Of a DNA stretch of 64,000 nt, positions 1-64,000 are shown in pieces. Where the stretch lies: the NCBI GenBank assembly GCA_020723405.1, contig DYIY01000001.1, positions 310,001 to 374,000 of the forward strand, read 5' to 3'. Source of the DNA: Thiobacillus denitrificans (GTDB lineage: Bacteria; Pseudomonadota; Gammaproteobacteria; Burkholderiales; Thiobacillaceae). The stretch's first letter is position 1, and the number at the start of each line of letters is the position of its first letter. The position numbers and the translations under genes were made by a program. The notes under the pieces are model-generated. The model saw only the letters and a program-made list of their open reading frames with translations. It did no database searches and was not told the DNA's origin.

Positions 1-1212
1 CACGGTGGTCATACGGTTGTAGCCCCATTGGTAATCATCCGGCGCGCAGTCTTCCGGCCCACTCGCCCAGGCGCCGGAACAGGTGGCGTGGGAGCCCATG
101 ACATAGGGCTCGGAAGTGATCAGTTCGGAGGGCTTTTCCTTCGGGTCGATGTTCTGTGAAGCCCAGACCACTGCCTGGCCGACCGTCATATCGAGGAAAT
201 CCTCCCAGCCGATTTCCTCCTTGGCTCGGCTATCGAGAATCTCCTGGGTGTGCATGTAGATCGGGCCGTTGCCGGCCTTGATCTCCTGCAGCATGGCGTG
301 GTTGCGCAGGCAGGTCGGCAGCGGCGTAATCTCGGCGTATTTCCCGACCAGGGCCTTGATCTCATCGATGCGCGTGGCTTCGTAATCGACCCCGTAGGCG
401 TTGGTGGCATAGGCCTTGAGCAGCAGGAACCAGGCGCCTACTGGACCGTAACCGTCCTTGAAACGCGCCAGCACGATGCGGTTCTCCATCTGGATCATCC
501 TGGCGCCGGCGTGCAGCACCAGACCATAGGCCGACGCGCTGCTCCATGGCGCGTACCAGGTCCGACCAACGCCCTCGCCGATGGAGCGGGGCCGGAAGAT
601 GTGGGAGGCGCCCCCGGCGGCGACGATGACCGCTTTCGCCCGAAACACGTAGCAGTGTCCATCGCGCACGCTGAAACCGATGGCGCCGGCGACCCGGTTG
701 GGACGGTCCTGGTCCAGCAACAGATGGGTCACCATGATCCGGTTGTACACCTCGCTGGCGGATTTCCGCGCCGCCTCGGCGATGATGGGCTTGTAGCTCT
801 CGCCGTGGATCATGATCTGCCATCTGCCCTCCCGCTGATAGCGGCCGGTCTCCGGGTTGAGCATGATCGGCAGACCCCACTCCTCGAATTTGTGGACTGT
901 GGAATCCACGTGCCGGGCGATGTCGAAGATCAGGTCCTCGCGAACCAGGCCCAGCAGATCGCCACGGGCGTAGCGCACGAACTCGTCCGGCTGATTCTCG
1001 CCCCAGCGCATGCCCATGTAGCAATTGATCGCCGACAGGCCATGGGCCACGGCACCGCTACGCTCGATGTTGGCCTTTTCGACCAGGGTGATCTTCAGGT
1101 TGCGTCCCCAGTAGCGCGATTCATAGGTGGCGCCGCAACCGCCGAAGCCTCCACCAATCACCAGGATATCGGTGTCCACGAAGCGGGTCTTGGTGGCGGA
1201 GAACAGGCCCAT
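1..1212 (-). CDS. aprA: Adenylylsulfate (APS) reductase alpha subunit, AprA, partial
   Basis: Flavoprotein subunit of cytoplasmic dissimilatory APS reductase. In sulfur oxidizers it runs in reverse, converting sulfite plus AMP to APS. The reading frame is open from an ATG at 1212 to the window edge, giving 404 codons of a family near 620 residues, so the C-terminal third lies outside. Near residues 14-22 there is an FAD dinucleotide fold (DILVIGGGFGGCG). Further on, ENRIVLARFKDGYGPVGAWF matches the strongly conserved AprA active-site stretch. The start follows the aprB stop by a few bases. Another ATG at 1216 overlaps the aprB stop but is out of frame with the AprA protein. It is the last visible gene of a minus-strand aprM-aprB-aprA series. 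Confidence 0.96.
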   Translation of the reverse strand, partial: MGLFSATKTRFVDTDILVIGGGFGGCGATYESRYWGRNLKITLVEKANIERSGAVAHGLSAINCYMGMRWGENQPDEFVRYARGDLLGLVREDLIFDIARHVDSTVHKFEEWGLPIMLNPETGRYQREGRWQIMIHGESYKPIIAEAARKSASEVYNRIMVTHLLLDQDRPNRVAGAIGFSVRDGHCYVFRAKAVIVAAGGASHIFRPRSIGEGVGRTWYAPWSSASAYGLVLHAGARMIQMENRIVLARFKDGYGPVGAWFLLLKAYATNAYGVDYEATRIDEIKALVGKYAEITPLPTCLRNHAMLQEIKAGNGPIYMHTQEILDSRAKEEIGWEDFLDMTVGQAVVWASQNIDPKEKPSELITSEPYVMGSHATCSGAWASGPEDCAPDDYQWGYNRMTTV

Positions 1213-1215
1213 GCA

Positions 1216-1671
1216 TCACCCCGGTTTCGTGATCGAGGGCGGCAGCCCGGGAAGCGCCGCCACCATGAGCGCGTCAGGCTCGTGGGCAAGCAGGGGGCTA
1301 CGCAGCGCGTTGAGATCAGGCAGGTCGTAGTTGTCCGGGGGCTTGATGGAACCCCAGGGAGTGGTCCGTATCGGGAAGGTAAATTCCTTCACCCGCCCGT
1401 CGCGGTAGCGGATCTTCCAGGAGATGGTGCCCTTGGCTTCTTCCCTGAGCACCCGGACGCTGTGGCCCAGCGGGGCGAAATCGGCGTAGCCACGCACGTC
1501 GATGGCATGTTGCGGACAGGCCTTCACACAGGAATAGCATTCCCAGCAGAAATTCGGTTCGATGTTGTAGGAGCGCCGGTAGACCGGGTCGATGTGCATG
1601 ATGTCGGACGGGCAGATGTCCACGCACTGACCGCAGCCATCACAGCGGGCCATGTAGGTGAAGGTGGGCAT
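1216..1671 (-). CDS. aprB: APS reductase beta subunit, AprB (ferredoxin-like)
   Basis: Iron-sulfur subunit that passes electrons between the AprA flavin and the membrane partner. The 151-residue protein carries two [4Fe-4S] motifs, CDGCGQCVDICP near residues 9-20 and CWECYSCVKACPQ near 41-53. These are followed by the long C-terminal arm, rich in W and P, that wraps around AprA in known structures. The chosen ATG at 1671 gives the typical AprB N-terminus (MPTFTYMARC); the same frame is open further upstream but that part overlaps aprM and shows no family similarity. It lies 4 bp after the aprM stop and abuts aprA, so the three genes are surely one transcript. Confidence 0.97.
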   Translation of the reverse strand: MPTFTYMARCDGCGQCVDICPSDIMHIDPVYRRSYNIEPNFCWECYSCVKACPQHAIDVRGYADFAPLGHSVRVLREEAKGTISWKIRYRDGRVKEFTFPIRTTPWGSIKPPDNYDLPDLNALRSPLLAHEPDALMVAALPGLPPSITKPG

Positions 1672-1675
1672 GGTG

Positions 1676-2431
1676 TCAGGTCCGTTCCTGCCGGGCGTCC
1701 GCCGGGCGCGGCAGATCGGACGACCCGTTTGCCTCGTCCAGCCGCTTCTGGAAGGCCACCACCGGTTTGTAGAACATGTGCGCGAACTTGGACCAGGGCA
1801 CGGAAATGAACAGCAGCGTCGTGAACAGAATGTAGAGGCTGGCAAAGAGTTTGGTGGCGGCCCCGTTGAAGACGGACTGCACAAGTCCGAACAACAGCGC
1901 TGAAGTCACGCTGGCGAGCAACAGGACGATGAAGATATCCGCCCGTTCAAGGCGCCAGAGCGAATGGCCGTCATGGGTGACGTTGACCCGGAGACAGAAG
2001 AAGAACCAGTACCCGCCGAGCAAGGTCATCAGGCAGCCCACATACCACAGCACCGGCAAGACCGTGGGCGTCTCCGCCTCTGCGGGATAGCCGAATATCA
2101 TGGTGACCGTTGTGATCAGATAGAGCACGAAGCCATAGAACATGAGGATGTGGGAATACCTGCGCTGCGGATTGCTGAATTCACCGAACGTCGCGATGTC
2201 CCTGACCAGGGTTCGCAGGGAGATGGCCGCCACCTCCGCGCCGCCGAGCCGCCGCTTGGCGGCCGCCCTGGAACGCTCTCGTTCGCGCATGAAGAACCTC
2301 GCCTTTTGCCCGTCCAGCAGATCAAAGAGCGTGCCGAAGGCCACGACCAGAATCATCAGCACGACGTACCCCTGCATGATCGCGGGGGACATGAACTCAG
2401 TCAGCGCAAGGAACGGATTGGTGGTGAACAC
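1676..2431 (-). CDS. aprM: AprM, NarI/QmoC-like b-type membrane subunit associated with APS reductase
   Basis: Polytopic membrane protein of 251 residues directly upstream of aprB, the aprMBA order known from sulfur oxidizers. About five hydrophobic helices are visible (roughly residues 15-37, 93-114, 126-147, 164-186 and 196-214). RRYSHILMFYGF (H94) and PWSKFAHMFYKP (H218) resemble the heme-b ligand helices of NarI/HdrE/DsrM/QmoC-type subunits; H153 and H156 are further candidates. I infer it exchanges electrons with the quinone pool. The start is a GTG at 2431 with GGAGGA just upstream; the next in-frame ATG is at residue 14. Assignment as AprM is by position and length; the b-heme similarity is my reading of the motifs. 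Confidence 0.78.
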   Translation of the reverse strand: MFTTNPFLALTEFMSPAIMQGYVVLMILVVAFGTLFDLLDGQKARFFMRERERSRAAAKRRLGGAEVAAISLRTLVRDIATFGEFSNPQRRYSHILMFYGFVLYLITTVTMIFGYPAEAETPTVLPVLWYVGCLMTLLGGYWFFFCLRVNVTHDGHSLWRLERADIFIVLLLASVTSALLFGLVQSVFNGAATKLFASLYILFTTLLFISVPWSKFAHMFYKPVVAFQKRLDEANGSSDLPRPADARQERT

Positions 2432-2568
2432 ATGTCCTCCGATCGAGCCTGGTCCGCTTCCTCCAGCTTGTCGGCGTCTGACTGCTGAAGCGGTCCATGC
2501 AGAGGGGACTCGGAAACGCTGGCCAGGACGTCCGCCTGGTCAGAACCAGGCAACCCGGCGCGGTTCGG

Positions 2569-2982
2569 TCAGTACTGGTCAGCCATCCAGTCATCCAGCG
2601 GCACACAGGCCTTGGCGTTCGCGGTGCGACTATTGCCCAACAGGGGCGTCATGCAGACGTACTCCATGCCGTCGCTGCCTTTCAGATTGCGCAGGGGGCT
2701 GCCCTTCAGGGTCTCGTAGTCGCGGCTATCCATCATGACGAATTCGAATTCATTGCCCACCGAGACCTCCAGGACCCCACCGTTGCCAAGCCCGTACTTT
2801 TCCCACCAGGTCTCCTCACGGGCGCCGTCGAAACGGTGCGACATGGCGTGGGTACTGCGCTGGTGCCATGCAACAATGGTGGGGTCGCTCATCTGGGTCC
2901 CGCAGGCGATGTCCCGGGCCATGGTGCTGGCCAGCCGATAGTTCAGGTGGCTCCCCGTGTAGTCGATGTCTATGCGTGTCAT
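2569..2982 (-). CDS. Small conserved protein, AF1514-like, first gene of the apr cluster
   Basis: Soluble 137-residue protein of unknown function. From memory it resembles the AF1514 family, first named from the sulfate reducer Archaeoglobus; I could not verify this by search. It has no signal peptide or membrane segment, three cysteines (C28, and two in the C-terminal half near C112 and C128) and no recognizable cofactor motif. The ATG at 2982 has a clear GAGGAG ribosome site 6 bases upstream. It is separated from aprM by 137 bp with no terminator that I can see, so it probably begins the apr transcript. The position suggests a role in APS reductase assembly or the sulfite/APS step, which is inference. 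Confidence 0.6.
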   Translation of the reverse strand: MTRIDIDYTGSHLNYRLASTMARDIACGTQMSDPTIVAWHQRSTHAMSHRFDGAREETWWEKYGLGNGGVLEVSVGNEFEFVMMDSRDYETLKGSPLRNLKGSDGMEYVCMTPLLGNSRTANAKACVPLDDWMADQY

Positions 2983-3041
2983 GGCTCACTCCTCAATCTC
3001 GATGCGTGACCGGCCGGTGAAATTCGTCCTGCCTTACCGAC

Positions 3042-3097
3042 GGTATAGGCCAATACCCGATTAAATCAATCAAGTATTTGCAACACCGCTTGATTGA
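3042..3097 (-). promoter_or_regulatory. Two inverted repeats in the apr-cluster upstream region
   Basis: A 5-bp inverted repeat GGTAT-N6-ATACC lies at 3042-3057. A 9-bp perfect inverted repeat TCAATCAAG-N14-CTTGATTGA lies at 3066-3097. Both sit upstream of the gene starting at 2982, in a locally AT-rich stretch. On the minus strand a loose -35/-10 pair (TTGATT and TATACC, spacing about 20) overlaps them. They are plausible operator or promoter elements; no regulator can be named. Confidence 0.4.
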
Positions 3098-3132
3098 GTG
3101 CGCCGCGACGGCCTACTCCCGCCTTACGGACG

Positions 3133-3161
3133 AAAAAAACCCGGCCCCTTTCGAGGCCGGG
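3133..3161 (-). terminator. Rho-independent terminator after the glycerophosphodiesterase gene
   Basis: On the minus strand a 7-bp stem CCCGGCC/GGCCGGG (3140-3146 with 3155-3161) is followed by seven T residues (A run at 3133-3139 on the plus strand). It lies 24 bp past the stop of the gene at 3185, so that gene is a single-gene unit separated from the apr cluster. Confidence 0.9.
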
Positions 3162-3184
3162 CGCAACCAGCAGAATCGACCGAC

Positions 3185-4405
3185 TTACTTCAGGCCCATG
3201 CAGTTGGCGTAGTAGGTCACGGTGGCGGGCCAGTCGGAGAAGATGCCCAGGATGCCCACGTCCCGGGCCATCACGTCCAGGGCTTCCATCATGTCGCCGG
3301 GGTGGCTGATGATGGGGCTCACGGTCTGGTAGTAGTAACCGCCGCCGTCGGTCAGCAGGCCGGAGCGTTCCAGGGTCCAAGTGATGATGTCCAGGCCGGC
3401 GGCCTTGGCGTTGGCGGCGTACTCGGAGGCCACCAGCTTGTCGCCATCCTGGGCCAGCAGGGCCCACATGGGGGGGGCGACGATCTTGATGCCCTGAGCG
3501 GCATAGCCGGCCAGATCGGCGGCGCTGGGCAGGTCGGCCGGGACGTTGGCGTCGTCCAGATAGACGGCCTGGTTGCCGAACTCGGGCTCGTGCTGGATCC
3601 AGTAGAGCACGTCGGGCTGGTTGAAGGACTGGGGGAACACCCGGCTGGCGGGCACGCCGGCGGCCTTGTATTCGTCGATCATCTTCTGGGCATAGTCTTC
3701 CTGGGTGAAACCGTCGAAGGGCATGGCCACGGCGGGGAACTTCAGTTCCGGGGTCATCTTCACGCCCAGCTTCTTGAACAGCTCGATGCTTTCCTTGTGG
3801 GTCATCAGGGTGCCGTCATAGGCATACAGGTCGGTGCGCCAGGCTGCGGTGCCGGTCTGGTATTCCTCGGGGGTCTTGGCCTTGGGGTTGGAGGCGTCCA
3901 TCTTGCCCTTGAGGGTCTTGAACTCGGCCAGGGTGATGTCGCTGGTGCGGCACTCGGCGGAGGCAGCGGTCACCAGGTTGCCGGCGGCGTCGAACACGGC
4001 GGGGGTGAAGGGCTTGGTGCACTTGGCGGCCAGGTCGGTCACCAGGATGTTGGTGGTGGTGTGCAGGTCGTTCTGGGCGTGGCGGCAGACCAGTTCCTTG
4101 TCCTGGGTGAAGGTCACGTCGCACTCGACGATGCCGGCGCCCATGCGGGCGGCGGCCTCGTAGGATTCCCGGGTGTGCTCGGGGAACTGCATGGCGGCAC
4201 CCCGGTGGCCGATGGAGAAATCGCTCTTCTTGAAGTCCATGCCCGCGCAGGACAGAAGCTTGTTCTTCAGGGGGCTGGGGTCCATGTCCTTCACCAGGTA
4301 GAAGGGACGGGGGCCCAGTTGGATGTTTTCGACGGCCAGGGCGTTGCCGGCCATCAGGGCGATGAGGGCAGCGGAAAGGGCTGCGGTCTTGCAGGCGGGG
4401 TGCAT
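3185..4405 (-). CDS. Secreted glycerophosphodiester phosphodiesterase
   Basis: GlpQ-like enzyme hydrolysing glycerophosphodiesters to glycerol-3-phosphate and an alcohol, predicted periplasmic. After a signal peptide (about residues 1-23, ending GNALA), the core shows the GDPD signature [14 protein letters not shown], then ECDV and a later CRHA; these hold the catalytic His and acidic metal ligands of the TIM barrel. Length is 406 residues. The ATG at 4405 was chosen over a longer open frame because it is preceded by AAGGAG and begins a good signal peptide. It is flanked by its own terminator and diverges from the VWA gene at 4618. The likely role is phosphate or glycerol scavenging from lipid debris. 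Confidence 0.88.
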
Positions 4406-4617
4406 CAGGATTCTCCTTGAAACAGGTTTTGGGTTTTCTGCGTGGGGACGGGGAATGCCCCTCGGGCAGGCTAGGGGCACCAGGTTTCGGCACCGTGCCG
4501 GTTTGTTGATGGTTCGGTGACAGGAAAGCCGCCGGGACTGAGCCATTGGGCATACATCGACCGCCCTGGGGTCCCACCCTATACTTCCCCCGTCCATCCC
4601 CCGGCTCTCCCCCCGCC

Positions 4618-6732
4618 ATGCCCTGCCGCACCGCCACTGAAATCACCGAACTTCTGGAAGGCTGGCTGGAGGCTGACTTCTCCTTCCGCAAGGTGGGCCC
4701 CACGGCGGAGAAGATCGCCGCCCTGTCCGTTTCGGACCAGGAGTTCATCCTGGACTGGGTGAAGCGGGTGGCCAGTTCCAATCTGGAGGTGGCCTGGCAG
4801 TTCGCCCGCCGGGCGCCGGACCTCATCGGCACCATGGACCGGCGCCTCATGGAGGCCTGGGTGCTGGGGGCCTGCGACGTGTACGACCGACAGGGCCTGC
4901 GCCACGCCCTGGTGGTCATGGAGGAGGCGGACCACTTCGCCGAACGGCAACTGGAAATGACCGCCGGGGTGCTGTTCGAGGACGTGGCCGGGGTGCTGGG
5001 CAACTTCCTGCGGGGCCTGTCCGGGCGGCGCCTGGCCCTGGAACAGGGCAAGCCCCCCCACACCGATACCGAGAAAATCTTCCTGCCCGGGGTGCTGGCC
5101 CGCTTCCCCGACCCGGAGGACAACTTCAAGCTGGCCAAGGCCATGGTGGCCCTGCTCTGGGCCCAGACCCGCTTCGGCACCTTCCGGGCGGACCTGCCCG
5201 CCGCCTGCGCCGGTTTTCCCGACCCGGCCCTGGCTCTGGGCCAGCTCCACGCCCTGGAAACCCTGCGCCTGTCGGCCTGCATCGCCCGGGAACTGCCCGG
5301 CCTGCATCGGGACATGGAACGGCTGAAGGGCCAACTGGGAGAGACCCTGCCCGCTGCCTGGGAGGGCTTCGCCCGCCGCCTGGCCGACCCGGAAGCCAGC
5401 GTGGAGGACAGCCTGATCCTGCTGGGCGACGCCTGCCGCCTGCCCCCCTTCGCGCCCTGGTGCTACCAGGCGGCATTGCGCCCGGAGGCCGTGGCCGCCG
5501 CCTTCGCCGCCCGCCAGGAAAAGGAGAAGGCCCGTCTGCGGGTGAAGCTGGGCGACCTGCTGGAAGAGCACAACCGGCTCCGGACGCCGGAGGGTGAAAC
5601 CGACCCGGACAAACCCCAGGGCTACGACGTGGAGGTGCGCGACGAGGAAGGCCGCCTGGACCTGGAGCTCACCCTGGACGGCCTGCCCGTGGCCCCGCCC
5701 GAGGACGTGAAACAACTGCTGGCCTCCGTGTACCTGGATTTCGGCGAGATTCCCCCGGAATACCTGGTGCCCGCCGGGGAAGGGGACTACGACCCCAGGC
5801 TGCTGGGCGACACGGGCAAGGACCCGGACGCGGTGTGGCAGGGCACCTACCACGAGGAAGGGGCCCGCTTCTATTCCGAATGGGACATGGGTCGCCAGCA
5901 CTACCGCAAGAACTGGTGCGTCATGCGGGAAAAGGACGTGACGCCGGTGTTCGACGACTTCCACCGCCAGACCCTGGACAAGCACGCCGGCCTGGTGAAG
6001 CACCTGCGCCACGCCTTCGAGGCCATGCGCGACGAGAACCGGCTGCTGAAACGCCAGGTCCACGGCGACGACGTGGACATCGACGCCCTCGTCGAAGCCC
6101 TGGCCGACGCCCGGGACGGCAGCGAGATGTCCGACCGGCTGTTCGTGCGCATGCACCGGGCGGAACGCAACATCGCCGTGGCCTTCATGGTGGACATGAG
6201 CGGCTCCACCAAGGGCTGGATCAACGAGGCCGAGCGGGAGGCCCTGGTGCTGCTCTGCGAAGCCCTGGAGCGGCTGGGGGACCGCTACGCCATCTACGGG
6301 TTTTCTGGCATCACCCGCAAGCGTTGCGAACTGTTCCGCATCAAGACCTTCGACGAGCCATACAACGCGGAAGTGAAAGCCCGGATCTCCGGCATCCGCC
6401 CCCAGGAATACACCCGCATGGGCTTCGCCATCCGCCATCTCACCGATCTGCTGAAGGGTGTGGAAGCCCGCACCAAGGTGTTGGTGACCCTGTCCGACGG
6501 CCGCCCCGACGACTACTTCGACGTGTACCGGGGCCAGTACGGCATCGAGGATACCCGCATGGCCCTGCTGGAAGCCCGGCGGGCCGGCGTGCACCCCTTC
6601 TGCATCACCATCGACCGGGACGCCCGGGACTACCTGCCCCACATGTACGGCGCCGCCCGCTACATCATCCTGGACGACGTGAAGGACCTGCCCTTCAAGG
6701 TCTCCGACATCTACCGGCGGCTGACGGCCTGA
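4618..6732 (+). CDS. CbbO/NorD-type von Willebrand factor A domain protein
   Basis: Cytoplasmic 704-residue protein with a helical N-terminal region (about 1-250), a charged middle and a C-terminal VWA domain (about 515-700). The VWA domain carries the MIDAS motif DMSGST, a conserved T in [10 protein letters not shown] and [10 protein letters not shown]. CbbO and NorD proteins act with a MoxR AAA+ ATPase (CbbQ or NorQ) as a chaperone-like activase of RubisCO or nitric oxide reductase. No ATPase partner, RubisCO or nor gene lies nearby, so the client cannot be told. The ATG at 4618 was preferred because the 24 upstream codons of the open frame are P-rich and non-conserved looking. It converges on the gene at 6757. 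Confidence 0.8.
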
Positions 6733-6756
6733 GCCCGCCGCCGGTGCAGCGGGGAA

Positions 6757-7386
6757 TCAGCCCCGGCGCCGCCGGGCGACGAAGCCCACCAGGCCCAGGC
6801 CGGCCAGCATGAGGGCCCAGGTTTCGGGTTCGGGCACGGGGGCGGCGGGCAGGTGGCCCTGCACGTCCATCTCCACCAGGTAACCCCAATGGGGGGAACC
6901 GGCGTTCACGGTGTAGCGCACGTAGCGCGCCGTCAGCCCAGAGGCCATGCTGCCATCGGCCACGTCGAGCACGGCGCCGTACTTGATGCCGGCAACACCG
7001 GTCTGGGACAGGTCCGGTTCCGTGCCGTATCCGCCGACGGCCACCGTGGTCCAGCCCAGGCCGTCGGCGCTGACCGACAGGGTGAAGGGGTTGTAGTAGG
7101 CGTACACGCCGTACAGCTCGACGCGATCCAGCACGTAGGCGTCCGCCAGGTCCACCTGGACCCAGCCCGCATAGGTGCCGTAGTTCCAGGAGTTGAGGCC
7201 GGTATTGCCGGTGGCGCCGTAGTCGCCGTCGAGGATGTTGGAGGCGTCGTACTTGTCATGGCCGCAGCCCAGGTAGCAGCCCTGGGCGCTGGCGGAAACC
7301 CCAGGCAGATCGGTGAGTTCCAGGGCACCGGCGGAAGCGGTGGGCAACAGCAGGGCAAGCAGGGCGGACAGGGTTGGGCGATACAT
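6757..7386 (-). CDS. PEP-CTERM protein with F5/8 type C (discoidin-like) domain
   Basis: Exported 209-residue protein. A signal peptide (about 1-20) is followed by a probable galactose-binding jelly roll: the segment from NILDGDYGA through WVQVDLADAYVLDRVELYGV is typical of F5/8 type C domains. The C-terminus is a textbook PEP-CTERM sorting signal: VPEPETWALMLAGLGLVGFV followed by ARRRRG. Such signals are recognised by exosortase (EpsH/XrtA) and usually mark proteins going to the extracellular polysaccharide matrix. The ATG at 7386 starts the signal peptide. No exosortase gene is in the window. A second PEP-CTERM protein with a near-identical tail is at 27676. Confidence 0.88.
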   Translation of the reverse strand: MYRPTLSALLALLLPTASAGALELTDLPGVSASAQGCYLGCGHDKYDASNILDGDYGATGNTGLNSWNYGTYAGWVQVDLADAYVLDRVELYGVYAYYNPFTLSVSADGLGWTTVAVGGYGTEPDLSQTGVAGIKYGAVLDVADGSMASGLTARYVRYTVNAGSPHWGYLVEMDVQGHLPAAPVPEPETWALMLAGLGLVGFVARRRRG

Positions 7387-7475
7387 GGGACGACCTCGTT
7401 TGGGTTTGACAGTGAGGTCAGCTTAACGGCCCGCCCGCCGGCGGGGCATCCCCTGGCCGGGGGTGTCGGTCAGCC

Positions 7476-8105
7476 TTACACCAGGCCCATGTTGCGCGCC
7501 GTCAGAGCCGCTTCGGCCCGGGAGGAGACATTGAGCTTGCGGTAGATCTCCTTCACGTAGGAGGGCACGGTGTTGGCGCTGATGCCCAGCAGGCGGGCCA
7601 CCTCGGCGGTGGTGAGGCCCTTGGCGATGAAGCGCAGCACTTCCGTTTCCCGTTCCGTGAGCACCGGGGCGGCCATCTCCGGGGCTACCCGGAAGTGGGA
7701 CAGGAGCTTGCGGGCCACGGCCGGTGACAAAGGCGGACGGCCGGCGATGATGCCTTTGAGCAGTTCGATGATGGAGGCCTGGTCCTGGTCCTTGAGCAGG
7801 TAGCCCTGGGCCCCGGCCCGCAGGGCGGGGAAGATGTGCTGATCGTCGTCGAAGATGCTGGCCACCACGCTCACCGTGCGGGGGGAGCGGAAATTCAGTT
7901 CGGCGATGAAGTCCACGCCGTTGCCGTCGGGCAGGCCCAGGTCGATGAGGGCCAGCTCCGGCTCGGGAAAGGCGGACAGGGCCTGGCGGGCCTCGGCCAG
8001 ATTGGCGGCCCGGCGGACCTGGATGCCCGGAAAGGTGGTGGTGACGGCCTGGGTCAGCCAATCGGCGGCTTCCGGCACGTCTTCGACAAGTAAACAGGTT
8101 TTCAT
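7476..8105 (-). CDS. NarL/FixJ-family response regulator
   Basis: Two-component regulator of 209 residues. The receiver domain (1-120) has the acidic pair near VEDV, the phospho-acceptor Asp in LALIDLGLPDG (D55) and the conserved K in YLLKDQD. The C-terminal LuxR-type HTH (about 142-205) includes LTERETEVLRFIAKGLTTAE and a recognition helix near NTVPSYVKEIYRKL. The ATG at 8105 is preceded by AGGAGG. It diverges from the outer-membrane-like gene and histidine kinase at 8248-11196, its likely partner. The palindromic region at 8151-8195 between them is a plausible operator. Confidence 0.9.
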   Translation of the reverse strand: MKTCLLVEDVPEAADWLTQAVTTTFPGIQVRRAANLAEARQALSAFPEPELALIDLGLPDGNGVDFIAELNFRSPRTVSVVASIFDDDQHIFPALRAGAQGYLLKDQDQASIIELLKGIIAGRPPLSPAVARKLLSHFRVAPEMAAPVLTERETEVLRFIAKGLTTAEVARLLGISANTVPSYVKEIYRKLNVSSRAEAALTARNMGLV

Positions 8106-8150
8106 GGGGTGACCTCCTGGACCGAACGATACCCATCCCATCCCCTTCCG

Positions 8151-8195
8151 GGTATCCCCGGAATCAGGGGGTGACTCCCCGGTTCGTGGGATACC
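8151..8195. promoter_or_regulatory. Palindromic operator candidate between divergent two-component genes
   Basis: Perfect 8-bp arms GGTATCCC (8151-8158) and GGGATACC (8188-8195) enclose an inner inverted repeat of G and C runs around GTGAC. The whole element is roughly symmetric about position 8173. It sits between the response regulator (start 8105) and the gene at 8248, where a promoter for both directions is expected; TATAAC at about 8222 may be a -10 for the plus side. NarL-type regulators usually bind inverted short repeats, so autoregulation is plausible. Confidence 0.5.
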
Positions 8196-8247
8196 GGGAA
8201 TCGGCCCGGGTGCTCTACAGTTATAACTTTTGGCATAGTGAGCCCCC

Positions 8248-9342
8248 ATGTCCCCTCTCCTGGAACCCCGCCACGTCGTGCTCCTGCTGCTTGCCGGCCT
8301 GGGCAGTGTGGGGGCCGCCGCCGGTGAAAGCCTGCCCGCCGCCTCGGCCCACGGGCTGGACGGCATGGCGCCGGCCGGACGCTGGGCGGCCCGCCTGACC
8401 GTGCTGCGCAACACCTACGACCACCGTTACGACGACGGCCATTCCCGGGTGGACATGGACGCCGACTACAACGCCCAGTTGGCCGGGGCCGGGTTCAACG
8501 TGACGGTGGATAGCCACGTCACCACGGAATTCACCGAACTGCTGCTGGGTTATGGGGTCACCGAGAACCTGACGGTGGGCGCCATCCTGCCCTATGCCCG
8601 CACCACCAACCGGGTGCGGCTCAACGACACGGGCCCGGTGAACAGCGCGGTGTTGCAGGGTCTGCTCACCGGCGTCCTGGGTTACGACAGCCTGGGCAAC
8701 ACCAGCGTAGGCGGCATGGCCGACCCCACCCTGGGGGCCCTGTGGCGCTTCCACAAGGGCGAAAAGGACAGCGCCATCGCCGGCTTCGGCGTGCGTTTCG
8801 GGGTGGCCGGGGCCGACGACCCGGACAATCTGGCCGACGTGCCCCCGGGCGACGGCAGCACGGACCTGCGTTTCCGCCTGGAGTATTTCCGCGACCTGGG
8901 CCGGGGCTGGGACCTGCGCCTGCTGGCCGAACACCAGGTGCAACTGCCCGACGAGATTCGCGCCCGGCCGGGCAACCCCCTGACCACCCCGGCGGCGGCC
9001 ACGGAAATGCTCAAGCGCAACCTGGGCGACTACCAGGAGTTCGACCTGGAAGTGGGCAAGGCCTGGGGCGACTGGCGGGCCTCGGTGACCTGGCACCGTT
9101 ACCAGGAAGCCAGCGACCGCTACACCTCCCGCATCGGCAGCGACACGTCCTTCCTCAACGCCAACACCCGCACCATCGCCGACCAGGCCCGCTACGGCCT
9201 GACCTGGAGCGGCATCCGGGCCTGGCAGGCGGGCAGGCTGCCCCTGCCCCTCATCGTCAAGCTGGAAGTCCAGGACGCGGTGGCGGGGCGCAATTTCGTG
9301 GACGTGACCGACGTGTACCTGCGCGTCACCAGCTTCTTCTGA
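8248..9342 (+). CDS. Predicted outer-membrane beta-barrel protein
   Basis: Exported 364-residue protein with a signal peptide (about 1-26). The rest alternates short amphipathic strands and turns and ends in aromatic residues (RVTSFF), a usual outer-membrane barrel terminus. Segments such as ELLLGYGVTENLTVGAILPY resemble barrels of the phenol-degradation MetA/transporter type (PF13557-like), but I am unsure of the family. It is followed after 6 bp by the histidine kinase at 9349, so the two are probably cotranscribed under the divergent regulator. The cargo or signal is unknown. Confidence 0.6.
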   Translation: MSPLLEPRHVVLLLLAGLGSVGAAAGESLPAASAHGLDGMAPAGRWAARLTVLRNTYDHRYDDGHSRVDMDADYNAQLAGAGFNVTVDSHVTTEFTELLLGYGVTENLTVGAILPYARTTNRVRLNDTGPVNSAVLQGLLTGVLGYDSLGNTSVGGMADPTLGALWRFHKGEKDSAIAGFGVRFGVAGADDPDNLADVPPGDGSTDLRFRLEYFRDLGRGWDLRLLAEHQVQLPDEIRARPGNPLTTPAAATEMLKRNLGDYQEFDLEVGKAWGDWRASVTWHRYQEASDRYTSRIGSDTSFLNANTRTIADQARYGLTWSGIRAWQAGRLPLPLIVKLEVQDAVAGRNFVDVTDVYLRVTSFF

Positions 9343-9348
9343 TCGGCC

Positions 9349-11196
9349 ATGGCCGGACTGGCCTCCTGCTTGCGCTGCTGGCTGCTGCTGGCCCTGCTGC
9401 TGGCCGGCCCGGCCGGGGCCCAGGACGCTTCAGTTCAAGTGCTCGACCGGGCCCGTTTCACCGTTTCGGCCTCCCTCCTGCCCCCCGACGCCGGGGGGGT
9501 CGAACTGACCCTGCCCGACGCCTGGATGGAACGCCGCCCCGATCAGGCCCGCCGGGACGTGGCCCATGGCTGGTATTCCCTGGTTTTCTCCACGCCGGCC
9601 GGGAATGCGGTCCAGGCGGTGTACCTGCCCCGTCTGGGCCTCAACGCCCAGGTGTTCATCAATGGCGCGGCCATCGGCTCCGGGGGGCCCTTCGCCGAAC
9701 CCGTCGGACGCAACTGGAACCGCCCCCTGCTCTTCACCATCCCCCATGGCCTGCTGCGCCCGGCCGGCCGGGAAAACCGCCTGGACATCCGCCTGCTCTC
9801 CCACCCCTACACCCAGGCCAGCCTGGAACCGGTCCAGGTGGGACCCGAGCCCCTCTTGCGCCAGCGTTACGAGCAGGCCCTGTTCTGGCGCATCAACCTG
9901 AACCAGGCCGCCACCCTGATCATCGCCGGCATGGGGTTGTTGATGCTGACCCTGTGGTGGCAACGGCGCCAGGAGGTGGCCTATGCCTGGTTCGGCTTGT
10001 CTTCCCTCATCTGGGCCGCCCAGTCGGCCAACCTCTACCTGCCCGCCGCCCCCCTGGACACCGCCGCCTGGGAGATCCTGGTGAACGCCAGCTTCCAGGT
10101 GTTTTCCGCCCTGCTGCTGGCCGCCCTGCTGCGCTTTTCCGGGGCGGGGGGCCGCCCCCTCATGCCCTGGCTGTGGGGCTCGGCCCTGGCCGCGCCCCTG
10201 CTCCTCGGCTTGGTCCCGGCTCCCTGGTTCCTGCCGGCCAGCACCCTGCTGCACGGCATCACCCTGGTGCTGGCCCTGGCGGTGCTGGCCCTGTTGATAC
10301 GGGCGGCCTTCCGCTGGCACAACCGGGATGCGGGGGTGCTGGTGGCGGCCATGGGCCTGGTGGTGCTGTTCGGCGCCCACGACCTGCTGAAGCATGGCCA
10401 GACGGGCCTGTTCCCGGCCGACGTGCATCTGCTCCACTACAGCGCCCCCCTCATCTTCCTCATGGTGGGCCTGGTGATGACTTCCCGCTTCGTCACCGTG
10501 CTCAACCAGTTCGAGGACCTGAACAACGATCTGGAAGCCCGGGTGGAAGCCAAACAGGCGGAGTTGATGGAAAGCACCCAGCGCATGCACGCTTTGGAGA
10601 CCGAGCAGGCCATCGGTGAAGAGCGGGAGCGCATCTACCGGGACCTTCACGACGACGTGGGGGCCAAGCTCCTGTCCCTGGTCTACCGGGCGGGCAATCC
10701 GGAAAACGCCGGCCTGGCCCGTTCCGCCCTCCAGGATCTGCGCGACGTGGTGTCCATCATTCAGCCGGAAAATCTGACCCTGGAGGCCCTGGGCGCCGAC
10801 TGGCGGGCCGAATGCGAGCGCCGGTTGAGTGATGCCGGCATCGAACTGGAGTGGATCGGCGAAGGCGAACTGGATGGCCATGCCCTGAGCCAGCCCCAGG
10901 CCCTCAACCTGGGACGCATCCTGCGCGAGGCGGTGAGCAACCTCATCAAGCATGCCCAGACTTCCCGGGCGCGCATCCGCCTGGCCTTGGAGCCGGATGG
11001 GCTGGCCCTGGAAGTGCGCGATTTCGGTGTCGGCTGCCCCGTGCCGGCCGGGCAGGGCAATGGCCGGGGCCTGCGCAACATGGCCATGCGCGCGGAGCGC
11101 ATCGGCGCGGTATTCGAACAGCAGGGGGCTACCCAGGGCGGCTGCGCCATCCGCGTCTTCCTCACCAACCGTCAGCTGGCGGGCCCCGCCGGCTGA
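9349..11196 (+). CDS. 7TM-DISM-type sensor histidine kinase (NarX/HisKA_3 class)
   Basis: Membrane sensor kinase of 615 residues. It has a signal peptide (1-25), a periplasmic beta-sandwich (about 30-180, with LGLNAQVFINGAAIGSGGPF and NRPLLFTIP typical of 7TMR-DISM sensor domains), seven hydrophobic helices (about 185-385), a short coiled coil, then HisKA_3. The phospho-acceptor His lies in IYRDLHDDVGAKLL (H434). A HATPase_c domain follows, with an N box in REAVSNLIKHA and a G box GNGRGLRNM. DISM domains often bind small ligands such as sugars, but the ligand here is unknown. Its partner is most likely the NarL-type regulator at 7476-8105. Confidence 0.87.
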   Translation: MAGLASCLRCWLLLALLLAGPAGAQDASVQVLDRARFTVSASLLPPDAGGVELTLPDAWMERRPDQARRDVAHGWYSLVFSTPAGNAVQAVYLPRLGLNAQVFINGAAIGSGGPFAEPVGRNWNRPLLFTIPHGLLRPAGRENRLDIRLLSHPYTQASLEPVQVGPEPLLRQRYEQALFWRINLNQAATLIIAGMGLLMLTLWWQRRQEVAYAWFGLSSLIWAAQSANLYLPAAPLDTAAWEILVNASFQVFSALLLAALLRFSGAGGRPLMPWLWGSALAAPLLLGLVPAPWFLPASTLLHGITLVLALAVLALLIRAAFRWHNRDAGVLVAAMGLVVLFGAHDLLKHGQTGLFPADVHLLHYSAPLIFLMVGLVMTSRFVTVLNQFEDLNNDLEARVEAKQAELMESTQRMHALETEQAIGEERERIYRDLHDDVGAKLLSLVYRAGNPENAGLARSALQDLRDVVSIIQPENLTLEALGADWRAECERRLSDAGIELEWIGEGELDGHALSQPQALNLGRILREAVSNLIKHAQTSRARIRLALEPDGLALEVRDFGVGCPVPAGQGNGRGLRNMAMRAERIGAVFEQQGATQGGCAIRVFLTNRQLAGPAG

Positions 11197-11218
11197 TCGC
11201 CGGGGGACCCTCAGCAGA

Positions 11219-13473
<2,255 letters not shown>

Positions 13474-13495
13474 CCTTGGCTGGCCGAAGAACCGG

Positions 13496-13759
13496 TCAGG
13501 CGGAGACGGGCACCACGCTGACGGTACGGCGCTTGTGGGGACCCTTGACGGTGAACTCCACCACGCCGTCGATCTTGGCGAACAGGGTGTAGTCCTTGCC
13601 CACGCCCACGTTCAGGCCGGGGTGGAACTGGGTGCCGCGCTGGCGGACCAGGATGTTGCCGGCGGGCACGAACTGGCCGCCGTAACGCTTGACGCCCAGG
13701 CGCTTGGATTCGGATTCGCGGCCGTTACGGGAACTGCCGCCTGCTTTTTTGTGTGCCAT
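13496..13759 (-). CDS. rpmA: 50S ribosomal protein L27
   Basis: Structural protein of the large subunit near the peptidyl-transferase centre. The 87-residue sequence begins [20 protein letters not shown] and contains RRQRGT-like [20 protein letters not shown], both diagnostic of bacterial L27. It lies 26 bp after rplU in the conserved rplU-rpmA pair and ahead of a strong terminator. Confidence 0.98.
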
Positions 13760-13785
13760 GTCTCTATTCCTCGCTCAGGCAGAAA

Positions 13786-14100
13786 TCACGCAACGGCAAT
13801 ACCGTCGATGCGGATTTCCGTGAAGTTCTGACGATGCCCCTGGGTCTTGCGATAGTGCTTGCGGCGGCGCATCTTGAAAATCATCACCTTGTCGTGGCGG
13901 CCGTGGGCCAGCACGGTGGCCTTGACGGAAGCGCCGGCCAGCAGGGGGGTGCCCACCTTGATGTCGGCCCCGTCGGCCACCATCAGGACATCCTTGATTT
14001 CCACTTCGCCGCCCACTTCCACGGGCAGGCTTTCCACCTTGAGTTTGCCGCCAGCGGCCACCTTGTACTGCTTGCCACCGGTCTTGATCACCGCGTACAT
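13786..14100 (-). CDS. rplU: 50S ribosomal protein L21
   Basis: Large-subunit protein of 104 residues. [14 protein letters not shown] is the standard L21 start, so the ATG at 14100 was chosen over one at 14112 that would add four residues. The C-terminal part [16 protein letters not shown] is the family's basic signature. It is driven by a near-consensus promoter at 14139-14167 and cotranscribed with rpmA. Confidence 0.98.
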
Positions 14101-14138
14101 GCCTGTCTCCAAAACTGGGTCGATCCGGAAAACGTGGC

Positions 14139-14167
14139 ACTATATAGGAAAGCAATCGGCATTGCAA
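14139..14167 (-). promoter_or_regulatory. Sigma-70 promoter of rplU-rpmA
   Basis: On the minus strand TTGCAA (14162-14167) and TATAGT (14139-14144) are separated by exactly 17 bp and lie about 40 bp upstream of the rplU start. This is one of the best consensus promoters in the window, as expected for ribosomal protein genes. Confidence 0.8.
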
Positions 14168-14179
14168 ATCAAAGAGCTA

Positions 14180-14210
14180 TTGCCCGCAAACCGGCCCGGG
14201 GCGGTATAGT
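14180..14210 (+). promoter_or_regulatory. Candidate promoter of the ECF sigma operon
   Basis: TATAGT at 14205-14210 is a good -10 hexamer 34 bp upstream of the GTG start at 14244. The nearest -35-like hexamer, TTGCCC at 14180-14185, is 19 bp away, longer than ideal. It would diverge from the rplU promoter. Confidence 0.45.
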
Positions 14211-14243
14211 TTCCCGCCCCAACTTCGCGCATTCCCCTGACGC

Positions 14244-14807
14244 GTGGCATCCACCCGGGAAATCGATGTCTTCCTCGCCGGAGTCGAGCGGCGGGCTTTC
14301 AAGCATGCCCTGTTCGCCACCCAGGACCAGCATGCCGCCCTGGACATCGTGCAGAACGCCATGCTGAAGCTGGTGGAGCGCTACGCCGGCAAGCCGGCCG
14401 GGGAACTGCCCCCGCTTTTCCAACGCATCCTGCAGAACGCCATCTACGACCACTTCCGCCGTGCCCGGGTGCGCGACTTCTGGGTGCGCCTGGTGGCCCC
14501 GGTGGCCGACAAGGACGAGGAGCCCGGCGAAACCCTGGAAGCCCTGGCCGGCCACAGCGAAGCCGCCGGGCAGCGGGGCCCCGAGGAGGAGGTGTCCGGC
14601 CGGCAACGCCTGGCCGCCATCGAGAAAGCCCTGACGGCGCTTCCCGCTCGTCAACGCCAGGCGTTCCTGTTACGTTACTGGGAAGAAATGGACGTGGCCG
14701 AAACTGCCCGCATCATGGGGTGCAGCGAAGGCAGCGTCAAAACCCACTGCTTCCGCGCGGTCAACGCGCTGGCGGCCAAACTCGGCGAAATGGGCATCAA
14801 ACCGTGA
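14244..14807 (+). CDS. ECF-type RNA polymerase sigma factor
   Basis: Sigma-70 family protein of 187 residues. Region 2 covers about 10-75 (HALFATQDQHAALDIVQNAML, YDHFRRARVRDFW). Region 4 covers about 125-180 (ALPARQRQAFLLRYWEEMDVAETARIMGCSEGSVKTHCFRA). The only suitable start is a GTG at 14244; a nearby ATG at 14266 is out of frame. It heads a four-gene run with overlapping junctions: sigma, DUF3619, DUF3106, RDD. That context is conserved in betaproteobacteria, and the small membrane protein next to it may act as an anti-sigma-like partner, which is inference. Its regulon is unknown. Confidence 0.85.
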   Translation: MASTREIDVFLAGVERRAFKHALFATQDQHAALDIVQNAMLKLVERYAGKPAGELPPLFQRILQNAIYDHFRRARVRDFWVRLVAPVADKDEEPGETLEALAGHSEAAGQRGPEEEVSGRQRLAAIEKALTALPARQRQAFLLRYWEEMDVAETARIMGCSEGSVKTHCFRAVNALAAKLGEMGIKP

Positions 14808-15166
14808 ACGAAGAGCAACTGGGGCGGAACATCCGGCAGGCCCTGGATGCGGGGCTGGACGACCTGGGCGGCGACGTGGCTGCGCGGCTGGCCGTTGCCC
14901 GGCTGACCGCCCTGGAACACCGCGGCCCGGTCGGACGCCCCACCCCGGTGCTGACCCTCGCCCGACAACATCCCTGGCCTGGGGCCCTGGCGCTGCTGGC
15001 CATCCTGGCCGCGTTCCTGTGGGTCACCCGGCCGGCGGACACCCCGGCGGAAGACGGCAGTGTGGACATCCTCCTGCTCACCGGCGACATCCCCCCCCAG
15101 GCCTATGCGGATTGGCGCCTGGTGCATCAGGAGGACGTGGGACCCGTATGCTTCGCCACCTTCTGA
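14804..15166 (+). CDS. DUF3619 family membrane protein
   Basis: Small protein of 120 residues starting at a GTG (14804) that overlaps the sigma factor stop by GTGA, showing translational coupling. The N-terminal half is soluble and charged (NEEQLGRNIRQALDAGLDDL). One transmembrane helix follows at about residues 62-80 (WPGALALLAILAAFLWV), then a short periplasmic tail with ILLLTGDIPPQAYADW. The family always sits behind this type of sigma factor. A regulatory or anti-sigma-like role is plausible but unproven. Confidence 0.75.
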   Translation: MNEEQLGRNIRQALDAGLDDLGGDVAARLAVARLTALEHRGPVGRPTPVLTLARQHPWPGALALLAILAAFLWVTRPADTPAEDGSVDILLLTGDIPPQAYADWRLVHQEDVGPVCFATF

Positions 15167-15531
15167 TCGCCCTGCTGTTGGCCTCCGTCCCGGCCGTGGC
15201 CGCCGAGGTCCGGCCCTGGCAGCGCCTGAACCAGGCGGAGAAGACCGCCCTGGCGCCCCTGGCGGCCGACTGGGACTCCCTGCCGGATAAGCAGCGCGAA
15301 CGTCTGCTGGTGGTGGCCAAGGATTACCCCAGTTTGAGTCCGGACCGGCAGAAGCTTCTGCACGCCCGCCTGCGGGCCTGGACCCGCATGACCGCCGAGG
15401 ACCGGCAGATCGCCCGGGACAACTACCGCAAGATCCAGGCCCTGCCCAAGCAGGACCAGAGCAGCATCCGCCAGCAGTGGCTGGACTCCCTGTGCCGTGA
15501 GTTCGGCGGCCCGGACAAACCCGAACCCTGA
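15148..15531 (+). CDS. DUF3106 family exported protein
   Basis: Exported protein of 127 residues with a signal peptide (about 1-18, ending AVAA). The mature part is helical with repeated W, R and Q (RPWQRLNQAEKTALAPLAAD, LHARLRAWTRMTAEDRQIAR). Such helix-hairpin repeats recall CpxP/Spy-like or heavy-metal sensor proteins, but no function is established. The ATG at 15148 lies inside the end of the DUF3619 gene (19-bp overlap), so the genes are coupled. Confidence 0.75.
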   Translation: MLRHLLIALLLASVPAVAAEVRPWQRLNQAEKTALAPLAADWDSLPDKQRERLLVVAKDYPSLSPDRQKLLHARLRAWTRMTAEDRQIARDNYRKIQALPKQDQSSIRQQWLDSLCREFGGPDKPEP

Positions 15532-15986
15532 TGCTCTCCACCACCCCGGGCCTGGCCAGAAGACTGGCCTGTGCCGTCTACGAATCCCTGCTGCTGGGAG
15601 CGGTGCTGTTCGTCTCCGCCTTCCCGGTGGTGCCCCTGCTTCAGGCCACGGTGCCCGGTTGGACGACTCCCCTCCTGCGGCTTTGGCTGGTGCTGGTGGC
15701 CGGTCTGTATTTCACCTGGTTCTGGCGGCGGGGCCAGACCCTGGCCATGAAAACCTGGGGCATCCGGCTGGAATCCGCCGGGGGAGGGCCTCCCACCCTT
15801 GCCCAGGCCTGGATGCGCTTCGCCTATGCCGGGCTGTGCCTGGCCCCCCTGGGCCTGGGCTGGTGGCTGGCCCTGCTGCGCCGGGACCGGCAGTTCCTCC
15901 ACGACCGGCTGGCCGGCACCCGGCTGGTGCTGGCCCGGATCAGCGCCGCTCCATCCACCACAGGGTCAGGCCGGCGGCCAGACTGA
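15531..15986 (+). CDS. RDD family membrane protein
   Basis: Integral membrane protein of 151 residues with about three helices (residues 14-40, 50-70, 96-118). The RDD family arginine/aspartate pattern is visible near LARRLACAVYESLLLGAVLF and in the C-terminal RRDRQFLHDRLAGTRLV. Roles proposed for RDD proteins are transport or ion homeostasis, none shown here. Its start overlaps the DUF3106 stop (TGATG). Its 3' end overlaps the convergent lptG gene by 47 bp. Confidence 0.85.
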   Translation: MLSTTPGLARRLACAVYESLLLGAVLFVSAFPVVPLLQATVPGWTTPLLRLWLVLVAGLYFTWFWRRGQTLAMKTWGIRLESAGGGPPTLAQAWMRFAYAGLCLAPLGLGWWLALLRRDRQFLHDRLAGTRLVLARISAAPSTTGSGRRPD

Positions 15987-17010
15987 AGGCCAGGATGGGT
16001 GCCAGGGCGGCGACCGGCGCGGGCCAGTCCTGGAGCTGGGCCACCTGGGCGGACATGCGGTTGAGCAGATGGAACCCCAGGCCCAACAGGATGCCGGACA
16101 GCAACCGGCCCCCGGCTCCGCCCACCCGGGGGGGGCGGAAGGCGAAGGCCAAAGCGAGCAGCAGCATCACCGGCGCGGCCACCGGATAGGCCAGTTTGCC
16201 CCACAGGGCCAGCCGATAGCGTTCCGCGTCCTGGTGGTTCTCCAACAGATGATCCACGTAAGCGCTCAGGGTGGTGATGGCCATGCGTTCCGGCGCCACC
16301 ATCAGCACCGCCAGCAGATCCGGGGTCACGGCGGAGGCCCAGGTCATGGTCTCCAGGACCGAGGTCCGGGTGCCCGTCTCGCCGATGATGGTCTGGGTCA
16401 CGCCGCGCAGGTGCCATTCCCCGTCTCGCCATTCCCCCGACTCGGCCCGGCGCAGGGCCCGCAGGTGGAAATCGGTGTCGAACTCGAACAGGCGCACGTC
16501 CACCAGGGACGCATCCGGACGCAATTCCCGGATGTTGATGAAGGTGCGCCCATCCTTGGCCCACAGGCCGGTCTGGAACTCCTGGGCCACCACCCCGCTG
16601 GTACTGCGCAGCTTGAGTTGCTGGGCCGCCCGTTCCGCCATGGGGATCACGTATTCCCCCAGGAGCAGGGTGGCAAAGCCGATGGACAACCCCAGGCCCA
16701 GCATCCAGGTGGCCAGCCGGGCGGTGGCCAGCCCCCCGGCACGCATGACGGTGAACTCCGAGGCCAGGGCCAGCCGGTTCCAGGCGAACAGGCCGCCCAC
16801 CAGCAGGGCCAGGGGCACCAGTTCATAGAGTCTGGCCGGCACGTTCATGGCCACGAACAGGCTGGCCATGAGGGGCGTGTAGGAGTCGGTATGGGCATCC
16901 GACAGTTCGGAAATGAAATCGAAGAAGGAAAACAGGGCGGTGAGGGCCAGCAGGGCCAGCAGGGTGGCGCCCAGGATTTCCTTGATGACGTAACGGAAGA
17001 GGATGCTCAT
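15940..17010 (-). CDS. lptG: LPS export permease LptG
   Basis: Inner-membrane half of the LptB2FG ABC transporter that extracts lipopolysaccharide for transport to the outer membrane. The 356-residue protein starts MSILFRYVIKEILGATLLAL and shows the YjgP/YjgQ layout: three N-terminal helices (to about 120), a periplasmic beta-jellyroll domain (about 130-260) and three C-terminal helices. The ATG at 17010 overlaps the lptF stop by 4 bp. The ATPase and bridge genes lptB, lptA and lptC lie at 39153-40943. Confidence 0.95.
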   Translation of the reverse strand: MSILFRYVIKEILGATLLALLALTALFSFFDFISELSDAHTDSYTPLMASLFVAMNVPARLYELVPLALLVGGLFAWNRLALASEFTVMRAGGLATARLATWMLGLGLSIGFATLLLGEYVIPMAERAAQQLKLRSTSGVVAQEFQTGLWAKDGRTFINIRELRPDASLVDVRLFEFDTDFHLRALRRAESGEWRDGEWHLRGVTQTIIGETGTRTSVLETMTWASAVTPDLLAVLMVAPERMAITTLSAYVDHLLENHQDAERYRLALWGKLAYPVAAPVMLLLALAFAFRPPRVGGAGGRLLSGILLGLGFHLLNRMSAQVAQLQDWPAPVAALAPILAFSLAAGLTLWWMERR

Positions 17011-18086
17011 CGCGCCCAGGGCCCCCGGAAACGGTGCCAGAAGAAGGCCGTCAACACCAGTGCCATGGCGCCATGGACCGCCAGCAGCCCCTGACCGGCG
17101 CTCAGGGAGGCCCGACCCACCCACCCCTCGGACAGACCCACAAGATTGTTGTACGCCACGTAGATGAGGATGGCGAAGACCACATTCAGGGAACGTCCTG
17201 CCCGGGGATTCACATAGCTCAGGGGCACGGCCAGCAGACAAAGCAACAGGGCGGTGAGAGGGTAGCCCACCCGCCAGACCCATTCGCCCATGTTGCGCGG
17301 TGTGGGGTCCTTGAGCAGTTGCGCCACCCCCAAGGTGCGCGGGCTGGCGCCTGCGGCCTCCACCACCTGGGGCGGAATGCGCACGGCGTAGCGGGAAAAG
17401 CCGGTCACCCAGAAATCCGCCTCACCGGGCAGGCCCTCGTAACGCCTGCCCTGCTCCAGAAACAGGAAGGAATCCCCGTTCTCCACCTGGCGGACCACGC
17501 CCTGGCGGGCCACGGTCACCCCCATGCGCCCCCGCTCCCGGGACTGGATGAACACGTTGCCCACGTCCCGGCCGTCCTCCGACAGGGTTTCCACGAACAC
17601 CACCCGGCGGCCGTCCCGGTCCTCGCTGAAGACGCCGGGGGTGAGGGCGGAAACCCGCTCCTTGCTTTCCAGGCCCCGCTCGAACTCGGCCTGCTTGCGC
17701 GCCGACCAGGGGATGCCTTCCAGGCTCACCAGGGCGATGATGGCCACCACCGGCAGGGCGAAACGCAGCACTGCCCGGGCCCAGCCCAGGGGTCCCACGC
17801 CGCCGTTGAGCCAGATGATGGCCTCGCTGTCCCGCCACAGCCGGGCCAGGCTCATGAACACGCCGATGAACAGAGCCAGGGAGAGCAGCACGGGCAGGAA
17901 GCGCATGAAGCCGAAACCCAGCAGGGGCAGCACCGCCTCACCGGCCACGTCGCCCAGAGCGGCCTTGCCCAGCACCCGCACCAGGAGGACCACGGCGAAG
18001 ATGGCGGCCAGGGCGGCAAAGGCCATGCTGGCCAGGGCGGCCATCTCTCTGGACAGGGCCCGCTCGAATCGATGGGTATGCGCCAT
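17007..18086 (-). CDS. lptF: LPS export permease LptF
   Basis: Partner permease to LptG in the LPS transporter, 359 residues. FERALSREMAALASMAF near the N-terminus is the typical LptF start. Three helices, a periplasmic domain (SALTPGVFSEDRDGRRVVF, NVFIQSRERGRMGV) and three C-terminal helices ending YVAYNNL and MALVLTAFFWHR follow. It diverges from pepA with about 100 bp between starts. Confidence 0.95.
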   Translation of the reverse strand: MAHTHRFERALSREMAALASMAFAALAAIFAVVLLVRVLGKAALGDVAGEAVLPLLGFGFMRFLPVLLSLALFIGVFMSLARLWRDSEAIIWLNGGVGPLGWARAVLRFALPVVAIIALVSLEGIPWSARKQAEFERGLESKERVSALTPGVFSEDRDGRRVVFVETLSEDGRDVGNVFIQSRERGRMGVTVARQGVVRQVENGDSFLFLEQGRRYEGLPGEADFWVTGFSRYAVRIPPQVVEAAGASPRTLGVAQLLKDPTPRNMGEWVWRVGYPLTALLLCLLAVPLSYVNPRAGRSLNVVFAILIYVAYNNLVGLSEGWVGRASLSAGQGLLAVHGAMALVLTAFFWHRFRGPWAR

Positions 18087-18188
18087 GACTTTGACTATTT
18101 GGAAAAGGCCTGCCGATAATCCGGGGGATACCCCGGAACCCGGGCAGACATAACAGGTCTCGACATCTATTCAAGCCAGGAGAATTGC

Positions 18189-19682
18189 ATGGAAATCGGC
18201 ATCAAAAGCGGCAGCCCGGAAAAGCAGCGCAGCGCCTGCGTGGTGGTCGGCATCTTCGATCATCGCAAGCCGAGCCTGGCGGCGGAGATCATTGACCAGT
18301 CCTCGGGCGGCTATCTGGCCGACATTCTCCGGCGCGGCGACATGGACGGCAAGCCGGGCAGCAGCCTGTTGCTGCACAACGTGCCCGGCGTCCTGTGCGA
18401 ACGGGTGCTGCTGGTGGGGCTGGGCAAGGAACGGGAATTCCGCGACAAGCAGTATCGGGACGCCGTGCGCGATGCCATCCGCGCCCTGGCCGACACCGGC
18501 GTCAGCGATGCCACCCTCTACCTGGCCGAGATCCCGGTGAAAAAGCGGGAACTGGCCTGGAACGTGGAACAGGCCGTGCTGGTGGCCGAGGAAACCCTGT
18601 ACCGCTTCGAGCAGATGAAGAGCAAACCTGAAGAGGGGCGCAAGAGCCTGCGCAAACTCACCCTGGCGGTGCCGCGGCGGGGCGAGCTGGCGGTGGGCGA
18701 GGCGGGTGCCGCCCGGGGCAAAGCCATCGCTGCCGGCGTGAAGCTGGCCAAGGATCTGGGCAACCTGCCCGGCAACGTCTGCACCCCCACCTACCTGGCC
18801 GACCAGGCCAATATCCTGGCCAGCCAGGCGGGCCTGGCCATCCAGGTGCTGGAGCGGACCGAAATCGAGGCCCTGGGAATGGGCTCCTTCCTGTCCGTGG
18901 CCAAGGGCAGTGACGAGGCGCCCCGTTTCATCATCCTCGAATACCAGGGCGGCCCCAAGGGCGCCAAACCCGTGGTGCTGGTGGGCAAGGGCATCACCTT
19001 CGACTCCGGCGGTATCTCCATCAAGCCCGCCGCCGAGATGGACGAGATGAAGTACGACATGTGCGGCGCCGCCTCGGTGCTGGGCACCCTGGCCGCCGTG
19101 GCGGAACTCAAGCTGCCCCTCAACGTGACGGGCCTCATCCCCACCTGCGAGAACATGCCCTCCGGGCGGGCCAACAAGCCGGGCGACGTGGTCACCTCCA
19201 TGTCCGGCCAGACCATCGAAGTGCTCAACACCGATGCGGAGGGCCGCCTGATCCTGTGCGACGCCCTCACCTACGCCGAGCGGCTGGACCCGGCCTGCGT
19301 GGTGGACATCGCCACCCTCACCGGCGCCTGCGTCATTGCCCTGGGCCACGTGGCCACGGGCCTGCTGGCCAACGACGACGGCCTGGCCCGGGAACTGCTC
19401 CATGCCGGGGAAGAGGCCTTCGACCGGGCCTGGCAACTGCCCCTGTGGGACGACTACGCCGAGCAGTTGAAGAGCAACTTCGCCGACATGGCCAACATCG
19501 GCGGCCGGCCCGGCGGCACCATCACTGCCGCCGCCTTCCTGGGCAAGTTCGCGAAGAAATACGAATGGGCCCACCTGGACATCGCCGGCACCGCCTGGAA
19601 ATCCGGCAAGGAGAAGGGCGGTACCGGCCGGCCCGTGCCCCTGCTGGTGCACTTCCTGGCCAAGCGGGCCGAGAACGGCTGA
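18189..19682 (+). CDS. pepA: Leucyl aminopeptidase (M17)
   Basis: Cytoplasmic dizinc aminopeptidase of 497 residues; in enterobacteria PepA also binds DNA in recombination and carAB control. The M17 active-site signature NTDAEGRLILCDAL is intact, and GKGITFDSGGISIKPAAEMD carries metal ligands and the catalytic Lys. The ribosome site AGGAG is 7 bp before the ATG. Position next to lptF is the usual proteobacterial arrangement (holC and valS commonly follow, but are not here: the valS end is at the right edge). Confidence 0.97.
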   Translation: MEIGIKSGSPEKQRSACVVVGIFDHRKPSLAAEIIDQSSGGYLADILRRGDMDGKPGSSLLLHNVPGVLCERVLLVGLGKEREFRDKQYRDAVRDAIRALADTGVSDATLYLAEIPVKKRELAWNVEQAVLVAEETLYRFEQMKSKPEEGRKSLRKLTLAVPRRGELAVGEAGAARGKAIAAGVKLAKDLGNLPGNVCTPTYLADQANILASQAGLAIQVLERTEIEALGMGSFLSVAKGSDEAPRFIILEYQGGPKGAKPVVLVGKGITFDSGGISIKPAAEMDEMKYDMCGAASVLGTLAAVAELKLPLNVTGLIPTCENMPSGRANKPGDVVTSMSGQTIEVLNTDAEGRLILCDALTYAERLDPACVVDIATLTGACVIALGHVATGLLANDDGLARELLHAGEEAFDRAWQLPLWDDYAEQLKSNFADMANIGGRPGGTITAAAFLGKFAKKYEWAHLDIAGTAWKSGKEKGGTGRPVPLLVHFLAKRAENG

Positions 19683-19693
19683 ACCGGCCGGGC

Positions 19694-19774
19694 GGTGCGG
19701 TTCGTTCCGCTCACCACACCCAACGGCCGGGTGGGGGCACTGGGTAGGATGTGGTGAGCCAAGCGAACCGCATC
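19694..19774. repeat. REP-like palindrome, copy A
   Basis: Inverted repeat with arms GGTGCGGTTCGTTCCGCTCA (from 19694) and a matching right arm GTGGTGAGCCAAGCGAACCG, about 28 bases apart. The right arm ends at 19774. It lies between pepA and nadB. The arms match copies B and C, so this is a dispersed extragenic palindrome able to form a long hairpin. Confidence 0.85.
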
Positions 19775-19795
19775 GACTCGGGCGGCTGGCGTTGC

Positions 19796-19869
19796 GGTGC
19801 GGTTCGTTCCTCACCACACCCTACTCCCGGAACACCGCGTAGGATGTGGTGAGCAAAGCGAACCGCATC
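19796..19869. repeat. REP-like palindrome, copy B
   Basis: Second copy, 22 bp after copy A and in the same orientation. Left arm GGTGCGGTTCGTTCCTCACC lacks three bases relative to copy A; right arm GATGTGGTGAGCAAAGCGAA continues to CCGCATC. Tandem pairing of such palindromes in an intergenic space is typical of BIME-like elements. Confidence 0.85.
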
Positions 19870-19901
19870 AACCCGCCGCAAACAACCAGCCTGCCCGCTC
19901 C

Positions 19902-21464
19902 TCAGGGAATCAGGATCGTGTTGGCGGGCTCGGCCAGCAAGTCCGGATAGTTGCGCGAGAAGTGCAGACCCCGGCTCTCGAGCCTGGCCCGGGCACAGCG
20001 CACGATGAGGTCGGCAGTCAGCACCAGGTTGCGCAGTTCGATGAGGTCGTTGCTCACCCGGAAATTGCTGTAGTACTCGAAGATTTCCTCGTTGAGCAGG
20101 GCCAGCCGGTGGGCGGCCCGCTCCAGGCGCTTGGTGGTGCGCACGATGCCCACGTAGTCCCACATGAAGCGGCGCAACTCGTGCCAGTTGTGGGCGATGA
20201 CGATCTCCTCGTCGGCGTCGGTGACCCGGCTCTCGTCCCAGGGCGGCACGGTTTCCTCCGGTCGGATTCCAGCGGCGGCGATGTGGGCGGCGGCGGCCCG
20301 GCCGTAGACCAGGCACTCCAACAGGGAATTGCTGGCCAGCCGGTTGGCGCCGTGCAGGCCGGTGCAGGCCGTTTCGCCGATGGCATACAGCCCCTCGGCA
20401 TCGGTCTGCCCGTCCCGGTCCACCAGCACGCCGCCGCAGGTGTAGTGGGCGGCCGGCGCCACGGGGATCCACTCCCGGGTGATGTCGATCCCCAGTTCCA
20501 GGCAGCGGGCGTGGATGGTGGGGAAGTGGCCGACGATGAACTTGGCCGGCTTGTGGGTGATGTCCAGGTAGACGCAGTCCAGGCCCCGCTTCTTCATCTC
20601 GAAATCGATGGCCCGGGCCACCACGTCCCGGGGCGCCAGTTCCGCCCGCTCGTCGTGCTCGGGCATGAAGCGGGTGCCGTCGGGCAGGCGCAGCAGGGCC
20701 CCCTCTCCGCGCATGGCCTCGGTGATGAGGAAGGACTTGGCGTGGGGATGGTAAAGACAGGTGGGATGGAACTGCACGAACTCCAGGTTGGCCACCCGGC
20801 AACCCGCCCGCCAGGCCATGGCGATGCCGTCGCCGGTGGCCGTGTCCGGGTTGGTGGTATAGAGGAAGGCCTTGCCTGCCCCGCCGGTGGCCAACACCGT
20901 GGCGTTGGCCTGGAAGGTCCCCACCCGGCCGCTGGCCGTATCCAGGACGTAGGCGCCGTGGACCCGTCGCCCGTCCCGGCCCAGACGCCGGTCGGTGATC
21001 AGGTCCACCGCGATGTGCTGGGTGTAGAGGGTGAGGTTGGGCCGCCTGGACAGGCGGGCCAACAGGGCGTCCTGGACCGCCTTGCCGGTGGCGTCGGCGG
21101 CATGCAGCACCCGGCGGCGGGAATGGCCGCCTTCCCGGGTCAGGTGGTAGGCAGCCCCCTCCACGTCGAAGGGCGCCCCCTGGCCGATCAGCCAGTTCAC
21201 CGCTGCGGGGGCGGACTCCACCACGTGGCGCACGGCGGCCTCGTCGCACAGGCCGGCACCGGCCACCAGGGTATCGCGCACGTGCTCGTCGAAACTGTCG
21301 TCGCTGCCCAGCACGGCGGCGATGCCGCCCTGGGCCCAATAGCTGGAACTGTCCGCCGCCGCCTTCTTGGTGACCAGGGCCACCCGCATGTTTTCGGGCA
21401 GGGACAGGGCCAGGGTCAGGGCCGCCAGACCGGAACCGATGATGAGAACGTCGTGTTGCCGCAT
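19902..21464 (-). CDS. nadB: L-aspartate oxidase
   Basis: FAD enzyme converting L-aspartate to iminoaspartate, first step of NAD synthesis, cytoplasmic. The 520-residue protein begins with the flavin motif [16 protein letters not shown]. It keeps the succinate-dehydrogenase-family features [25 protein letters not shown] and [20 protein letters not shown]. nadB diverges from rpoE with 131 bp between starts, an arrangement also found in enterobacteria. Confidence 0.97.
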
Positions 21465-21473
21465 GTTGGATCG

Positions 21474-21533
21474 GGAACTTATGGAGGCGACCCCCGGTCC
21501 TTTGGGCCGAAGGTCAGGGATGGGCAGTTATAC
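21474..21533 (+). promoter_or_regulatory. Candidate rpoE promoters
   Basis: GGAACTT at 21474-21480 matches the sigma-E -35 element, but the -10 at the expected distance (about 21497) is poor. TTATAC at 21528-21533 could be a separate -10 for a housekeeping promoter, also without a good -35. Autoregulation by sigma-E is known in this family; the sequence here gives only partial support. Confidence 0.35.
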
Positions 21534-21595
21534 TCGCCGCCGTGTTGGATGCATAGCGGCGGGAGCCCACCAGTGACTGGAAATCAGGGACGACA

Positions 21596-22195
21596 ATGAG
21601 CGACCGGGAAATCGACCTTCAATTGGTCGAGCGGGTACGCAACGGAGACAAGCAGGCCTTCGGGATCCTGGTGGACAAGTACCGCCGCAAGCTGCTCCGT
21701 TTGCTGTCGCGCATGGTGCGCGACCCGGACGAGATCGAGGACATCGCCCAGGAGACCTTCATCAAGGCCTACCGGGCCCTGCCCCAGTTCCGGGGCGATG
21801 CGGCCTTCTACACCTGGCTGTATCGCATCGGCGTGAACACGGCCAAGAACTATCTGGCCACCCGGGGCCGGGCCATGCCCACGGTCTCCGACCAGGCCCT
21901 GGATGATGAGGACGAGCCGGATGAGCGGCTGGTCGCGAAGGATTTCGGAACACCGGAATCGGAACTGCTGTCCAAGCAGGTGGCGATTGCGGTGAACGAA
22001 GCGGTGGAGGCCCTGCCGGAGGAACTGCGGCAGGCCATCACCCTGCGTGAAATGGAAGGCATGAGTTACGAGGAGATCGCGGAATACATGCAATGCCCCA
22101 TCGGCACGGTCCGCTCCCGGATTTTCCGGGCGCGGGAAGCCATCGCGGCGAAACTGCGGCCCATTCTGGGGACATCGGAAGACAGAAGGTGGTAA
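21596..22195 (+). CDS. rpoE: Sigma-E (RpoE/AlgU) envelope-stress sigma factor
   Basis: ECF sigma factor of 199 residues. It matches RpoE closely: DLQLVERVRNGDKQAFGILV, region 2 with DEIEDIAQETFIKAYRALPQ, and region 4 with EALPEELRQAITLREMEGMS and YEEIAEYMQCPIGTVRSRIF. It is followed by rseA, rseB, rseC and a periplasmic protease, the full regulatory cascade. RseA would hold it at the membrane until misfolded outer-membrane proteins trigger proteolysis. Confidence 0.97.
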   Translation: MSDREIDLQLVERVRNGDKQAFGILVDKYRRKLLRLLSRMVRDPDEIEDIAQETFIKAYRALPQFRGDAAFYTWLYRIGVNTAKNYLATRGRAMPTVSDQALDDEDEPDERLVAKDFGTPESELLSKQVAIAVNEAVEALPEELRQAITLREMEGMSYEEIAEYMQCPIGTVRSRIFRAREAIAAKLRPILGTSEDRRW

Positions 22196-22197
22196 CC

Positions 22198-22701
22198 ATG
22201 ACAAATGCAATGAAAATCCCGGCACAGCATGCCCAGACTGAAGACGACAACCTCTCCGCCCTGTTCGATGGAGAACTGGACGACCCCGGTGCCCGGGCCA
22301 TCCTGAAGGATCTGTCCCGGGACCCGGAGCGTTGCCGGCGCCTGGCGGAATACGCCCTGATCGGCGACAGCCTGCGAGGTCTGAACCGGGACGCCCCCCA
22401 CCTGACCACCCGGGTCATGGCGGCTCTGGAACAGGAGCCCACCGTGCTGGCCCCCATGGCCCGGCCCAGGGACCGCCGCCCGGCCTTGTGGCTGGCGGCC
22501 GCCACCGTGGCGGCCATCACCTGGGGGCTGTGGAGTGTGTCCCCCCGCCAGGATGCCCCGGCGGCGCCGATGGCTGCGGCCCCCGGCCAGGCGGGCAACG
22601 TGCTGCCCTATCTGGAGGCCCATCAGGACTTCGCCCAGGCCGTGGTGGCGCCATCCGAAATGCAGTTCACCCGGGTCAACCTGGCGGGAGTCGGCCAGTG
22701 A
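22198..22701 (+). CDS. rseA: Anti-sigma-E factor RseA
   Basis: Single-pass inner-membrane anti-sigma factor of 167 residues. The N-terminal domain contains LSALFDGELDDPGARAILKD and WRLAEY-like CRRLAEYALIGDSLRG, the RseA_N pattern that binds sigma-E. One transmembrane helix lies at about 96-113 (ALWLAAATVAAITWGLW). The C-terminal periplasmic part ends with PYLEAHQDFAQAVVAPSEMQ. It starts 2 bp after rpoE and overlaps rseB by GTGA. Confidence 0.92.
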   Translation: MTNAMKIPAQHAQTEDDNLSALFDGELDDPGARAILKDLSRDPERCRRLAEYALIGDSLRGLNRDAPHLTTRVMAALEQEPTVLAPMARPRDRRPALWLAAATVAAITWGLWSVSPRQDAPAAPMAAAPGQAGNVLPYLEAHQDFAQAVVAPSEMQFTRVNLAGVGQ

Positions 22702-23651
22702 GGGCCGCCTGGCTGCTCTGCCTGGTCGCCCTGGGCGCCCGGGCGGGCGACCCGCTGCCCCCCGCCGAAGCAGCCGTCTGGCTGCAACGCATGGCCGACG
22801 CGGCCCGGCACGTGGGCTATGAAGGCGTGTTCGCCTTCCAGCACGGCGACGCCCCCCTGCAATCCCTCATGGTCAGCAACCGGCCCGCCCCGGCCGGCAA
22901 GGACAGCCGCCTGCTGGCCATGGACGGGGAACAGCGGGAGGTGCGCTGTTCCCAGGGTATCTCCCTGAGCATGCAGACGGCGGGCGGCCAGGTGAAGGTG
23001 GAGCGGCGCCTCAACTCCCGCCACTTTCCCGACCTGCTGCCGGCCAACGCCACCCCCCTGGCCAACTGGTACAACGTGCGCCTGGGGGAGGTCGGCCGGG
23101 TGGCCGGTCTGGACTGCCGCCAGGTGGAGCTCACCCCCCGGGACGCTTTCCGCTGGGGCTACGTGCTCTGCGCGGAAAAGGAAACGGGCCTGCCCCTCAA
23201 GGCGATGATGATCAACGACGCCGGCAAGCCCCTCATGCAGTACGCCTTCGCCGAGGTGAAGCTGGGCGCCCTGCCGCGCAACGCGCCGCCCCCCGCCCAG
23301 ACGGCCAGTGAAGCGGCCCGGCCCGTGGCCGCCGGACGGGTGGGCGTAAAAAGCCTGCCCCCGGGCTTCACCCGCATCACCGCAGTGAAGCGCCAGTTGC
23401 CCAACAAGCCGGGGGAAGTGGAGCACTGGGTGTTCAGCGACGGCCTGACCCACATCTCCCTGTTCCTGGAAAACGCCGCCCAGCCCGTGGAAACCCTGCG
23501 CGGCCAGAGCAAGCTGGGCATGATCAACATGCTCACCCGACAGGTGGGCGCCATGCAGGCCACGATTCTGGGGGACGCCCCCTGGCCGGCGGTGGAAGCC
23601 ATCGCCATGAACCTGGAAGCCCGGCCCGGAACCGTCGCCAGCGGAAAATGA
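22698..23651 (+). CDS. rseB: Sigma-E regulatory protein RseB/MucB
   Basis: Periplasmic protein of 317 residues that shields RseA from proteolysis and senses LPS or mislocalised lipoproteins. It starts at a GTG inside the rseA stop. A signal peptide (about 1-17) is followed by the MucB/RseB N-terminal fold (AVWLQRMADAARHVGYEGVF, VSNRPAPAGKDSRLLAMDGE) and a C-terminal domain (LPPGFTRITAVKRQLP, HWVFSDGLTHISLFLE). Two cysteines in RCSQGI and DCRQ may be paired. Confidence 0.92.
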   Translation: MRAAWLLCLVALGARAGDPLPPAEAAVWLQRMADAARHVGYEGVFAFQHGDAPLQSLMVSNRPAPAGKDSRLLAMDGEQREVRCSQGISLSMQTAGGQVKVERRLNSRHFPDLLPANATPLANWYNVRLGEVGRVAGLDCRQVELTPRDAFRWGYVLCAEKETGLPLKAMMINDAGKPLMQYAFAEVKLGALPRNAPPPAQTASEAARPVAAGRVGVKSLPPGFTRITAVKRQLPNKPGEVEHWVFSDGLTHISLFLENAAQPVETLRGQSKLGMINMLTRQVGAMQATILGDAPWPAVEAIAMNLEARPGTVASGK

Positions 23652-24097
23652 TCGAGACCCCCGCCCGCATCACCCGCGTGGACGGCGACGGCGCCTGGGT
23701 GACCAGTGCCGCGCCGTCCTCCTGCGGCGCCTGCGGCGGCAAGGGCTGCGGCTCCTCGATCTTCGCCCGGCTCTGGCACCCCCGGGAACCCGAATACCGG
23801 GTGGACAACCCCATCGGCGCCAGTCCCGGCGAGGCCGTGGTGGTGGGTGTGCCCGACGGCGCCCTGCTGGGTGCGGTGCTGGCCGGCTACGTGACCCCCC
23901 TTCTGGTGCTGCTTCTGGGTGCCGGAATCGGCCAGGCGTTTTTCGGGGAACCTGGGGCCATCCTGGGCGGTCTGTCCGGACTGTTGCTGGCCGCTGCCTG
24001 GCTCAGGCGGCGTCGGCGCCCCGGCGCCACCCCCGTGGTGCTGCGCCGGGACGATACCCTCCCCGGTCAAGCCTGTGCATCCCGCCGGGGTGGCTGA
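23648..24097 (+). CDS. rseC: SoxR-reducing system / RseC family protein
   Basis: Membrane protein of 149 residues, ATG overlapping the rseB stop. The N-terminal domain has a compact cysteine cluster, SSCGACGGKGCGSS (about 26-39), characteristic of RseC. Two transmembrane helices follow (about 77-98 and 102-118). RseC modulates sigma-E and takes part in SoxR reduction in enteric bacteria; the role here is inferred from position and motif. Confidence 0.88.
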   Translation: MIETPARITRVDGDGAWVTSAAPSSCGACGGKGCGSSIFARLWHPREPEYRVDNPIGASPGEAVVVGVPDGALLGAVLAGYVTPLLVLLLGAGIGQAFFGEPGAILGGLSGLLLAAAWLRRRRRPGATPVVLRRDDTLPGQACASRRGG

Positions 24098-24139
24098 GCA
24101 AGCTGTTCCGTTCCAGAAGCTATTCGATAGAGGTGTGAC

Positions 24140-25507
24140 ATGAGGACATGGCTGGCCCTGCTGGGCCTTTCCCTCGGTTTCCTGGCCACCGGCGCCCGGG
24201 CCGAACTCCCCGATTTCACCAACCTGGCCGAGGAGCAATCCCCCGCCGTGGTGAACATCACCACCACCCAGGACGCCAAGCAGACGAAGCGTGGCCACAA
24301 GATGCCTGAGCCGGACGACATGATGGATTTCTTCCGCCGCTTCATGCCCCCCGAGGGCGAGCGCTTCATGCCGCCGCGCAGGGGCCAGGGCTCGGGCTTC
24401 CTGATCTCCGCCGACGGCTACATCCTGACCAACACCCACGTGGTGGACGACGTGGACGAGGTGGTGGTGAAGCTCAACGACAAGCGGGAATTCCGCGCCA
24501 AGGTCATCGGCAGTGATGACCGCACCGACGTGGCCCTGCTGAAGATCAACGCTGAAGGCCTGCCCCGGGTGACCGTGGGAGACCCCGGCCGGTTGAAGGT
24601 GGGCGAGTGGGTGCTGGCCATCGGCGCCCCCTTCGGCTTCGAGAATTCGGTCACCGCCGGCATCGTCTCGGCCAAGGGCCGGGCCCTGCCGGACGAAAAC
24701 TACGTGCCCTTCATCCAGACCGACGTGGCGGTGAATCCGGGCAATTCCGGCGGCCCCCTGTTCAACCTGAAGGGTGAGGTGGTGGGCATCAATTCCCAGA
24801 TCATCTCCCGCAGCGGCGGCTACATGGGCCTGTCCTTCGCCATCCCCATCGACGTGGCCATGGACGTGGCCGAGCAGTTGAAGTCCCAGGGCAAGGTAAG
24901 CCGGGGCCGGCTGGGCATCGTCATCCAGGAGGTCACCGCCGACCTGGCCGACTCCTTCGGCCTCAAGGATGCCCGGGGCGCCCTGGTTTCCGACGTGGAA
25001 GCGGGCAGTCCGGCGGACAAGGCCGGCGTCCAGGTGTCCGACATCGTCCTCAAGTTCGACGGCAAGCCGGTCAACGCCTCCATCGACCTGCCCCGCCTGG
25101 TGGGCGCCACCAAGCCCGGCACCCGTTCCACTCTGACCATCTGGCGCAAGGGGGCCATCAAGGACCTGACCGTGACCGTGGGCGAAGTGCCTGAGGAGAA
25201 GATGGCTGCCGGCAAGGCACCGGTGGCCAAGAAGACCAACCGGGCCGGCCTGGCGGTGACCGAACTGACCAAGGAGCAGAAGTCCATCCTGAAGATCGGC
25301 AACGGCGTCCTGGTGGAGGAAGCCACGGGCATCGCCGCCCGCTCCGGCATCCAGTCCGGCGACGTGATCATCGCCGTGAACAACCAGGAGGTGGACTCGG
25401 CCGACGACCTGGCCAAGCTCATCAACGACCCGGCGCGCAAGAGCGTGGCCCTGCTGGTGAAGCGGGGCGAGAACGCCCATTACGTCTCACTGCGCCTGGA
25501 CAAGTGA
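24140..25507 (+). CDS. mucD: DegP/MucD-family periplasmic serine protease
   Basis: HtrA-type protease-chaperone of 455 residues degrading misfolded envelope proteins. Signal peptide about 1-21. The catalytic triad is present: His in ILTNTHVVDD, Asp in DDRTDVALLK, Ser in GNSGGPLFNL. Two PDZ domains follow (about 260-350 and 365-450, with SRGRLGIVIQEVTADLADSF). Placement directly after rseABC is the MucD arrangement of Pseudomonas and betaproteobacteria. The next gene overlaps its stop. Confidence 0.95.
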   Translation: MRTWLALLGLSLGFLATGARAELPDFTNLAEEQSPAVVNITTTQDAKQTKRGHKMPEPDDMMDFFRRFMPPEGERFMPPRRGQGSGFLISADGYILTNTHVVDDVDEVVVKLNDKREFRAKVIGSDDRTDVALLKINAEGLPRVTVGDPGRLKVGEWVLAIGAPFGFENSVTAGIVSAKGRALPDENYVPFIQTDVAVNPGNSGGPLFNLKGEVVGINSQIISRSGGYMGLSFAIPIDVAMDVAEQLKSQGKVSRGRLGIVIQEVTADLADSFGLKDARGALVSDVEAGSPADKAGVQVSDIVLKFDGKPVNASIDLPRLVGATKPGTRSTLTIWRKGAIKDLTVTVGEVPEEKMAAGKAPVAKKTNRAGLAVTELTKEQKSILKIGNGVLVEEATGIAARSGIQSGDVIIAVNNQEVDSADDLAKLINDPARKSVALLVKRGENAHYVSLRLDK

Positions 25508-25755
25508 TCCGCCTGACCCTTTACGGGCGCCCCGGCTGCCACCTGTGCGACGACATGCTGGCGGCCCTGGCGCCCCACCAGGCCAGCCTGGGCTTCGCCC
25601 TGGACGAGGTGGACGTGGATACCGACCCGGCCCTGGCGGCCCGCTACGGGGTCCTGATCCCGGTTCTGGCCTGGGGCAGCCGGGAGATCTGCCATTACCG
25701 TCTGGACGCGGAGGCCCTGCTGAAGACCCTCAGGAATCCTGGAGAAGACGGCTAA
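25504..25755 (+). CDS. Glutaredoxin-family thiol protein
   Basis: Small thioredoxin-fold protein of 83 residues with the redox pair in YGRPGCHLCDDM (C13 and C16), the variant common in the DUF836/glutaredoxin-like family. The GTG start overlaps the mucD stop (GTGA), so it belongs to the rpoE-mucD transcript. A reductase role for an envelope or cytosolic thiol is likely; the substrate is unknown. Confidence 0.88.
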   Translation: MIRLTLYGRPGCHLCDDMLAALAPHQASLGFALDEVDVDTDPALAARYGVLIPVLAWGSREICHYRLDAEALLKTLRNPGEDG

Positions 25756-25829
25756 GCCCCTGTCGTTTCAGGTAAAATCCCGGCGTTCCCCCTTTTCCAG
25801 AGGCACGGTTTCGTGCCTCGTGTTTTTTC

Positions 25830-27626
25830 ATGCAAAGAAACACCCGCAATTTCTCCATCATCGCCCACATCGACCACGGCAAATCCACCCTGGCCGACCG
25901 GATCATCCACAGCTGCGGCGGCCTGGACGACCGGGAGATGGAGGAACAGGTGCTGGACTCCATGGACCTGGAGCGGGAACGGGGCATCACCATCAAGGCC
26001 CAGACCGCCGCCCTGCTCTACAAGGCCCGGGACGGCCAGGAATACCAGATCAACCTGATCGACACCCCCGGCCACGTGGACTTCTCCTACGAGGTGTCCC
26101 GCTCCCTGTCGGCCTGCGAAGGGGCCCTGCTGGTGGTGGACGCCTCCCAGGGGGTGGAAGCCCAGACCGTGGCCAACTGCTACACCGCCATCGAACTGGG
26201 CGTCGAGGTCTTTCCCGTGCTAAACAAGATCGACCTGCCCTCCGCCGACCCGGAGCGGGTGATCCACGAGATCGAGGACATCGTCGGCATCCCCGCCGAC
26301 CACGCCGTGCATTGCTCGGCCAAGACCGGACTGGGCATCCAGGACGTGCTGGAGGCCGTGGTGGCCCACGTGCCGCCGCCCCGGGGCGACGAGAACGCAC
26401 CCCTGAAGGCCCTGGTGATCGACTCCTGGTTCGACAACTACGTGGGCGTGGTCATGCTGGTCCGCGTGGTGGACGGGGTGCTGAAGCAGAAGGACAGGAT
26501 CCGCCTCATGTCCATCGGTGCCGACTATCTGGTGGAAAACCTGGGGGTCTTCACCCCCAAGTCCCTGCCCCGCACCCAGTTGTCCGCCGGCCAGGTGGGC
26601 TTCGTCATCGCCGGCATCAAGGAACTGAAGCACGCCAAGGTGGGCGACACCCTGACCCTGGCCGCCAACCCGGCCGCCGAGCCCCTGCCCGGCTTCAAGG
26701 AGATCAAGCCCCAGGTGTTCGCCGGCCTGTATCCGGTGGAATCCCACGAATACGACAGCCTGCGCGACGCCCTCACCAAACTCCAGCTCAACGACGCGGC
26801 CCTGCAGTTCGAGCCGGAAACCTCCCAGGCCCTGGGCTTCGGTTTCCGCTGCGGCTTTCTGGGCCTGTTGCACATGGACATCGTCCAGGAACGCCTGGAG
26901 CGGGAATACGGCCAGAACCTCATCACCACCGCCCCATCGGTGGAATACCAGGTGATCATGAAGGACGGCTCCATGATCGACGTGGAGAACCCCTCCCTGC
27001 TGCCGGACCTGTCCAAGATCGAGGAGATCCGGGAGCCCATCATCACCGCCACCATCCTGGTGCCCGAGGATTACCTGGGCAACGTCATGACCCTGTGCAA
27101 CCAGAAGCGGGGCGCCCAGGTGGACATGAAATACATGGGCCGGCAGGTGCTGCTCAAGTACGACCTGCCCCTCAACGAAGTGGTGCTGGATTTCTTCGAC
27201 AAGCTCAAGTCCACCAGCCGGGGCTACGCCTCCCTGGACTACGACTTCAAGGAGTTCCGCGCCGACGACCTGGTGAAACTGGACGTGCTGGTGAACGGCG
27301 ACAAGGTGGACGCCCTGTCCCTCATCGTGCACCGCTCCACCTCCCAGTACCGGGGCCGGCAACTGGTGGAGAAGATGCGCGAACTGATTCCCCGGCAGAT
27401 GTTCGACGTGGCCGTCCAGGCCGCCATCGGCTCCCACATCATCGCCCGGGAGACGGTGAAGGCCCTGCGCAAGAACGTGCTGGCCAAGTGCTACGGCGGC
27501 GACATCACCCGCAAGAAGAAACTGCTGGAAAAGCAGAAGGAAGGCAAGAAGCGCATGAAGCAGGTGGGGAACGTGGAAATTCCCCAGGAAGCCTTTCTGG
27601 CCATCCTCCAGGTCAGCGACAAATAA
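25830..27626 (+). CDS. lepA: Elongation factor 4 (LepA)
   Basis: Translational GTPase of 598 residues that acts on stalled or back-translocating ribosomes. The G domain has [26 protein letters not shown] and NKIDLP. EF-G-like domains follow, and the LepA-specific C-terminal domain contains [20 protein letters not shown]. It starts 74 bp after the glutaredoxin gene. In most relatives lepB follows directly, but here a PEP-CTERM gene intervenes. Confidence 0.98.
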
Positions 27627-27636
27627 GCCGCCTGGC

Positions 27637-27658
27637 ACCGGGGCGCTGCCGCCCCGGT
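27637..27658. terminator. Hairpin between convergent lepA and PEP-CTERM genes
   Basis: Perfect 9-bp stem ACCGGGGCG-CTGC-CGCCCCGGT, 11 bp after the lepA stop and 18 bp from the convergent gene's stop. There is no real T run on either strand, so termination may be weak or factor-dependent. Confidence 0.55.
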
Positions 27659-27675
27659 TCCGAGCCTGGCCGGAA

Positions 27676-28365
27676 TCAGGCCCGGCGCCGCCGGGCGGCC
27701 AGGGAAATCATCGCCAAACCGGCCAGCATCAGGGCATAGCTTTCCGGTTCCGGCACGGCAGCGGTAAGTTGCAGGGTGCGCAGGCTGGAAATCGTGGTGG
27801 TGTTCCCTGCCCCAAAGGGACCGTAATTGATGCCGATGAAGGCCGAATCGAAGTCCGCCAGATTCAGGTTGCCAGGCAGACTGCCCCCCGAACTGAACAC
27901 CGTTCCCCCGACGTCGACGAATCCCAGGTAGATGTAATTGGGGGTCAGTCCGGCAAAGCTGCCGGTAGACGCAAGCGGCCCGCCGCCGCTGAGGGGCTGG
28001 AAGGTGTAGAGGGAATCGCCCACGGGAATGCTGTGGGGCGGGTTGACCGAGTCATACAGGGCCAGATCGCCCGGGACGGTGGAAGACACCGTGTTGCCGC
28101 CGATGGTCAGGGTCAGGGCACTATAGGCATTGTCAAAGATGTTCTGGGTGCCGCCGTTGTATGCCGTGGACTGGGCCGCCACCCCGGTATCGTAGGTGAA
28201 GCTGCCGGTGAAAGCGGTGTTGGCCGCCACGCCCCCCATCGCCATGGAGGTCAGGCCGGAAAATTCATAGGTCACGATGGTGGCGCCCGCAGAGGTTGCC
28301 ATCGTGGACAGGAGCAAGGCGGTGGCCAAAGGCACGATTGCGGATGCAGGACGGGAAAAGAACAT
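27676..28365 (-). CDS. PEP-CTERM sorting-domain protein
   Basis: Exported 229-residue protein with a signal peptide (about 1-28, ending TSAGA), a beta-rich T/S/G-rich body without a domain I recognise (TYEFSGLTSMAMGGVAANTA, FTGSFTYDTGVA), and a C-terminal PEP-CTERM signal, VPEPESYALMLAGLAMISLA then ARRRRA. The body resembles short PEP-CTERM proteins predicted to be matrix components. The ATG at 28365 gives the signal peptide; the open frame extends much further upstream but overlaps lepB on the other strand. It is inserted, opposite in direction, between lepA and lepB. Confidence 0.85.
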   Translation of the reverse strand: MFFSRPASAIVPLATALLLSTMATSAGATIVTYEFSGLTSMAMGGVAANTAFTGSFTYDTGVAAQSTAYNGGTQNIFDNAYSALTLTIGGNTVSSTVPGDLALYDSVNPPHSIPVGDSLYTFQPLSGGGPLASTGSFAGLTPNYIYLGFVDVGGTVFSSGGSLPGNLNLADFDSAFIGINYGPFGAGNTTTISSLRTLQLTAAVPEPESYALMLAGLAMISLAARRRRA

Positions 28366-28434
28366 GCAAGACTCCGAGAACAGGATGAGACGGGTGATGG
28401 GCTTGCCAAGCCTGGGGTGCCCGGCAACAATTTG

Positions 28435-28450
28435 TGTGACTTTATTACAC
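28435..28450. promoter_or_regulatory. CRP-like palindrome upstream of the PEP-CTERM gene
   Basis: TGTGA-CTTTAT-TACAC has the spacing of a CRP-family site (TGTGA-N6-TCACA) with one mismatch per right half. It lies in a short AT-rich stretch between the divergent gene starts at 28365 and 28579. It could control either gene. The evidence is one motif only. Confidence 0.3.
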
Positions 28451-28578
28451 GACAAAGACGAAGCACAAGCTCCAGCCGCGCACGATCGGGAGCAATCCCC
28501 TGTCGGCAGCGGGGCGAGGCTATGAACTTCCCGGTAGAATCCGGGTCGCCATGACACCTCTAACCAGAACCTGATTAC

Positions 28579-29415
28579 ATGAACTTCGCCCTCATCCTCT
28601 TCGTCGCCCTGGTGGTTACCGGGGCCATCTGGCTGTTCGACCACCTCTTCCTGGCCAAGGGCCGGGGGGCGGAAGCCAAACTGCCCGTGCTGGTGGACTA
28701 CTCCAAGAGTTTCTTCCCGGTCATCCTGATCGTTTTCCTGCTCCGCTCCTTTCTGGTGGAGCCTTTCAAGATCCCCTCCGGCTCCATGCTGCCCACCCTG
28801 CTGATCGGCGACTTCATCCTGGTCAACAAGTATGAGTACGGCATCCGCCTGCCGGTGATCAACAAGAAAGTCATCGCCCTGGGTGACCCCCAGCGGGGCG
28901 ACGTCATGGTCTTCCGCTTCCCCAGCGATCCCTCCCTGGACTACATCAAGCGCGTGGTAGGCGTTCCCGGTGACGTGGTGGAATACGTGGACAAACGGCT
29001 GGTGATCAATGGCCAGCCGGTGAGCTATGTGGCAGACGGAAAATACGAGTACACGGGCCAGGGCCTCAACTTCATCCGCGCCGACACCTGGCGGGAAAAA
29101 CTGGGCAACCATGAGCACGTCGCCATGGTCCAGGCGGACATGCCCCCGGTCATCGTCCACCAGGTGGAGGGCAATTTCCCCCACCGGGACAACTGCCAGT
29201 ACAACGACAGCGGCTTCCGCTGCACCGTGCCCGAGGGCCACTATTTCATGCTCGGTGACAACCGGGATGCTTCCAACGACTCCCGCTACTGGGGTTTCGT
29301 GCCGGACGAGAACATCGTCGGCCGGGCTTTCTTCATCTGGTGGAACTTCGATGATTTCCTCAACATGCTGAAATCCTTCACCCCACCTACCCGTATCGGC
29401 TCATCCATTCCGTGA
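28579..29415 (+). CDS. lepB: Signal peptidase I
   Basis: Membrane-bound Ser/Lys protease removing signal peptides, 278 residues. Two N-terminal helices (about 1-20 and 48-64) precede the catalytic Ser in KIPSGSMLPTLLIGD and the catalytic Lys in LDYIKRVVGVPGD. The C-terminal box GHYFMLGDNRDASNDSR is intact. It starts the lepB-DUF4845-rnc-era-recO-pdxJ run. Confidence 0.97.
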   Translation: MNFALILFVALVVTGAIWLFDHLFLAKGRGAEAKLPVLVDYSKSFFPVILIVFLLRSFLVEPFKIPSGSMLPTLLIGDFILVNKYEYGIRLPVINKKVIALGDPQRGDVMVFRFPSDPSLDYIKRVVGVPGDVVEYVDKRLVINGQPVSYVADGKYEYTGQGLNFIRADTWREKLGNHEHVAMVQADMPPVIVHQVEGNFPHRDNCQYNDSGFRCTVPEGHYFMLGDNRDASNDSRYWGFVPDENIVGRAFFIWWNFDDFLNMLKSFTPPTRIGSSIP

Positions 29416-29422
29416 GGCAACC

Positions 29423-29782
29423 ATGAAAAATCAGAGGGGTTTCACCCTGACCAACCTGTTCGTGCTGCTCTTCTTCATGGGCTTTGGCGCCTATGTGACG
29501 GCCCGCCTCCTGCCCGCCTACATGGATTACTGGACCATCGAACGGGCTTTGAGGAACATCGTCGAAGAGCCCGAAGTGGAAAAGATGAAGGAACGGGATA
29601 TCCGCCAGCGCTTCGGTAAGGATCTACATCTGAACAACGTCGATGCCGTCAGCGAAGCGGACCTGGTGATCGAGCAGATCCCTGAAGGCCTGCGCCTGTC
29701 CATCAGCTATTCGGTGAAGGAACCCTTCATGGGCGAGGTGAGCCTGTGCATGGACTTCGAGCCCGAAGCCAGCAGCAAGTAA
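29423..29782 (+). CDS. DUF4845 domain protein
   Basis: Small membrane-anchored protein of 119 residues. The N-terminus NQRGFTLTNLFVLLFFMGFG-like segment (residues 3-25) looks like a type IV pilin leader and helix, followed by about 95 periplasmic residues. The family is nearly always found between lepB and rnc in beta- and gammaproteobacteria; its function is not known. It lies 7 bp after lepB and 7 bp before rnc. Confidence 0.85.
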   Translation: MKNQRGFTLTNLFVLLFFMGFGAYVTARLLPAYMDYWTIERALRNIVEEPEVEKMKERDIRQRFGKDLHLNNVDAVSEADLVIEQIPEGLRLSISYSVKEPFMGEVSLCMDFEPEASSK

Positions 29783-29789
29783 AACCACC

Positions 29790-30494
29790 ATGGCAGCGGA
29801 ACTGGTGAGTCTGGAATCCCGGCTGGGCCATGCCTGGCAGAACCGGGATCTGCTCATCCAGGCCCTGACCCACCGCAGCCACGGCGCCCGGAACAACGAG
29901 CGCCTGGAATTTCTGGGCGACGGGGTCCTCAATTGCGTGGTGGGGCTCATGCTGTACCAACGCTTTCCCGCCCTGCCGGAAGGCCGCCTGTCCCGGCTGC
30001 GGGCCAATCTGGTGAACCAGGACTCCCTCCACGCCATCGCCCTGGAACTGGAACTGGGACCCCACCTGCGCCTGGGGGAAGGGGAACTGAAAAGCGGCGG
30101 CGCCCAGCGTCCTTCCATCCTGGCCGACGCCCTGGAATCCCTGCTCGGCGCCACCCTGCTGGACGGCGGCTTCGAGGCGGCCCGATCCCTGGTGGAACGC
30201 CTGTTCACCCCGGCCATCAGCGCCATCAATCCCAGCCAGCAGGGCAAGGACGCCAAGACCCGCCTCCAGGAATGGCTGCAACCCCGCCGTCTGGGCCTGC
30301 CCGCCTATACCCTGATGGATACGTCCGGCCAGGCCCATGCCCAGACCTTCCACGTGGAATGCCGCATCGACCCCCTGGGCGTGGCCACCCGGGGCCAGGG
30401 CGGCAACCGCAAGGCGGCGGAGCAGATGGCCGCCGAGGCGGCCCTGGCCATCCTGGAAAGCCGTGCCACCCTGCCCCGGGGGCGGGCGGCGTGA
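29790..30494 (+). CDS. rnc: Ribonuclease III
   Basis: Double-stranded RNA endonuclease for rRNA and mRNA processing, 234 residues. The RNase III signature [20 protein letters not shown] holds the catalytic acidic residues, and [20 protein letters not shown] the second set. A dsRNA-binding domain is at about 155-225. Its stop overlaps the GTG of era (GTGA). Confidence 0.97.
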
Positions 30495-31378
30495 CCCCCG
30501 GCTTCCGCACCGGCGTGATCGCCGTGGTGGGCCGGCCCAACGTGGGCAAGTCCACCCTGGTCAACGCCCTGGTGGGGGCCAAGGTGAGCATCGTCTCCAG
30601 CAAGCCCCAGACCACCCGCCACCGCATCCTGGGGGTGCGCACCGAGGACGACGCCCAGTTCATTTTCGCCGACACGCCCGGCTTCCAGACCCAGTACAGG
30701 AACGCCCTCAACCAGGCCATGAACCGGGCCGTGACCCAGGCCCTGGCGGAAGTGGACCTGGTGCTGTGGCTGGTGGAGGCGCGCAAGTTCACCCCCGCCG
30801 ACGCCCGCATCCTGCCCCTGCTGCCGCGGGACAAGCCGGTGGTGCTGGTGGTGAACAAGGTGGACACGGTGGCCGACAAGGCCAGCCTGCTGCCCTACCT
30901 GCAATCCGTGTCCGGCCAGTTCCCCTTCGCCGAGATCGTCCCCCTCTGCGCCGAGAAGGAGAAGGACGCCCTGCGCCTGCCGGCCATCCTCAAGCCCTAT
31001 CTGCCCGAAGGGGAGCCCTGGTTCGCCGAGGACGACGTCACCGACCGCAGTTCCCGCTTCCTGGCCGCCGAAATCGTCCGGGAAAAGGTGTTCCGCCTCA
31101 CCGGCGACGAAATCCCCTACGCCGTCACGGTGACCATCGAGAGCTTCGAGGAAGAGGGCGGTCTGTTCCGCATCGGCGCCGTGGTCTGGGTGGACCGGGA
31201 CACCCACAAGCCCATCGTGCTGGGCAAGGGCGGCGAACACATCAAGCGCATCGCCACCGAAGCCCGCCAGGACATGGAGAAACTGTTCGACCGCAAGGTC
31301 TTCCTCAACCTGTGGGTCAAGGTGAAGGGCGGCTGGGCCGATGACGCCCGGCTCATCAAGCAGTTCGGCTACGAGTAA
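30491..31378 (+). CDS. era: GTPase Era
   Basis: Essential GTPase binding the 3' end of 16S rRNA during 30S maturation, 295 residues. Motifs [26 protein letters not shown] and NKVD form the G domain; a KH domain is near 205-285 ([20 protein letters not shown]). The GTG at 30491 inside the rnc stop gives [17 protein letters not shown]; no ATG fits better. Confidence 0.97.
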
Positions 31379-31393
31379 CCCGCCCCGGGGGCC

Positions 31394-32098
31394 ATGAGCG
31401 AGCGCATCGACCACGAGGCCGCCTTCGTCCTGCACAGCCGGCCCTGGCGGGAAACCAGCCTCATCGTCGACGTGCTGTCCCGCCATCACGGCCGCCAGGG
31501 CCTGGTGGCCCGGGGCGCCCGGCGCCAGACCTCGGGACTCAAGGCCCGGCTCATCCCTTTCCAGCCCCTGGACCTGTCCTGGTTCGGCAAGGGCCAGTTG
31601 CGCACCCTCCACGCCGCCGAATGGCAGGGGGGCAGCCTCATGCTGCGCGGCCACGCCCTCATGTGCGGCTTCTACCTGAACGAATTGCTGCTGCGCCTGC
31701 TGCCGGAAGGGGACGCCCACGAGACCCTGTTCGACCGTTACGTGGCGGCCCTGGACGCCCTCAACGCCCGCAACGACGTGGAACCGGTGCTGCGCCTCTT
31801 CGAGCGGGACCTGCTGGCGGAACTGGGCTACGCCCAGCCTTTGGGCCATCTGGTGGACGGGGGGCGGCTGGTTCCGGCCCAGCGCTACGGCTACCGCATC
31901 GGCGAGGGCGTGGTGCCCCGGGAAGGGCGGGAGACGGGCTATCTGGGCAAGACCCTGCTGGACCTGGAAAGGGGGGATTTATCCGACCCGACCACCCTGG
32001 CCGAAGGTAAACTCCTCATGCGCGGCCTGCTGGCCCACTACCTGGGCGACAAGCCCCTGGCCACCCGACAACTCCTCATCGACCTGCAGAAAATATGA
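31394..32098 (+). CDS. recO: DNA repair protein RecO
   Basis: Mediator of RecA loading in the RecFOR pathway, 234 residues. The N-terminal OB fold contains [20 protein letters not shown] and LVARGARR; the helical domain contains [20 protein letters not shown]. The position after era and overlap with pdxJ (ATGA at 32095) are standard. Confidence 0.95.
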
Positions 32099-32823
32099 TC
32101 AAGCTCGGCGTCAACATCGACCACGTGGCCACCCTGCGCCAGGCCCGGGGCACGCCCTATCCCAGTCCCGTTCAGGCCGCCCTCATGGCCGAAGGGGCCG
32201 GCGCCGACTCCATCACCCTGCACCTCCGGGAAGACCGGCGGCACATCCAGGACGCCGACGTGTACATCCTGCGCCACATCCTGCAAACCAAGATGAACCT
32301 GGAGATGGCCGTCACCGACGAGATGCTCAACATCGCCCGGGAACTGGCCCCCCAGGACTGCTGCCTGGTTCCGGAGCGGCGGGAGGAACTCACCACCGAA
32401 GGCGGCCTGGACGTGGCCGGCCAGTTCGACAAGGTGCGGGCCGCCTGCGACGTCCTGGCCGAAGCGGGGGTGCGCGTATCCCTGTTCATCGATCCGGAAG
32501 CCCACCAACTGGAAGCGGCCAAGTCGGCCGGCGCTCCGGTGGTGGAAATCCACACCGGCCGCTTCGCCGACGCCGAGAACGAGGCCGAGGCGACCCGGGA
32601 GCTGGCGCGCATCCGCAGCGCCGTCGAGACAGGACTGGGCCTGGGGCTCCAGGTGAACGCCGGGCACGGCCTCCACTACCACAACGTCCAGGCCGTGGCG
32701 GCCATCCCCGGCGTGGTGGAGCTGAACATCGGCCACGCCATCGTCGCCCAGGCCCTGTTCTCCGGCTGGGAGAACGCCGTGCGGGAGATGAAGCGGCTCA
32801 TGTGCGAGGCCGCGCGCCGCTGA
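32095..32823 (+). CDS. pdxJ: Pyridoxine 5'-phosphate synthase
   Basis: TIM-barrel enzyme joining 1-deoxy-xylulose 5-phosphate and aminoacetone phosphate to form pyridoxine phosphate, 242 residues. [17 protein letters not shown] and [14 protein letters not shown] are diagnostic, and [12 protein letters not shown] forms the active site. It ends the era-recO-pdxJ run. acpS, the usual next gene, is replaced by a hairpin and a REP-like repeat. Confidence 0.97.
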
Positions 32824-32837
32824 CGGCAGCCTGACCG

Positions 32838-32863
32838 GCCTACCCCATGTGCGGGGGGTAGGC
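32838..32863 (+). terminator. Hairpin after pdxJ
   Basis: Perfect 9-bp stem GCCTACCCC/GGGGTAGGC (32838-32846 with 32855-32863), 14 bp past the pdxJ stop. It has no T tract, so it is a probable but weak terminator or 3'-end protector. Confidence 0.5.
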
Positions 32864-32875
32864 GTTGGGGTATGC

Positions 32876-32949
32876 GGTGCGGTTCGCTTCGCTCACCACA
32901 CGCCACCTGTGGCCTGCTGTAGGGTGTGGTGAGCGCAGCGAACCGCACC
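32876..32949. repeat. REP-like palindrome, copy C
   Basis: Same element as at 19694 and 19796: left arm GGTGCGGTTCGCTTCGCTCA, right arm GTGTGGTGAGCGCAGCGAAC continuing CGCACC. This copy has the best-matched arms of the three, and lies between pdxJ and a convergent kinase gene. Confidence 0.85.
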
Positions 32950-33005
32950 AAGCGGAATCGGGCAGGGTGCCGCACCGCCCCCCGGGTCAATCCCTTCCAG
33001 GTCCC

Positions 33006-34775
33006 TCAGGCGGGCAGGATTTCCTGCCACAGGGTGAAGCACACCTCCCCGTCCAGGTTGCGGGTCAATTCCAGGCCGTATCCCAGGCCCTTGGCCTGCT
33101 TGGCCGCTTGGTAGAGGCCGATGCCCAGGCCGTCATGGGTGGACACCGGGGCGTGGAACAGCTTGTCCATGACCTCCGGCGGGGCGGCCGCTCCCGAGTC
33201 GCACACGGTGAGACTGGGCAAGGGATTGGTGACCAGTTCCACCCGGATGCCCACGTCCGGCTGTCCCACCCGCTTCCTCAAGGCGTTCTGGATCAGATTG
33301 TCGGCCACGCTGTCGAACAGTTCCTGGGGGAGCCAGAGCATGGTGTCCGGATCATCGATATGGAAGCTCAGGGTATCCCGGGCATAGCGGTTCTTCAGGT
33401 TGCGCCACCATTCCCGGGCCAGAATCTCCCGCCGGTCCGCCGCCTTCTCCGGGGATCTCAGCTTGTCCAGGGTGATTTCCAGGCGCTTGGCGATCTGGGG
33501 CAACTGGCGTTGCATGAGGGTTTGCAGCGACATGGCCTGCTCGGGCAGGCTGTGTTCGGCGGCAGAACACAGGGTCTTCAGGGACTGGAGCAGGTTCTTC
33601 ACGTCATGGGTCAGTCGGGACCCCGTCTCGTAGATGGCCTGGGTGTAGGCGTTGGCCTGCATGGCCCGTTCCCGGGTCTTGGCGGCATGGAAGTAGCCGA
33701 TGATCTCGGTGAGCAGGCGCAGGTGCAGGGCGAAGGCCGGGTTCACCGGGGCATCGGTATAGAAATGCACCTCCACCCCTTCGTGGGCGAAGGACACCAT
33801 GTGCCGGCTTTGCACCCCCAGTTCCCCCTTGCTGTGGCCGGTCCGCCAGGTGACCCCCGTGGACCAGGGCAGGTGGGTGAAGCCGGCCATGGCTGCGCGC
33901 AGGAACAGGTCCGGGTCCCGTTCCCGCTCGGCGGCGTCGGACAACTGCTTGAGCCACTCCTCCAGGGGCAAGCCCAGGGACAGCACGTAGCGGGAGAACA
34001 GGTGGCGCAGCCCCGAAGTCTCACCCCGGGGCTGCCATAGCCAGGCGATGATGAGTAGGGACAGGACCAGGGTGCTGACACTGATGAAGGTCCCATGGGC
34101 ATAGTCGGTATGGGTGAGGTGCATGGCAGCGAAGCTGCCCAAGGCCAGTACCCCGATCACCAGCACGAACAGCAGGGTATAGAGCAGGTCCAGCACCCCG
34201 GTGGTGCGAGCCAGTCTGGGAGGTGCCAGCAGGGCCACCACCAGGGGCAGCAGCAGCAGGCCTTCGCGCAGCAGCACCGGTTGGCCGGCGTCCAGGACGG
34301 GCAGGCCGAAACCGTGGGGCAGCATCCAGGTGAACAGCAGCAGGAGCAGGTAAAGGACGGCCAGCCACAGGCCCACCCGCTCCCGCACCGCCTTCACCCC
34401 CACCGCCACCCCGCCCAGCAAGCCAGCCAGAAGGACGCTCCACAGGGCCACCGCCCAGATGTTGTCCAGGAAGGCCAGAGCCCCCCCCACCGCCAGAACG
34501 CCCGCTGCCCGGGGCAAAGGCAGTTTTTCCTGGCCGCTGAAAAAGGGTTGCCAGAGCAGGAAGGCCCCGTAATGGGCCAGCAGCATGGCCTGGCCCCAAG
34601 CTTCGTTGAGCCCCCAGACCACAGCCACGTGCAGGCTGACCAGCATGAAGGCCAGGATGCGGTTTCCGTAACGCCAGAAACGCAGATGGCTGGACACTCG
34701 GGCAGGCAGGCTGGCCTGTCCGTCCCCGACCGGGGACGGTGCTTGCGCCATGGGTTCGCTGACGGGGGCTGACAT
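33006..34775 (-). CDS. Orphan membrane sensor histidine kinase
   Basis: Kinase of 589 residues with about seven hydrophobic helices between residues 38 and 248, a GAF-like linker (about 285-365), then a phospho-acceptor box SRLTHDVKNLLQSL (H390) and an ATPase domain (about 470-585, N box DNLIQNALRKRV, G box THDGLGIGLYQAAK). HDVKN-type boxes occur in NtrY/PrsK-like kinases, and PrsK kinases partner exosortase systems, but I cannot assign it there. No response regulator is adjacent. The start at 34775 has no clear ribosome site and a TTATAC only about 10 bp upstream, so the true start may be the ATG at 34751. Confidence 0.8.
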   Translation of the reverse strand: MSAPVSEPMAQAPSPVGDGQASLPARVSSHLRFWRYGNRILAFMLVSLHVAVVWGLNEAWGQAMLLAHYGAFLLWQPFFSGQEKLPLPRAAGVLAVGGALAFLDNIWAVALWSVLLAGLLGGVAVGVKAVRERVGLWLAVLYLLLLLFTWMLPHGFGLPVLDAGQPVLLREGLLLLPLVVALLAPPRLARTTGVLDLLYTLLFVLVIGVLALGSFAAMHLTHTDYAHGTFISVSTLVLSLLIIAWLWQPRGETSGLRHLFSRYVLSLGLPLEEWLKQLSDAAERERDPDLFLRAAMAGFTHLPWSTGVTWRTGHSKGELGVQSRHMVSFAHEGVEVHFYTDAPVNPAFALHLRLLTEIIGYFHAAKTRERAMQANAYTQAIYETGSRLTHDVKNLLQSLKTLCSAAEHSLPEQAMSLQTLMQRQLPQIAKRLEITLDKLRSPEKAADRREILAREWWRNLKNRYARDTLSFHIDDPDTMLWLPQELFDSVADNLIQNALRKRVGQPDVGIRVELVTNPLPSLTVCDSGAAAPPEVMDKLFHAPVSTHDGLGIGLYQAAKQAKGLGYGLELTRNLDGEVCFTLWQEILPA

Positions 34776-34847
34776 GGGGGGGTATAACGGCGGTGGGCGT
34801 CTAAAATTGAGTACACTAAACCCACGAAGCGACGAAATCTCAATATT

Positions 34848-34870
34848 GGACGACGAATAATCGTCAGTCC
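34848..34870 (+). other. Hairpin upstream of the prepilin-like gene
   Basis: GGACGACGA-ATAA-TCGTCAGTCC forms a near-perfect stem with one bulged A, in the 170-bp AT-richer gap between the divergent kinase and prepilin-like genes. It may be a transcript leader structure or operator. Confidence 0.4.
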
Positions 34871-34945
34871 TGGTATGACCACACCAGCAACTCCCTGTTT
34901 TCCCGCACCGCCCTCAAGGCCCACAACTTGCTTGTCATACCGACC

Positions 34946-35629
34946 ATGACTGAAGCACCCCGCGGATTCACCCTGATCGAACTGGCCATCGTGCTGGTGG
35001 TGATCGGCCTGTTGCTGGGGGGCATCCTCAAGGGCCAGGAACTGATCGAAAGCGCCCGGGCCCGTAACCTGATCTCCCAGTTGGACAGCATCAAGGCAGC
35101 CTATTTCGCCTTCCAGGACAAATACCGGGCGGTGCCCGGTGACTACCCCGGCCATCTGGCCCACGCCAACCTGTCCGGCATCGCCGGTCGGCAGGTGGGG
35201 GGCAACGGCGACGGCGTGGTGCGGGACACGCCGGCCGCCCGGGAAAGCCTGCTCGCCTGGGTCCACCTGTCCCATGCCAACCTCATCTCCGGCAACTACC
35301 AGGCCGCCGGCAGCCAACCCGACCCCCAGGGTGAATGGCCGCGCAATCCCTACGGCGCCACCTTGCAACTGCAATACGACGACCAGTTCACCGGGTCCGG
35401 CGGCATGCCCCGCCTCAACCTGAAGACCGGCAATCAGGTGCCGGCCCGCACCCTGGCCGAAATCGATCGCAAGATCGACGACGGCCGGGCCAATTCCGGC
35501 CAGTTCCGCTTCAGTGCCTTCGACGGCGGTGGCGGCCCCCCCAGCGACAGCCGCTGTTTCGACCCGGCCAGCGGCCTGTGGCGGGCGGCCGACAACGAGG
35601 CCAACTGCGGCGCGGCGGCCTTGTTCTGA
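34946..35629 (+). CDS. Type IV prepilin-like protein
   Basis: Protein of 227 residues with a class III prepilin leader: a short basic leader ending G, then FTLIELAIVLVVIGLLLGG, including the conserved Glu at +5. The rest is a soluble globular domain with FQDKYRAVPGDYPGHLAHAN and two cysteines near the C-terminus (C205 and C222 region) that may pair. Such proteins are pseudopilins or minor pilins processed by PilD. No pil or gsp gene is adjacent. The ATG at 34946 is preferred to an upstream TTG in the same frame. Confidence 0.82.
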   Translation: MTEAPRGFTLIELAIVLVVIGLLLGGILKGQELIESARARNLISQLDSIKAAYFAFQDKYRAVPGDYPGHLAHANLSGIAGRQVGGNGDGVVRDTPAARESLLAWVHLSHANLISGNYQAAGSQPDPQGEWPRNPYGATLQLQYDDQFTGSGGMPRLNLKTGNQVPARTLAEIDRKIDDGRANSGQFRFSAFDGGGGPPSDSRCFDPASGLWRAADNEANCGAAALF

Positions 35630-35635
35630 AGGGCC

Positions 35636-37588
35636 TCAGACCAACAACATCTCGGCCGCGGCCAGGGCCTCGGGCCCTCCACGCAGCAACAGGATGTCGC
35701 CTTCTTCCAAAGCCGTGTCCGGCCCGGCATCGAAGGCTCCCCCACCCGGCCGGCGGAGATTCACCAGCACCACGCGCATGGCGGAGATATCCAGCTCCCC
35801 CAGGGTTTTGCCCAGCGCCTGGCTTTCCTTGCCGATCCGGACAGAAGTGAGCCGCTCGCCACCGGCATCTTCCGCATCCTCGTCGGTCAGTCCGCGAAAA
35901 TAGCCACGCATGGCCCCATAGCGGGCCTCACGGACCTGGCGGATGCGCTTGAGCACCCGCCCCAGGGGCACCCCGGCCATGAGCATGGTCTGGGTACCCA
36001 GCATGAGGGCTCCCTCCATCACCTCCGGCACCACCTCGCTGGCCCCCGCCTCCCGCAAGCGGTCCAGGTCGTTCTCGTCCACGGTGCGGACGATGACCGG
36101 CGCGTCGGGTTTGAGGCGCTGCACGACGGCGATGATCTTCAGGGCTGACGGGGTGTGGGCGAAACTCACCACCACCGCCCGGGCCCGATGCACACCGGCA
36201 GCCATGAGCACCTCGGCCCGGGTGGAATCGCCGAACACCACCCGGTCACCGGCCTGGGCGGCGGCCCGCACCCGGCGGGGATCATGGTCCAGGGCGATGA
36301 AAGGGATGCGTTCCGTCTCCAGCAGCCGGGCCAGACTCTGGCCGCTGCGCCCGTAACCGCACAGGATCACGTGCTTCTGGATGCCGAAGGCCCGGGCGGC
36401 GATCTCGTGGACGCCCCGGGCCTGCTCCATCCAGGCCCCGCCCTCCAGGCGCCGGGCCAGGCGGGCACCGGCCAGGAACAGCAGGGGGGAGGCCAGCATG
36501 GACAGCACCATGGCCGCCAGCACCACCTGGTAGGTGTGGTGATCCAGCAAACGGTTGCCCAGGGCCAGGGCCAGGAGGACGAAACCGAACTCGCCGGCCT
36601 GGGCCAGGCCCGCCCCCACCCGGGCCACCACCGCCCAGGACTGGGTGAACAGACCGGCCAGGAGGGCGATGACCAGGCCCTTGCCCAGGATCAGGGCCGC
36701 CAGGACGGCCAGCACCACAGCCCAGCGCTCCGCCACCACGCCGGTGTCCAACATGAGCCCCACCGACACGAAGAACAGCCCCATGAGCACGTCCCGGAAG
36801 GGGCGGATGTCCGCCTCCACCTGGTAGCGGTATTCCGTCTCGGCGATCAGCACGCCGGCCAGGAAGGCGCCCAGGGCCAGGGACAGGCCTGCCCGGTCGG
36901 TGAGGTAGGCCAGGCCCAGGGTCACCAACAGCACGTTGAGCATGAACAGTTCGGCGGACTTGGCCCGGGCGACGAAATGGAACCAGGGGCGCATGAGTTT
37001 CTGCCCCAGGGTCAGGATCAGCAGCAGGGCCAACACCGCCTTCAGGCTGGCGAACACCAGGGCCTCCCCCAGGCCACCGCTCTGGGCCAGGGCGGGAACG
37101 AAGATGATCAGGGGCGCCACGGCCAGGTCCTGGAACAGCAGGATGCCCAGGATGAGCTTGCCCGCCTCGCTGTCCAGTTCGTCCCGCTCGGCCAGAAGCT
37201 TGCTGACGATGGCGGTGCTGGACATGGCCAGGACCCCGCCCAGGGCCAGGCCTGCTTCCCACCCCAGGCCCAGCACCTGGCCCAGGATCATGACGCTGAA
37301 CATGCTGATGGCCACTTGCAGCCCCCCCAGGCCGAACACGGCCTGGCGCATGGCCTTCAGGCGGCCCAGGGAGAATTCCAGGCCGATGGAGAACATGAGG
37401 AACACCACCCCGAACTCGGCCAGACGATGGGCGGGGGACTCAGCGTCCATGTGCGGCAGGAAGGGCCCCAGCCCCACCCCGATGAGCACGTAGCCCAGCA
37501 GGGCCGGCAGGCCGGCGGCTTTCAGCCCGGCCACCGCCAGAACGCCGGCGGCCAGCAGGATGAGGGTCAGTTCCAGGGTGGTGGGCAT
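35636..37588 (-). CDS. CPA2-family monovalent cation/proton antiporter (KefB/YbaL-like)
   Basis: Membrane antiporter of 650 residues, with about 12 helices (residues 1-375) of the Na+/H+ exchanger fold (GYVLIGVGLGPFLP, LAMSSTAIVSKLL, GILLFQDLAVAPLI). A TrkA-N domain follows (about 400-515, HVILCGYGRSGQSLARLLE), then a TrkA-C domain (about 560-645). Such proteins exchange K+ or Na+ for H+ under nucleotide or glutathione control. It diverges from kdsD with a 39-bp gap, the usual neighbour in proteobacteria. The name kefB is often given but the regulator kefG is not here. Confidence 0.9.
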   Translation of the reverse strand: MPTTLELTLILLAAGVLAVAGLKAAGLPALLGYVLIGVGLGPFLPHMDAESPAHRLAEFGVVFLMFSIGLEFSLGRLKAMRQAVFGLGGLQVAISMFSVMILGQVLGLGWEAGLALGGVLAMSSTAIVSKLLAERDELDSEAGKLILGILLFQDLAVAPLIIFVPALAQSGGLGEALVFASLKAVLALLLILTLGQKLMRPWFHFVARAKSAELFMLNVLLVTLGLAYLTDRAGLSLALGAFLAGVLIAETEYRYQVEADIRPFRDVLMGLFFVSVGLMLDTGVVAERWAVVLAVLAALILGKGLVIALLAGLFTQSWAVVARVGAGLAQAGEFGFVLLALALGNRLLDHHTYQVVLAAMVLSMLASPLLFLAGARLARRLEGGAWMEQARGVHEIAARAFGIQKHVILCGYGRSGQSLARLLETERIPFIALDHDPRRVRAAAQAGDRVVFGDSTRAEVLMAAGVHRARAVVVSFAHTPSALKIIAVVQRLKPDAPVIVRTVDENDLDRLREAGASEVVPEVMEGALMLGTQTMLMAGVPLGRVLKRIRQVREARYGAMRGYFRGLTDEDAEDAGGERLTSVRIGKESQALGKTLGELDISAMRVVLVNLRRPGGGAFDAGPDTALEEGDILLLRGGPEALAAAEMLLV

Positions 37589-37627
37589 GGAGAGGCGCTG
37601 GGCATGCGGCTATACTTGCGCCCCATT

Positions 37628-38614
37628 ATGACATCCCAGCCCCCTGCCCCCGCCGACATCCTGGCCCTGGCCCGCCGCACTCTGGAAATCGAGGCGGCCG
37701 CCGTGGCCCGCCTGGAGGAACGCATCGATCAGGATTTCCTCAAGGCGGTGGACATTCTCCTGGCCTGCAACGGCCGGGTGGTGGTCTCGGGCATGGGCAA
37801 GTCCGGCCACATCGGCGGCAAGATCGCCGCCACCCTGGCCAGCACCGGCACCCCGGCCTTCTTCATGCACCCGGCCGAGGCCAGCCACGGAGACCTGGGC
37901 ATGATCACCGGCCAGGACGTGGTCATCGCCCTGTCCAATTCCGGGGAAAGTGCCGAGATCGCCAGCATCGTGCCCCTCATCAAGCGGCGCGGCGCCAAAC
38001 TCATCAGCATGACGGGCAATCCGGCTTCCACCCTGGGGCGGGAAGCGGACATCCACCTCAACGCCGCCGTGGACCAGGAAGCCTGCCCCCACAACCTGGC
38101 CCCCACCGCCAGCACCACCGCCGCCCTGGCCCTGGGCGACGCCCTGGCCGTGGCCACCCTGTTCGCCCGGGGCTTCACCGCCGAGGATTTCGCCCGCACC
38201 CACCCGGGCGGCGCTCTGGGCCGCCGCCTGCTGGTCCACGTGCGGGATCTCATGCACAGTGGCGAAGCCCTGCCCGTGGTGGGCCTGGACGCCAGCCTCA
38301 AGGACGCCCTGCTGATCATGACCCAGAAAGGACTGGGCATGACCGCCATCACCGACCACGGCCTGCGCCTGGTGGGCATCTTCACCGATGGCGACCTGCG
38401 CCGTCTGCTGGACCACGACGTGGACGTGCGGGAGCTGAAGATCGCCGACGCCATGAAGCGCCATCCCCGCACCGTGTCCCAGAACGCCCTGGCGGTGGAA
38501 GCGGTGCGCATCATGGAGGAGACCCGGGTCAACGGCCTGCTGGTCCTGGACGACGAGGGCCGCCTCACCGGCGCCCTGAACATGCACGACCTGCTGCGGG
38601 CCGGAGTGGTATGA
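37628..38614 (+). CDS. kdsD: D-arabinose 5-phosphate isomerase
   Basis: Enzyme isomerising ribulose-5-P to arabinose-5-P for Kdo in LPS, 328 residues. The SIS domain (about 40-175) has VVSGMGKSGHIGGKIAATLA and ALSNSGESAEI; HPGGALGRRLL follows, and two CBS domains (about 205-325) close the protein. It is first of an overlapping operon to rapZ. The start follows the divergent antiporter by 39 bp. Confidence 0.96.
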   Translation: MTSQPPAPADILALARRTLEIEAAAVARLEERIDQDFLKAVDILLACNGRVVVSGMGKSGHIGGKIAATLASTGTPAFFMHPAEASHGDLGMITGQDVVIALSNSGESAEIASIVPLIKRRGAKLISMTGNPASTLGREADIHLNAAVDQEACPHNLAPTASTTAALALGDALAVATLFARGFTAEDFARTHPGGALGRRLLVHVRDLMHSGEALPVVGLDASLKDALLIMTQKGLGMTAITDHGLRLVGIFTDGDLRRLLDHDVDVRELKIADAMKRHPRTVSQNALAVEAVRIMEETRVNGLLVLDDEGRLTGALNMHDLLRAGVV

Positions 38615-39156
38615 GCGGCCTGGACAACCTGACCGAGGACGTGCTCGCCCGGGCCCGGCGGGTGCGCATGCTGGTCTTCGACGTGGACGGCGTGCTCACC
38701 GACGGCAGCCTGTTCTATGACGACCGGGGCGAGGAATACAAGGCCTTCAACTCCCGGGATGGCCACGGCATCAAGATGTTGCGGGCCAGCGGCGTGGAAA
38801 CCGGCATCATCACCGGCCGGACTTCCCAGATCGTTCTGCACCGGTCCCGCAACCTGGGCATCGGCCACATCTACCAGGGGGCCGAGGACAAGCTGGAAGC
38901 CTTCCACCACCTGTTGGAGAAAACGGGGCTGGACCCCATGCAGATCGCCTACATGGGCGACGACGTGGTGGATCTGCCGGTCATGCGCCGTTGCGGCCTG
39001 GCCATCACCGTGCCGGACGCCCCCCGGGAAGTGAAGGCCCGCTGCCAGGTGATCACCCTGGCCCATGCCGGCCGTGGCGCCGCCCGGGAAGCCTGCGAAC
39101 TGCTCATGGCCGTCCAGGGCACCTGGGCCGCCCAACTGGCCCTTTACGACCGATGA
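38611..39156 (+). CDS. kdsC: Kdo-8-phosphate phosphatase
   Basis: HAD-superfamily phosphatase removing phosphate from Kdo-8-P, 181 residues. The DxD nucleophile motif is VFDVDGVLTDGSLFY; later FNSRDGHGIKMLRASG and MGDDVVDLPVMRRCGL match KdsC. It overlaps kdsD and lptC by 4 bp each. Confidence 0.96.
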   Translation: MSGLDNLTEDVLARARRVRMLVFDVDGVLTDGSLFYDDRGEEYKAFNSRDGHGIKMLRASGVETGIITGRTSQIVLHRSRNLGIGHIYQGAEDKLEAFHHLLEKTGLDPMQIAYMGDDVVDLPVMRRCGLAITVPDAPREVKARCQVITLAHAGRGAAREACELLMAVQGTWAAQLALYDR

Positions 39157-39728
39157 CCGGCGTCGGTTACCACGTCAACTGGACCCCCCTGGGGCTGGCC
39201 CTGATCCTGGCGGCCCTGGGCACTTGGCTGAATGTGGTGAGCCGGCACACGGAAACGGTGGACAATGCGGGCTTCACCCACGACCCGGACTATCTGGTGG
39301 AAAATTTCGACGCCCTGGCCTATGACCTCCAGGGCAACCCCCAACACCGCCTGACCGCCACCCGCATGACCCACTACATGGACGACGACACCACGGTGCT
39401 GGACCAGCCGGGCTTCCAGTCCCTGGACACCCGGGCCCGGGCCGAGGTCCACTCCCGGCGGGCCCTGATTTCAGCGGACGGCAAGCGGGTGTTCTTCCTG
39501 GACCGGGTCCGGGTGAACCACCTGCCGGCGGGGGCAAACACTCCCATCACCGTGGAGACGGATTACCTTCAGGTCACGCCGGAGATGCGCACCTTGGAAA
39601 CGGACCGTTCCATCATCCTGCGCCAGGGCACCGCCCAGGTCGGCGCGGGACGGCTTTTCATCGACGGCAAGGCCGGGACCGTGTCCCTGTCCGGCCAGGT
39701 ACGGGGAACCTATGCACCGGCCCGCTGA
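39153..39728 (+). CDS. lptC: LPS export protein LptC
   Basis: Bitopic bridge protein joining LptB2FG to LptA, 191 residues. One N-terminal transmembrane helix (about 11-30, PLGLALILAALGTWLNVV) precedes a periplasmic beta-jellyroll (YDLQGNPQHRLTATRMTHYM). The ATG overlaps the kdsC stop. Its end overlaps lptA by 17 bp. Confidence 0.93.
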   Translation: MTGVGYHVNWTPLGLALILAALGTWLNVVSRHTETVDNAGFTHDPDYLVENFDALAYDLQGNPQHRLTATRMTHYMDDDTTVLDQPGFQSLDTRARAEVHSRRALISADGKRVFFLDRVRVNHLPAGANTPITVETDYLQVTPEMRTLETDRSIILRQGTAQVGAGRLFIDGKAGTVSLSGQVRGTYAPAR

Positions 39729-40224
39729 ACTGCTGCTCTGCCTGGCCCTCCTGGCCACCGCCCTGCCGGCCCTGGCCGAAAAGGCCGACAAGGACAAACC
39801 CGTCAACCTGGAGGCAGACAGCCTGCGGGTGGACGACGCCAGCCGCACCGCCGTATACGAGGGCCACGTCGTGCTCACCCAGGGCAGCCTCATGCTCACG
39901 GCCGACCGTATCGAAGTGCGCCAGGACGGCCAGGGCTTCGCATCCGGCGATGCCAGCGGCAAGCCGGCCTATTTCCGGCAGAAGATGGACGGCCGCAACG
40001 AGTATGCCGAAGGCTGGGCGGAACGGATCGAATACGACAGCCGGGCGGAAAAACTCCGCCTCACCGGCCAGGCACGGCTGAAAAGGGGCGAAGAAGAACT
40101 GCGTGGCAACCTGATCGCCTACGAAGGCAAGTCGGGTTTCTACCAGGCCCAGGGCGGCAACGGCCGGGTCCGCGCCGTGATCCGGCCCAAGAGCCTGAGC
40201 GGCGGGACAGCGGTCAAACCGTGA
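39712..40224 (+). CDS. lptA: LPS transport periplasmic protein LptA
   Basis: Periplasmic OstA-fold protein carrying LPS across the envelope, 170 residues. A signal peptide (about 1-22) precedes [20 protein letters not shown] and [20 protein letters not shown], the usual LptA pattern. Its stop overlaps the lptB GTG. Confidence 0.95.
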
Positions 40225-40943
40225 GCCTGCTGCGCGCGGAACAACTGGCCAAGCGTTACAAGGCCCGCCAGGTGGTGGCCGGCGCCGACATCCAGGTGGC
40301 CAGCGGCGAAGTGGTGGGCCTGCTGGGCCCCAACGGCGCCGGCAAGACCACCTGCTTCTACATGATGGTGGGCCTGCTGCGTGCCGATGGCGGCAGCATC
40401 TGGCTGGACGACACCGAACTCACCCGCCTGCCCGTATTCCAGCGGGCCCGCCTGGGCCTGTCCTACCTGCCCCAGGAACCCTCCATCTTCCGTCGCCTGT
40501 CGGTGGCCGAGAACATTGCTGCCATGCTGGAACTCAAGGGCTACACCGATGCCGAGGTGGACACCCGCCTGGAGAACCTGCTGGAAGACCTGCACATCAC
40601 CCATCTGCGGGATGCCCCCGCCGTGGGCCTGTCCGGTGGCGAGCGGCGACGGGTGGAGATCGCCCGGGCCCTGGCCACCTCACCCCGCTTCGTCCTGCTG
40701 GACGAGCCCTTCGCCGGCATCGACCCCATCTCGGTCATCGACATCCAGAAGATCGTCCGTTTCCTCACGGAGCGGGACATCGGCGTGCTGATCACCGACC
40801 ACAACGTGCGCGAGACCCTGGGCATCTGCAACCGGGCCTACATCCTCAACGAGGGGCAGGTCATGGCGGCCGGGACCCCGGACGAAATTATTTATAATGA
40901 AACCGTCAGGAAGGTTTATCTTGGGGAACATTTCCGCCTCTGA
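40221..40943 (+). CDS. lptB: LPS export ATPase LptB
   Basis: ABC ATPase powering LptFG, 240 residues. Walker [17 protein letters not shown], signature [16 protein letters not shown] and Walker [15 protein letters not shown] are intact. The start is a GTG overlapping lptA. rpoN begins 36 bp after its stop. Confidence 0.98.
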
Positions 40944-40979
40944 CCGCGCCAACCCGCCAACCGACCGAACCAGCTTCGC

Positions 40980-42386
40980 ATGAAGCAGAGCCTACAGCTC
41001 AAGCTGCACCAGCAGCTCACCCTCACCCCGCAGCTCCAGCAGTCCATCCGGCTGTTGCAGTTGTCCACCCTGGAATTGGGTCAGGAGATCTCCCAGATGC
41101 TCCAGGACAACCCATTGCTGGAGCGCCTGGACGGGGAAGACCGCTTCGAGGCGCCGGCCGGGGAGGCACCGGCCGAGGAGTCGCGCAACGAGCGGGACGA
41201 GGTTTACGAGGAAATGGCCTGGGGCGACCGCTCCGTGGCCCCTTCCCACGGCAGCGGCAGCAGCGACGACGACGAGGATCACGATTACCAGCAGGCCGAC
41301 GCCAGCCAGACCAACCTGCACCAGCATCTGCACAACCAGCTCTCCCTCACCCCCCTGACGGTGCGGGACCGACAACTGGTGACCCTGCTCATCGAGGCGC
41401 TGGATGACGACGGTTACCTGGGCACCACCCTGGATGAAGTGGTGGACATGCTGCCCGAGGAACTGGAAATCGATCCCCTGGAGTTGCAGACCGCCCTGAA
41501 ACTCCTGCAAAGCTTCGACCCGGCCGGGGTGGGCGCCCGGGACCTGGGAGAATGCCTGTGGCTGCAACTGGGCACCCTGCCTGCCGATACCCCCCACCTG
41601 ACCGAGGCCCGGGTCCTGGTCCGGGAGCATCTGGGCCTGCTGGCGGAACGGGAATACGGCAAGCTGAAGAAGATCTTCGATCTGGCCGACCCCGAGTTCA
41701 TCCAGTTGCGCCAGCTCATCACCTCCCTCAACCCCCGGCCCGGCGCCGCCTTCGCCCCCCTGGACACCCGCTATGTCACCCCGGATGTCTTCGTGAAGAA
41801 GACCAAGGGCCTGTGGATGGTGAGCCTGAACCCCGATGCCGTGCCGAAACTGCGCATCAACGAGATGTATGCCGGCATCCTGCGCGGCAACAAGGACGGC
41901 GGCAGTTCCCTGTCGGCCCAACTCCAGGAAGCCCGCTGGCTGATCAAGAACGTGCAGCAGCGATTCGAGACTATCCTGAAAGTGTCCCAGGCCATCGTGG
42001 ACCGCCAGCGCATGTTCTTCGAGCATGGCGAGGTGGCCATGCGGCCCCTGACCCTGAAGGAAATCGCCGAAGCCGTGGAACTGCACGAATCCACCATCTC
42101 CCGGGTGACCACCCAGAAGTACATGATGACCCCCCGGGGCCTCTACGAATTCAAGTATTTCTTCGGCAGTTCCCTGGCCACGGAGGAAGGCGGCGCCACC
42201 TCCAGCACGGCCATCCGCGCCCTCATCAAGCAGTTCATCGAGGCCGAGAACCGCGCCAAGCCCCTGTCGGACAACAGCATCGCCGACATGCTGGGCAAGC
42301 AGGGTTTCGTGGTCGCCCGCCGCACCGTGGCCAAATACCGGGAGTTGATGAACATCCCTCCCGCCAACCAGCGCAAGTCCCTCTGA
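40980..42386 (+). CDS. rpoN: RNA polymerase sigma-54 factor
   Basis: Alternative sigma factor needing AAA+ activators, 468 residues. The Q- and L-rich region I ([20 protein letters not shown]) is followed by an acidic region II (about 50-110), the core-binding domain and DNA-binding part, with the RpoN box [11 protein letters not shown] near the end. Order lptB-rpoN-hpf-ptsN is conserved. Confidence 0.98.
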
Positions 42387-42411
42387 CCGGCGCATATCAA
42401 AGGAGCGTTGT

Positions 42412-42744
42412 ATGAACCTCACCATCACTGGCCACCACCTGGAAATCACCCCGGCCATCCGCGGCTACGTGGAGGAGAAGATGACCCGCATCACCCGCCA
42501 CTTCGACCAGGTGATCGACGTCGCCGTGATCCTGGCGGTGGAAAAGCTGAAGCACAAGGCGGAGGTCAACCTGCACGTCCGCGGCAAGGACATCTTCGTG
42601 GAAGCCACCGATGCCGACATGTACGCCGCCATCGACGCCCTGGCCGACAAGCTGGACCGGCAGGTGGTCAAGCACAAGGAAAAATCCGGCAACGTCCACC
42701 GGGAAACCGGCGGCGTGAAACGACAGAACGCCGACCTCGGATGA
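42412..42744 (+). CDS. hpf: Ribosome hibernation-promoting factor
   Basis: Small ribosome-binding protein that inactivates 70S ribosomes or forms 100S dimers in slow growth, 110 residues. [20 protein letters not shown] and [20 protein letters not shown] are the family's alpha/beta motifs. It is the short form. A strong hairpin follows before ptsN. Confidence 0.95.
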
Positions 42745-42750
42745 ACCGCT

Positions 42751-42782
42751 CCCCATCCGCCGCCCCGGTGCGGCGGATGGGG
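42751..42782 (+). other. Strong intercistronic hairpin between hpf and ptsN
   Basis: Perfect 13-bp stem with a 6-base loop, left arm CCCCATCCGCCGC (42751-42763), right arm GCGGCGGATGGGG (42770-42782). There is no T tract after it, so it is probably an mRNA-processing or partial-attenuation element rather than a simple terminator. Confidence 0.7.
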
Positions 42783-42799
42783 TTCAAGAAGAACAGAAC

Positions 42800-43255
42800 A
42801 TGAACCTCATCACCCCCCTGCTCCAGCCAGGCAATGTCCAGGCGGACCTGGAAACCACCAGCAAGAAACGCCTGTTCGAGCAGGTGGGCCAGATGTTCCA
42901 GGCCAGCCATTCCGTCACCGCCAGTGAAGTCTTTGAAAGTCTCTTCTCCCGGGAAAAACTCGGTTCCACCGCCTTGGGCTACGGCATCGCCATCCCCCAC
43001 GGCCGCATCAAATACCTGAAGGAAACCGCCTGCGCTTTCCTGCGTCTCAAGACCCCCATCGAGTTCGACGCCCCTGACCACCAACCCGTGGACCTGATTC
43101 TCGTCCTGCTGGCACCAGCCGCCGCCACGGACCTGCATTTGCAGATACTGGGGGAACTGGCCGCCATGTTCTCCGACGAGGACTTCCGGCTGCGCCTCCG
43201 CCAGGCGCCCGACGCCGGCACCCTGCACCGGTTGATCACGGAATGGACCCCCTGA
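42800..43255 (+). CDS. ptsN: Nitrogen PTS protein EIIA-Ntr
   Basis: Regulatory phosphocarrier of the PTS-Ntr branch, 151 residues. The phosphorylated His lies in GYGIAIPHGRIKYLKE (about H67). It regulates potassium and nitrogen or carbon functions by protein contact. It overlaps hprK by 13 bp. Confidence 0.95.
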   Translation: MNLITPLLQPGNVQADLETTSKKRLFEQVGQMFQASHSVTASEVFESLFSREKLGSTALGYGIAIPHGRIKYLKETACAFLRLKTPIEFDAPDHQPVDLILVLLAPAAATDLHLQILGELAAMFSDEDFRLRLRQAPDAGTLHRLITEWTP

Positions 43256-44229
43256 ACGGCACCGGGGCCCACATCGTCGCCCCCTGCCACATCACCGTCG
43301 CGGAATTGTTCCACCAAGCCGGTGACCGGCTGCGCCTGTGCTGGATCGCCGGCCGGGCCGGCGGCGACCGGCAACTGAATTCCGATACGGTGCAAAAACC
43401 CACCCTGGCCCTCATCGGCCACCTGAACTTCGTCCACCCCAACCGGGTGCAGGTATTGGGCTGCGCGGAGATGGACTACCTGCGCAACCTCTCTCCCGAG
43501 GGCCTGCGCGGTGCCGTGGACAACCTCTTCGCCACCGAAATCGCCGCCGTGGTGGTGGCCAACGGCGAAAGCGTCCCCGACAGTCTCATCGCCGGCGCCG
43601 AACGCTCCGCCACCCCCCTCTTCACCTCCCCGGAACAAAGCCCCCTGCTCATGCGGGTACTGTCCCACATGATGACCCAGGCCCTGGCCCCCTCCACCAT
43701 CCTCCATGGCGTGTTCCTGGAGGTCTCCGGCCTGGGCGTGCTGCTCACCGGCGACCCGGCGGTGGGCAAGAGCGAACTGGCCCTGGAACTCATCACCCGG
43801 GGCCACCGCCTGGTGGCGGATGACGCCCTGGAGGTTTACGCGGTGTCCCCCGACACCCTGGAAGGCCGCTGTCCCACCCTGCTCCAGGATTTCATGGAAG
43901 TGCGCGGCCTGGGTGTCATCAACATCCGCCGCCTGTTCGGCGAAACCGCCGTCAAGCACAAGAAGAACCTGAAGCTCATCATCCAGCTCACCCCCGCCGA
44001 AAAGTGGCACAGCCTGGACCGCCTGGACATGCGCGCCAGCAACCGGGAAATCCTCGGCACCATGGTGCCCGAGGTGCACATCCCGGTGGCCGTGGGCCGC
44101 AACCTGGCCGTGCTGGTGGAGGTGGCCGTACGCAACCACATCCTCAAGCTGCGGGGCTTCAATTCCGCCGAGGAATTCGCCGAGCGGCAGCGGGCGGCCA
44201 TCGCCGCCGACAGCCTGGAGGAAGACTGA
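43243..44229 (+). CDS. hprK: HPr kinase/phosphorylase
   Basis: Bifunctional enzyme phosphorylating HPr on Ser, 328 residues. Walker A GDPAVGKSELALELITRG and the HprK signature EVRGLGVINIRRLFGETAVK are present. HPr itself is not in this window. Its stop overlaps the rapZ ATG. Confidence 0.96.
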   Translation: MDPLNGTGAHIVAPCHITVAELFHQAGDRLRLCWIAGRAGGDRQLNSDTVQKPTLALIGHLNFVHPNRVQVLGCAEMDYLRNLSPEGLRGAVDNLFATEIAAVVVANGESVPDSLIAGAERSATPLFTSPEQSPLLMRVLSHMMTQALAPSTILHGVFLEVSGLGVLLTGDPAVGKSELALELITRGHRLVADDALEVYAVSPDTLEGRCPTLLQDFMEVRGLGVINIRRLFGETAVKHKKNLKLIIQLTPAEKWHSLDRLDMRASNREILGTMVPEVHIPVAVGRNLAVLVEVAVRNHILKLRGFNSAEEFAERQRAAIAADSLEED

Positions 44230-45062
44230 TGCGCCTGGTCCTGGTCAGCGGCCTGTCCGGCTCCGGCAAGAGCGTGGCCCTGAAAGCCATGGAGGATGCG
44301 GGCTTCTACTGCATCGACAACCTGCCCGCCCCCCTGCTGCCCGAGGTGGTGGAATACCTTCGACTCACCGAGGTCCAGGATGCGGCAGTGAGCATCGACG
44401 CGCGCAACGGTGCCGGTCTGGCCCGGCTACCCCAATCCCTGGAGAAACTGAAAAAGAGCCTGGACCTGCGCATCCTGTTCCTCACCGCCAAGGACGAAAC
44501 CCTGGTCAAACGTTTTTCCGAGACCCGGCGCCATCATCCCCTGGCCACGGGAAAACTCTCCCTTGAGGAGTGCATCCACGAGGAGAAGACCCTGCTGGCG
44601 GCCATCGCCGACTTCAGCCACCGCATGGACACCAGCGACCTGTCGGCCAACAGCCTGCGGGCCTGGATCAAGGACTTCCTCAAGCTGGACAGTGCCACCT
44701 TCTCCCTGGTCTTCGAATCCTTCGGCTTCAAACACGGCATCCCCCTGGATGCCGACCTGGTGTTCGACGTGCGCTGCCTGCCCAATCCCCATTACGACCC
44801 CATGCTGCGCCCCCTCACCGGCCGCGATGCCCCGGTGATCGCCTTCCTCCAGGGCCAGGCGGCAGTGAGCGACATGCTGGAGGACATCCGCGCCTACCTG
44901 GCCAAATGGCTGCCCGCCTACATCCGCGACAACCGCAGCTACTTCACCGTTGGCCTGGGCTGCACCGGCGGCCAGCACCGCTCCGTGTATTTCGCAGAGA
45001 CCCTGGCCGAGTACTTCCGGGACTCTCAGCAGGTCCTCATCCGCCACCGCGAACTGACGTGA
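44229..45062 (+). CDS. rapZ: RNase adapter RapZ (P-loop protein)
   Basis: P-loop nucleotide-binding protein of 277 residues; in E. coli it targets GlmZ sRNA for RNase E. LVLVSGLSGSGKSVALKAME is the Walker A. The C-terminal part carries DVRCLPNPHYDPMLRPLTGR, GLGCTGGQHRSVYFAETLAE and a conserved Cys in GCTGG. It overlaps the NusG-domain gene by 4 bp. Confidence 0.95.
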   Translation: MRLVLVSGLSGSGKSVALKAMEDAGFYCIDNLPAPLLPEVVEYLRLTEVQDAAVSIDARNGAGLARLPQSLEKLKKSLDLRILFLTAKDETLVKRFSETRRHHPLATGKLSLEECIHEEKTLLAAIADFSHRMDTSDLSANSLRAWIKDFLKLDSATFSLVFESFGFKHGIPLDADLVFDVRCLPNPHYDPMLRPLTGRDAPVIAFLQGQAAVSDMLEDIRAYLAKWLPAYIRDNRSYFTVGLGCTGGQHRSVYFAETLAEYFRDSQQVLIRHRELT

Positions 45063-45430
45063 GACTTGCGGCCTGGCGGGCCGCTCTCAGGCCCGGCGAT
45101 CTCCTCCTGCTGACCCTGGGCCTGGCCCTGTTGGCGGGACTCTGGCAGCGCCAGGCCGGCAGCCTGGAAGGCCGGGTGGTCATCCGCCTGGACGGCCGCA
45201 TTCATCAGGAAGCCAGTCTGCGCCTGAACCGGATCATCGAGGTCACCGGCCCCCTGGGCACCAGCCGGGTGGAAATCCGCGATGGCCGGGTGCGGGTGGC
45301 CGCCGACCCCAGTCCCCGCCAGCTTTGCGTCCGCCAGGGCTGGATCCCGCCTGGCGGCGGCGTGGTCTGTCTGCCCAACCGGGTGTCGGTGGAAAACGCC
45401 GCAGCGGGCTACGACACGCTGAATTACTGA
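45059..45430 (+). CDS. NusG domain II-containing protein
   Basis: Membrane-anchored protein of 123 residues with one N-terminal helix (about 13-30, DLLLLTLGLALLAGLW) and a periplasmic NusG-II-like domain (about 45-120, IIEVTGPLGTSRVEIRDGRV, with cysteines in RQLCVRQGW and VVCLPN). Such proteins commonly precede a Gx-transporter gene and flavin or quinone-linked genes; here that gene is at 50922, over 5 kb away. The GTG start overlaps the rapZ stop. The function is not established. Confidence 0.8.
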   Translation: MRLAAWRAALRPGDLLLLTLGLALLAGLWQRQAGSLEGRVVIRLDGRIHQEASLRLNRIIEVTGPLGTSRVEIRDGRVRVAADPSPRQLCVRQGWIPPGGGVVCLPNRVSVENAAAGYDTLNY

Positions 45431-45494
45431 CCCTCCGGCCCGGCAAACCCGCCCCGGAAAACCTGCCCACAAGTCATATATTCGGATTTTCTAA

Positions 45495-45530
45495 ATTAGC
45501 ACTTGATGTTTTGCTAATATTCAGGATAAT
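45495..45530 (+). promoter_or_regulatory. Promoter with overlapping palindrome upstream of the sulfide island
   Basis: TTGATG (45503-45508) and GATAAT (45525-45530) are separated by 16 bp, a good sigma-70 promoter. A 7-bp perfect inverted repeat ATTAGCA-N10-TGCTAAT (45495-45518) overlaps the -35, so a regulator could repress or activate here. The region is AT-rich against a GC-rich background. Transcription would begin near 45537, about 390 bases before the leader ORF. Confidence 0.6.
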
Positions 45531-45928
45531 CGGACATGCCGATCCTGACATGACTTGATTTCAACAGTTTCGTCACCCCGGACCCGGCAACGATCCCCCG
45601 GCGTGCAGACCTTACCGGCCGGATCGACGGAGGCAGCAGCCTCCTCGGATAAAAAAATTTGGTGTGGTACCCCGGACAGCCTCTGCACCCTTGGACGGTC
45701 CGGGTCCGGCGTTACCCAGTAACGCAATATCGTGTGGTGTCATCGCCCGGAGTGTGGCGCGGCAAACCTGGCAGCAGGCCGCGCCTCCACAAACGCTCCG
45801 GGCATACAAGGCTGCCTTGCAGGAACCCCTTCCAGTCCAGCCTTCGGGCCGGGGTGGCGGGCTCCGAGGAACACGTGCCACCGCTCCGACAACGATGGCA
45901 CGAGAACTGCCAGCCAAAGGAGACTGTG
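45531..45928 (+). other. Long untranslated leader
   Basis: About 400 bp with no convincing gene on either strand. It contains a hairpin GGAGGC-AGCA-GCCTCC at 45629-45644, flanked by a further CGA/TCG pairing and followed by an A-rich run. It is probably the 5' untranslated leader of the regulator gene. I could not match it to a known riboswitch. Confidence 0.4.
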
Positions 45929-46006
45929 ATGCACCGGACGACCCCCAAGGGGCGCCAGGGGTGGCTATTCCCCGCGCCCAACGCCAGCAAGGCAGGCCAG
46001 CCATGA
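45929..46006 (+). CDS. 25-residue leader ORF coupled to the FNR/DNR-type gene
   Basis: ATG at 45929 follows a strong ribosome site AAAGGAGA (45916-45923). The ORF encodes MHRTTPKGRQGWLFPAPNAS plus five residues and ends in a TGA overlapping the regulator's ATG (ATGA at 46003-46006). The regulator itself has no comparable Shine-Dalgarno at 46003, so its translation probably depends on this ORF. It is short and basic with no homology known to me. Confidence 0.6.
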   Translation: MHRTTPKGRQGWLFPAPNASKAGQP

Positions 46007-46737
46007 ACCGTCTGGCCATTTCCCCCACCCGTCTGCCCCAGACCATGGCCCGCCTGGCCTACTTCCAGGGCTGGCCCATGGACGTGTTGGTGCGCCTGTC
46101 GGCCGGTGCCAAGGTGTTGAGCCTGGAAAAGAACGACTGGCTGGGCCGCAAGGGTGACCCCCTGCAAAGCCTCTACGTGGTGATGGACGGGCTCATCCGC
46201 TGCTTCATCCCCCTGCCCAACAACACGGAGCGGGTGGTGTCCCTGGTGGATACCGGCCACAGCTTCGGCGAAGCCAGTCTCATGCTCCAGGCGCCCAGCC
46301 CCTATCACGCCGTCGCGGGCCGGGATACCCGCCTGCTGGCCGTGGACGCCATGGTCTTCCGCCGGGAAATCGGCCAGAACCTGAATCTGTGCCGGCAAAC
46401 CCTGGAAAGGGTGGCCGTCACCTGCATGGACAATCTGCGCGATACGGAAATCAGTGCCCAGCGATCCAGCGCCCAGCGGGTGGCCAGCTACCTGATGCAG
46501 CATCAGCCCAGCCCGGACAGTCAGGCCTTCCCCATCTCCCTGCCCGGGCGCAAACAGGATGTGGCCGCCAAGCTGGGGCTCACCCAGGAGACCTTCTCCC
46601 GGGTGCTGCATGCCCTGGACAAGCAGGGTGTGATCCAGATCACCGGTAGTCGGATCAATGTGGCTGATGGCCGGAAACTGGCGGAAATGACTGCCAAGCG
46701 GCAGTTTTCCAGCCAGGGGACCGCCCTGGCAAATTGA
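46003..46737 (+). CDS. Crp/Fnr-family regulator, DNR-like
   Basis: Transcription regulator of 244 residues: cyclic-nucleotide-binding-like beta-barrel (about 20-125), dimerisation helix (about 128-160) and a winged HTH (about 175-235, KQDVAAKLGLTQ then ETFSR at 196-200). The E..SR spacing in the recognition helix is that of FNR, which reads TTGAT half-sites. There is no N-terminal cysteine cluster; the only cysteines are C67, C130 and C141, so it is not an oxygen-sensing Fe-S FNR but closer to DNR/NnrR types. A perfect FNR box overlaps its stop codon and precedes fccA. Confidence 0.85.
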   Translation: MNRLAISPTRLPQTMARLAYFQGWPMDVLVRLSAGAKVLSLEKNDWLGRKGDPLQSLYVVMDGLIRCFIPLPNNTERVVSLVDTGHSFGEASLMLQAPSPYHAVAGRDTRLLAVDAMVFRREIGQNLNLCRQTLERVAVTCMDNLRDTEISAQRSSAQRVASYLMQHQPSPDSQAFPISLPGRKQDVAAKLGLTQETFSRVLHALDKQGVIQITGSRINVADGRKLAEMTAKRQFSSQGTALAN

Positions 46738-46747
46738 TTTCAATCAA
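46734..46747. promoter_or_regulatory. Perfect FNR-type box
   Basis: TTGATTTCAATCAA matches the FNR/DNR consensus TTGAT-N4-ATCAA exactly. It overlaps the stop codon of the regulator gene and lies about 160 bp upstream of the fccA start. The regulator's own recognition helix predicts this site. Confidence 0.75.
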
Positions 46748-46907
46748 AAAAAAAGCGCCTGGATTCAAGTTTTCCCGCCACCGGAAATAACCTTGCTTGC
46801 AACGCGGTCCAGGTAATCATCCCTGACTGAAAGCCGGCTCCCTTCTAGGGCCTGAGATGAGGCCCGGGGCCGTTCCCCATTTTCCAATGCAAGGCATGGA
46901 GGAGACC

Positions 46908-47333
46908 ATGAAATTGAACAAATACGTGACCTGCCTGCTCGCCGCCGCCTCCCTGGCGGCCCCCGCAACCCTCCTGGCAGCGGATGCCACGGTGGTGGCG
47001 GCCATCCCCGCCCCGGCTCCCGCCGTGGCCGACCTGAAGGCCGGCATCCCGGAGGAGAAGCCCTGCCTGATCGCCGGCTGGGAGAATCCCCGTAGCGTCT
47101 GCGTGGCCCATACCAAGACCATCGCCGCCACCTGCCTGATCTGCCATGGCCCCAACGGCAGGAGCCTGGGGGCCATCCCCAGTCTGGCCGGCCAGGACAA
47201 GGCCTACCTGGTGGCCGCCATGAAGGACTTCAAGTCCGGCAAGCGGGAATCCACGGTCATGCAGAAATACGCCGTCGGTTACAGCGACCAGGAATACGAA
47301 GACCTGGCCGAACTGTTCGCCTCCATCAAGTAA
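46908..47333 (+). CDS. fccA: Small cytochrome c subunit, FccA-like
   Basis: Exported 141-residue c-type cytochrome with a signal peptide (about 1-23) and one heme-binding site, CLICHGPNGRS (CxxCH); Met ligation may come from VMQKYA. It is much shorter than the diheme FccA of Allochromatium, so it is a monoheme form. The ATG at 46908 has GGAGGAG upstream; an earlier ATG in frame is unlikely. It lies 17 bp before fccB and would receive electrons from its flavin. Confidence 0.85.
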   Translation: MKLNKYVTCLLAAASLAAPATLLAADATVVAAIPAPAPAVADLKAGIPEEKPCLIAGWENPRSVCVAHTKTIAATCLICHGPNGRSLGAIPSLAGQDKAYLVAAMKDFKSGKRESTVMQKYAVGYSDQEYEDLAELFASIK

Positions 47334-47350
47334 GCGAGAGGAAGACCATC

Positions 47351-48622
47351 ATGAGCATGCAACGTCGCGACTTCCTGAAATTCTCCGCTACCGGACTGGC
47401 CGCCGCCCTGGCCGGCCTGTCCACTTCCCGTTCCGCCCTGGCCGCCGCCAAACCCCGCGTGGTGGTGGTGGGCGCCGGCTTCGGCGGCGCCACCTGCGCC
47501 AAGTACCTGCGCCTGTGGGACCAGAACATCGAGGTCACCCTGGTCGAGCCCAACGACCGCTTCTACTCCTGCCCCATGTCCAACTGGGTCATCGGCGGCA
47601 TCCGCCAGATGGACGACATCATCAAGAGCTACGACCACCTGCCCGGCTACGGCATCAAGATGGTCAGGGACACGGCCGTCGGAGTGGATGCGGACAAGCG
47701 CATCCTGACCACCGCCAAGGGCGACAAGCTGCCCTATGACCGGTTGATCCTGGCCCCCGGGGTGGAGTTCATGACCGACCAGATCGAAGGCTATGCCGAG
47801 GGCGAAGCCGCGGGCAAGGTGCTGCACTCCTGGAAGGCCGGCCCCCAGACCCTGGCCCTGCGCAAACAACTGGAAGCCATGCCCGACGGCGGCGTGTTCG
47901 TCATCGCCAGCCCGCCGCCCCCCGGCCGTTGCGTGTCCGGCCCCTACGAGCGGGCGAGCCTGGTGGCCCACTATTTCAAGCAGCACAAGCCCAAGTCCAA
48001 GATCATTATGCTGGACGGCCACTTCGACGTGGTTTCCAAGGGCCCCATGTTCAAGGCTGCCTGGAAGAAATATTACCCGGGCATGATCGAGCACCGGCCC
48101 TACAACCTGGTGACCAAGGTGGACCACAAGTCCATGGTGGTGACCAGCGAGTTCGAGGATGTGAAGGCCGACGTGATCAACATCGTGCCCAAGCAACGGG
48201 CCGGAGCCATCTGCGGCATCGCCGGGGTGCGCAGCGACAGCGCCGGGGTGTGGTGCCCGGTGGACGGGGTCACCTACGAATCCAGGCGCGTGCGCAACAT
48301 CCACGTGCTGGGGGACTCGGTGGCCTCCAACATGCCCAAGTCGGCCCACGTCTCCAACAACCAGGCCAAGATCTGTGCCGCCGCCCTGGTGGAAATCTTC
48401 AACGGCCGGGAGCCGGATCCCTATCCGGTCATCGGCAGCACCAGCTATTCGGCCACCACGGACCAGACCTCCGGCCCCATCGCCGTGGTCATGCGCTACG
48501 ACCCGGACAAGGAAGCCTACATCCGTCAGCCCATGGGCGGAGCCGCCCCCGAAAGCGACGAAATCAACTTCCACTACAACCTGGCCTGGTTCGAGAACAT
48601 CTGGGCGGAAACCCTGGGCTGA
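47351..48622 (+). CDS. fccB: Sulfide dehydrogenase (flavocytochrome c) flavoprotein subunit
   Basis: Periplasmic FAD protein oxidising sulfide to sulfur or polysulfide, 423 residues. It begins with a Tat signal (MQRRDFLKFSATGLAAALAG). The FAD fold VVVVGAGFGGATCAKYL is followed by RFYSCPMSN (C74), the expected covalent FAD-binding Cys of flavocytochrome c. Later cysteines in PPPPGRCVSGPYERA and NQAKICAAALV fit the redox-active disulfide. fccA is immediately upstream. Confidence 0.92.
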   Translation: MSMQRRDFLKFSATGLAAALAGLSTSRSALAAAKPRVVVVGAGFGGATCAKYLRLWDQNIEVTLVEPNDRFYSCPMSNWVIGGIRQMDDIIKSYDHLPGYGIKMVRDTAVGVDADKRILTTAKGDKLPYDRLILAPGVEFMTDQIEGYAEGEAAGKVLHSWKAGPQTLALRKQLEAMPDGGVFVIASPPPPGRCVSGPYERASLVAHYFKQHKPKSKIIMLDGHFDVVSKGPMFKAAWKKYYPGMIEHRPYNLVTKVDHKSMVVTSEFEDVKADVINIVPKQRAGAICGIAGVRSDSAGVWCPVDGVTYESRRVRNIHVLGDSVASNMPKSAHVSNNQAKICAAALVEIFNGREPDPYPVIGSTSYSATTDQTSGPIAVVMRYDPDKEAYIRQPMGGAAPESDEINFHYNLAWFENIWAETLG

Positions 48623-48714
48623 CCACCGCCCTGCCCTGAACGGCCGCGAATACCGATACCACGCGGCACTTCCGGGCCCCGTCCGGGGTCCGGCGCAGCA
48701 AAAGAACGACCGAA

Positions 48715-48733
48715 GGCCCGGCCATGCCGGGCC
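48715..48733 (+). other. Hairpin between fccB and the membrane-protein gene
   Basis: Perfect 8-bp stem GGCCCGGC-CAT-GCCGGGCC, 40 bp before the next ATG, with no T tract. It may mark an mRNA end or adjust relative expression within the cluster. Confidence 0.5.
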
Positions 48734-48772
48734 GGAGGTGAACTGTTGCCATCGTCTTGTGAGGAGACAACC

Positions 48773-49981
48773 ATGTTCCGCAAAAACCTGAATGAAAAAT
48801 ACGTGCCCATGTATCACCTGGGCGCCCTGGGATCGGGTGGCCTGGCCATCTCGTTCTTCCTCTACCTCAACTTCCTGCTGCCCCACGAGAGCGGCATCAT
48901 CTCCTTCGACCAGCTCTGGCCGGTGATCACCGGCGTCCCCACCATGAAGGCCCTGTTCATCGGCCTGTGCCTGTTCATCGTCTTCGCCCTGGCCATCGTG
49001 CACTTCTCCCTGATGATCTGGAACACCCGGGAGTTCGCCCTCTACAAGAAGACCGAGGCCTACCGGAACCTGCGCAATTCCAGCGCGGAGATCAGCCTGA
49101 TGGTGGTGCCCCTGACCATGGCCATGACGGTCAACGTCATCTTCGTCACCTCGTCCCTGCTGATCCCCGGCCTGTGGGATTACATCGAGTACCTGTTCCC
49201 CCTGGCCATGACCGCCTTCCTGGCCATCGGCGTGTACGCCATGCGCATCATGGGCGACTACTTCGTGCGCATGTTCCTGCACAAGGGCTACAGCTTCGAA
49301 CAGAACAACAGCCTGGCCCCCATGGTGTCCATCTTCGCCCTGTCCATGATCGCCGTGGGCATGGCCGCCCCCGCCGCCATGAGCCACGTGCGGGAAATCG
49401 TCGCCCTGAGTGTGTTTCTCTCCTCCTTCTTCGCCACCTGCGCGGCCCTGCTGATGGTGGTCATGCTGGTCATCGGCTTCCATAGCATGCTCACCCACGG
49501 CATCCGTCTGGAAGCCGCCCCCAGCCTGTGGCTGATGATCCCCATCACCACCCTGCTGGGCATCACCTTCATGCGCACCTCCCACGGCCTGGGCGAGGCC
49601 ATGGGGGCCCACATCAGCTCCGGCGAGGTCTATGCGGTGCTGTGCGGCATCTTCACCATCCAGATGGTGTTCGGCCTGATCGGCTTCTCCGTCATGAAGC
49701 GCCTGAACTACTTCAAGGACTTCATCTACGGCGAGAAGATCCATCCCACCACCTATGCCCTGATCTGCCCCGGCGTGGCCTTCCCCGTGTTCGGCCTGTT
49801 CGTGGTGAAGTTCGGCCTGCTGGGCAACACCCTGATCTCCATGTGGACCCCGGCCCACTACCTGTTCATGTTGCCCATCCTGCTGATCCAGTTGAAGACC
49901 CTGCAGGTCCTGCTGGTGCTGTTGCGCCGCCTGCAACTGGTGCCATCCGCCAAACCCGCCCTGGCCGCCCAGCCTGCCTGA
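48773..49981 (+). CDS. Ten-helix membrane protein of the fcc cluster
   Basis: Integral membrane protein of 402 residues with about ten hydrophobic helices (near 13-33, 55-78, 105-128, 139-160, 180-203, 209-235, 250-270, 288-310, 326-350, 360-388), a count that fits the TDT/SLAC1 anion-channel architecture. Family is uncertain: I do not recognise a signature motif. It lies 150 bp after fccB and 82 bp before two secreted proteins. Transport of a sulfur compound, or export linked to sulfide oxidation, is inference. The ATG at 48773 follows GAGGAG. Confidence 0.6.
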   Translation: MFRKNLNEKYVPMYHLGALGSGGLAISFFLYLNFLLPHESGIISFDQLWPVITGVPTMKALFIGLCLFIVFALAIVHFSLMIWNTREFALYKKTEAYRNLRNSSAEISLMVVPLTMAMTVNVIFVTSSLLIPGLWDYIEYLFPLAMTAFLAIGVYAMRIMGDYFVRMFLHKGYSFEQNNSLAPMVSIFALSMIAVGMAAPAAMSHVREIVALSVFLSSFFATCAALLMVVMLVIGFHSMLTHGIRLEAAPSLWLMIPITTLLGITFMRTSHGLGEAMGAHISSGEVYAVLCGIFTIQMVFGLIGFSVMKRLNYFKDFIYGEKIHPTTYALICPGVAFPVFGLFVVKFGLLGNTLISMWTPAHYLFMLPILLIQLKTLQVLLVLLRRLQLVPSAKPALAAQPA

Positions 49982-50063
49982 GTCCTGATGGCGTGGCGGG
50001 CAGTGTCCGCCGCGCCACCTTCCATCCCCCGAACCCCCTGCCGCAAACCTCTAGGAGACCTCC

Positions 50064-50441
50064 ATGAAACGCATCGCCCTCCTCTGCCTGGCCGCCCTGT
50101 CCGCCTCTGCCTGGGCCGCCGCCCCCCTCACCGCCGAGCAGACCAAAACCCTCATCGCCGGCAACTCCGCCTCGGGCTTCGCCGATGCCCTGGGCAAGAA
50201 CTACACCGCCTACTACTCCCCGGAAGGCAAGCTCACCCAGGTGCTGGATAACGGCAAGAAGCGGGTGGGCACCTGGAAGATCACCGACGACGGCCATTTC
50301 TGCACCCAGTTCCCCACGGAAAGCGAGCGCTGCACCAAGGTGGTCCCCTCGGAGAACGGGGAATATCAACGGGTGAAGGATGACGGCATGGTCACCAACA
50401 CCTTCAAGAAGTTCTACAAGGGCAACGCCTACAAGTATTGA
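50064..50441 (+). CDS. Secreted paralog 1, DUF995-like
   Basis: Exported 125-residue protein of unknown function with a signal peptide (about 1-19). The mature part has YTAYYSPEGKLTQVLDNGKK, then VGTWKITDDGHFCTQFPTES and ERCTKVVP, and ends RVKDDGMVTNTFKKFYKGN. Two cysteines, 11 residues apart, are shared with its neighbour and could pair. The VGxWxIxDDGHFC pattern recalls DUF995-type lipocalin-like proteins; this is from memory. It belongs to the fcc run. Confidence 0.7.
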   Translation: MKRIALLCLAALSASAWAAAPLTAEQTKTLIAGNSASGFADALGKNYTAYYSPEGKLTQVLDNGKKRVGTWKITDDGHFCTQFPTESERCTKVVPSENGEYQRVKDDGMVTNTFKKFYKGNAYKY

Positions 50442-50487
50442 CCCGATAGGCAGCGGCATTCCGCCGCCGCCGCTACCAAGGAGCACC

Positions 50488-50865
50488 ATGATGAAACACG
50501 CGATGCTGTTTGCCTTGCTGTTCGCCACCGGTTCCAGCCTGGCCGGGGACGGCCTGACCGCCGCCAAGGTCAAGGACCTGATGATCGACAAGACCATCGA
50601 AGGACATAACGAGATCAAGGACCTGGACTACACGGTGTATTTCTCCACCGACGGCAAGGTCAACTTCGTGACCGCCAAGGGCAAACGTGTCGGCAACTGG
50701 CGGATCGCCGACGACGGCCACTTCTGCACGGCCTTCCCCACCGAGCCGGAGCTGTGCACGATGATCATCCCCCACGGCGATGCGGCCTACCGCCGCGTCA
50801 AGGATGACGGCACGCCCACCCACACCCTGAAGAAGTTCACGGCCGGGAACATCAACAACTACTGA
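50488..50865 (+). CDS. Secreted paralog 2, DUF995-like
   Basis: Second exported protein of 125 residues, alignable to paralog 1 along the whole mature length: YTVYFSTDGKVNFVTAKGKR, VGNWRIADDGHFCTAFPTEP, ELCTMIIP and RVKDDGTPTHTLKKFTAGN. Both cysteines are kept. Tandem duplication is clear but divergence is considerable, so the two may bind different partners. AAGGAG precedes the start; the ATG at 50491 is equally possible. Confidence 0.7.
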   Translation: MMKHAMLFALLFATGSSLAGDGLTAAKVKDLMIDKTIEGHNEIKDLDYTVYFSTDGKVNFVTAKGKRVGNWRIADDGHFCTAFPTEPELCTMIIPHGDAAYRRVKDDGTPTHTLKKFTAGNINNY

Positions 50866-50921
50866 CCGGGATCCTCCCCCCGGCCGCCACGGTCCGGGCC
50901 AATGGGGGTTACCATGCCGGC

Positions 50922-51455
50922 ATGCGCGTCGTCGAACTCCATGCCAGCGAAACCGACCGGCGGGTGGCCACCCTGGCTGCCGCCGCCATCGGCCTGACCC
51001 TGGCCGAAGCCGCCATCCCCCTGCCCCTGCCCGGCGTCAAACCCGGTCTGGCCAACATCGTCACCCTGGTGGTGCTCTACCGTTACGGCTGGACTCTGGC
51101 CGCCTGGGTATCCGGACTGCGCATCGTGGCCGGCGCCCTGGCCCTGGGCCAGTTTCTCACCCCCGCCTTTCTGCTCAGCCTGTCCGGGGGACTCATGAGC
51201 CTACTGGTGCTGGCCGCCGCCATCCGTCTGCCCCGCCGCTGGTTCGGTCCGGTGGGCCTGTCCCTGCTGGCCGCCTTCGCCCACATCGGCACCCAGTTGC
51301 TGGTGGTGGACCTGTGGCTCATGCCCGGCGCCAGTCTTCAGGGCCTGCTGCCCCTGTTCCTCAGCGCCGCCTGGATCACCGGCCTGGGCAACGGCCTGGC
51401 CGCCGTCCATCTGTTGACAACCGTTCCCCCGCCCAACCCGGAGGGCATTTCATGA
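50922..51455 (+). CDS. Gx transporter family protein
   Basis: Membrane protein of 177 residues with about five helices. ETDRRVATLAAAAIGLTLAE and LPLPGVKPGLANIVTLVVLY match the Gx family (PF07456, once called heptaprenyl diphosphate synthase component I). Members often accompany NusG-domain-II and flavin-linked genes. The function is unclear; small-molecule or vitamin uptake is inferred from the ECF-like fold. Its stop overlaps the ubiX ATG. Confidence 0.85.
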   Translation: MRVVELHASETDRRVATLAAAAIGLTLAEAAIPLPLPGVKPGLANIVTLVVLYRYGWTLAAWVSGLRIVAGALALGQFLTPAFLLSLSGGLMSLLVLAAAIRLPRRWFGPVGLSLLAAFAHIGTQLLVVDLWLMPGASLQGLLPLFLSAAWITGLGNGLAAVHLLTTVPPPNPEGIS

Positions 51456-52057
51456 CACGCATCACCCTGGCCCTCACCGGCGCCTCCGGCATGGCCTATG
51501 GGCTGCGCCTGCTGGAGTGCCTGCTGGGCGCCGGCTGCCGGGTGGACCTGCTGGTTTCCTCCGCCGCCCGCATCGTGGCCCGCCAGGAACTTGACCTGGC
51601 CCTGCCCGCCGACACCGGCGAACTGGCCGCTTTCTTCAACGCCCGCTGGGCGGGTCATCCAGGACGACTCGCCGCCTACGGCAAGGAGGAATGGTTCGCT
51701 CCCGCCGCCTCCGGCTCCAACCCGGCCGATGCCATGGTGGTCTGCCCCTGCACCATGGGCGCCCTGGCGGCCATGGCCCACGGCATGGCCGACAATCTGA
51801 TCGAACGGGCCGCCGACGTGATGCTCAAGGAGCGCCGCCCCCTCATTCTGGTACCCCGGGAGACGCCCTTCTCCCTCATCCACCTGCGCAACATGACCCT
51901 GCTGGCCGAGGCCGGCGCCACGATCCTGCCCGCCAACCCCGGCTTCTATCACCGGCCGGCAGGGGTGGAGCAGGTGGTGGACTTCATCGTTGCCCGGGTG
52001 TTGGACCAGTTGGCCATTCCCCACCAACTCATGGCCCGCTGGGGGGAACGTGGCTAG
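51452..52057 (+). CDS. ubiX: Flavin prenyltransferase UbiX
   Basis: Makes prenylated FMN for the UbiD decarboxylase in ubiquinone synthesis, 201 residues. LALTGASGMAYGLRLLE, VCPCTMGALAAMAHGMADNL and LVPRETPFSLIHLRNM are diagnostic. ATG overlaps the Gx stop by 4 bp. The next gene overlaps by 8 bp. Confidence 0.95.
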   Translation: MTRITLALTGASGMAYGLRLLECLLGAGCRVDLLVSSAARIVARQELDLALPADTGELAAFFNARWAGHPGRLAAYGKEEWFAPAASGSNPADAMVVCPCTMGALAAMAHGMADNLIERAADVMLKERRPLILVPRETPFSLIHLRNMTLLAEAGATILPANPGFYHRPAGVEQVVDFIVARVLDQLAIPHQLMARWGERG

Positions 52058-52634
52058 TTTCAGCCTGCCCCTGTTTCCCCTGCAATCGGTTCTGTTCCCC
52101 GGCGGCAGCCTGAACCTGAAAGTCTTCGAGGCCCGCTATCTGGACATGGCCAGTGCCTGCCTGCGGGAGCGCCGGCCTTTCGGTGTCTGTCTCATCAAGT
52201 CAGGCGACGAGGTGGGTACTGCCGCCGAGCCGGAAACCGTGGGCACCCTGGCCCACATCGTGGCGGCCGACATGGACACCCCGGGCATCCTCATGCTGAA
52301 GCTGACCGGTGGCGACCGCTTCGTGGTGGAGCGCTGGCAGGCGGGCCCCGATCAGCTCATCACCGCCACCGTGCGCGCCAAGGGGGAAGAGCCGGTCATC
52401 CCCGTGCCCCCCGGCAGCCGCCCAACCCTGGAGGTCCTGGAGGCCATCGCCCGGGGAGCCCCCGACGCCCTGCGGGAGGCGATCCGCGACGATGCCACCT
52501 GGGTAGGATTCCGCCTGGCGGAATTGCTGCCCCTGCGCATGGCCGCCCGTCAGGCCATGCTGGAAATGAACGACCCGGGCGTCCGCCTGGAAATCCTCAT
52601 GGCCTTCCTGCGCCGCAACAGGCTCATCGGGTGA
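52050..52634 (+). CDS. LON peptidase substrate-binding domain protein
   Basis: Cytoplasmic 194-residue protein with only the N-terminal domain of Lon: SLPLFPLQSVLFPGGSLNLK and FEARYLDMASACLRERRPFG, then a helical end. There is no AAA+ or protease part. The GTG at 52050 follows GGGGGGA and fits the family's start; it overlaps ubiX by 8 bp. The role is unknown. Confidence 0.88.
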   Translation: MASFSLPLFPLQSVLFPGGSLNLKVFEARYLDMASACLRERRPFGVCLIKSGDEVGTAAEPETVGTLAHIVAADMDTPGILMLKLTGGDRFVVERWQAGPDQLITATVRAKGEEPVIPVPPGSRPTLEVLEAIARGAPDALREAIRDDATWVGFRLAELLPLRMAARQAMLEMNDPGVRLEILMAFLRRNRLIG

Positions 52635-52638
52635 AACC

Positions 52639-53193
52639 ATGGCCAAGTTCTTCCCCGCCCTCCTGCCCGAACATGCCGGATTCATCGCCCGGCAGAAGGT
52701 CTTCTTCATCGCCACCCAGGCACCGGAAGGCCGCATCAATCTTTCCCCCAAGGGCCTGGACAGCCTGCGCGTCCTGGACGACAGAACAGTAGCCTGGGTG
52801 GACCTCACCGGCAGCGGCGCGGAGACCGCCGCCCATCTGCGCGTGGACCCGCGCCTCACTCTCATGTTGTGCAGCTTCAGCGCCGACGCCCTGATCCTGC
52901 GCCTGTACGGCCAGGGCGAATCCGTGCGCCCCGGCAGCCCCCGCTGGGCCGACTTGGCTCCCCGTTTTCCCGACTACCCGGGCAGCCGGCAGATCGTGGT
53001 GCTGCACGTGGAATCCGTGCAGACCTCCTGCGGCGCCGGGTTGCCCCTCATGGGCTACGCAGGCGAGCGCGGCACCTTGACCGAATGGGCCCGCAAGAAG
53101 GGCGAGGCGGGCATCGCCGATTACCGCAGGCAGAAGAACGCCGTCAGCATCGACGGCCTGCCCACGGGGTTTGGCGAAGACCCCCCTCGGTAA
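52639..53193 (+). CDS. Pyridoxamine 5'-phosphate oxidase-family protein
   Basis: Split-barrel flavin-binding-like protein of 184 residues (FIARQKVFFIATQAPEGRIN, LDSLRVLDDRTVAWVDLTGS). It lacks the complete PdxH C-terminal motif, so it is a general FMN/F420-type split-barrel protein, not PdxH. It is 4 bp after the LON-domain gene. Confidence 0.85.
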   Translation: MAKFFPALLPEHAGFIARQKVFFIATQAPEGRINLSPKGLDSLRVLDDRTVAWVDLTGSGAETAAHLRVDPRLTLMLCSFSADALILRLYGQGESVRPGSPRWADLAPRFPDYPGSRQIVVLHVESVQTSCGAGLPLMGYAGERGTLTEWARKKGEAGIADYRRQKNAVSIDGLPTGFGEDPPR

Positions 53194-53218
53194 GTGCCCA
53201 CTTCCGCCGCCCCGCCCG

Positions 53219-53515
53219 TCAACCCGCCGGAAGCAGGCCCCGCATGGGCTCCCCCCTGCGGGGTTCCGCCATCATGTCCGCCACCCGGTCACGCCAGACC
53301 CCATAGTGGGTCGTCTGCTTGTGGGCTGCGGCTTCCTCCGCCGAAACGTAGGCCTCGTAGAGCATGAAGCGGCAAGGGTCCTCGGGATCCTGGAGGATGT
53401 CGAACCGCCGGTTGCCCGGCTCCTGGATGGAGGCCTGGTGATTGGCCCGGCAGGCGGCGATGAAATCATCGACCGACTCCGGCTTGACCCGGACATGGAC
53501 GAGGGTGACGTGCAT
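53219..53515 (-). CDS. ABM-domain monooxygenase-like protein
   Basis: Small ferredoxin-like-fold protein of 98 residues of the antibiotic biosynthesis monooxygenase family (MHVTLVHVRVKPESVDDFIA, RFDILQDPEDPCRFMLYEAY). Similar proteins include LsrG-like isomerases, so the activity is uncertain. ATG 53515 was chosen because AGGAGG at 53521-53526 ends 5 bases before it; a GTG at 53521 overlaps that site. Confidence 0.85.
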   Translation of the reverse strand: MHVTLVHVRVKPESVDDFIAACRANHQASIQEPGNRRFDILQDPEDPCRFMLYEAYVSAEEAAAHKQTTHYGVWRDRVADMMAEPRRGEPMRGLLPAG

Positions 53516-53539
53516 GAACACCTCCTGAAAAGTGAGTCC

Positions 53540-54604
53540 CTACCAACCGCCCGAGGCGCCGCCCCCACCGGAACGGCCCCCTCCGGATGAGGAGGAACTG
53601 GACGAGGAACTGCTGCTGGAAGAACTGCGCGGCTCCGGCTTGGTCCCGCCCTGGCTCACTCCCACCTCCGCCGGATCGAACCACCTGCCCATGATCTGGC
53701 GCTTGTTCCTGGTTCGCTTGCGCATGCGCAGCAGCCGTTGTTCAGCCTGCCAGCGCCGGTATGCCGAAGCCGACAGAAACCGGCGGACCCGGGCCAGGTA
53801 GGGCAGGCTGAACATGAAGGCGAACATGCCGTTCATGGTCATGAGTACCGGCAGAATCTCCGGATCCGCATCGAAGGCCATGCCGAACACCGCATAGAAC
53901 AGACCGAAGAACAGGCCGAAGAAACCGAACAGGATGAACAGCATCCTGTGTTCCCCTTTGGGGGTGATCGCCCCGGCCCTGCCCCGGGCCCGTCCATGGC
54001 GTTCAGCCAGGATGTAGAGCAGTGGAGGCACCAGGTTGCCGGCCATGGACGACAGGAAGCGCAGCAGGAATCCGCCCCAGTCCATCTCGACCTGATCGGG
54101 TGCCGATCCCACCAGGTTGGGGGCCTCACCCCGCACCGCCTGGGCCATGAGCTCGAACCCCTGCATCAAACCAGCCGCATAGCGGCCTTCACGGAAGGCC
54201 GGCTTGTAAACTTCGTCGATGATGCCCATGGCGAAGGCGTCGGTGATCCAGCCTTCCAGACCATAGCCGACTTCGATGCGCATGCGCCGCTCGGCGGGGG
54301 CCACCAGCACCAACAGGCCGTTGTCCTTGCCGGCCAGGCCCAGCTTCCACTTCGCGAAAGTCACCAGGGCGGCATTTTCGATGCTGTCTTCCTGCAGGCT
54401 GGCGGTGACGTAGATGGCCGCCCAGACGCCGCTTTCCTCGCGCAGGGTGTGGATCCGCTCCCGCAGCATGTCCAACTCATCCACGGCAAGGATGCCCGCC
54501 TCGTCCAGCACGTCCCCCTGGAATTCGGGCGGTTGAAAGGCCTGGGCTGGCATGGCCAGGGCGACGAGCAGAAAAACCAGCAATCTACGGACCCAGACAG
54601 CCAT
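53540..54604 (-). CDS. TPM-domain membrane protein (YgcG-like)
   Basis: Exported membrane protein of 354 residues. Signal peptide about 1-22; TPM domain (about 28-160, GDVLDEAGILAVDELDMLRE, GKDNGLLVLVAPAERRMRIE, VGYGLEGWITDAFA); membrane helices near 190-205 and 228-275; and a C-terminus made of a run of serines followed by GGGRSGGGGASGGW. TPM proteins act in photosystem repair in plants and are of unknown function in bacteria. The Ser/Gly-rich tail is typical of this family. Confidence 0.85.
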   Translation of the reverse strand: MAVWVRRLLVFLLVALAMPAQAFQPPEFQGDVLDEAGILAVDELDMLRERIHTLREESGVWAAIYVTASLQEDSIENAALVTFAKWKLGLAGKDNGLLVLVAPAERRMRIEVGYGLEGWITDAFAMGIIDEVYKPAFREGRYAAGLMQGFELMAQAVRGEAPNLVGSAPDQVEMDWGGFLLRFLSSMAGNLVPPLLYILAERHGRARGRAGAITPKGEHRMLFILFGFFGLFFGLFYAVFGMAFDADPEILPVLMTMNGMFAFMFSLPYLARVRRFLSASAYRRWQAEQRLLRMRKRTRNKRQIMGRWFDPAEVGVSQGGTKPEPRSSSSSSSSSSSSSSGGGRSGGGGASGGW

Positions 54605-54922
54605 GGCGCATCTCCCTCATGGACGATTCAAGCTTGATTCCTCAGTTGAACAGAGGTGGCAAAGGGCTGTGTGGCAGCCGATGACGCAGCCGTAGGGTTG
54701 CTTCCTGCGACGCAGCGCGGCAGGGCACGGCGCCGGCCCGGACGGGCAGGCTGGGGATTCCCCCCTGGCGGGCGGCGGTCGAAGTCGCCAGACACAGCAT
54801 CATTGCAGCTTGACGAGGACAATTGAGCGGTCCGCTGAGGCATCAAGGTGCAAAGTATGCCTGGCTGATCAGGATGTTGCCGCCCCTTCTGGCCGGATCA
54901 GCCGGCTCGGCCAAATCCGGGC
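54605..54922. other. Intergenic region, no gene seen
   Basis: About 318 bp between two minus-strand genes. No ORF with a plausible start and ribosome site, RNA gene or strong terminator was found. It should hold the promoter for the TPM gene, but no good -10/-35 pair stands out. Confidence 0.5.
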
Positions 54923-56845
54923 TCAATAGGACCCGCTCCCACGCGGGGCCGGGCCGGCAAAATGTCTGGCCAGCAACAGGGCCGTGCCCTGGTAGTAGGC
55001 GATGGCCTCGTCGGCCAGGTTGCCGTCCACGGGGATGGGTACGGCCTCCTTGCCGTCCGGGCTCACCTGGTAGGCCTCCACCTTGGCTTTGGGCAACAGC
55101 ACGGTGAGCACGTCGCCCTTCAGGTAACCCAGGTTCTGGTAAGTGGACAACAGGGCCCGGCCAGCCTCGGGGGCCTCGTGGAGGATGTCCCGGCCGATGA
55201 ACCGGCTGTCTGCCTCCTGGCCCAGCAGGGCCAGCAGGGTGGGCACCAGATCGATCTGGCTGGCCAGGGTTTCCACCCGGCCAGGGGGGATCAATTGGGG
55301 CGCGTAGAGTATGGCGGGGATGTGGTATCGGTACACCGGGATGCGGGTGGCGCCGGCACTGCGGGCGCAATGGTCGGCCACGAACAGGAAGATCGTGTTG
55401 GCGAACCAGGGCTTGCGGCTGGCCTGGTCGAGAAAGTAGCCGATGGCATGGTCGGAATACTTGATTGCGCCATTGCGGCCGCCGGGAGAGGGGATGTCGA
55501 TGCGCCCATCCGGATAGGTGAAGGGCACGTGGTTGGAGGCGGTCATGACGTGGGCGAGCACCGGCCGGCCGGCGGCGTGTTCCCTGTCCAGCAGGCGCAG
55601 GGTCTGGTCGAACAGATCCTCATCTGCCACGCCCCAGATGTTGGTGAAGCGGATCAGGTCCGCATCCATGCGGCTGCGGTCAGTCACCTGGTAACCCTGG
55701 GCGGCGAAATAGTCATTCATGCTATCGAACACGCCGTACCCCCCGTAGAGGAAATGGGGCGACCATCCCCGATCGGCCAGATAACCGCCCAGGGTGTTCA
55801 GGTCATGGACGCCCGGGTGGCGCATCATGGCCTTGCCGGGCATGGGGGGCAGGGCGGCGGACAAAGCCTCCAGACCCCGCACCGTGCGGGTGCCGGTGGC
55901 GTACATCCGCGTGAAGAGCAGTCCCTCACTGGCCAGACGGTCCAGGCGGGGCGTCAAACCCCGTTTGTCGCCGAAGGTGCCCATGTAGTCGGCGGACATG
56001 CTCTCCATCATGACCACCACCACGTTGGGCTGGCTACCGCCGGCATGGGCCACCCGGTGGGTGTGGCTGGCCGTGGCGGACAAGCGCTCCCGCCCCGCGA
56101 GTCGGCCCAGACTGGCAAGCACCTGGGCAGCGGGCCGGGTGGCATAGAACTGGAAGTAGTCGAGCTGGTTCTGCCGGGCCGCCCAGATGAAACTGCGCCA
56201 GCCGTTGTCGGCCAGTTCATTGGCGAAACCGTTGCGGGAAAATTCCGGCGGCGCCATGCGCCAGGCCCCCACGCCCACCAGGAGCAGCGTCAGCATGACC
56301 CCCAGGGAGGCAGCAGGCCCACGCCGGCCGGCCGCCGCCCAGGCAACCAGGCGCCGTCCCGGCCAGGCCACGATCATCAGGCTGACCCCGGCCAGCAGGG
56401 TGATTAGGGTGCCCACCGGATAGCTCTCCCGGATGTTGCCCACCACTTCGGTGGTGAACACCAGGTAATCCAGGGCGATGAAATTGAAGCGGACGCCGAA
56501 CTCGTCCCAGAAGATGATTTCCGCCACGGCGACCAGCAGCAGGGTGAAAACGTAGACACCCAGCAGGGGCATGCGCAACCGCTGGCGCCAGCGCCAGCCG
56601 GGAAGCAACTCGGCCAGGGCAAAAGGCGAGGCCAGCAGCAACGCCACCGGCACATCCCGCAGCACACCCCGGGGAAGGGCCGCCAGGAGTTCCCCCAGAG
56701 CCTGGCCGCTTTGCAGCCAGGCATGGGCCAGCAAGGCCAGTCGGGTCAGGAGGAAAACCCCCAAGGCCAAGCCGGCCGTCCACATCCAGAGCCGCAACGG
56801 GCTCGAAAGGGCACGTCCTGCCCTGGTCAAGAAGGCTTTGTTCAT
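54923..56845 (-). CDS. LTA synthase-like sulfatase-family membrane protein
   Basis: Inner-membrane protein of 640 residues with five N-terminal helices (about 20-215) and a periplasmic sulfatase-fold domain (about 270-560). The metal/active-site parts are visible: NVVVVMMESMSADYMGTFGD, the nucleophile Thr in YATGTRTVRGLEALSA, and IFLFVADHCARSAG. Relatives transfer phosphoglycerol or phosphoethanolamine to glycans or lipids. In a Gram-negative the product would be a modified periplasmic glucan or envelope glycolipid; the specificity is not visible. Confidence 0.88.
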   Translation of the reverse strand: MNKAFLTRAGRALSSPLRLWMWTAGLALGVFLLTRLALLAHAWLQSGQALGELLAALPRGVLRDVPVALLLASPFALAELLPGWRWRQRLRMPLLGVYVFTLLLVAVAEIIFWDEFGVRFNFIALDYLVFTTEVVGNIRESYPVGTLITLLAGVSLMIVAWPGRRLVAWAAAGRRGPAASLGVMLTLLLVGVGAWRMAPPEFSRNGFANELADNGWRSFIWAARQNQLDYFQFYATRPAAQVLASLGRLAGRERLSATASHTHRVAHAGGSQPNVVVVMMESMSADYMGTFGDKRGLTPRLDRLASEGLLFTRMYATGTRTVRGLEALSAALPPMPGKAMMRHPGVHDLNTLGGYLADRGWSPHFLYGGYGVFDSMNDYFAAQGYQVTDRSRMDADLIRFTNIWGVADEDLFDQTLRLLDREHAAGRPVLAHVMTASNHVPFTYPDGRIDIPSPGGRNGAIKYSDHAIGYFLDQASRKPWFANTIFLFVADHCARSAGATRIPVYRYHIPAILYAPQLIPPGRVETLASQIDLVPTLLALLGQEADSRFIGRDILHEAPEAGRALLSTYQNLGYLKGDVLTVLLPKAKVEAYQVSPDGKEAVPIPVDGNLADEAIAYYQGTALLLARHFAGPAPRGSGSY

Positions 56846-56963
56846 GATGAATCCGCTGGGTTGATCCGCGGATCCTCGGCCATCGCGATTAAATTGCCCT
56901 TAACCCCCCAGGCCAGGGGGCGTGGCGCCACTGCTTGTCCCCCTCCCGCCGTATGGAAAGGGC

Positions 56964-56977
56964 TTGACGGATATCAA
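56964..56977. promoter_or_regulatory. FNR-type box upstream of a secreted helical protein
   Basis: TTGACGGATATCAA matches TTGAT-N4-ATCAA at nine of ten positions, with TTGAC the form often seen for ANR/DNR sites. Its centre is at 56970.5, and a TATCCC-like -10 is near 57003-57008, so class II activation is possible. The next gene starts at 57093. Confidence 0.6.
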
Positions 56978-57092
56978 TGCTCAGATCAGGGGCAATGCGC
57001 AGTATCCCACCCCGTCAGTCCGCCTCGCCCCAGCACCCAATGGGGTATCCGGCAGGGTGCCCCGCCCCGCACCCAACCTGAAAGGAAGCGCC

Positions 57093-57500
57093 ATGCGCAA
57101 CACCGCCCTTCTCCTCGCCGTTTCACTGACCTGCGCCACGGGAACCGTACTGGCGGCCCCGGCCGACGACGCCTGCGCCGCCCTCATGGAGGCCCGGGGG
57201 CATCTGGTCACCATGATCGGTTCCACGGACAAGGCCGGCAACGATGCCCTCAAGGACAAGATCCAGGCTGCCAGCGGCAAGGTGGACGCCACCCTGGCGG
57301 CCATGGCCAAGAGCTACAACGCCGGTGATGAAAGCAAGGCCGCCGCCTTCAAACCGGTGTGGGAAGAATTCAAGAAGACCCGAGAAGGAGACATCATTCC
57401 CCTGGTCTACGCCGGCAGGAACGCCGATGCGAAAACCATCGCCACCGGCATCCAGGCCGAGCGCATGGGCAAGATGAAGGCCGCCATGGGCTGCAAGTAA
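57093..57500 (+). CDS. Secreted helical protein of unknown function
   Basis: Exported 135-residue protein with a signal peptide (about 1-22) and an all-helical mature part rich in A, K and E (ACAALMEARGHLVTMIGSTD, FKPVWEEFKKTREGDIIPLV). It resembles a four-helix bundle of cytochrome c' size, but no CxxCH motif is present; the two cysteines (near residues 29 and 134) could pair. The ATG at 57093 follows AAAGGAAG. An FNR-type box lies 116 bp upstream, so respiratory control is likely. Confidence 0.65.
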   Translation: MRNTALLLAVSLTCATGTVLAAPADDACAALMEARGHLVTMIGSTDKAGNDALKDKIQAASGKVDATLAAMAKSYNAGDESKAAAFKPVWEEFKKTREGDIIPLVYAGRNADAKTIATGIQAERMGKMKAAMGCK

Positions 57501-57795
57501 GCCGTCAACGCCGCAAGGTCAGGCCCACCCCGGGGAGACGACGGCCCCCTGTCCGACCGCTGACGGCGCACATGGCCGCAGCCGGCGCCGGTCCCACACC
57601 GTATCCCCGGCAACGGGCACTGGGCGGGCCGTCAAGCCCGCCAACCCGCGCGGCCTGACTCCCTCTTCACCACCCATGCCTGGCTTTTACCGCACAGGCT
57701 CCTGGCAGATGCTCTACCTCACCGATTCCACGCTTGCATGCCGCGATTCGTGCCGTTCGCCCATGCCTACGCCCGGAGTGGGCTGACAAAAGGAA
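57501..57795. other. Intergenic region between convergent genes
   Basis: About 295 bp without a credible gene. A 7-bp hairpin GGCGGGC/GCCCGCC at 57623-57642 may end the secreted-protein transcript, though no T tract follows. Confidence 0.45.
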
Positions 57796-57815
57796 ACGGG
57801 CGCCGCAGCGCCCGT
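57796..57815 (-). terminator. Terminator of the qmo-hdr operon
   Basis: Perfect 8-bp stem ACGGGCGC/GCGCCCGT with a CGCA loop, 20 bp past the hdrB stop. On the minus strand it is followed by TTTCCTTTTG, a broken T tract. Confidence 0.7.
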
Positions 57816-57834
57816 CGTTCCAGAAAAGCAAAAC

Positions 57835-58731
57835 TCACTTCCCGGCGAACTGCTCCAGCTTGCTGGCGCGTATCACGTTGCCGTTGAGGCCGGCTTCCTT
57901 GGACGAACCACCGTAGGCCAGGGTCATCAACTGGCTGTAGTACAGCACCGGCATGTTGAACTTGGTGCCGTACTTCTTGTTGATCTGGCCCTGATAGACC
58001 TCGGTGTTGGCCTGGCACAGGGGGCAAGGGGTCACCAGCATCTCGGCGCCATTGTCGTAGGCGGATTCGATGATGTCCTTGATCTGGGCCTGGGCCTTTT
58101 CCGGCTCGGAGAAGGCCAGGGCGCCGCCGCAGCAGGTCACCTTCTGGTCGTACTTCACCGCTTCGCCGCCCACGGTCTCGATGAGCTTGTCGAGATACAT
58201 GGGATTCTCGAAGGACTCCCCGGCGATGCCGAAGGGCCGGTTGGTCTGGCAGCCCACGTAGCCGGCGAATTTCATGCCCTGGAGGGGCTTCTTCACCGGT
58301 TTGGCCAGTTCGTCGTAGCCCAGGTCCTCGATGAGCACTTCCACCATGTGGCGGATCTCGGGGATGGCCTTGATCTGCAGGCCGGCTTCCTTGAGGGCGG
58401 TCTGGGTGTCGGCCAGGAGCTGGCTGTTGTGTTCCAGACGCTCCTTGGATTCCCGGGAGCCCAGCCAGCAGGCGGCACAGGTGGCAACGATCTCCTGGCC
58501 GGGCAGGTTGGTCTCGGCCAGGGCGAAGTTGCGGGCGTTCATGGCGATGCGCGGCAGTTCGCCGGATTCGGCGTAGCTGACGGAGGCGCCGCAGCAGTTC
58601 CAGTCCGGAATCTCGGTCATCTTGATGTCCAGGGTTTTGCACATGGACTGGACGGAGACCAGGTAGTTGGAGGCCGAGGCGCCCTTCTGGGACGAGCAGC
58701 CGGGGTAGAAAGCGTATTCCTTGCGAGCCAT
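57835..58731 (-). CDS. hdrB: Heterodisulfide reductase subunit B-like protein (Qmo-associated)
   Basis: Cytoplasmic 298-residue protein with two CCG domains of the HdrB type: C12, C31 and CC at 46-47 (DWNCCGAS), and a second set with KVTCCGGALAFSEPEKAQAQ and VTPCPLCQAN. These bind noncubane [4Fe-4S] clusters. With HdrC it takes the place of the soluble part of QmoC in the qmoAB-hdrCB version of the Qmo complex. It is last in the operon; 6 bp from hdrC. Confidence 0.93.
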   Translation of the reverse strand: MARKEYAFYPGCSSQKGASASNYLVSVQSMCKTLDIKMTEIPDWNCCGASVSYAESGELPRIAMNARNFALAETNLPGQEIVATCAACWLGSRESKERLEHNSQLLADTQTALKEAGLQIKAIPEIRHMVEVLIEDLGYDELAKPVKKPLQGMKFAGYVGCQTNRPFGIAGESFENPMYLDKLIETVGGEAVKYDQKVTCCGGALAFSEPEKAQAQIKDIIESAYDNGAEMLVTPCPLCQANTEVYQGQINKKYGTKFNMPVLYYSQLMTLAYGGSSKEAGLNGNVIRASKLEQFAGK

Positions 58732-58737
58732 GTCTTG

Positions 58738-59376
58738 TTACTCCTTACCCTTGGCGGCCTTGTTCCTGGCTTCCAGCTCTTCGGCCTTGGCCAGCATGGC
58801 GTGGATGCCCTTGATGTCCTTGCACTTGTGGCCCATGCCCAGCGCTTCCATGGGGTTCAGGCGGCCGGCCTTGACCAGGCCCAGGGCTTCGCTCTGCATT
58901 TCCATGGCCTTCTTGATGCCAGCGCCGATGCCTTCCTTGAAGTACAGGCTCTGGGTGAGCTGCACTTCGTTGACCCGGCCGGTCTTGGTGGCATTGGTCC
59001 AGAAGGTCTTGGACAGGTGCATGGTGGGCTGGGCCTTGGGGGCCCGGCCGATGCGGTAGGCATACTCGGCGATGCCGTGCATGACGTGGGTGACGGGCAC
59101 CTTGCGCGGGCAGCGCACGTAGCAGTTGTAGCAGGACGTGCACATGTACATGCCCTGGGAGTTCAGCACTTCCTCGCGCTTGCCGGCGCGGATCAGCATG
59201 AAGATCTCCTGGGGCGGATGGTCCCAGCCGGAATGGAAGTTGGTGGGGCAGGAGCCGGAACACAGGCCGCACTGCATGCACATCTTCACCCATTCGCCCA
59301 TCTCGGCCTGCTCTTCAATCTCCTTCAGGAAATTGTTCTTGTAGCGGTCGGCCATTTCTTGGTTCAAATCGCTCAT
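58738..59376 (-). CDS. hdrC: Heterodisulfide reductase subunit C-like protein (Qmo-associated)
   Basis: Iron-sulfur protein of 212 residues with two [4Fe-4S] motifs, MCMQCGLCSGSCPTN (about 32-46) and MCTSCYNCYVRCPRKVP (about 77-93). This is the HdrC pattern; no heme-b membrane part is fused, unlike QmoC of sulfate reducers. AAGGAG precedes the ATG at 59376. It sits between qmoB and hdrB. Confidence 0.93.
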   Translation of the reverse strand: MSDLNQEMADRYKNNFLKEIEEQAEMGEWVKMCMQCGLCSGSCPTNFHSGWDHPPQEIFMLIRAGKREEVLNSQGMYMCTSCYNCYVRCPRKVPVTHVMHGIAEYAYRIGRAPKAQPTMHLSKTFWTNATKTGRVNEVQLTQSLYFKEGIGAGIKKAMEMQSEALGLVKAGRLNPMEALGMGHKCKDIKGIHAMLAKAEELEARNKAAKGKE

Positions 59377-59386
59377 CGCAATCTCC

Positions 59387-61645
59387 TTAGAAGCCCTTGA
59401 ACGGGGACGGCGGGAAGGACTTGATCAGCGCCGCGTAGTCGTTGATCTTCTGGGGCAGGGTGGCGATGTCGGTGATCGCCACTTCCACGTCATGGACCCG
59501 CTCGGTTTCCAGGTTCATGCCCTTCAGGGTGTCGCCCACCTTGGACAGGCGGTAACGGCCCAGTTCGGAACCCTTGACGAAGTGGCACTGGTACTCGTCG
59601 CCGTGCTTGCAGCCCATCAGCATGACGCCGTCGTAGCCGCCGTTCAGGGCGTCGGTGATCCAGATGGTGTTCACGGAACCCAGGCAGCGCACCGGGATGA
59701 CCCGCACGAAGGGGTCGTACTCGTTGCGGTTCATGCCGGCCATGTCCAGGGCGGGGTAGGCGTCGTTCTCGCAGGCCAGGATGAGGATGCGCGGCTTTTC
59801 GGAGAACTCGTCCGGCACGTCCACGGCCTTGATCTGGGAACCCACGGTGTTCACCGAGTAGTTCTCGAAGGAGATCACCCGCACCGGGCAGGCGCCCATG
59901 CAGGTGCCGCAACGGCGGCAGCGGGACTCGTTGAACAGGGGGAAGCGCTTCTCGTCCTCGTCGATGGCGCCGAAGGGACATTCCACGGTGCAGCGCTTGC
60001 ACTGGGTGCAGCCTTCCAGGCGCACGGTGGGGAAGGACAGGTCACCGGCCCGGGGATGGGCGGCACGGCCCAGACCGGCGTTCTCCATGGCCTGGATGGC
60101 CTTCATGGCGGCGCCGGTGGCGTCTTCCTGGGCTTGCAGGATGTCCATGGGGCGACGCACGGGACCGGCGGCGTAGATGCCGGTACGGCGGGTCTCGTAG
60201 GGGAAGCAGATGAAGTGGGAGTCGTTGAAGCCGTGCTTGAACTGGGGCATGTCCGGTCCCTGACGGTAGGTCAGGTTGAGGATGGACTCCACCGGGACGC
60301 TGGCCACCACTTCCTTGGGGGCCTCTCCTTCGGCCGGGGCTTCAGCGGCAGCCGGGGCGGCGGCAGCGTCGATGTTCACGCCGGAGTTGGGCACCACGCC
60401 GGTGGCCAGGACCACCAGATCCACTTCCGCCTGGGTGTCTTCGTTGAGGATCAGGTCCTTGAACTTGACCGTGCAACCGTTGCCGTTGGGCAGCACCTGG
60501 GAGACCACGCCCTTGGAGAAGATCACGCCCTTGTTCTGGGCGGCCCGGTAGAAGTCCTCGCCGTTGCCGGGGGTGCGCAGGTCGGTGAACAGGACGGCGG
60601 TGTCGATGTCCGGGTTGCTGTCCTTGAAGTACATGGCCTGCTTGATGCTGGTGTTGCAGCAGAAGCCGGAGCAGTACTGCAGGTGGGTGCCGCTGGCGTC
60701 ACGCTGGCCGGCGCACTGGACGAAGACCACGGATTTCACCGGCTGGCCGTCGGACGGCCGGCAGATGGGCTTGCCTTCGGCGGCGGCGGCCTTGGCCAGG
60801 GCTTCCAGGCCGGCCTGGTCCACCACGTTGGGGGTCTTGCCGTAGCCGAACTCGGGCAGCTTGTTGGCGTCGTAGAGGCTGAAGCCGGTGGCCTGGATGA
60901 TGGCGCCGATGTCTTCCTGGGCCACGTTGCCGGATTCCACGGCGATCTCCACCTTGAAGCGGCCGGGGGCGCCGTCGGTCTTGGCGACGGTGGCGTTCAG
61001 GTAGACCTTGATGTTGGAGTCGGCTTCGATGCGGGCGACCATGTCGGCCACGCCGTTGTCCTCGGGGGCCTTGAAGGGCTCCCGGGTGGGCACGCGGCGG
61101 TACAGCTTGCCGGCCCAGCCGCCCAGGGCGCCGGTCTTTTCCACCAGCACCACCTTGTAGCCGGCCTTGGAGGCTTCCAGGGCGGAGGTCATGCCGGACA
61201 TGCCGCCACCGACCACCAGCAGGGTCTTGACGCTGCCGGTCTTCTGGTTGCCGGGAGGCACGGTCATGGCCTTCACTTCGGCGCAGGCCATGCGCACGTA
61301 GTCTTCCGCCATTTCCTGGGTGGTTTCCCGGGCTTCCTCGGTGTCGGGACGGATCCAGATCACGCCTTCGCGCAGGTTGCCCCGGCTCATGGCGATGGTG
61401 GGGAAGTTGAACGCTTCGGTCTTGGCCCGGCGGGAACAGGCGCAGAGGGCGGCGTGGGTGACGCCTTCGTTGTCGATGTCGTTCTGGATCATGGCCACGC
61501 CGTCGGCGGAGCAGAGGAAGTCGTGCTCACGCACGAGGTTCATCTTGCCGGACTTGGTGGCGGTCTTGACCAGGGCGGCGGTGTCGAGACGGGTCCCGAT
61601 CTCGCAGCCTTTGCAGATGTATGCAGCAGTTTTCGTTTCAGCCAT
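59387..61645 (-). CDS. qmoB: QmoB, HdrA-like flavoprotein with MvhD domain
   Basis: Large electron-transfer flavoprotein, 752 residues. It has an N-terminal cysteine-rich part (YICKGCEIGTRLDTAALV), an FAD domain (TLLVVGGGMSGMTSALEASK, near 165-190) and two [4Fe-4S] motifs (CTQCKRCTVECPFGAIDEDE near 545; CRRCGTCMGACPVRVISF near 572). An MvhD-like C-terminus follows (about 605-720, RILILACENDAYPALDMAGM). This fusion of HdrA and MvhD is the QmoB layout. The ATG at 61645 is used; 5 bp from qmoA. Confidence 0.95.
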   Translation of the reverse strand: MAETKTAAYICKGCEIGTRLDTAALVKTATKSGKMNLVREHDFLCSADGVAMIQNDIDNEGVTHAALCACSRRAKTEAFNFPTIAMSRGNLREGVIWIRPDTEEARETTQEMAEDYVRMACAEVKAMTVPPGNQKTGSVKTLLVVGGGMSGMTSALEASKAGYKVVLVEKTGALGGWAGKLYRRVPTREPFKAPEDNGVADMVARIEADSNIKVYLNATVAKTDGAPGRFKVEIAVESGNVAQEDIGAIIQATGFSLYDANKLPEFGYGKTPNVVDQAGLEALAKAAAAEGKPICRPSDGQPVKSVVFVQCAGQRDASGTHLQYCSGFCCNTSIKQAMYFKDSNPDIDTAVLFTDLRTPGNGEDFYRAAQNKGVIFSKGVVSQVLPNGNGCTVKFKDLILNEDTQAEVDLVVLATGVVPNSGVNIDAAAAPAAAEAPAEGEAPKEVVASVPVESILNLTYRQGPDMPQFKHGFNDSHFICFPYETRRTGIYAAGPVRRPMDILQAQEDATGAAMKAIQAMENAGLGRAAHPRAGDLSFPTVRLEGCTQCKRCTVECPFGAIDEDEKRFPLFNESRCRRCGTCMGACPVRVISFENYSVNTVGSQIKAVDVPDEFSEKPRILILACENDAYPALDMAGMNRNEYDPFVRVIPVRCLGSVNTIWITDALNGGYDGVMLMGCKHGDEYQCHFVKGSELGRYRLSKVGDTLKGMNLETERVHDVEVAITDIATLPQKINDYAALIKSFPPSPFKGF

Positions 61646-61650
61646 TTTTC

Positions 61651-62934
61651 TCAAGCCTCCGCGCGGGCGACTTTGTTGACGACCTGGATGGCCCGCAGGG
61701 CAGCCGCGGTGGCGCTCTGCACGGCCCGGTTCACATCCAGTGCGTTGGTGGCGCAACCGGCGCCGAAGATGCCGGCGTTGGCCGGGTCGGCCATGAGGAA
61801 GCCGGAGGAATCGCTCATCACTTCAGCGGGGATGTTCACGCCCTTGACGGCGGGTTCCATGCCCAGGGCCAGCACCACCAGATCGTGGGCGTTGGCGTAG
61901 CGGATGTAGCCTTCGGTGTTCACGCCGTTGCACACCGGGTTGCCGGCCTTGTCCTCGGTGATGCGCGCCACTTTCGACTTCACGAAGGTGACGTTGGGAT
62001 TGGCCTTCACCTTCTGGTAGAAGTCCTCGAAGCGGTCGATGGCGCGGATGTCGATGAAGTAGATGGTGGACTTGCCTTCGTCACCATACTTTTCCTGCAC
62101 GTAGTGGGTCTGCTTGAGAGAGCCCATGCAGCAGAAGCGGGAACAGTGGCGCAGGTGGTTCTCGTCCCGGGAGCCGGCGCACTGGATGAAGGCGATGTTC
62201 TTCGCCTCCTTGCCGTCGGAGGGGCGCAGGATCTTGCCGCCGGTGGGGCCGTGGGGATCGGCCAGGCGCTCGAATTCCACGTTGGTGATGACGTTGGGGA
62301 AGCGGTCGTAGCCGTAGTAGACGATCTTCTCGGCGTCGTAGGGCTTCCAGCCGGTGGCCCAGACGATGGCGCCGGCGGAGAGGTTGATGGTCTCTTCCTG
62401 GTCGTCCAGGTTCACCGCGTCGTACTTGCAGGCGGCCTTGGCCTTGTCGGCGTCGGGGGTGCCGATGATGGACGGGTCGATGACGTAACGCTGGGGATAG
62501 GCCATGTTGGACGGCAGGTAGGCCGCCTTGATCTTGCCCAGGTTGTAGTTGAACTCGTCGTCGATCTCGGTGCTGACGGCCTTGCCGCACTCGCCGCAGG
62601 CGGTGCAGTTGGAATTCACGTAACGGGGCTTCAACTTGACGGACACGCTGTAGGCGCCCTTGGTGCCGGTGATGCCGGTCACTTCCGCCAGGGTGAGCAC
62701 CTGGATGCGGGGGTTGGCCTTGAGCCGGCGCAGGTTGATTTCCAGGCCGCAGGTGGGATGGCACATCTTGGGGAAGTACCGGTAGAGCTGAACGGTACGG
62801 CCGCCCAGGTACGGGTTCTTCTCCACCAGAACGACTTGCTTCCCGGTTTCGGCCGCTTCAAGCGCGGCTGTCATGCCCGAGATGCCGCCGCCCACGACCA
62901 GAATGGTCTGGTTGGTCGCCACTACAGACGTCAT
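61651..62934 (-). CDS. qmoA: QmoA, HdrA-like flavoprotein
   Basis: Small HdrA-type FAD protein, 427 residues. ILVVGGGISGMTAALEAAET starts the FAD fold. KMCHPTCGLEINLRR and SNCTACGECGKAVSTEID provide cysteine groups; ENHLRHCSRFCCMGSLKQTH is a further HdrA signature. It would be the partner of AprBA in electron transfer. The ATG at 62934 gives the family's N-terminus; first gene of qmoA-qmoB-hdrC-hdrB. Confidence 0.95.
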   Translation of the reverse strand: MTSVVATNQTILVVGGGISGMTAALEAAETGKQVVLVEKNPYLGGRTVQLYRYFPKMCHPTCGLEINLRRLKANPRIQVLTLAEVTGITGTKGAYSVSVKLKPRYVNSNCTACGECGKAVSTEIDDEFNYNLGKIKAAYLPSNMAYPQRYVIDPSIIGTPDADKAKAACKYDAVNLDDQEETINLSAGAIVWATGWKPYDAEKIVYYGYDRFPNVITNVEFERLADPHGPTGGKILRPSDGKEAKNIAFIQCAGSRDENHLRHCSRFCCMGSLKQTHYVQEKYGDEGKSTIYFIDIRAIDRFEDFYQKVKANPNVTFVKSKVARITEDKAGNPVCNGVNTEGYIRYANAHDLVVLALGMEPAVKGVNIPAEVMSDSSGFLMADPANAGIFGAGCATNALDVNRAVQSATAAALRAIQVVNKVARAEA

Positions 62935-63039
62935 GTATCGCCTCCGATGGGTGAAGACTTCAGGGATTTGGGGAGACCGGGCAGGCTGAACCACGGCCCG
63001 GCCAAATAGGCGCGAATGTTACTGGAAACACCCACCCCC

Positions 63040-63074
63040 CCGATATATCGGAGTAATCGAAAGTTCTTATGAAC
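63040..63074 (-). promoter_or_regulatory. Palindromes in the qmoA upstream region
   Basis: A 12-bp perfect palindrome CCGATATATCGG (63040-63051) lies about 106 bp upstream of the qmoA start, next to GTTC-TTAT-GAAC (63063-63074). A TTCATA/GATATA pair with 18-bp spacing could form the promoter. These are candidate operator and promoter elements only. Confidence 0.4.
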
Positions 63075-63119
63075 GAATAGACTGGGTAAATCCGATGCGC
63101 TGCGGGGGGTTTACGCAAC

Positions 63120-63515
63120 TCAACAGTGGAGCACGAACAGGATCAAGACCCCCAGGGCAAATACCATGGCGGTGAACACGATAAACGGCCGCCAGTGGGT
63201 GGTGATGTGTTTCCGCTTGCGCTCCAGGTTGTGCCACAGCTCGCTGATGGCCCCCAGGATGCTGATGGCAAAGAAGGGGGCGATGAGGGCCAGGCCCAGG
63301 ATCACCCAGTCGGTGTTGCCCCAGCGCCGGCATTCCTTGGGCATGGAAGACATGGCCGAATCCCAGTTGCTGATGGCCAGCCAGAGCAACAGGCCGGCCA
63401 CCCCCATCACCACCCCGCTCCAACCCATGAGCACCCAGAAATGCCGGTTCTCCAGGGTGGCCAGCAGTTCCGTCCAGGTGTTGCGGGTGGGTTTGACGTG
63501 GAACTTGCGGGCCAT
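63120..63515 (-). CDS. Small three-helix membrane protein between valS and qmoA
   Basis: Integral membrane protein of 131 residues with three predicted helices (about 28-46, 71-92, 107-128) separated by basic loops (HNLERKRKHITTHWRP). I do not recognise a family. It starts 15 bp after the valS stop, so it is probably cotranscribed with valS; it ends 185 bp before qmoA. Several histidines lie near helix ends, but not in a clear heme pattern. A link with Qmo is possible by position only. Confidence 0.65.
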   Translation of the reverse strand: MARKFHVKPTRNTWTELLATLENRHFWVLMGWSGVVMGVAGLLLWLAISNWDSAMSSMPKECRRWGNTDWVILGLALIAPFFAISILGAISELWHNLERKRKHITTHWRPFIVFTAMVFALGVLILFVLHC

Positions 63516-63530
63516 GGGTCGGGGCTCCTT

Positions 63531-64000
63531 CTAGCCGAGTTTCTGGCGCTGGGCGCGCAGCTTGTCCAGCGTGGCGGTGAAGTCCGCCAGGCGCTTCCTT
63601 TCCTGCTCCACCACCGCCGGCGGCGCCCGGTCCACGAAGCTGGCGTTGGACAGCTTGCCGGTGGCCTTGGCAATCTCCCCGTCCAGGCGGGCGATTTCCT
63701 TGTCCAGGCGGGCGATTTCCGCCCCCTTGTCGATTTCCACGTGGAGCATGATGCGCCAGTCGCCCACCACGGACACCGGGGCGTCGCCCTCGGGCAGGAC
63801 AGACACCGACTCCACCCGCTCCAGGCGGCCCAGGGCAGCCATGTAGGGGGCGTAGTCGGCGGCCCGGGCGGCATCGCCTTCCAGGTAGAGGGGCACCTTC
63901 AGGGCCGGGGACAGGTTCATCTCGCCGCGCAGGTTGCGCACCGCGTTGACCAGTTCCTTGAGGCCGGCCATGGCCGCCTGGGCGGCGGGGTGGGCCCGGC
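63531..64000 (-). CDS. valS: Valyl-tRNA synthetase, C-terminal part (partial)
   Basis: C-terminal 155 residues of ValRS, open to the window edge. The end is the tRNA-binding coiled-coil domain, with [60 protein letters not shown] and an R/K/L-rich close. This matches class I ValRS and not related IleRS or LeuRS. The N-terminal part lies to the right of the window. Confidence 0.93.

Follow-up and report, generated by a model that had tools for sequence, protein, structure and literature searches.

The window, the whole stretch of 64,000 nucleotides of Thiobacillus denitrificans DNA that was analysed, carries on its forward strand a block of genes that runs from a Crp/Fnr-family regulator through a flavocytochrome c gene pair and a membrane protein gene to two genes for small exported proteins, here called W1 and W2 (coordinates are positions in the window):

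46003-46737, + strand: Crp/Fnr-family regulator, first gene of the conserved block (Pfam cNMP_binding and HTH_Crp_2; start codon inferred)
46908-47333, + strand: fccA, monoheme cytochrome c subunit (Pfam Cytochrom_C, one CxxCH; start codon inferred)
47351-48622, + strand: fccB, FCSD flavoprotein (Pfam FCSD_central, 136 bits; Cys42 and Cys161 present, Ser in place of Cys337)
48773-49981, + strand: TsoY-family membrane protein (NF047644, 425.9 bits; invariant Cys332 in CPGV; SLAC1/TehA-like predicted fold)
50064-50441, + strand: W1, exported protein of 125 aa with a predicted helix and eight-stranded barrel, Cys80 and Cys90 (open reading frame and translation)
50488-50865, + strand: W2, exported 125-aa paralog of W1 (45% identity)

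An earlier note on this DNA had described W1 and W2 as two neighbouring exported paralogs of 125 residues with two common cysteines, lying downstream of fccAB and a membrane gene in the same direction and with short gaps. Both points are borne out. The open reading frames encode proteins that are 45% identical across all 125 residues (E = 1e-37), tsoY and W1 are 82 bases apart, and 46 bases separate W1 from W2 on the same strand. The stop codon of W2 falls at 50865, the end coordinate that the earlier note had given. An AGGAG-like, Shine-Dalgarno-like site lies ahead of the ATG in both genes, and both proteins have, by eye, a signal peptide with a basic start, a hydrophobic core and an AxA-like end. 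A common transcript for the block is suggested only; a scan for promoters and terminators does not settle co-transcription. The "VGxWxIxDDGHFC" core singled out earlier is present in W1 and W2, but is for the most part confined to them; most close orthologs have N or Q in place of His78.

Orthologs of W1 are found in eight other genomes of the genus at 64-82% identity. The dN/dS ratios between orthologs, estimated by the Nei-Gojobori method on the mature part in related species, are mostly 0.01-0.5, which indicates that W1 and W2 are genuine genes under purifying selection. In the tree, the W1 and W2 sequences fall into a single clade (support 96/95), within which they separate cleanly (100/98), the W2 clade including the orthologs of G007, G011 and G013 (100/98). 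This split indicates that W1 and W2 had already duplicated before the species compared diverged.

The pair fccA-fccB resembles that of flavocytochrome c sulfide dehydrogenase (1fcd, 3vrd, 5n1t), and the window FccB has the FCSD domain (136 bits; the cut-off is 27). Alignment with 1fcd shows that Cys42, the site of covalent FAD attachment, and Cys161 are retained; Cys337, however, is replaced by Ser, leaving the redox-active Cys161-Cys337 pair incomplete. In the A. vinosum enzyme these two cysteines are regarded as forming a disulfide beside the FAD, and in a sulfide:quinone reductase replacement of the equivalent cysteines by serine abolished activity (PMC3504083). The window FccAB may thus not be a classical sulfide dehydrogenase. 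The label fccAB used earlier is right for the gene pair and the domain, but the copy is divergent, and one of its active-site cysteines is missing.

Ser337 is not peculiar to the window. It is present in all 17 members checked of the window FccB clade (support 100/99), 12 in a first set and five in a second (G010, G016, G025, G029 and G030); the loci are 47351-48622 of the window, L020-L028, L061, L151-L153 and L175-L182. The 14 other FCSD paralogs sampled from the genus retain Cys337, as do all the more remote orthologs within the family. Besides this fccB, seven FCSD genes of the window genome (G000) exceed the cut-off, and each encodes an intact Cys161-Cys337 pair. FCSD genes are numerous in these genomes: G000 has eight that pass the Pfam cut-off, and the other species of the genus have two to nine matches. 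The idea that a cysteine at position 262 of 1fcd stands in for Cys337 was dropped, because paralogs with an intact Cys337 have this cysteine too and G005 lacks it. A specific tie of Ser337 to tsoY or W was likewise rejected, because sister FccBs that have neither gene beside them share the serine.

The membrane protein that follows fccAB had been reported earlier without a name. It is present where described and can be named: with 425.9 bits against NCBIfam NF047644 (cut-off 150), it is a clear member of the TsoY family. UxxV is the motif listed for TsoY selenoproteins in a 2026 review (PMC13188914). Cys332 is invariant in the window TsoY and all aligned relatives, and its setting in the window copy, CPGV, fits the cysteine form of this selenocysteine motif; the window copy differs from the selenoproteins in carrying Cys instead of selenocysteine. 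An AlphaFold model of TsoY built from 11 sequences has a pLDDT of 76, and its best Foldseek match is TehA/SLAC1 (TM 0.57 on the query and 0.73 on the target, E = 1e-3). Divergent TsoY copies at L154:6845-7963 and L155:1209-2327 lie above the seleno-TsoY equivalog cut-off and adjoin a gene for a TauE-type sulfite exporter; the L154 copy, from a sister genome, is also above the Pfam SLAC1 (PF03595) cut-off. From these copies and their neighbour, TsoY looks like a protein of the SLAC1/TehA superfamily, in line with the TehA-like fold predicted for the window protein. The tsoY genes found in five gammaproteobacterial genomes, a class label inferred from gene content, have neither W nor fcc nearby.

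How constant is the block? In a sample of 23 genomes of the genus, tsoY is present in 10, fcc-linked genes of the W1 or W2 type in 10, and both in nine (Fisher P = 1e-4, uncorrected for kinship). The order fccB-tsoY-W is found on the contig at eight loci of the genus; the contig of G002 begins inside tsoY. Upstream, fccA precedes fccB in the relatives, which include the named "Hydrogenophilales bacterium 28-61-23", and a crp gene precedes fccA also in G004, G005, G011, G014, G017 and G018. The window genes rapZ, hprK, hepS and ubiX, which lie outside the block, are absent from the loci of the relatives; the block has therefore been kept amid changing surroundings.

Within the same FccB clade, W genes are found at nine of ten tsoY loci vs one of nine loci without tsoY (nominal P = 0.001, the counts not being independent events). 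W thus goes with tsoY rather than with fcc as such. Eight fccB orthologs of the clade without tsoY, from G001, G010, G015, G016 and G020 and from the other genera G025, G029 and G030, have neither tsoY nor W beside them in stretches of 1.5 kb or more. G013 has fccA-fccB-W2 and no tsoY, in a genome that is 58% complete. In G017, 99% complete, crp-fccA-fccB-tsoY is present but W is absent genome-wide. W1 stands alone in six genomes and W2 alone in one; each copy is therefore dispensable. W1 and W2 also occur in a different order in G011 than in G000.

The HMM search with the two-protein alignment that had been proposed earlier returned no match in the genome contigs, and with nine W1 orthologs as the query the only genomes recovered were already-known ones, all of close relatives. 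With a profile of 15 sequences, about 5-8% of the genomes sampled give W-like proteins: 19 of 399 in the order and 29 of 369 in the class. None of the roughly 45 W-like loci outside the genus whose neighbourhoods were read lies beside fccB or tsoY; most stand alone, and their neighbours vary. The earlier note had staked its module on homologs occurring near fcc genes. This holds in part: inside the genus the block is conserved, but outside it the homologs are widespread and were never seen beside fcc. Some of the distant loci have features of their own. At L104:2940-6944 genes resembling soxX and soxA are found about 2.4 kb from a W-like gene, at L058:6067-9315 a W-like triplet has a caspase-domain (Peptidase_C14) gene among its members, and W-like genes stand in tandem at L059:286-1111. 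In two genomes of the class (L119:582-1148 and L120:2316-2903) a W-like domain is fused behind a Kazal-type protease inhibitor domain.

Searches of Pfam, NCBIfam and PDB sequences placed W1 and W2 in no family above threshold, and viral contigs gave no W-like match. A plasmid match in Azospirillum, to a gene annotated "WD40 repeat protein", is weak and partial and was discounted, as were phmmer matches in the PDB to designed beta-trefoils, which are short and repeated. The nearest relatives by sequence are the DUF995 proteins (Pfam PF06191), which are small and, like W, have no assigned function. Thirteen of 45 W-family members match this model weakly (best E = 2.7e-4), but W1 reaches 13.3 bits against a gathering cut-off of 20, and W2 does not match. 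The literature searched contained nothing on the function of DUF995. W1 and W2 are members of a broad, dispersed and unnamed family that is a remote, sub-threshold relative of DUF995.

An AlphaFold2 model of W1 built from 45 sequences (pLDDT 96.6, pTM 0.87) confidently predicts one helix followed by eight strands. The best Foldseek matches in the PDB are TP0435/Tpp17 (4u3q, TM 0.60-0.66, E 4e-3), ToxS, avidins and designed barrels, none of them at E <= 0.001, and the model is closest to calycin-type barrels. TP0435 is described as a calycin that contains an NlpE domain (PMC7521688). The lipocalin-like barrel guessed earlier is therefore upheld at the level of the predicted fold but not at that of the family: W is predicted to have the eight strands and one helix of the calycin and lipocalin-type barrels (TP0435/Tpp17, the NlpE N-domain, avidins), but no sequence similarity to them appears in PDB or Pfam searches, and none of the 45 members matches the Pfam lipocalin model, or Pfam NlpE (PF04170) at E <= 0.1. 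Residues kept throughout the family are G55, W71, C80 and C90, with G108 and G120 nearly so. Cys80 and Cys90 (residues 61 and 71 of the mature protein) are placed on neighbouring strands of one predicted hairpin. Both are present in 44 of 45 homologs and both are missing in the remaining one. Being kept as a pair and lost as a pair is as expected of a disulfide, which is the simplest reading of the two residues but is suggested only.

These results bear on what W1 and W2 do. Our preferred reading, held tentatively, is that they are accessories of a module formed by FccAB(Ser337) and TsoY, and bind either its proteins or a small sulfur compound. The main rival, a serious one though somewhat less likely, is that they are instead general-purpose envelope proteins which settled beside fcc-tsoY in one ancestor and were kept there by descent, with no functional tie. 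The unrelated surroundings of the homologs in the 19 and 29 genomes of the order and class agree with such proteins, as does the absence of W from G017, and the co-occurrence within the genus could stem from one insertion inherited by related species. Descent alone fits less well with the retention of the block while its outer neighbours change, or with the persistence of W after tsoY at nine of ten loci under purifying selection even though dS among the W1 genes at these loci reaches about 1-1.9. The old W1/W2 duplication has also been retained. The nearest fold match, TP0435/Tpp17 with its NlpE domain (PMC7521688), and the cysteine pair raise the further thought that W1 and W2 are envelope-stress or redox sensors like the NlpE N-terminal domain, reporting the state of the periplasm. 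We regard this as quite improbable: Pfam NlpE matches 0 of 45 members, W1 and W2 have no lipobox and the block has no sensor kinase.

Small disulfide-braced barrels are often inhibitors. W1 and W2 might on this general ground act on periplasmic or foreign enzymes, and the fusion of a W domain to a Kazal protease-inhibitor domain in G523 and G740 points the same way; yet there are two such fusions only, both in distant members, and the block contains no protease, so that we give an inhibitor role little credence. Two conserved cysteines beside sulfur genes may also call to mind direct binding of sulfur, heme or a metal by the cysteines themselves, as the earlier note had guessed. This is very improbable. 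Homologs remote from sulfur genes conserve the cysteines just as well; where one is lost the other is lost too, and the two are predicted on adjacent strands of a single hairpin. They lie ten residues apart with no CxxCH of the kind by which c-type cytochromes bind heme, and the family alignment has no conserved His or Met. The guess of a heme or metal ligand is accordingly unlikely for residues that behave as a disulfide pair, and ligation of heme, metal or persulfide by Cys80/Cys90 was considered and set aside.

On the preferred reading, that of an accessory to FccAB and TsoY, W1 and W2 would be exported by the Sec route to the periplasm and would be about 105 residues long once cleaved. In the mature form, a helix at the N-terminus would be followed by a calycin-like barrel of eight strands, with a single hairpin disulfide (Cys80-Cys90) as its brace. 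An ancestral W copy would have been recruited beside fccA-fccB-tsoY in the genus and then duplicated. The barrels might bind the FccAB or TsoY proteins as a bound subunit; alternatively, they might carry a small sulfur compound between the flavoprotein and the channel-like TsoY. A precedent for the former, and a precedent only, is the flavocytochrome c of Thioalkalivibrio paradoxus, whose crystal structure includes a small periplasmic protein, CopC, bound to it (PDB 5n1t; reference in PMC12010331). CopC, however, binds copper and has no similarity to W in any search made. A partner or ligand role of this kind is inferred.

The analysis suggests that W1 and W2, FccAB and TsoY may cooperate in periplasmic sulfur metabolism. 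The earlier proposal of a periplasmic module acting with sulfide oxidation gains from the conservation of the block in the genus, but its second half is weakened because FccB has Ser in place of the redox-active Cys337. A bolder version, which we consider doubtful, is that the block encodes a new periplasmic module for the oxidation of sulfur or thiols and no ordinary sulfide dehydrogenase: a flavocytochrome c lacking the classic active-site disulfide would work with a SLAC1-like TsoY and with a dedicated pair of calycin-like barrels, which would keep hold of its substrate or product or pass it on.

The conserved linkage gives an undescribed family of secreted barrels its first metabolic context. 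TsoY, a family about which little is known, is connected with a flavocytochrome c locus and, by its apparent likeness, with the SLAC1 superfamily. The Ser337 FccB clade is the more striking side result: an entire clade is without one of the two catalytic cysteines, and counting fccB genes as sulfide oxidation can therefore mislead.
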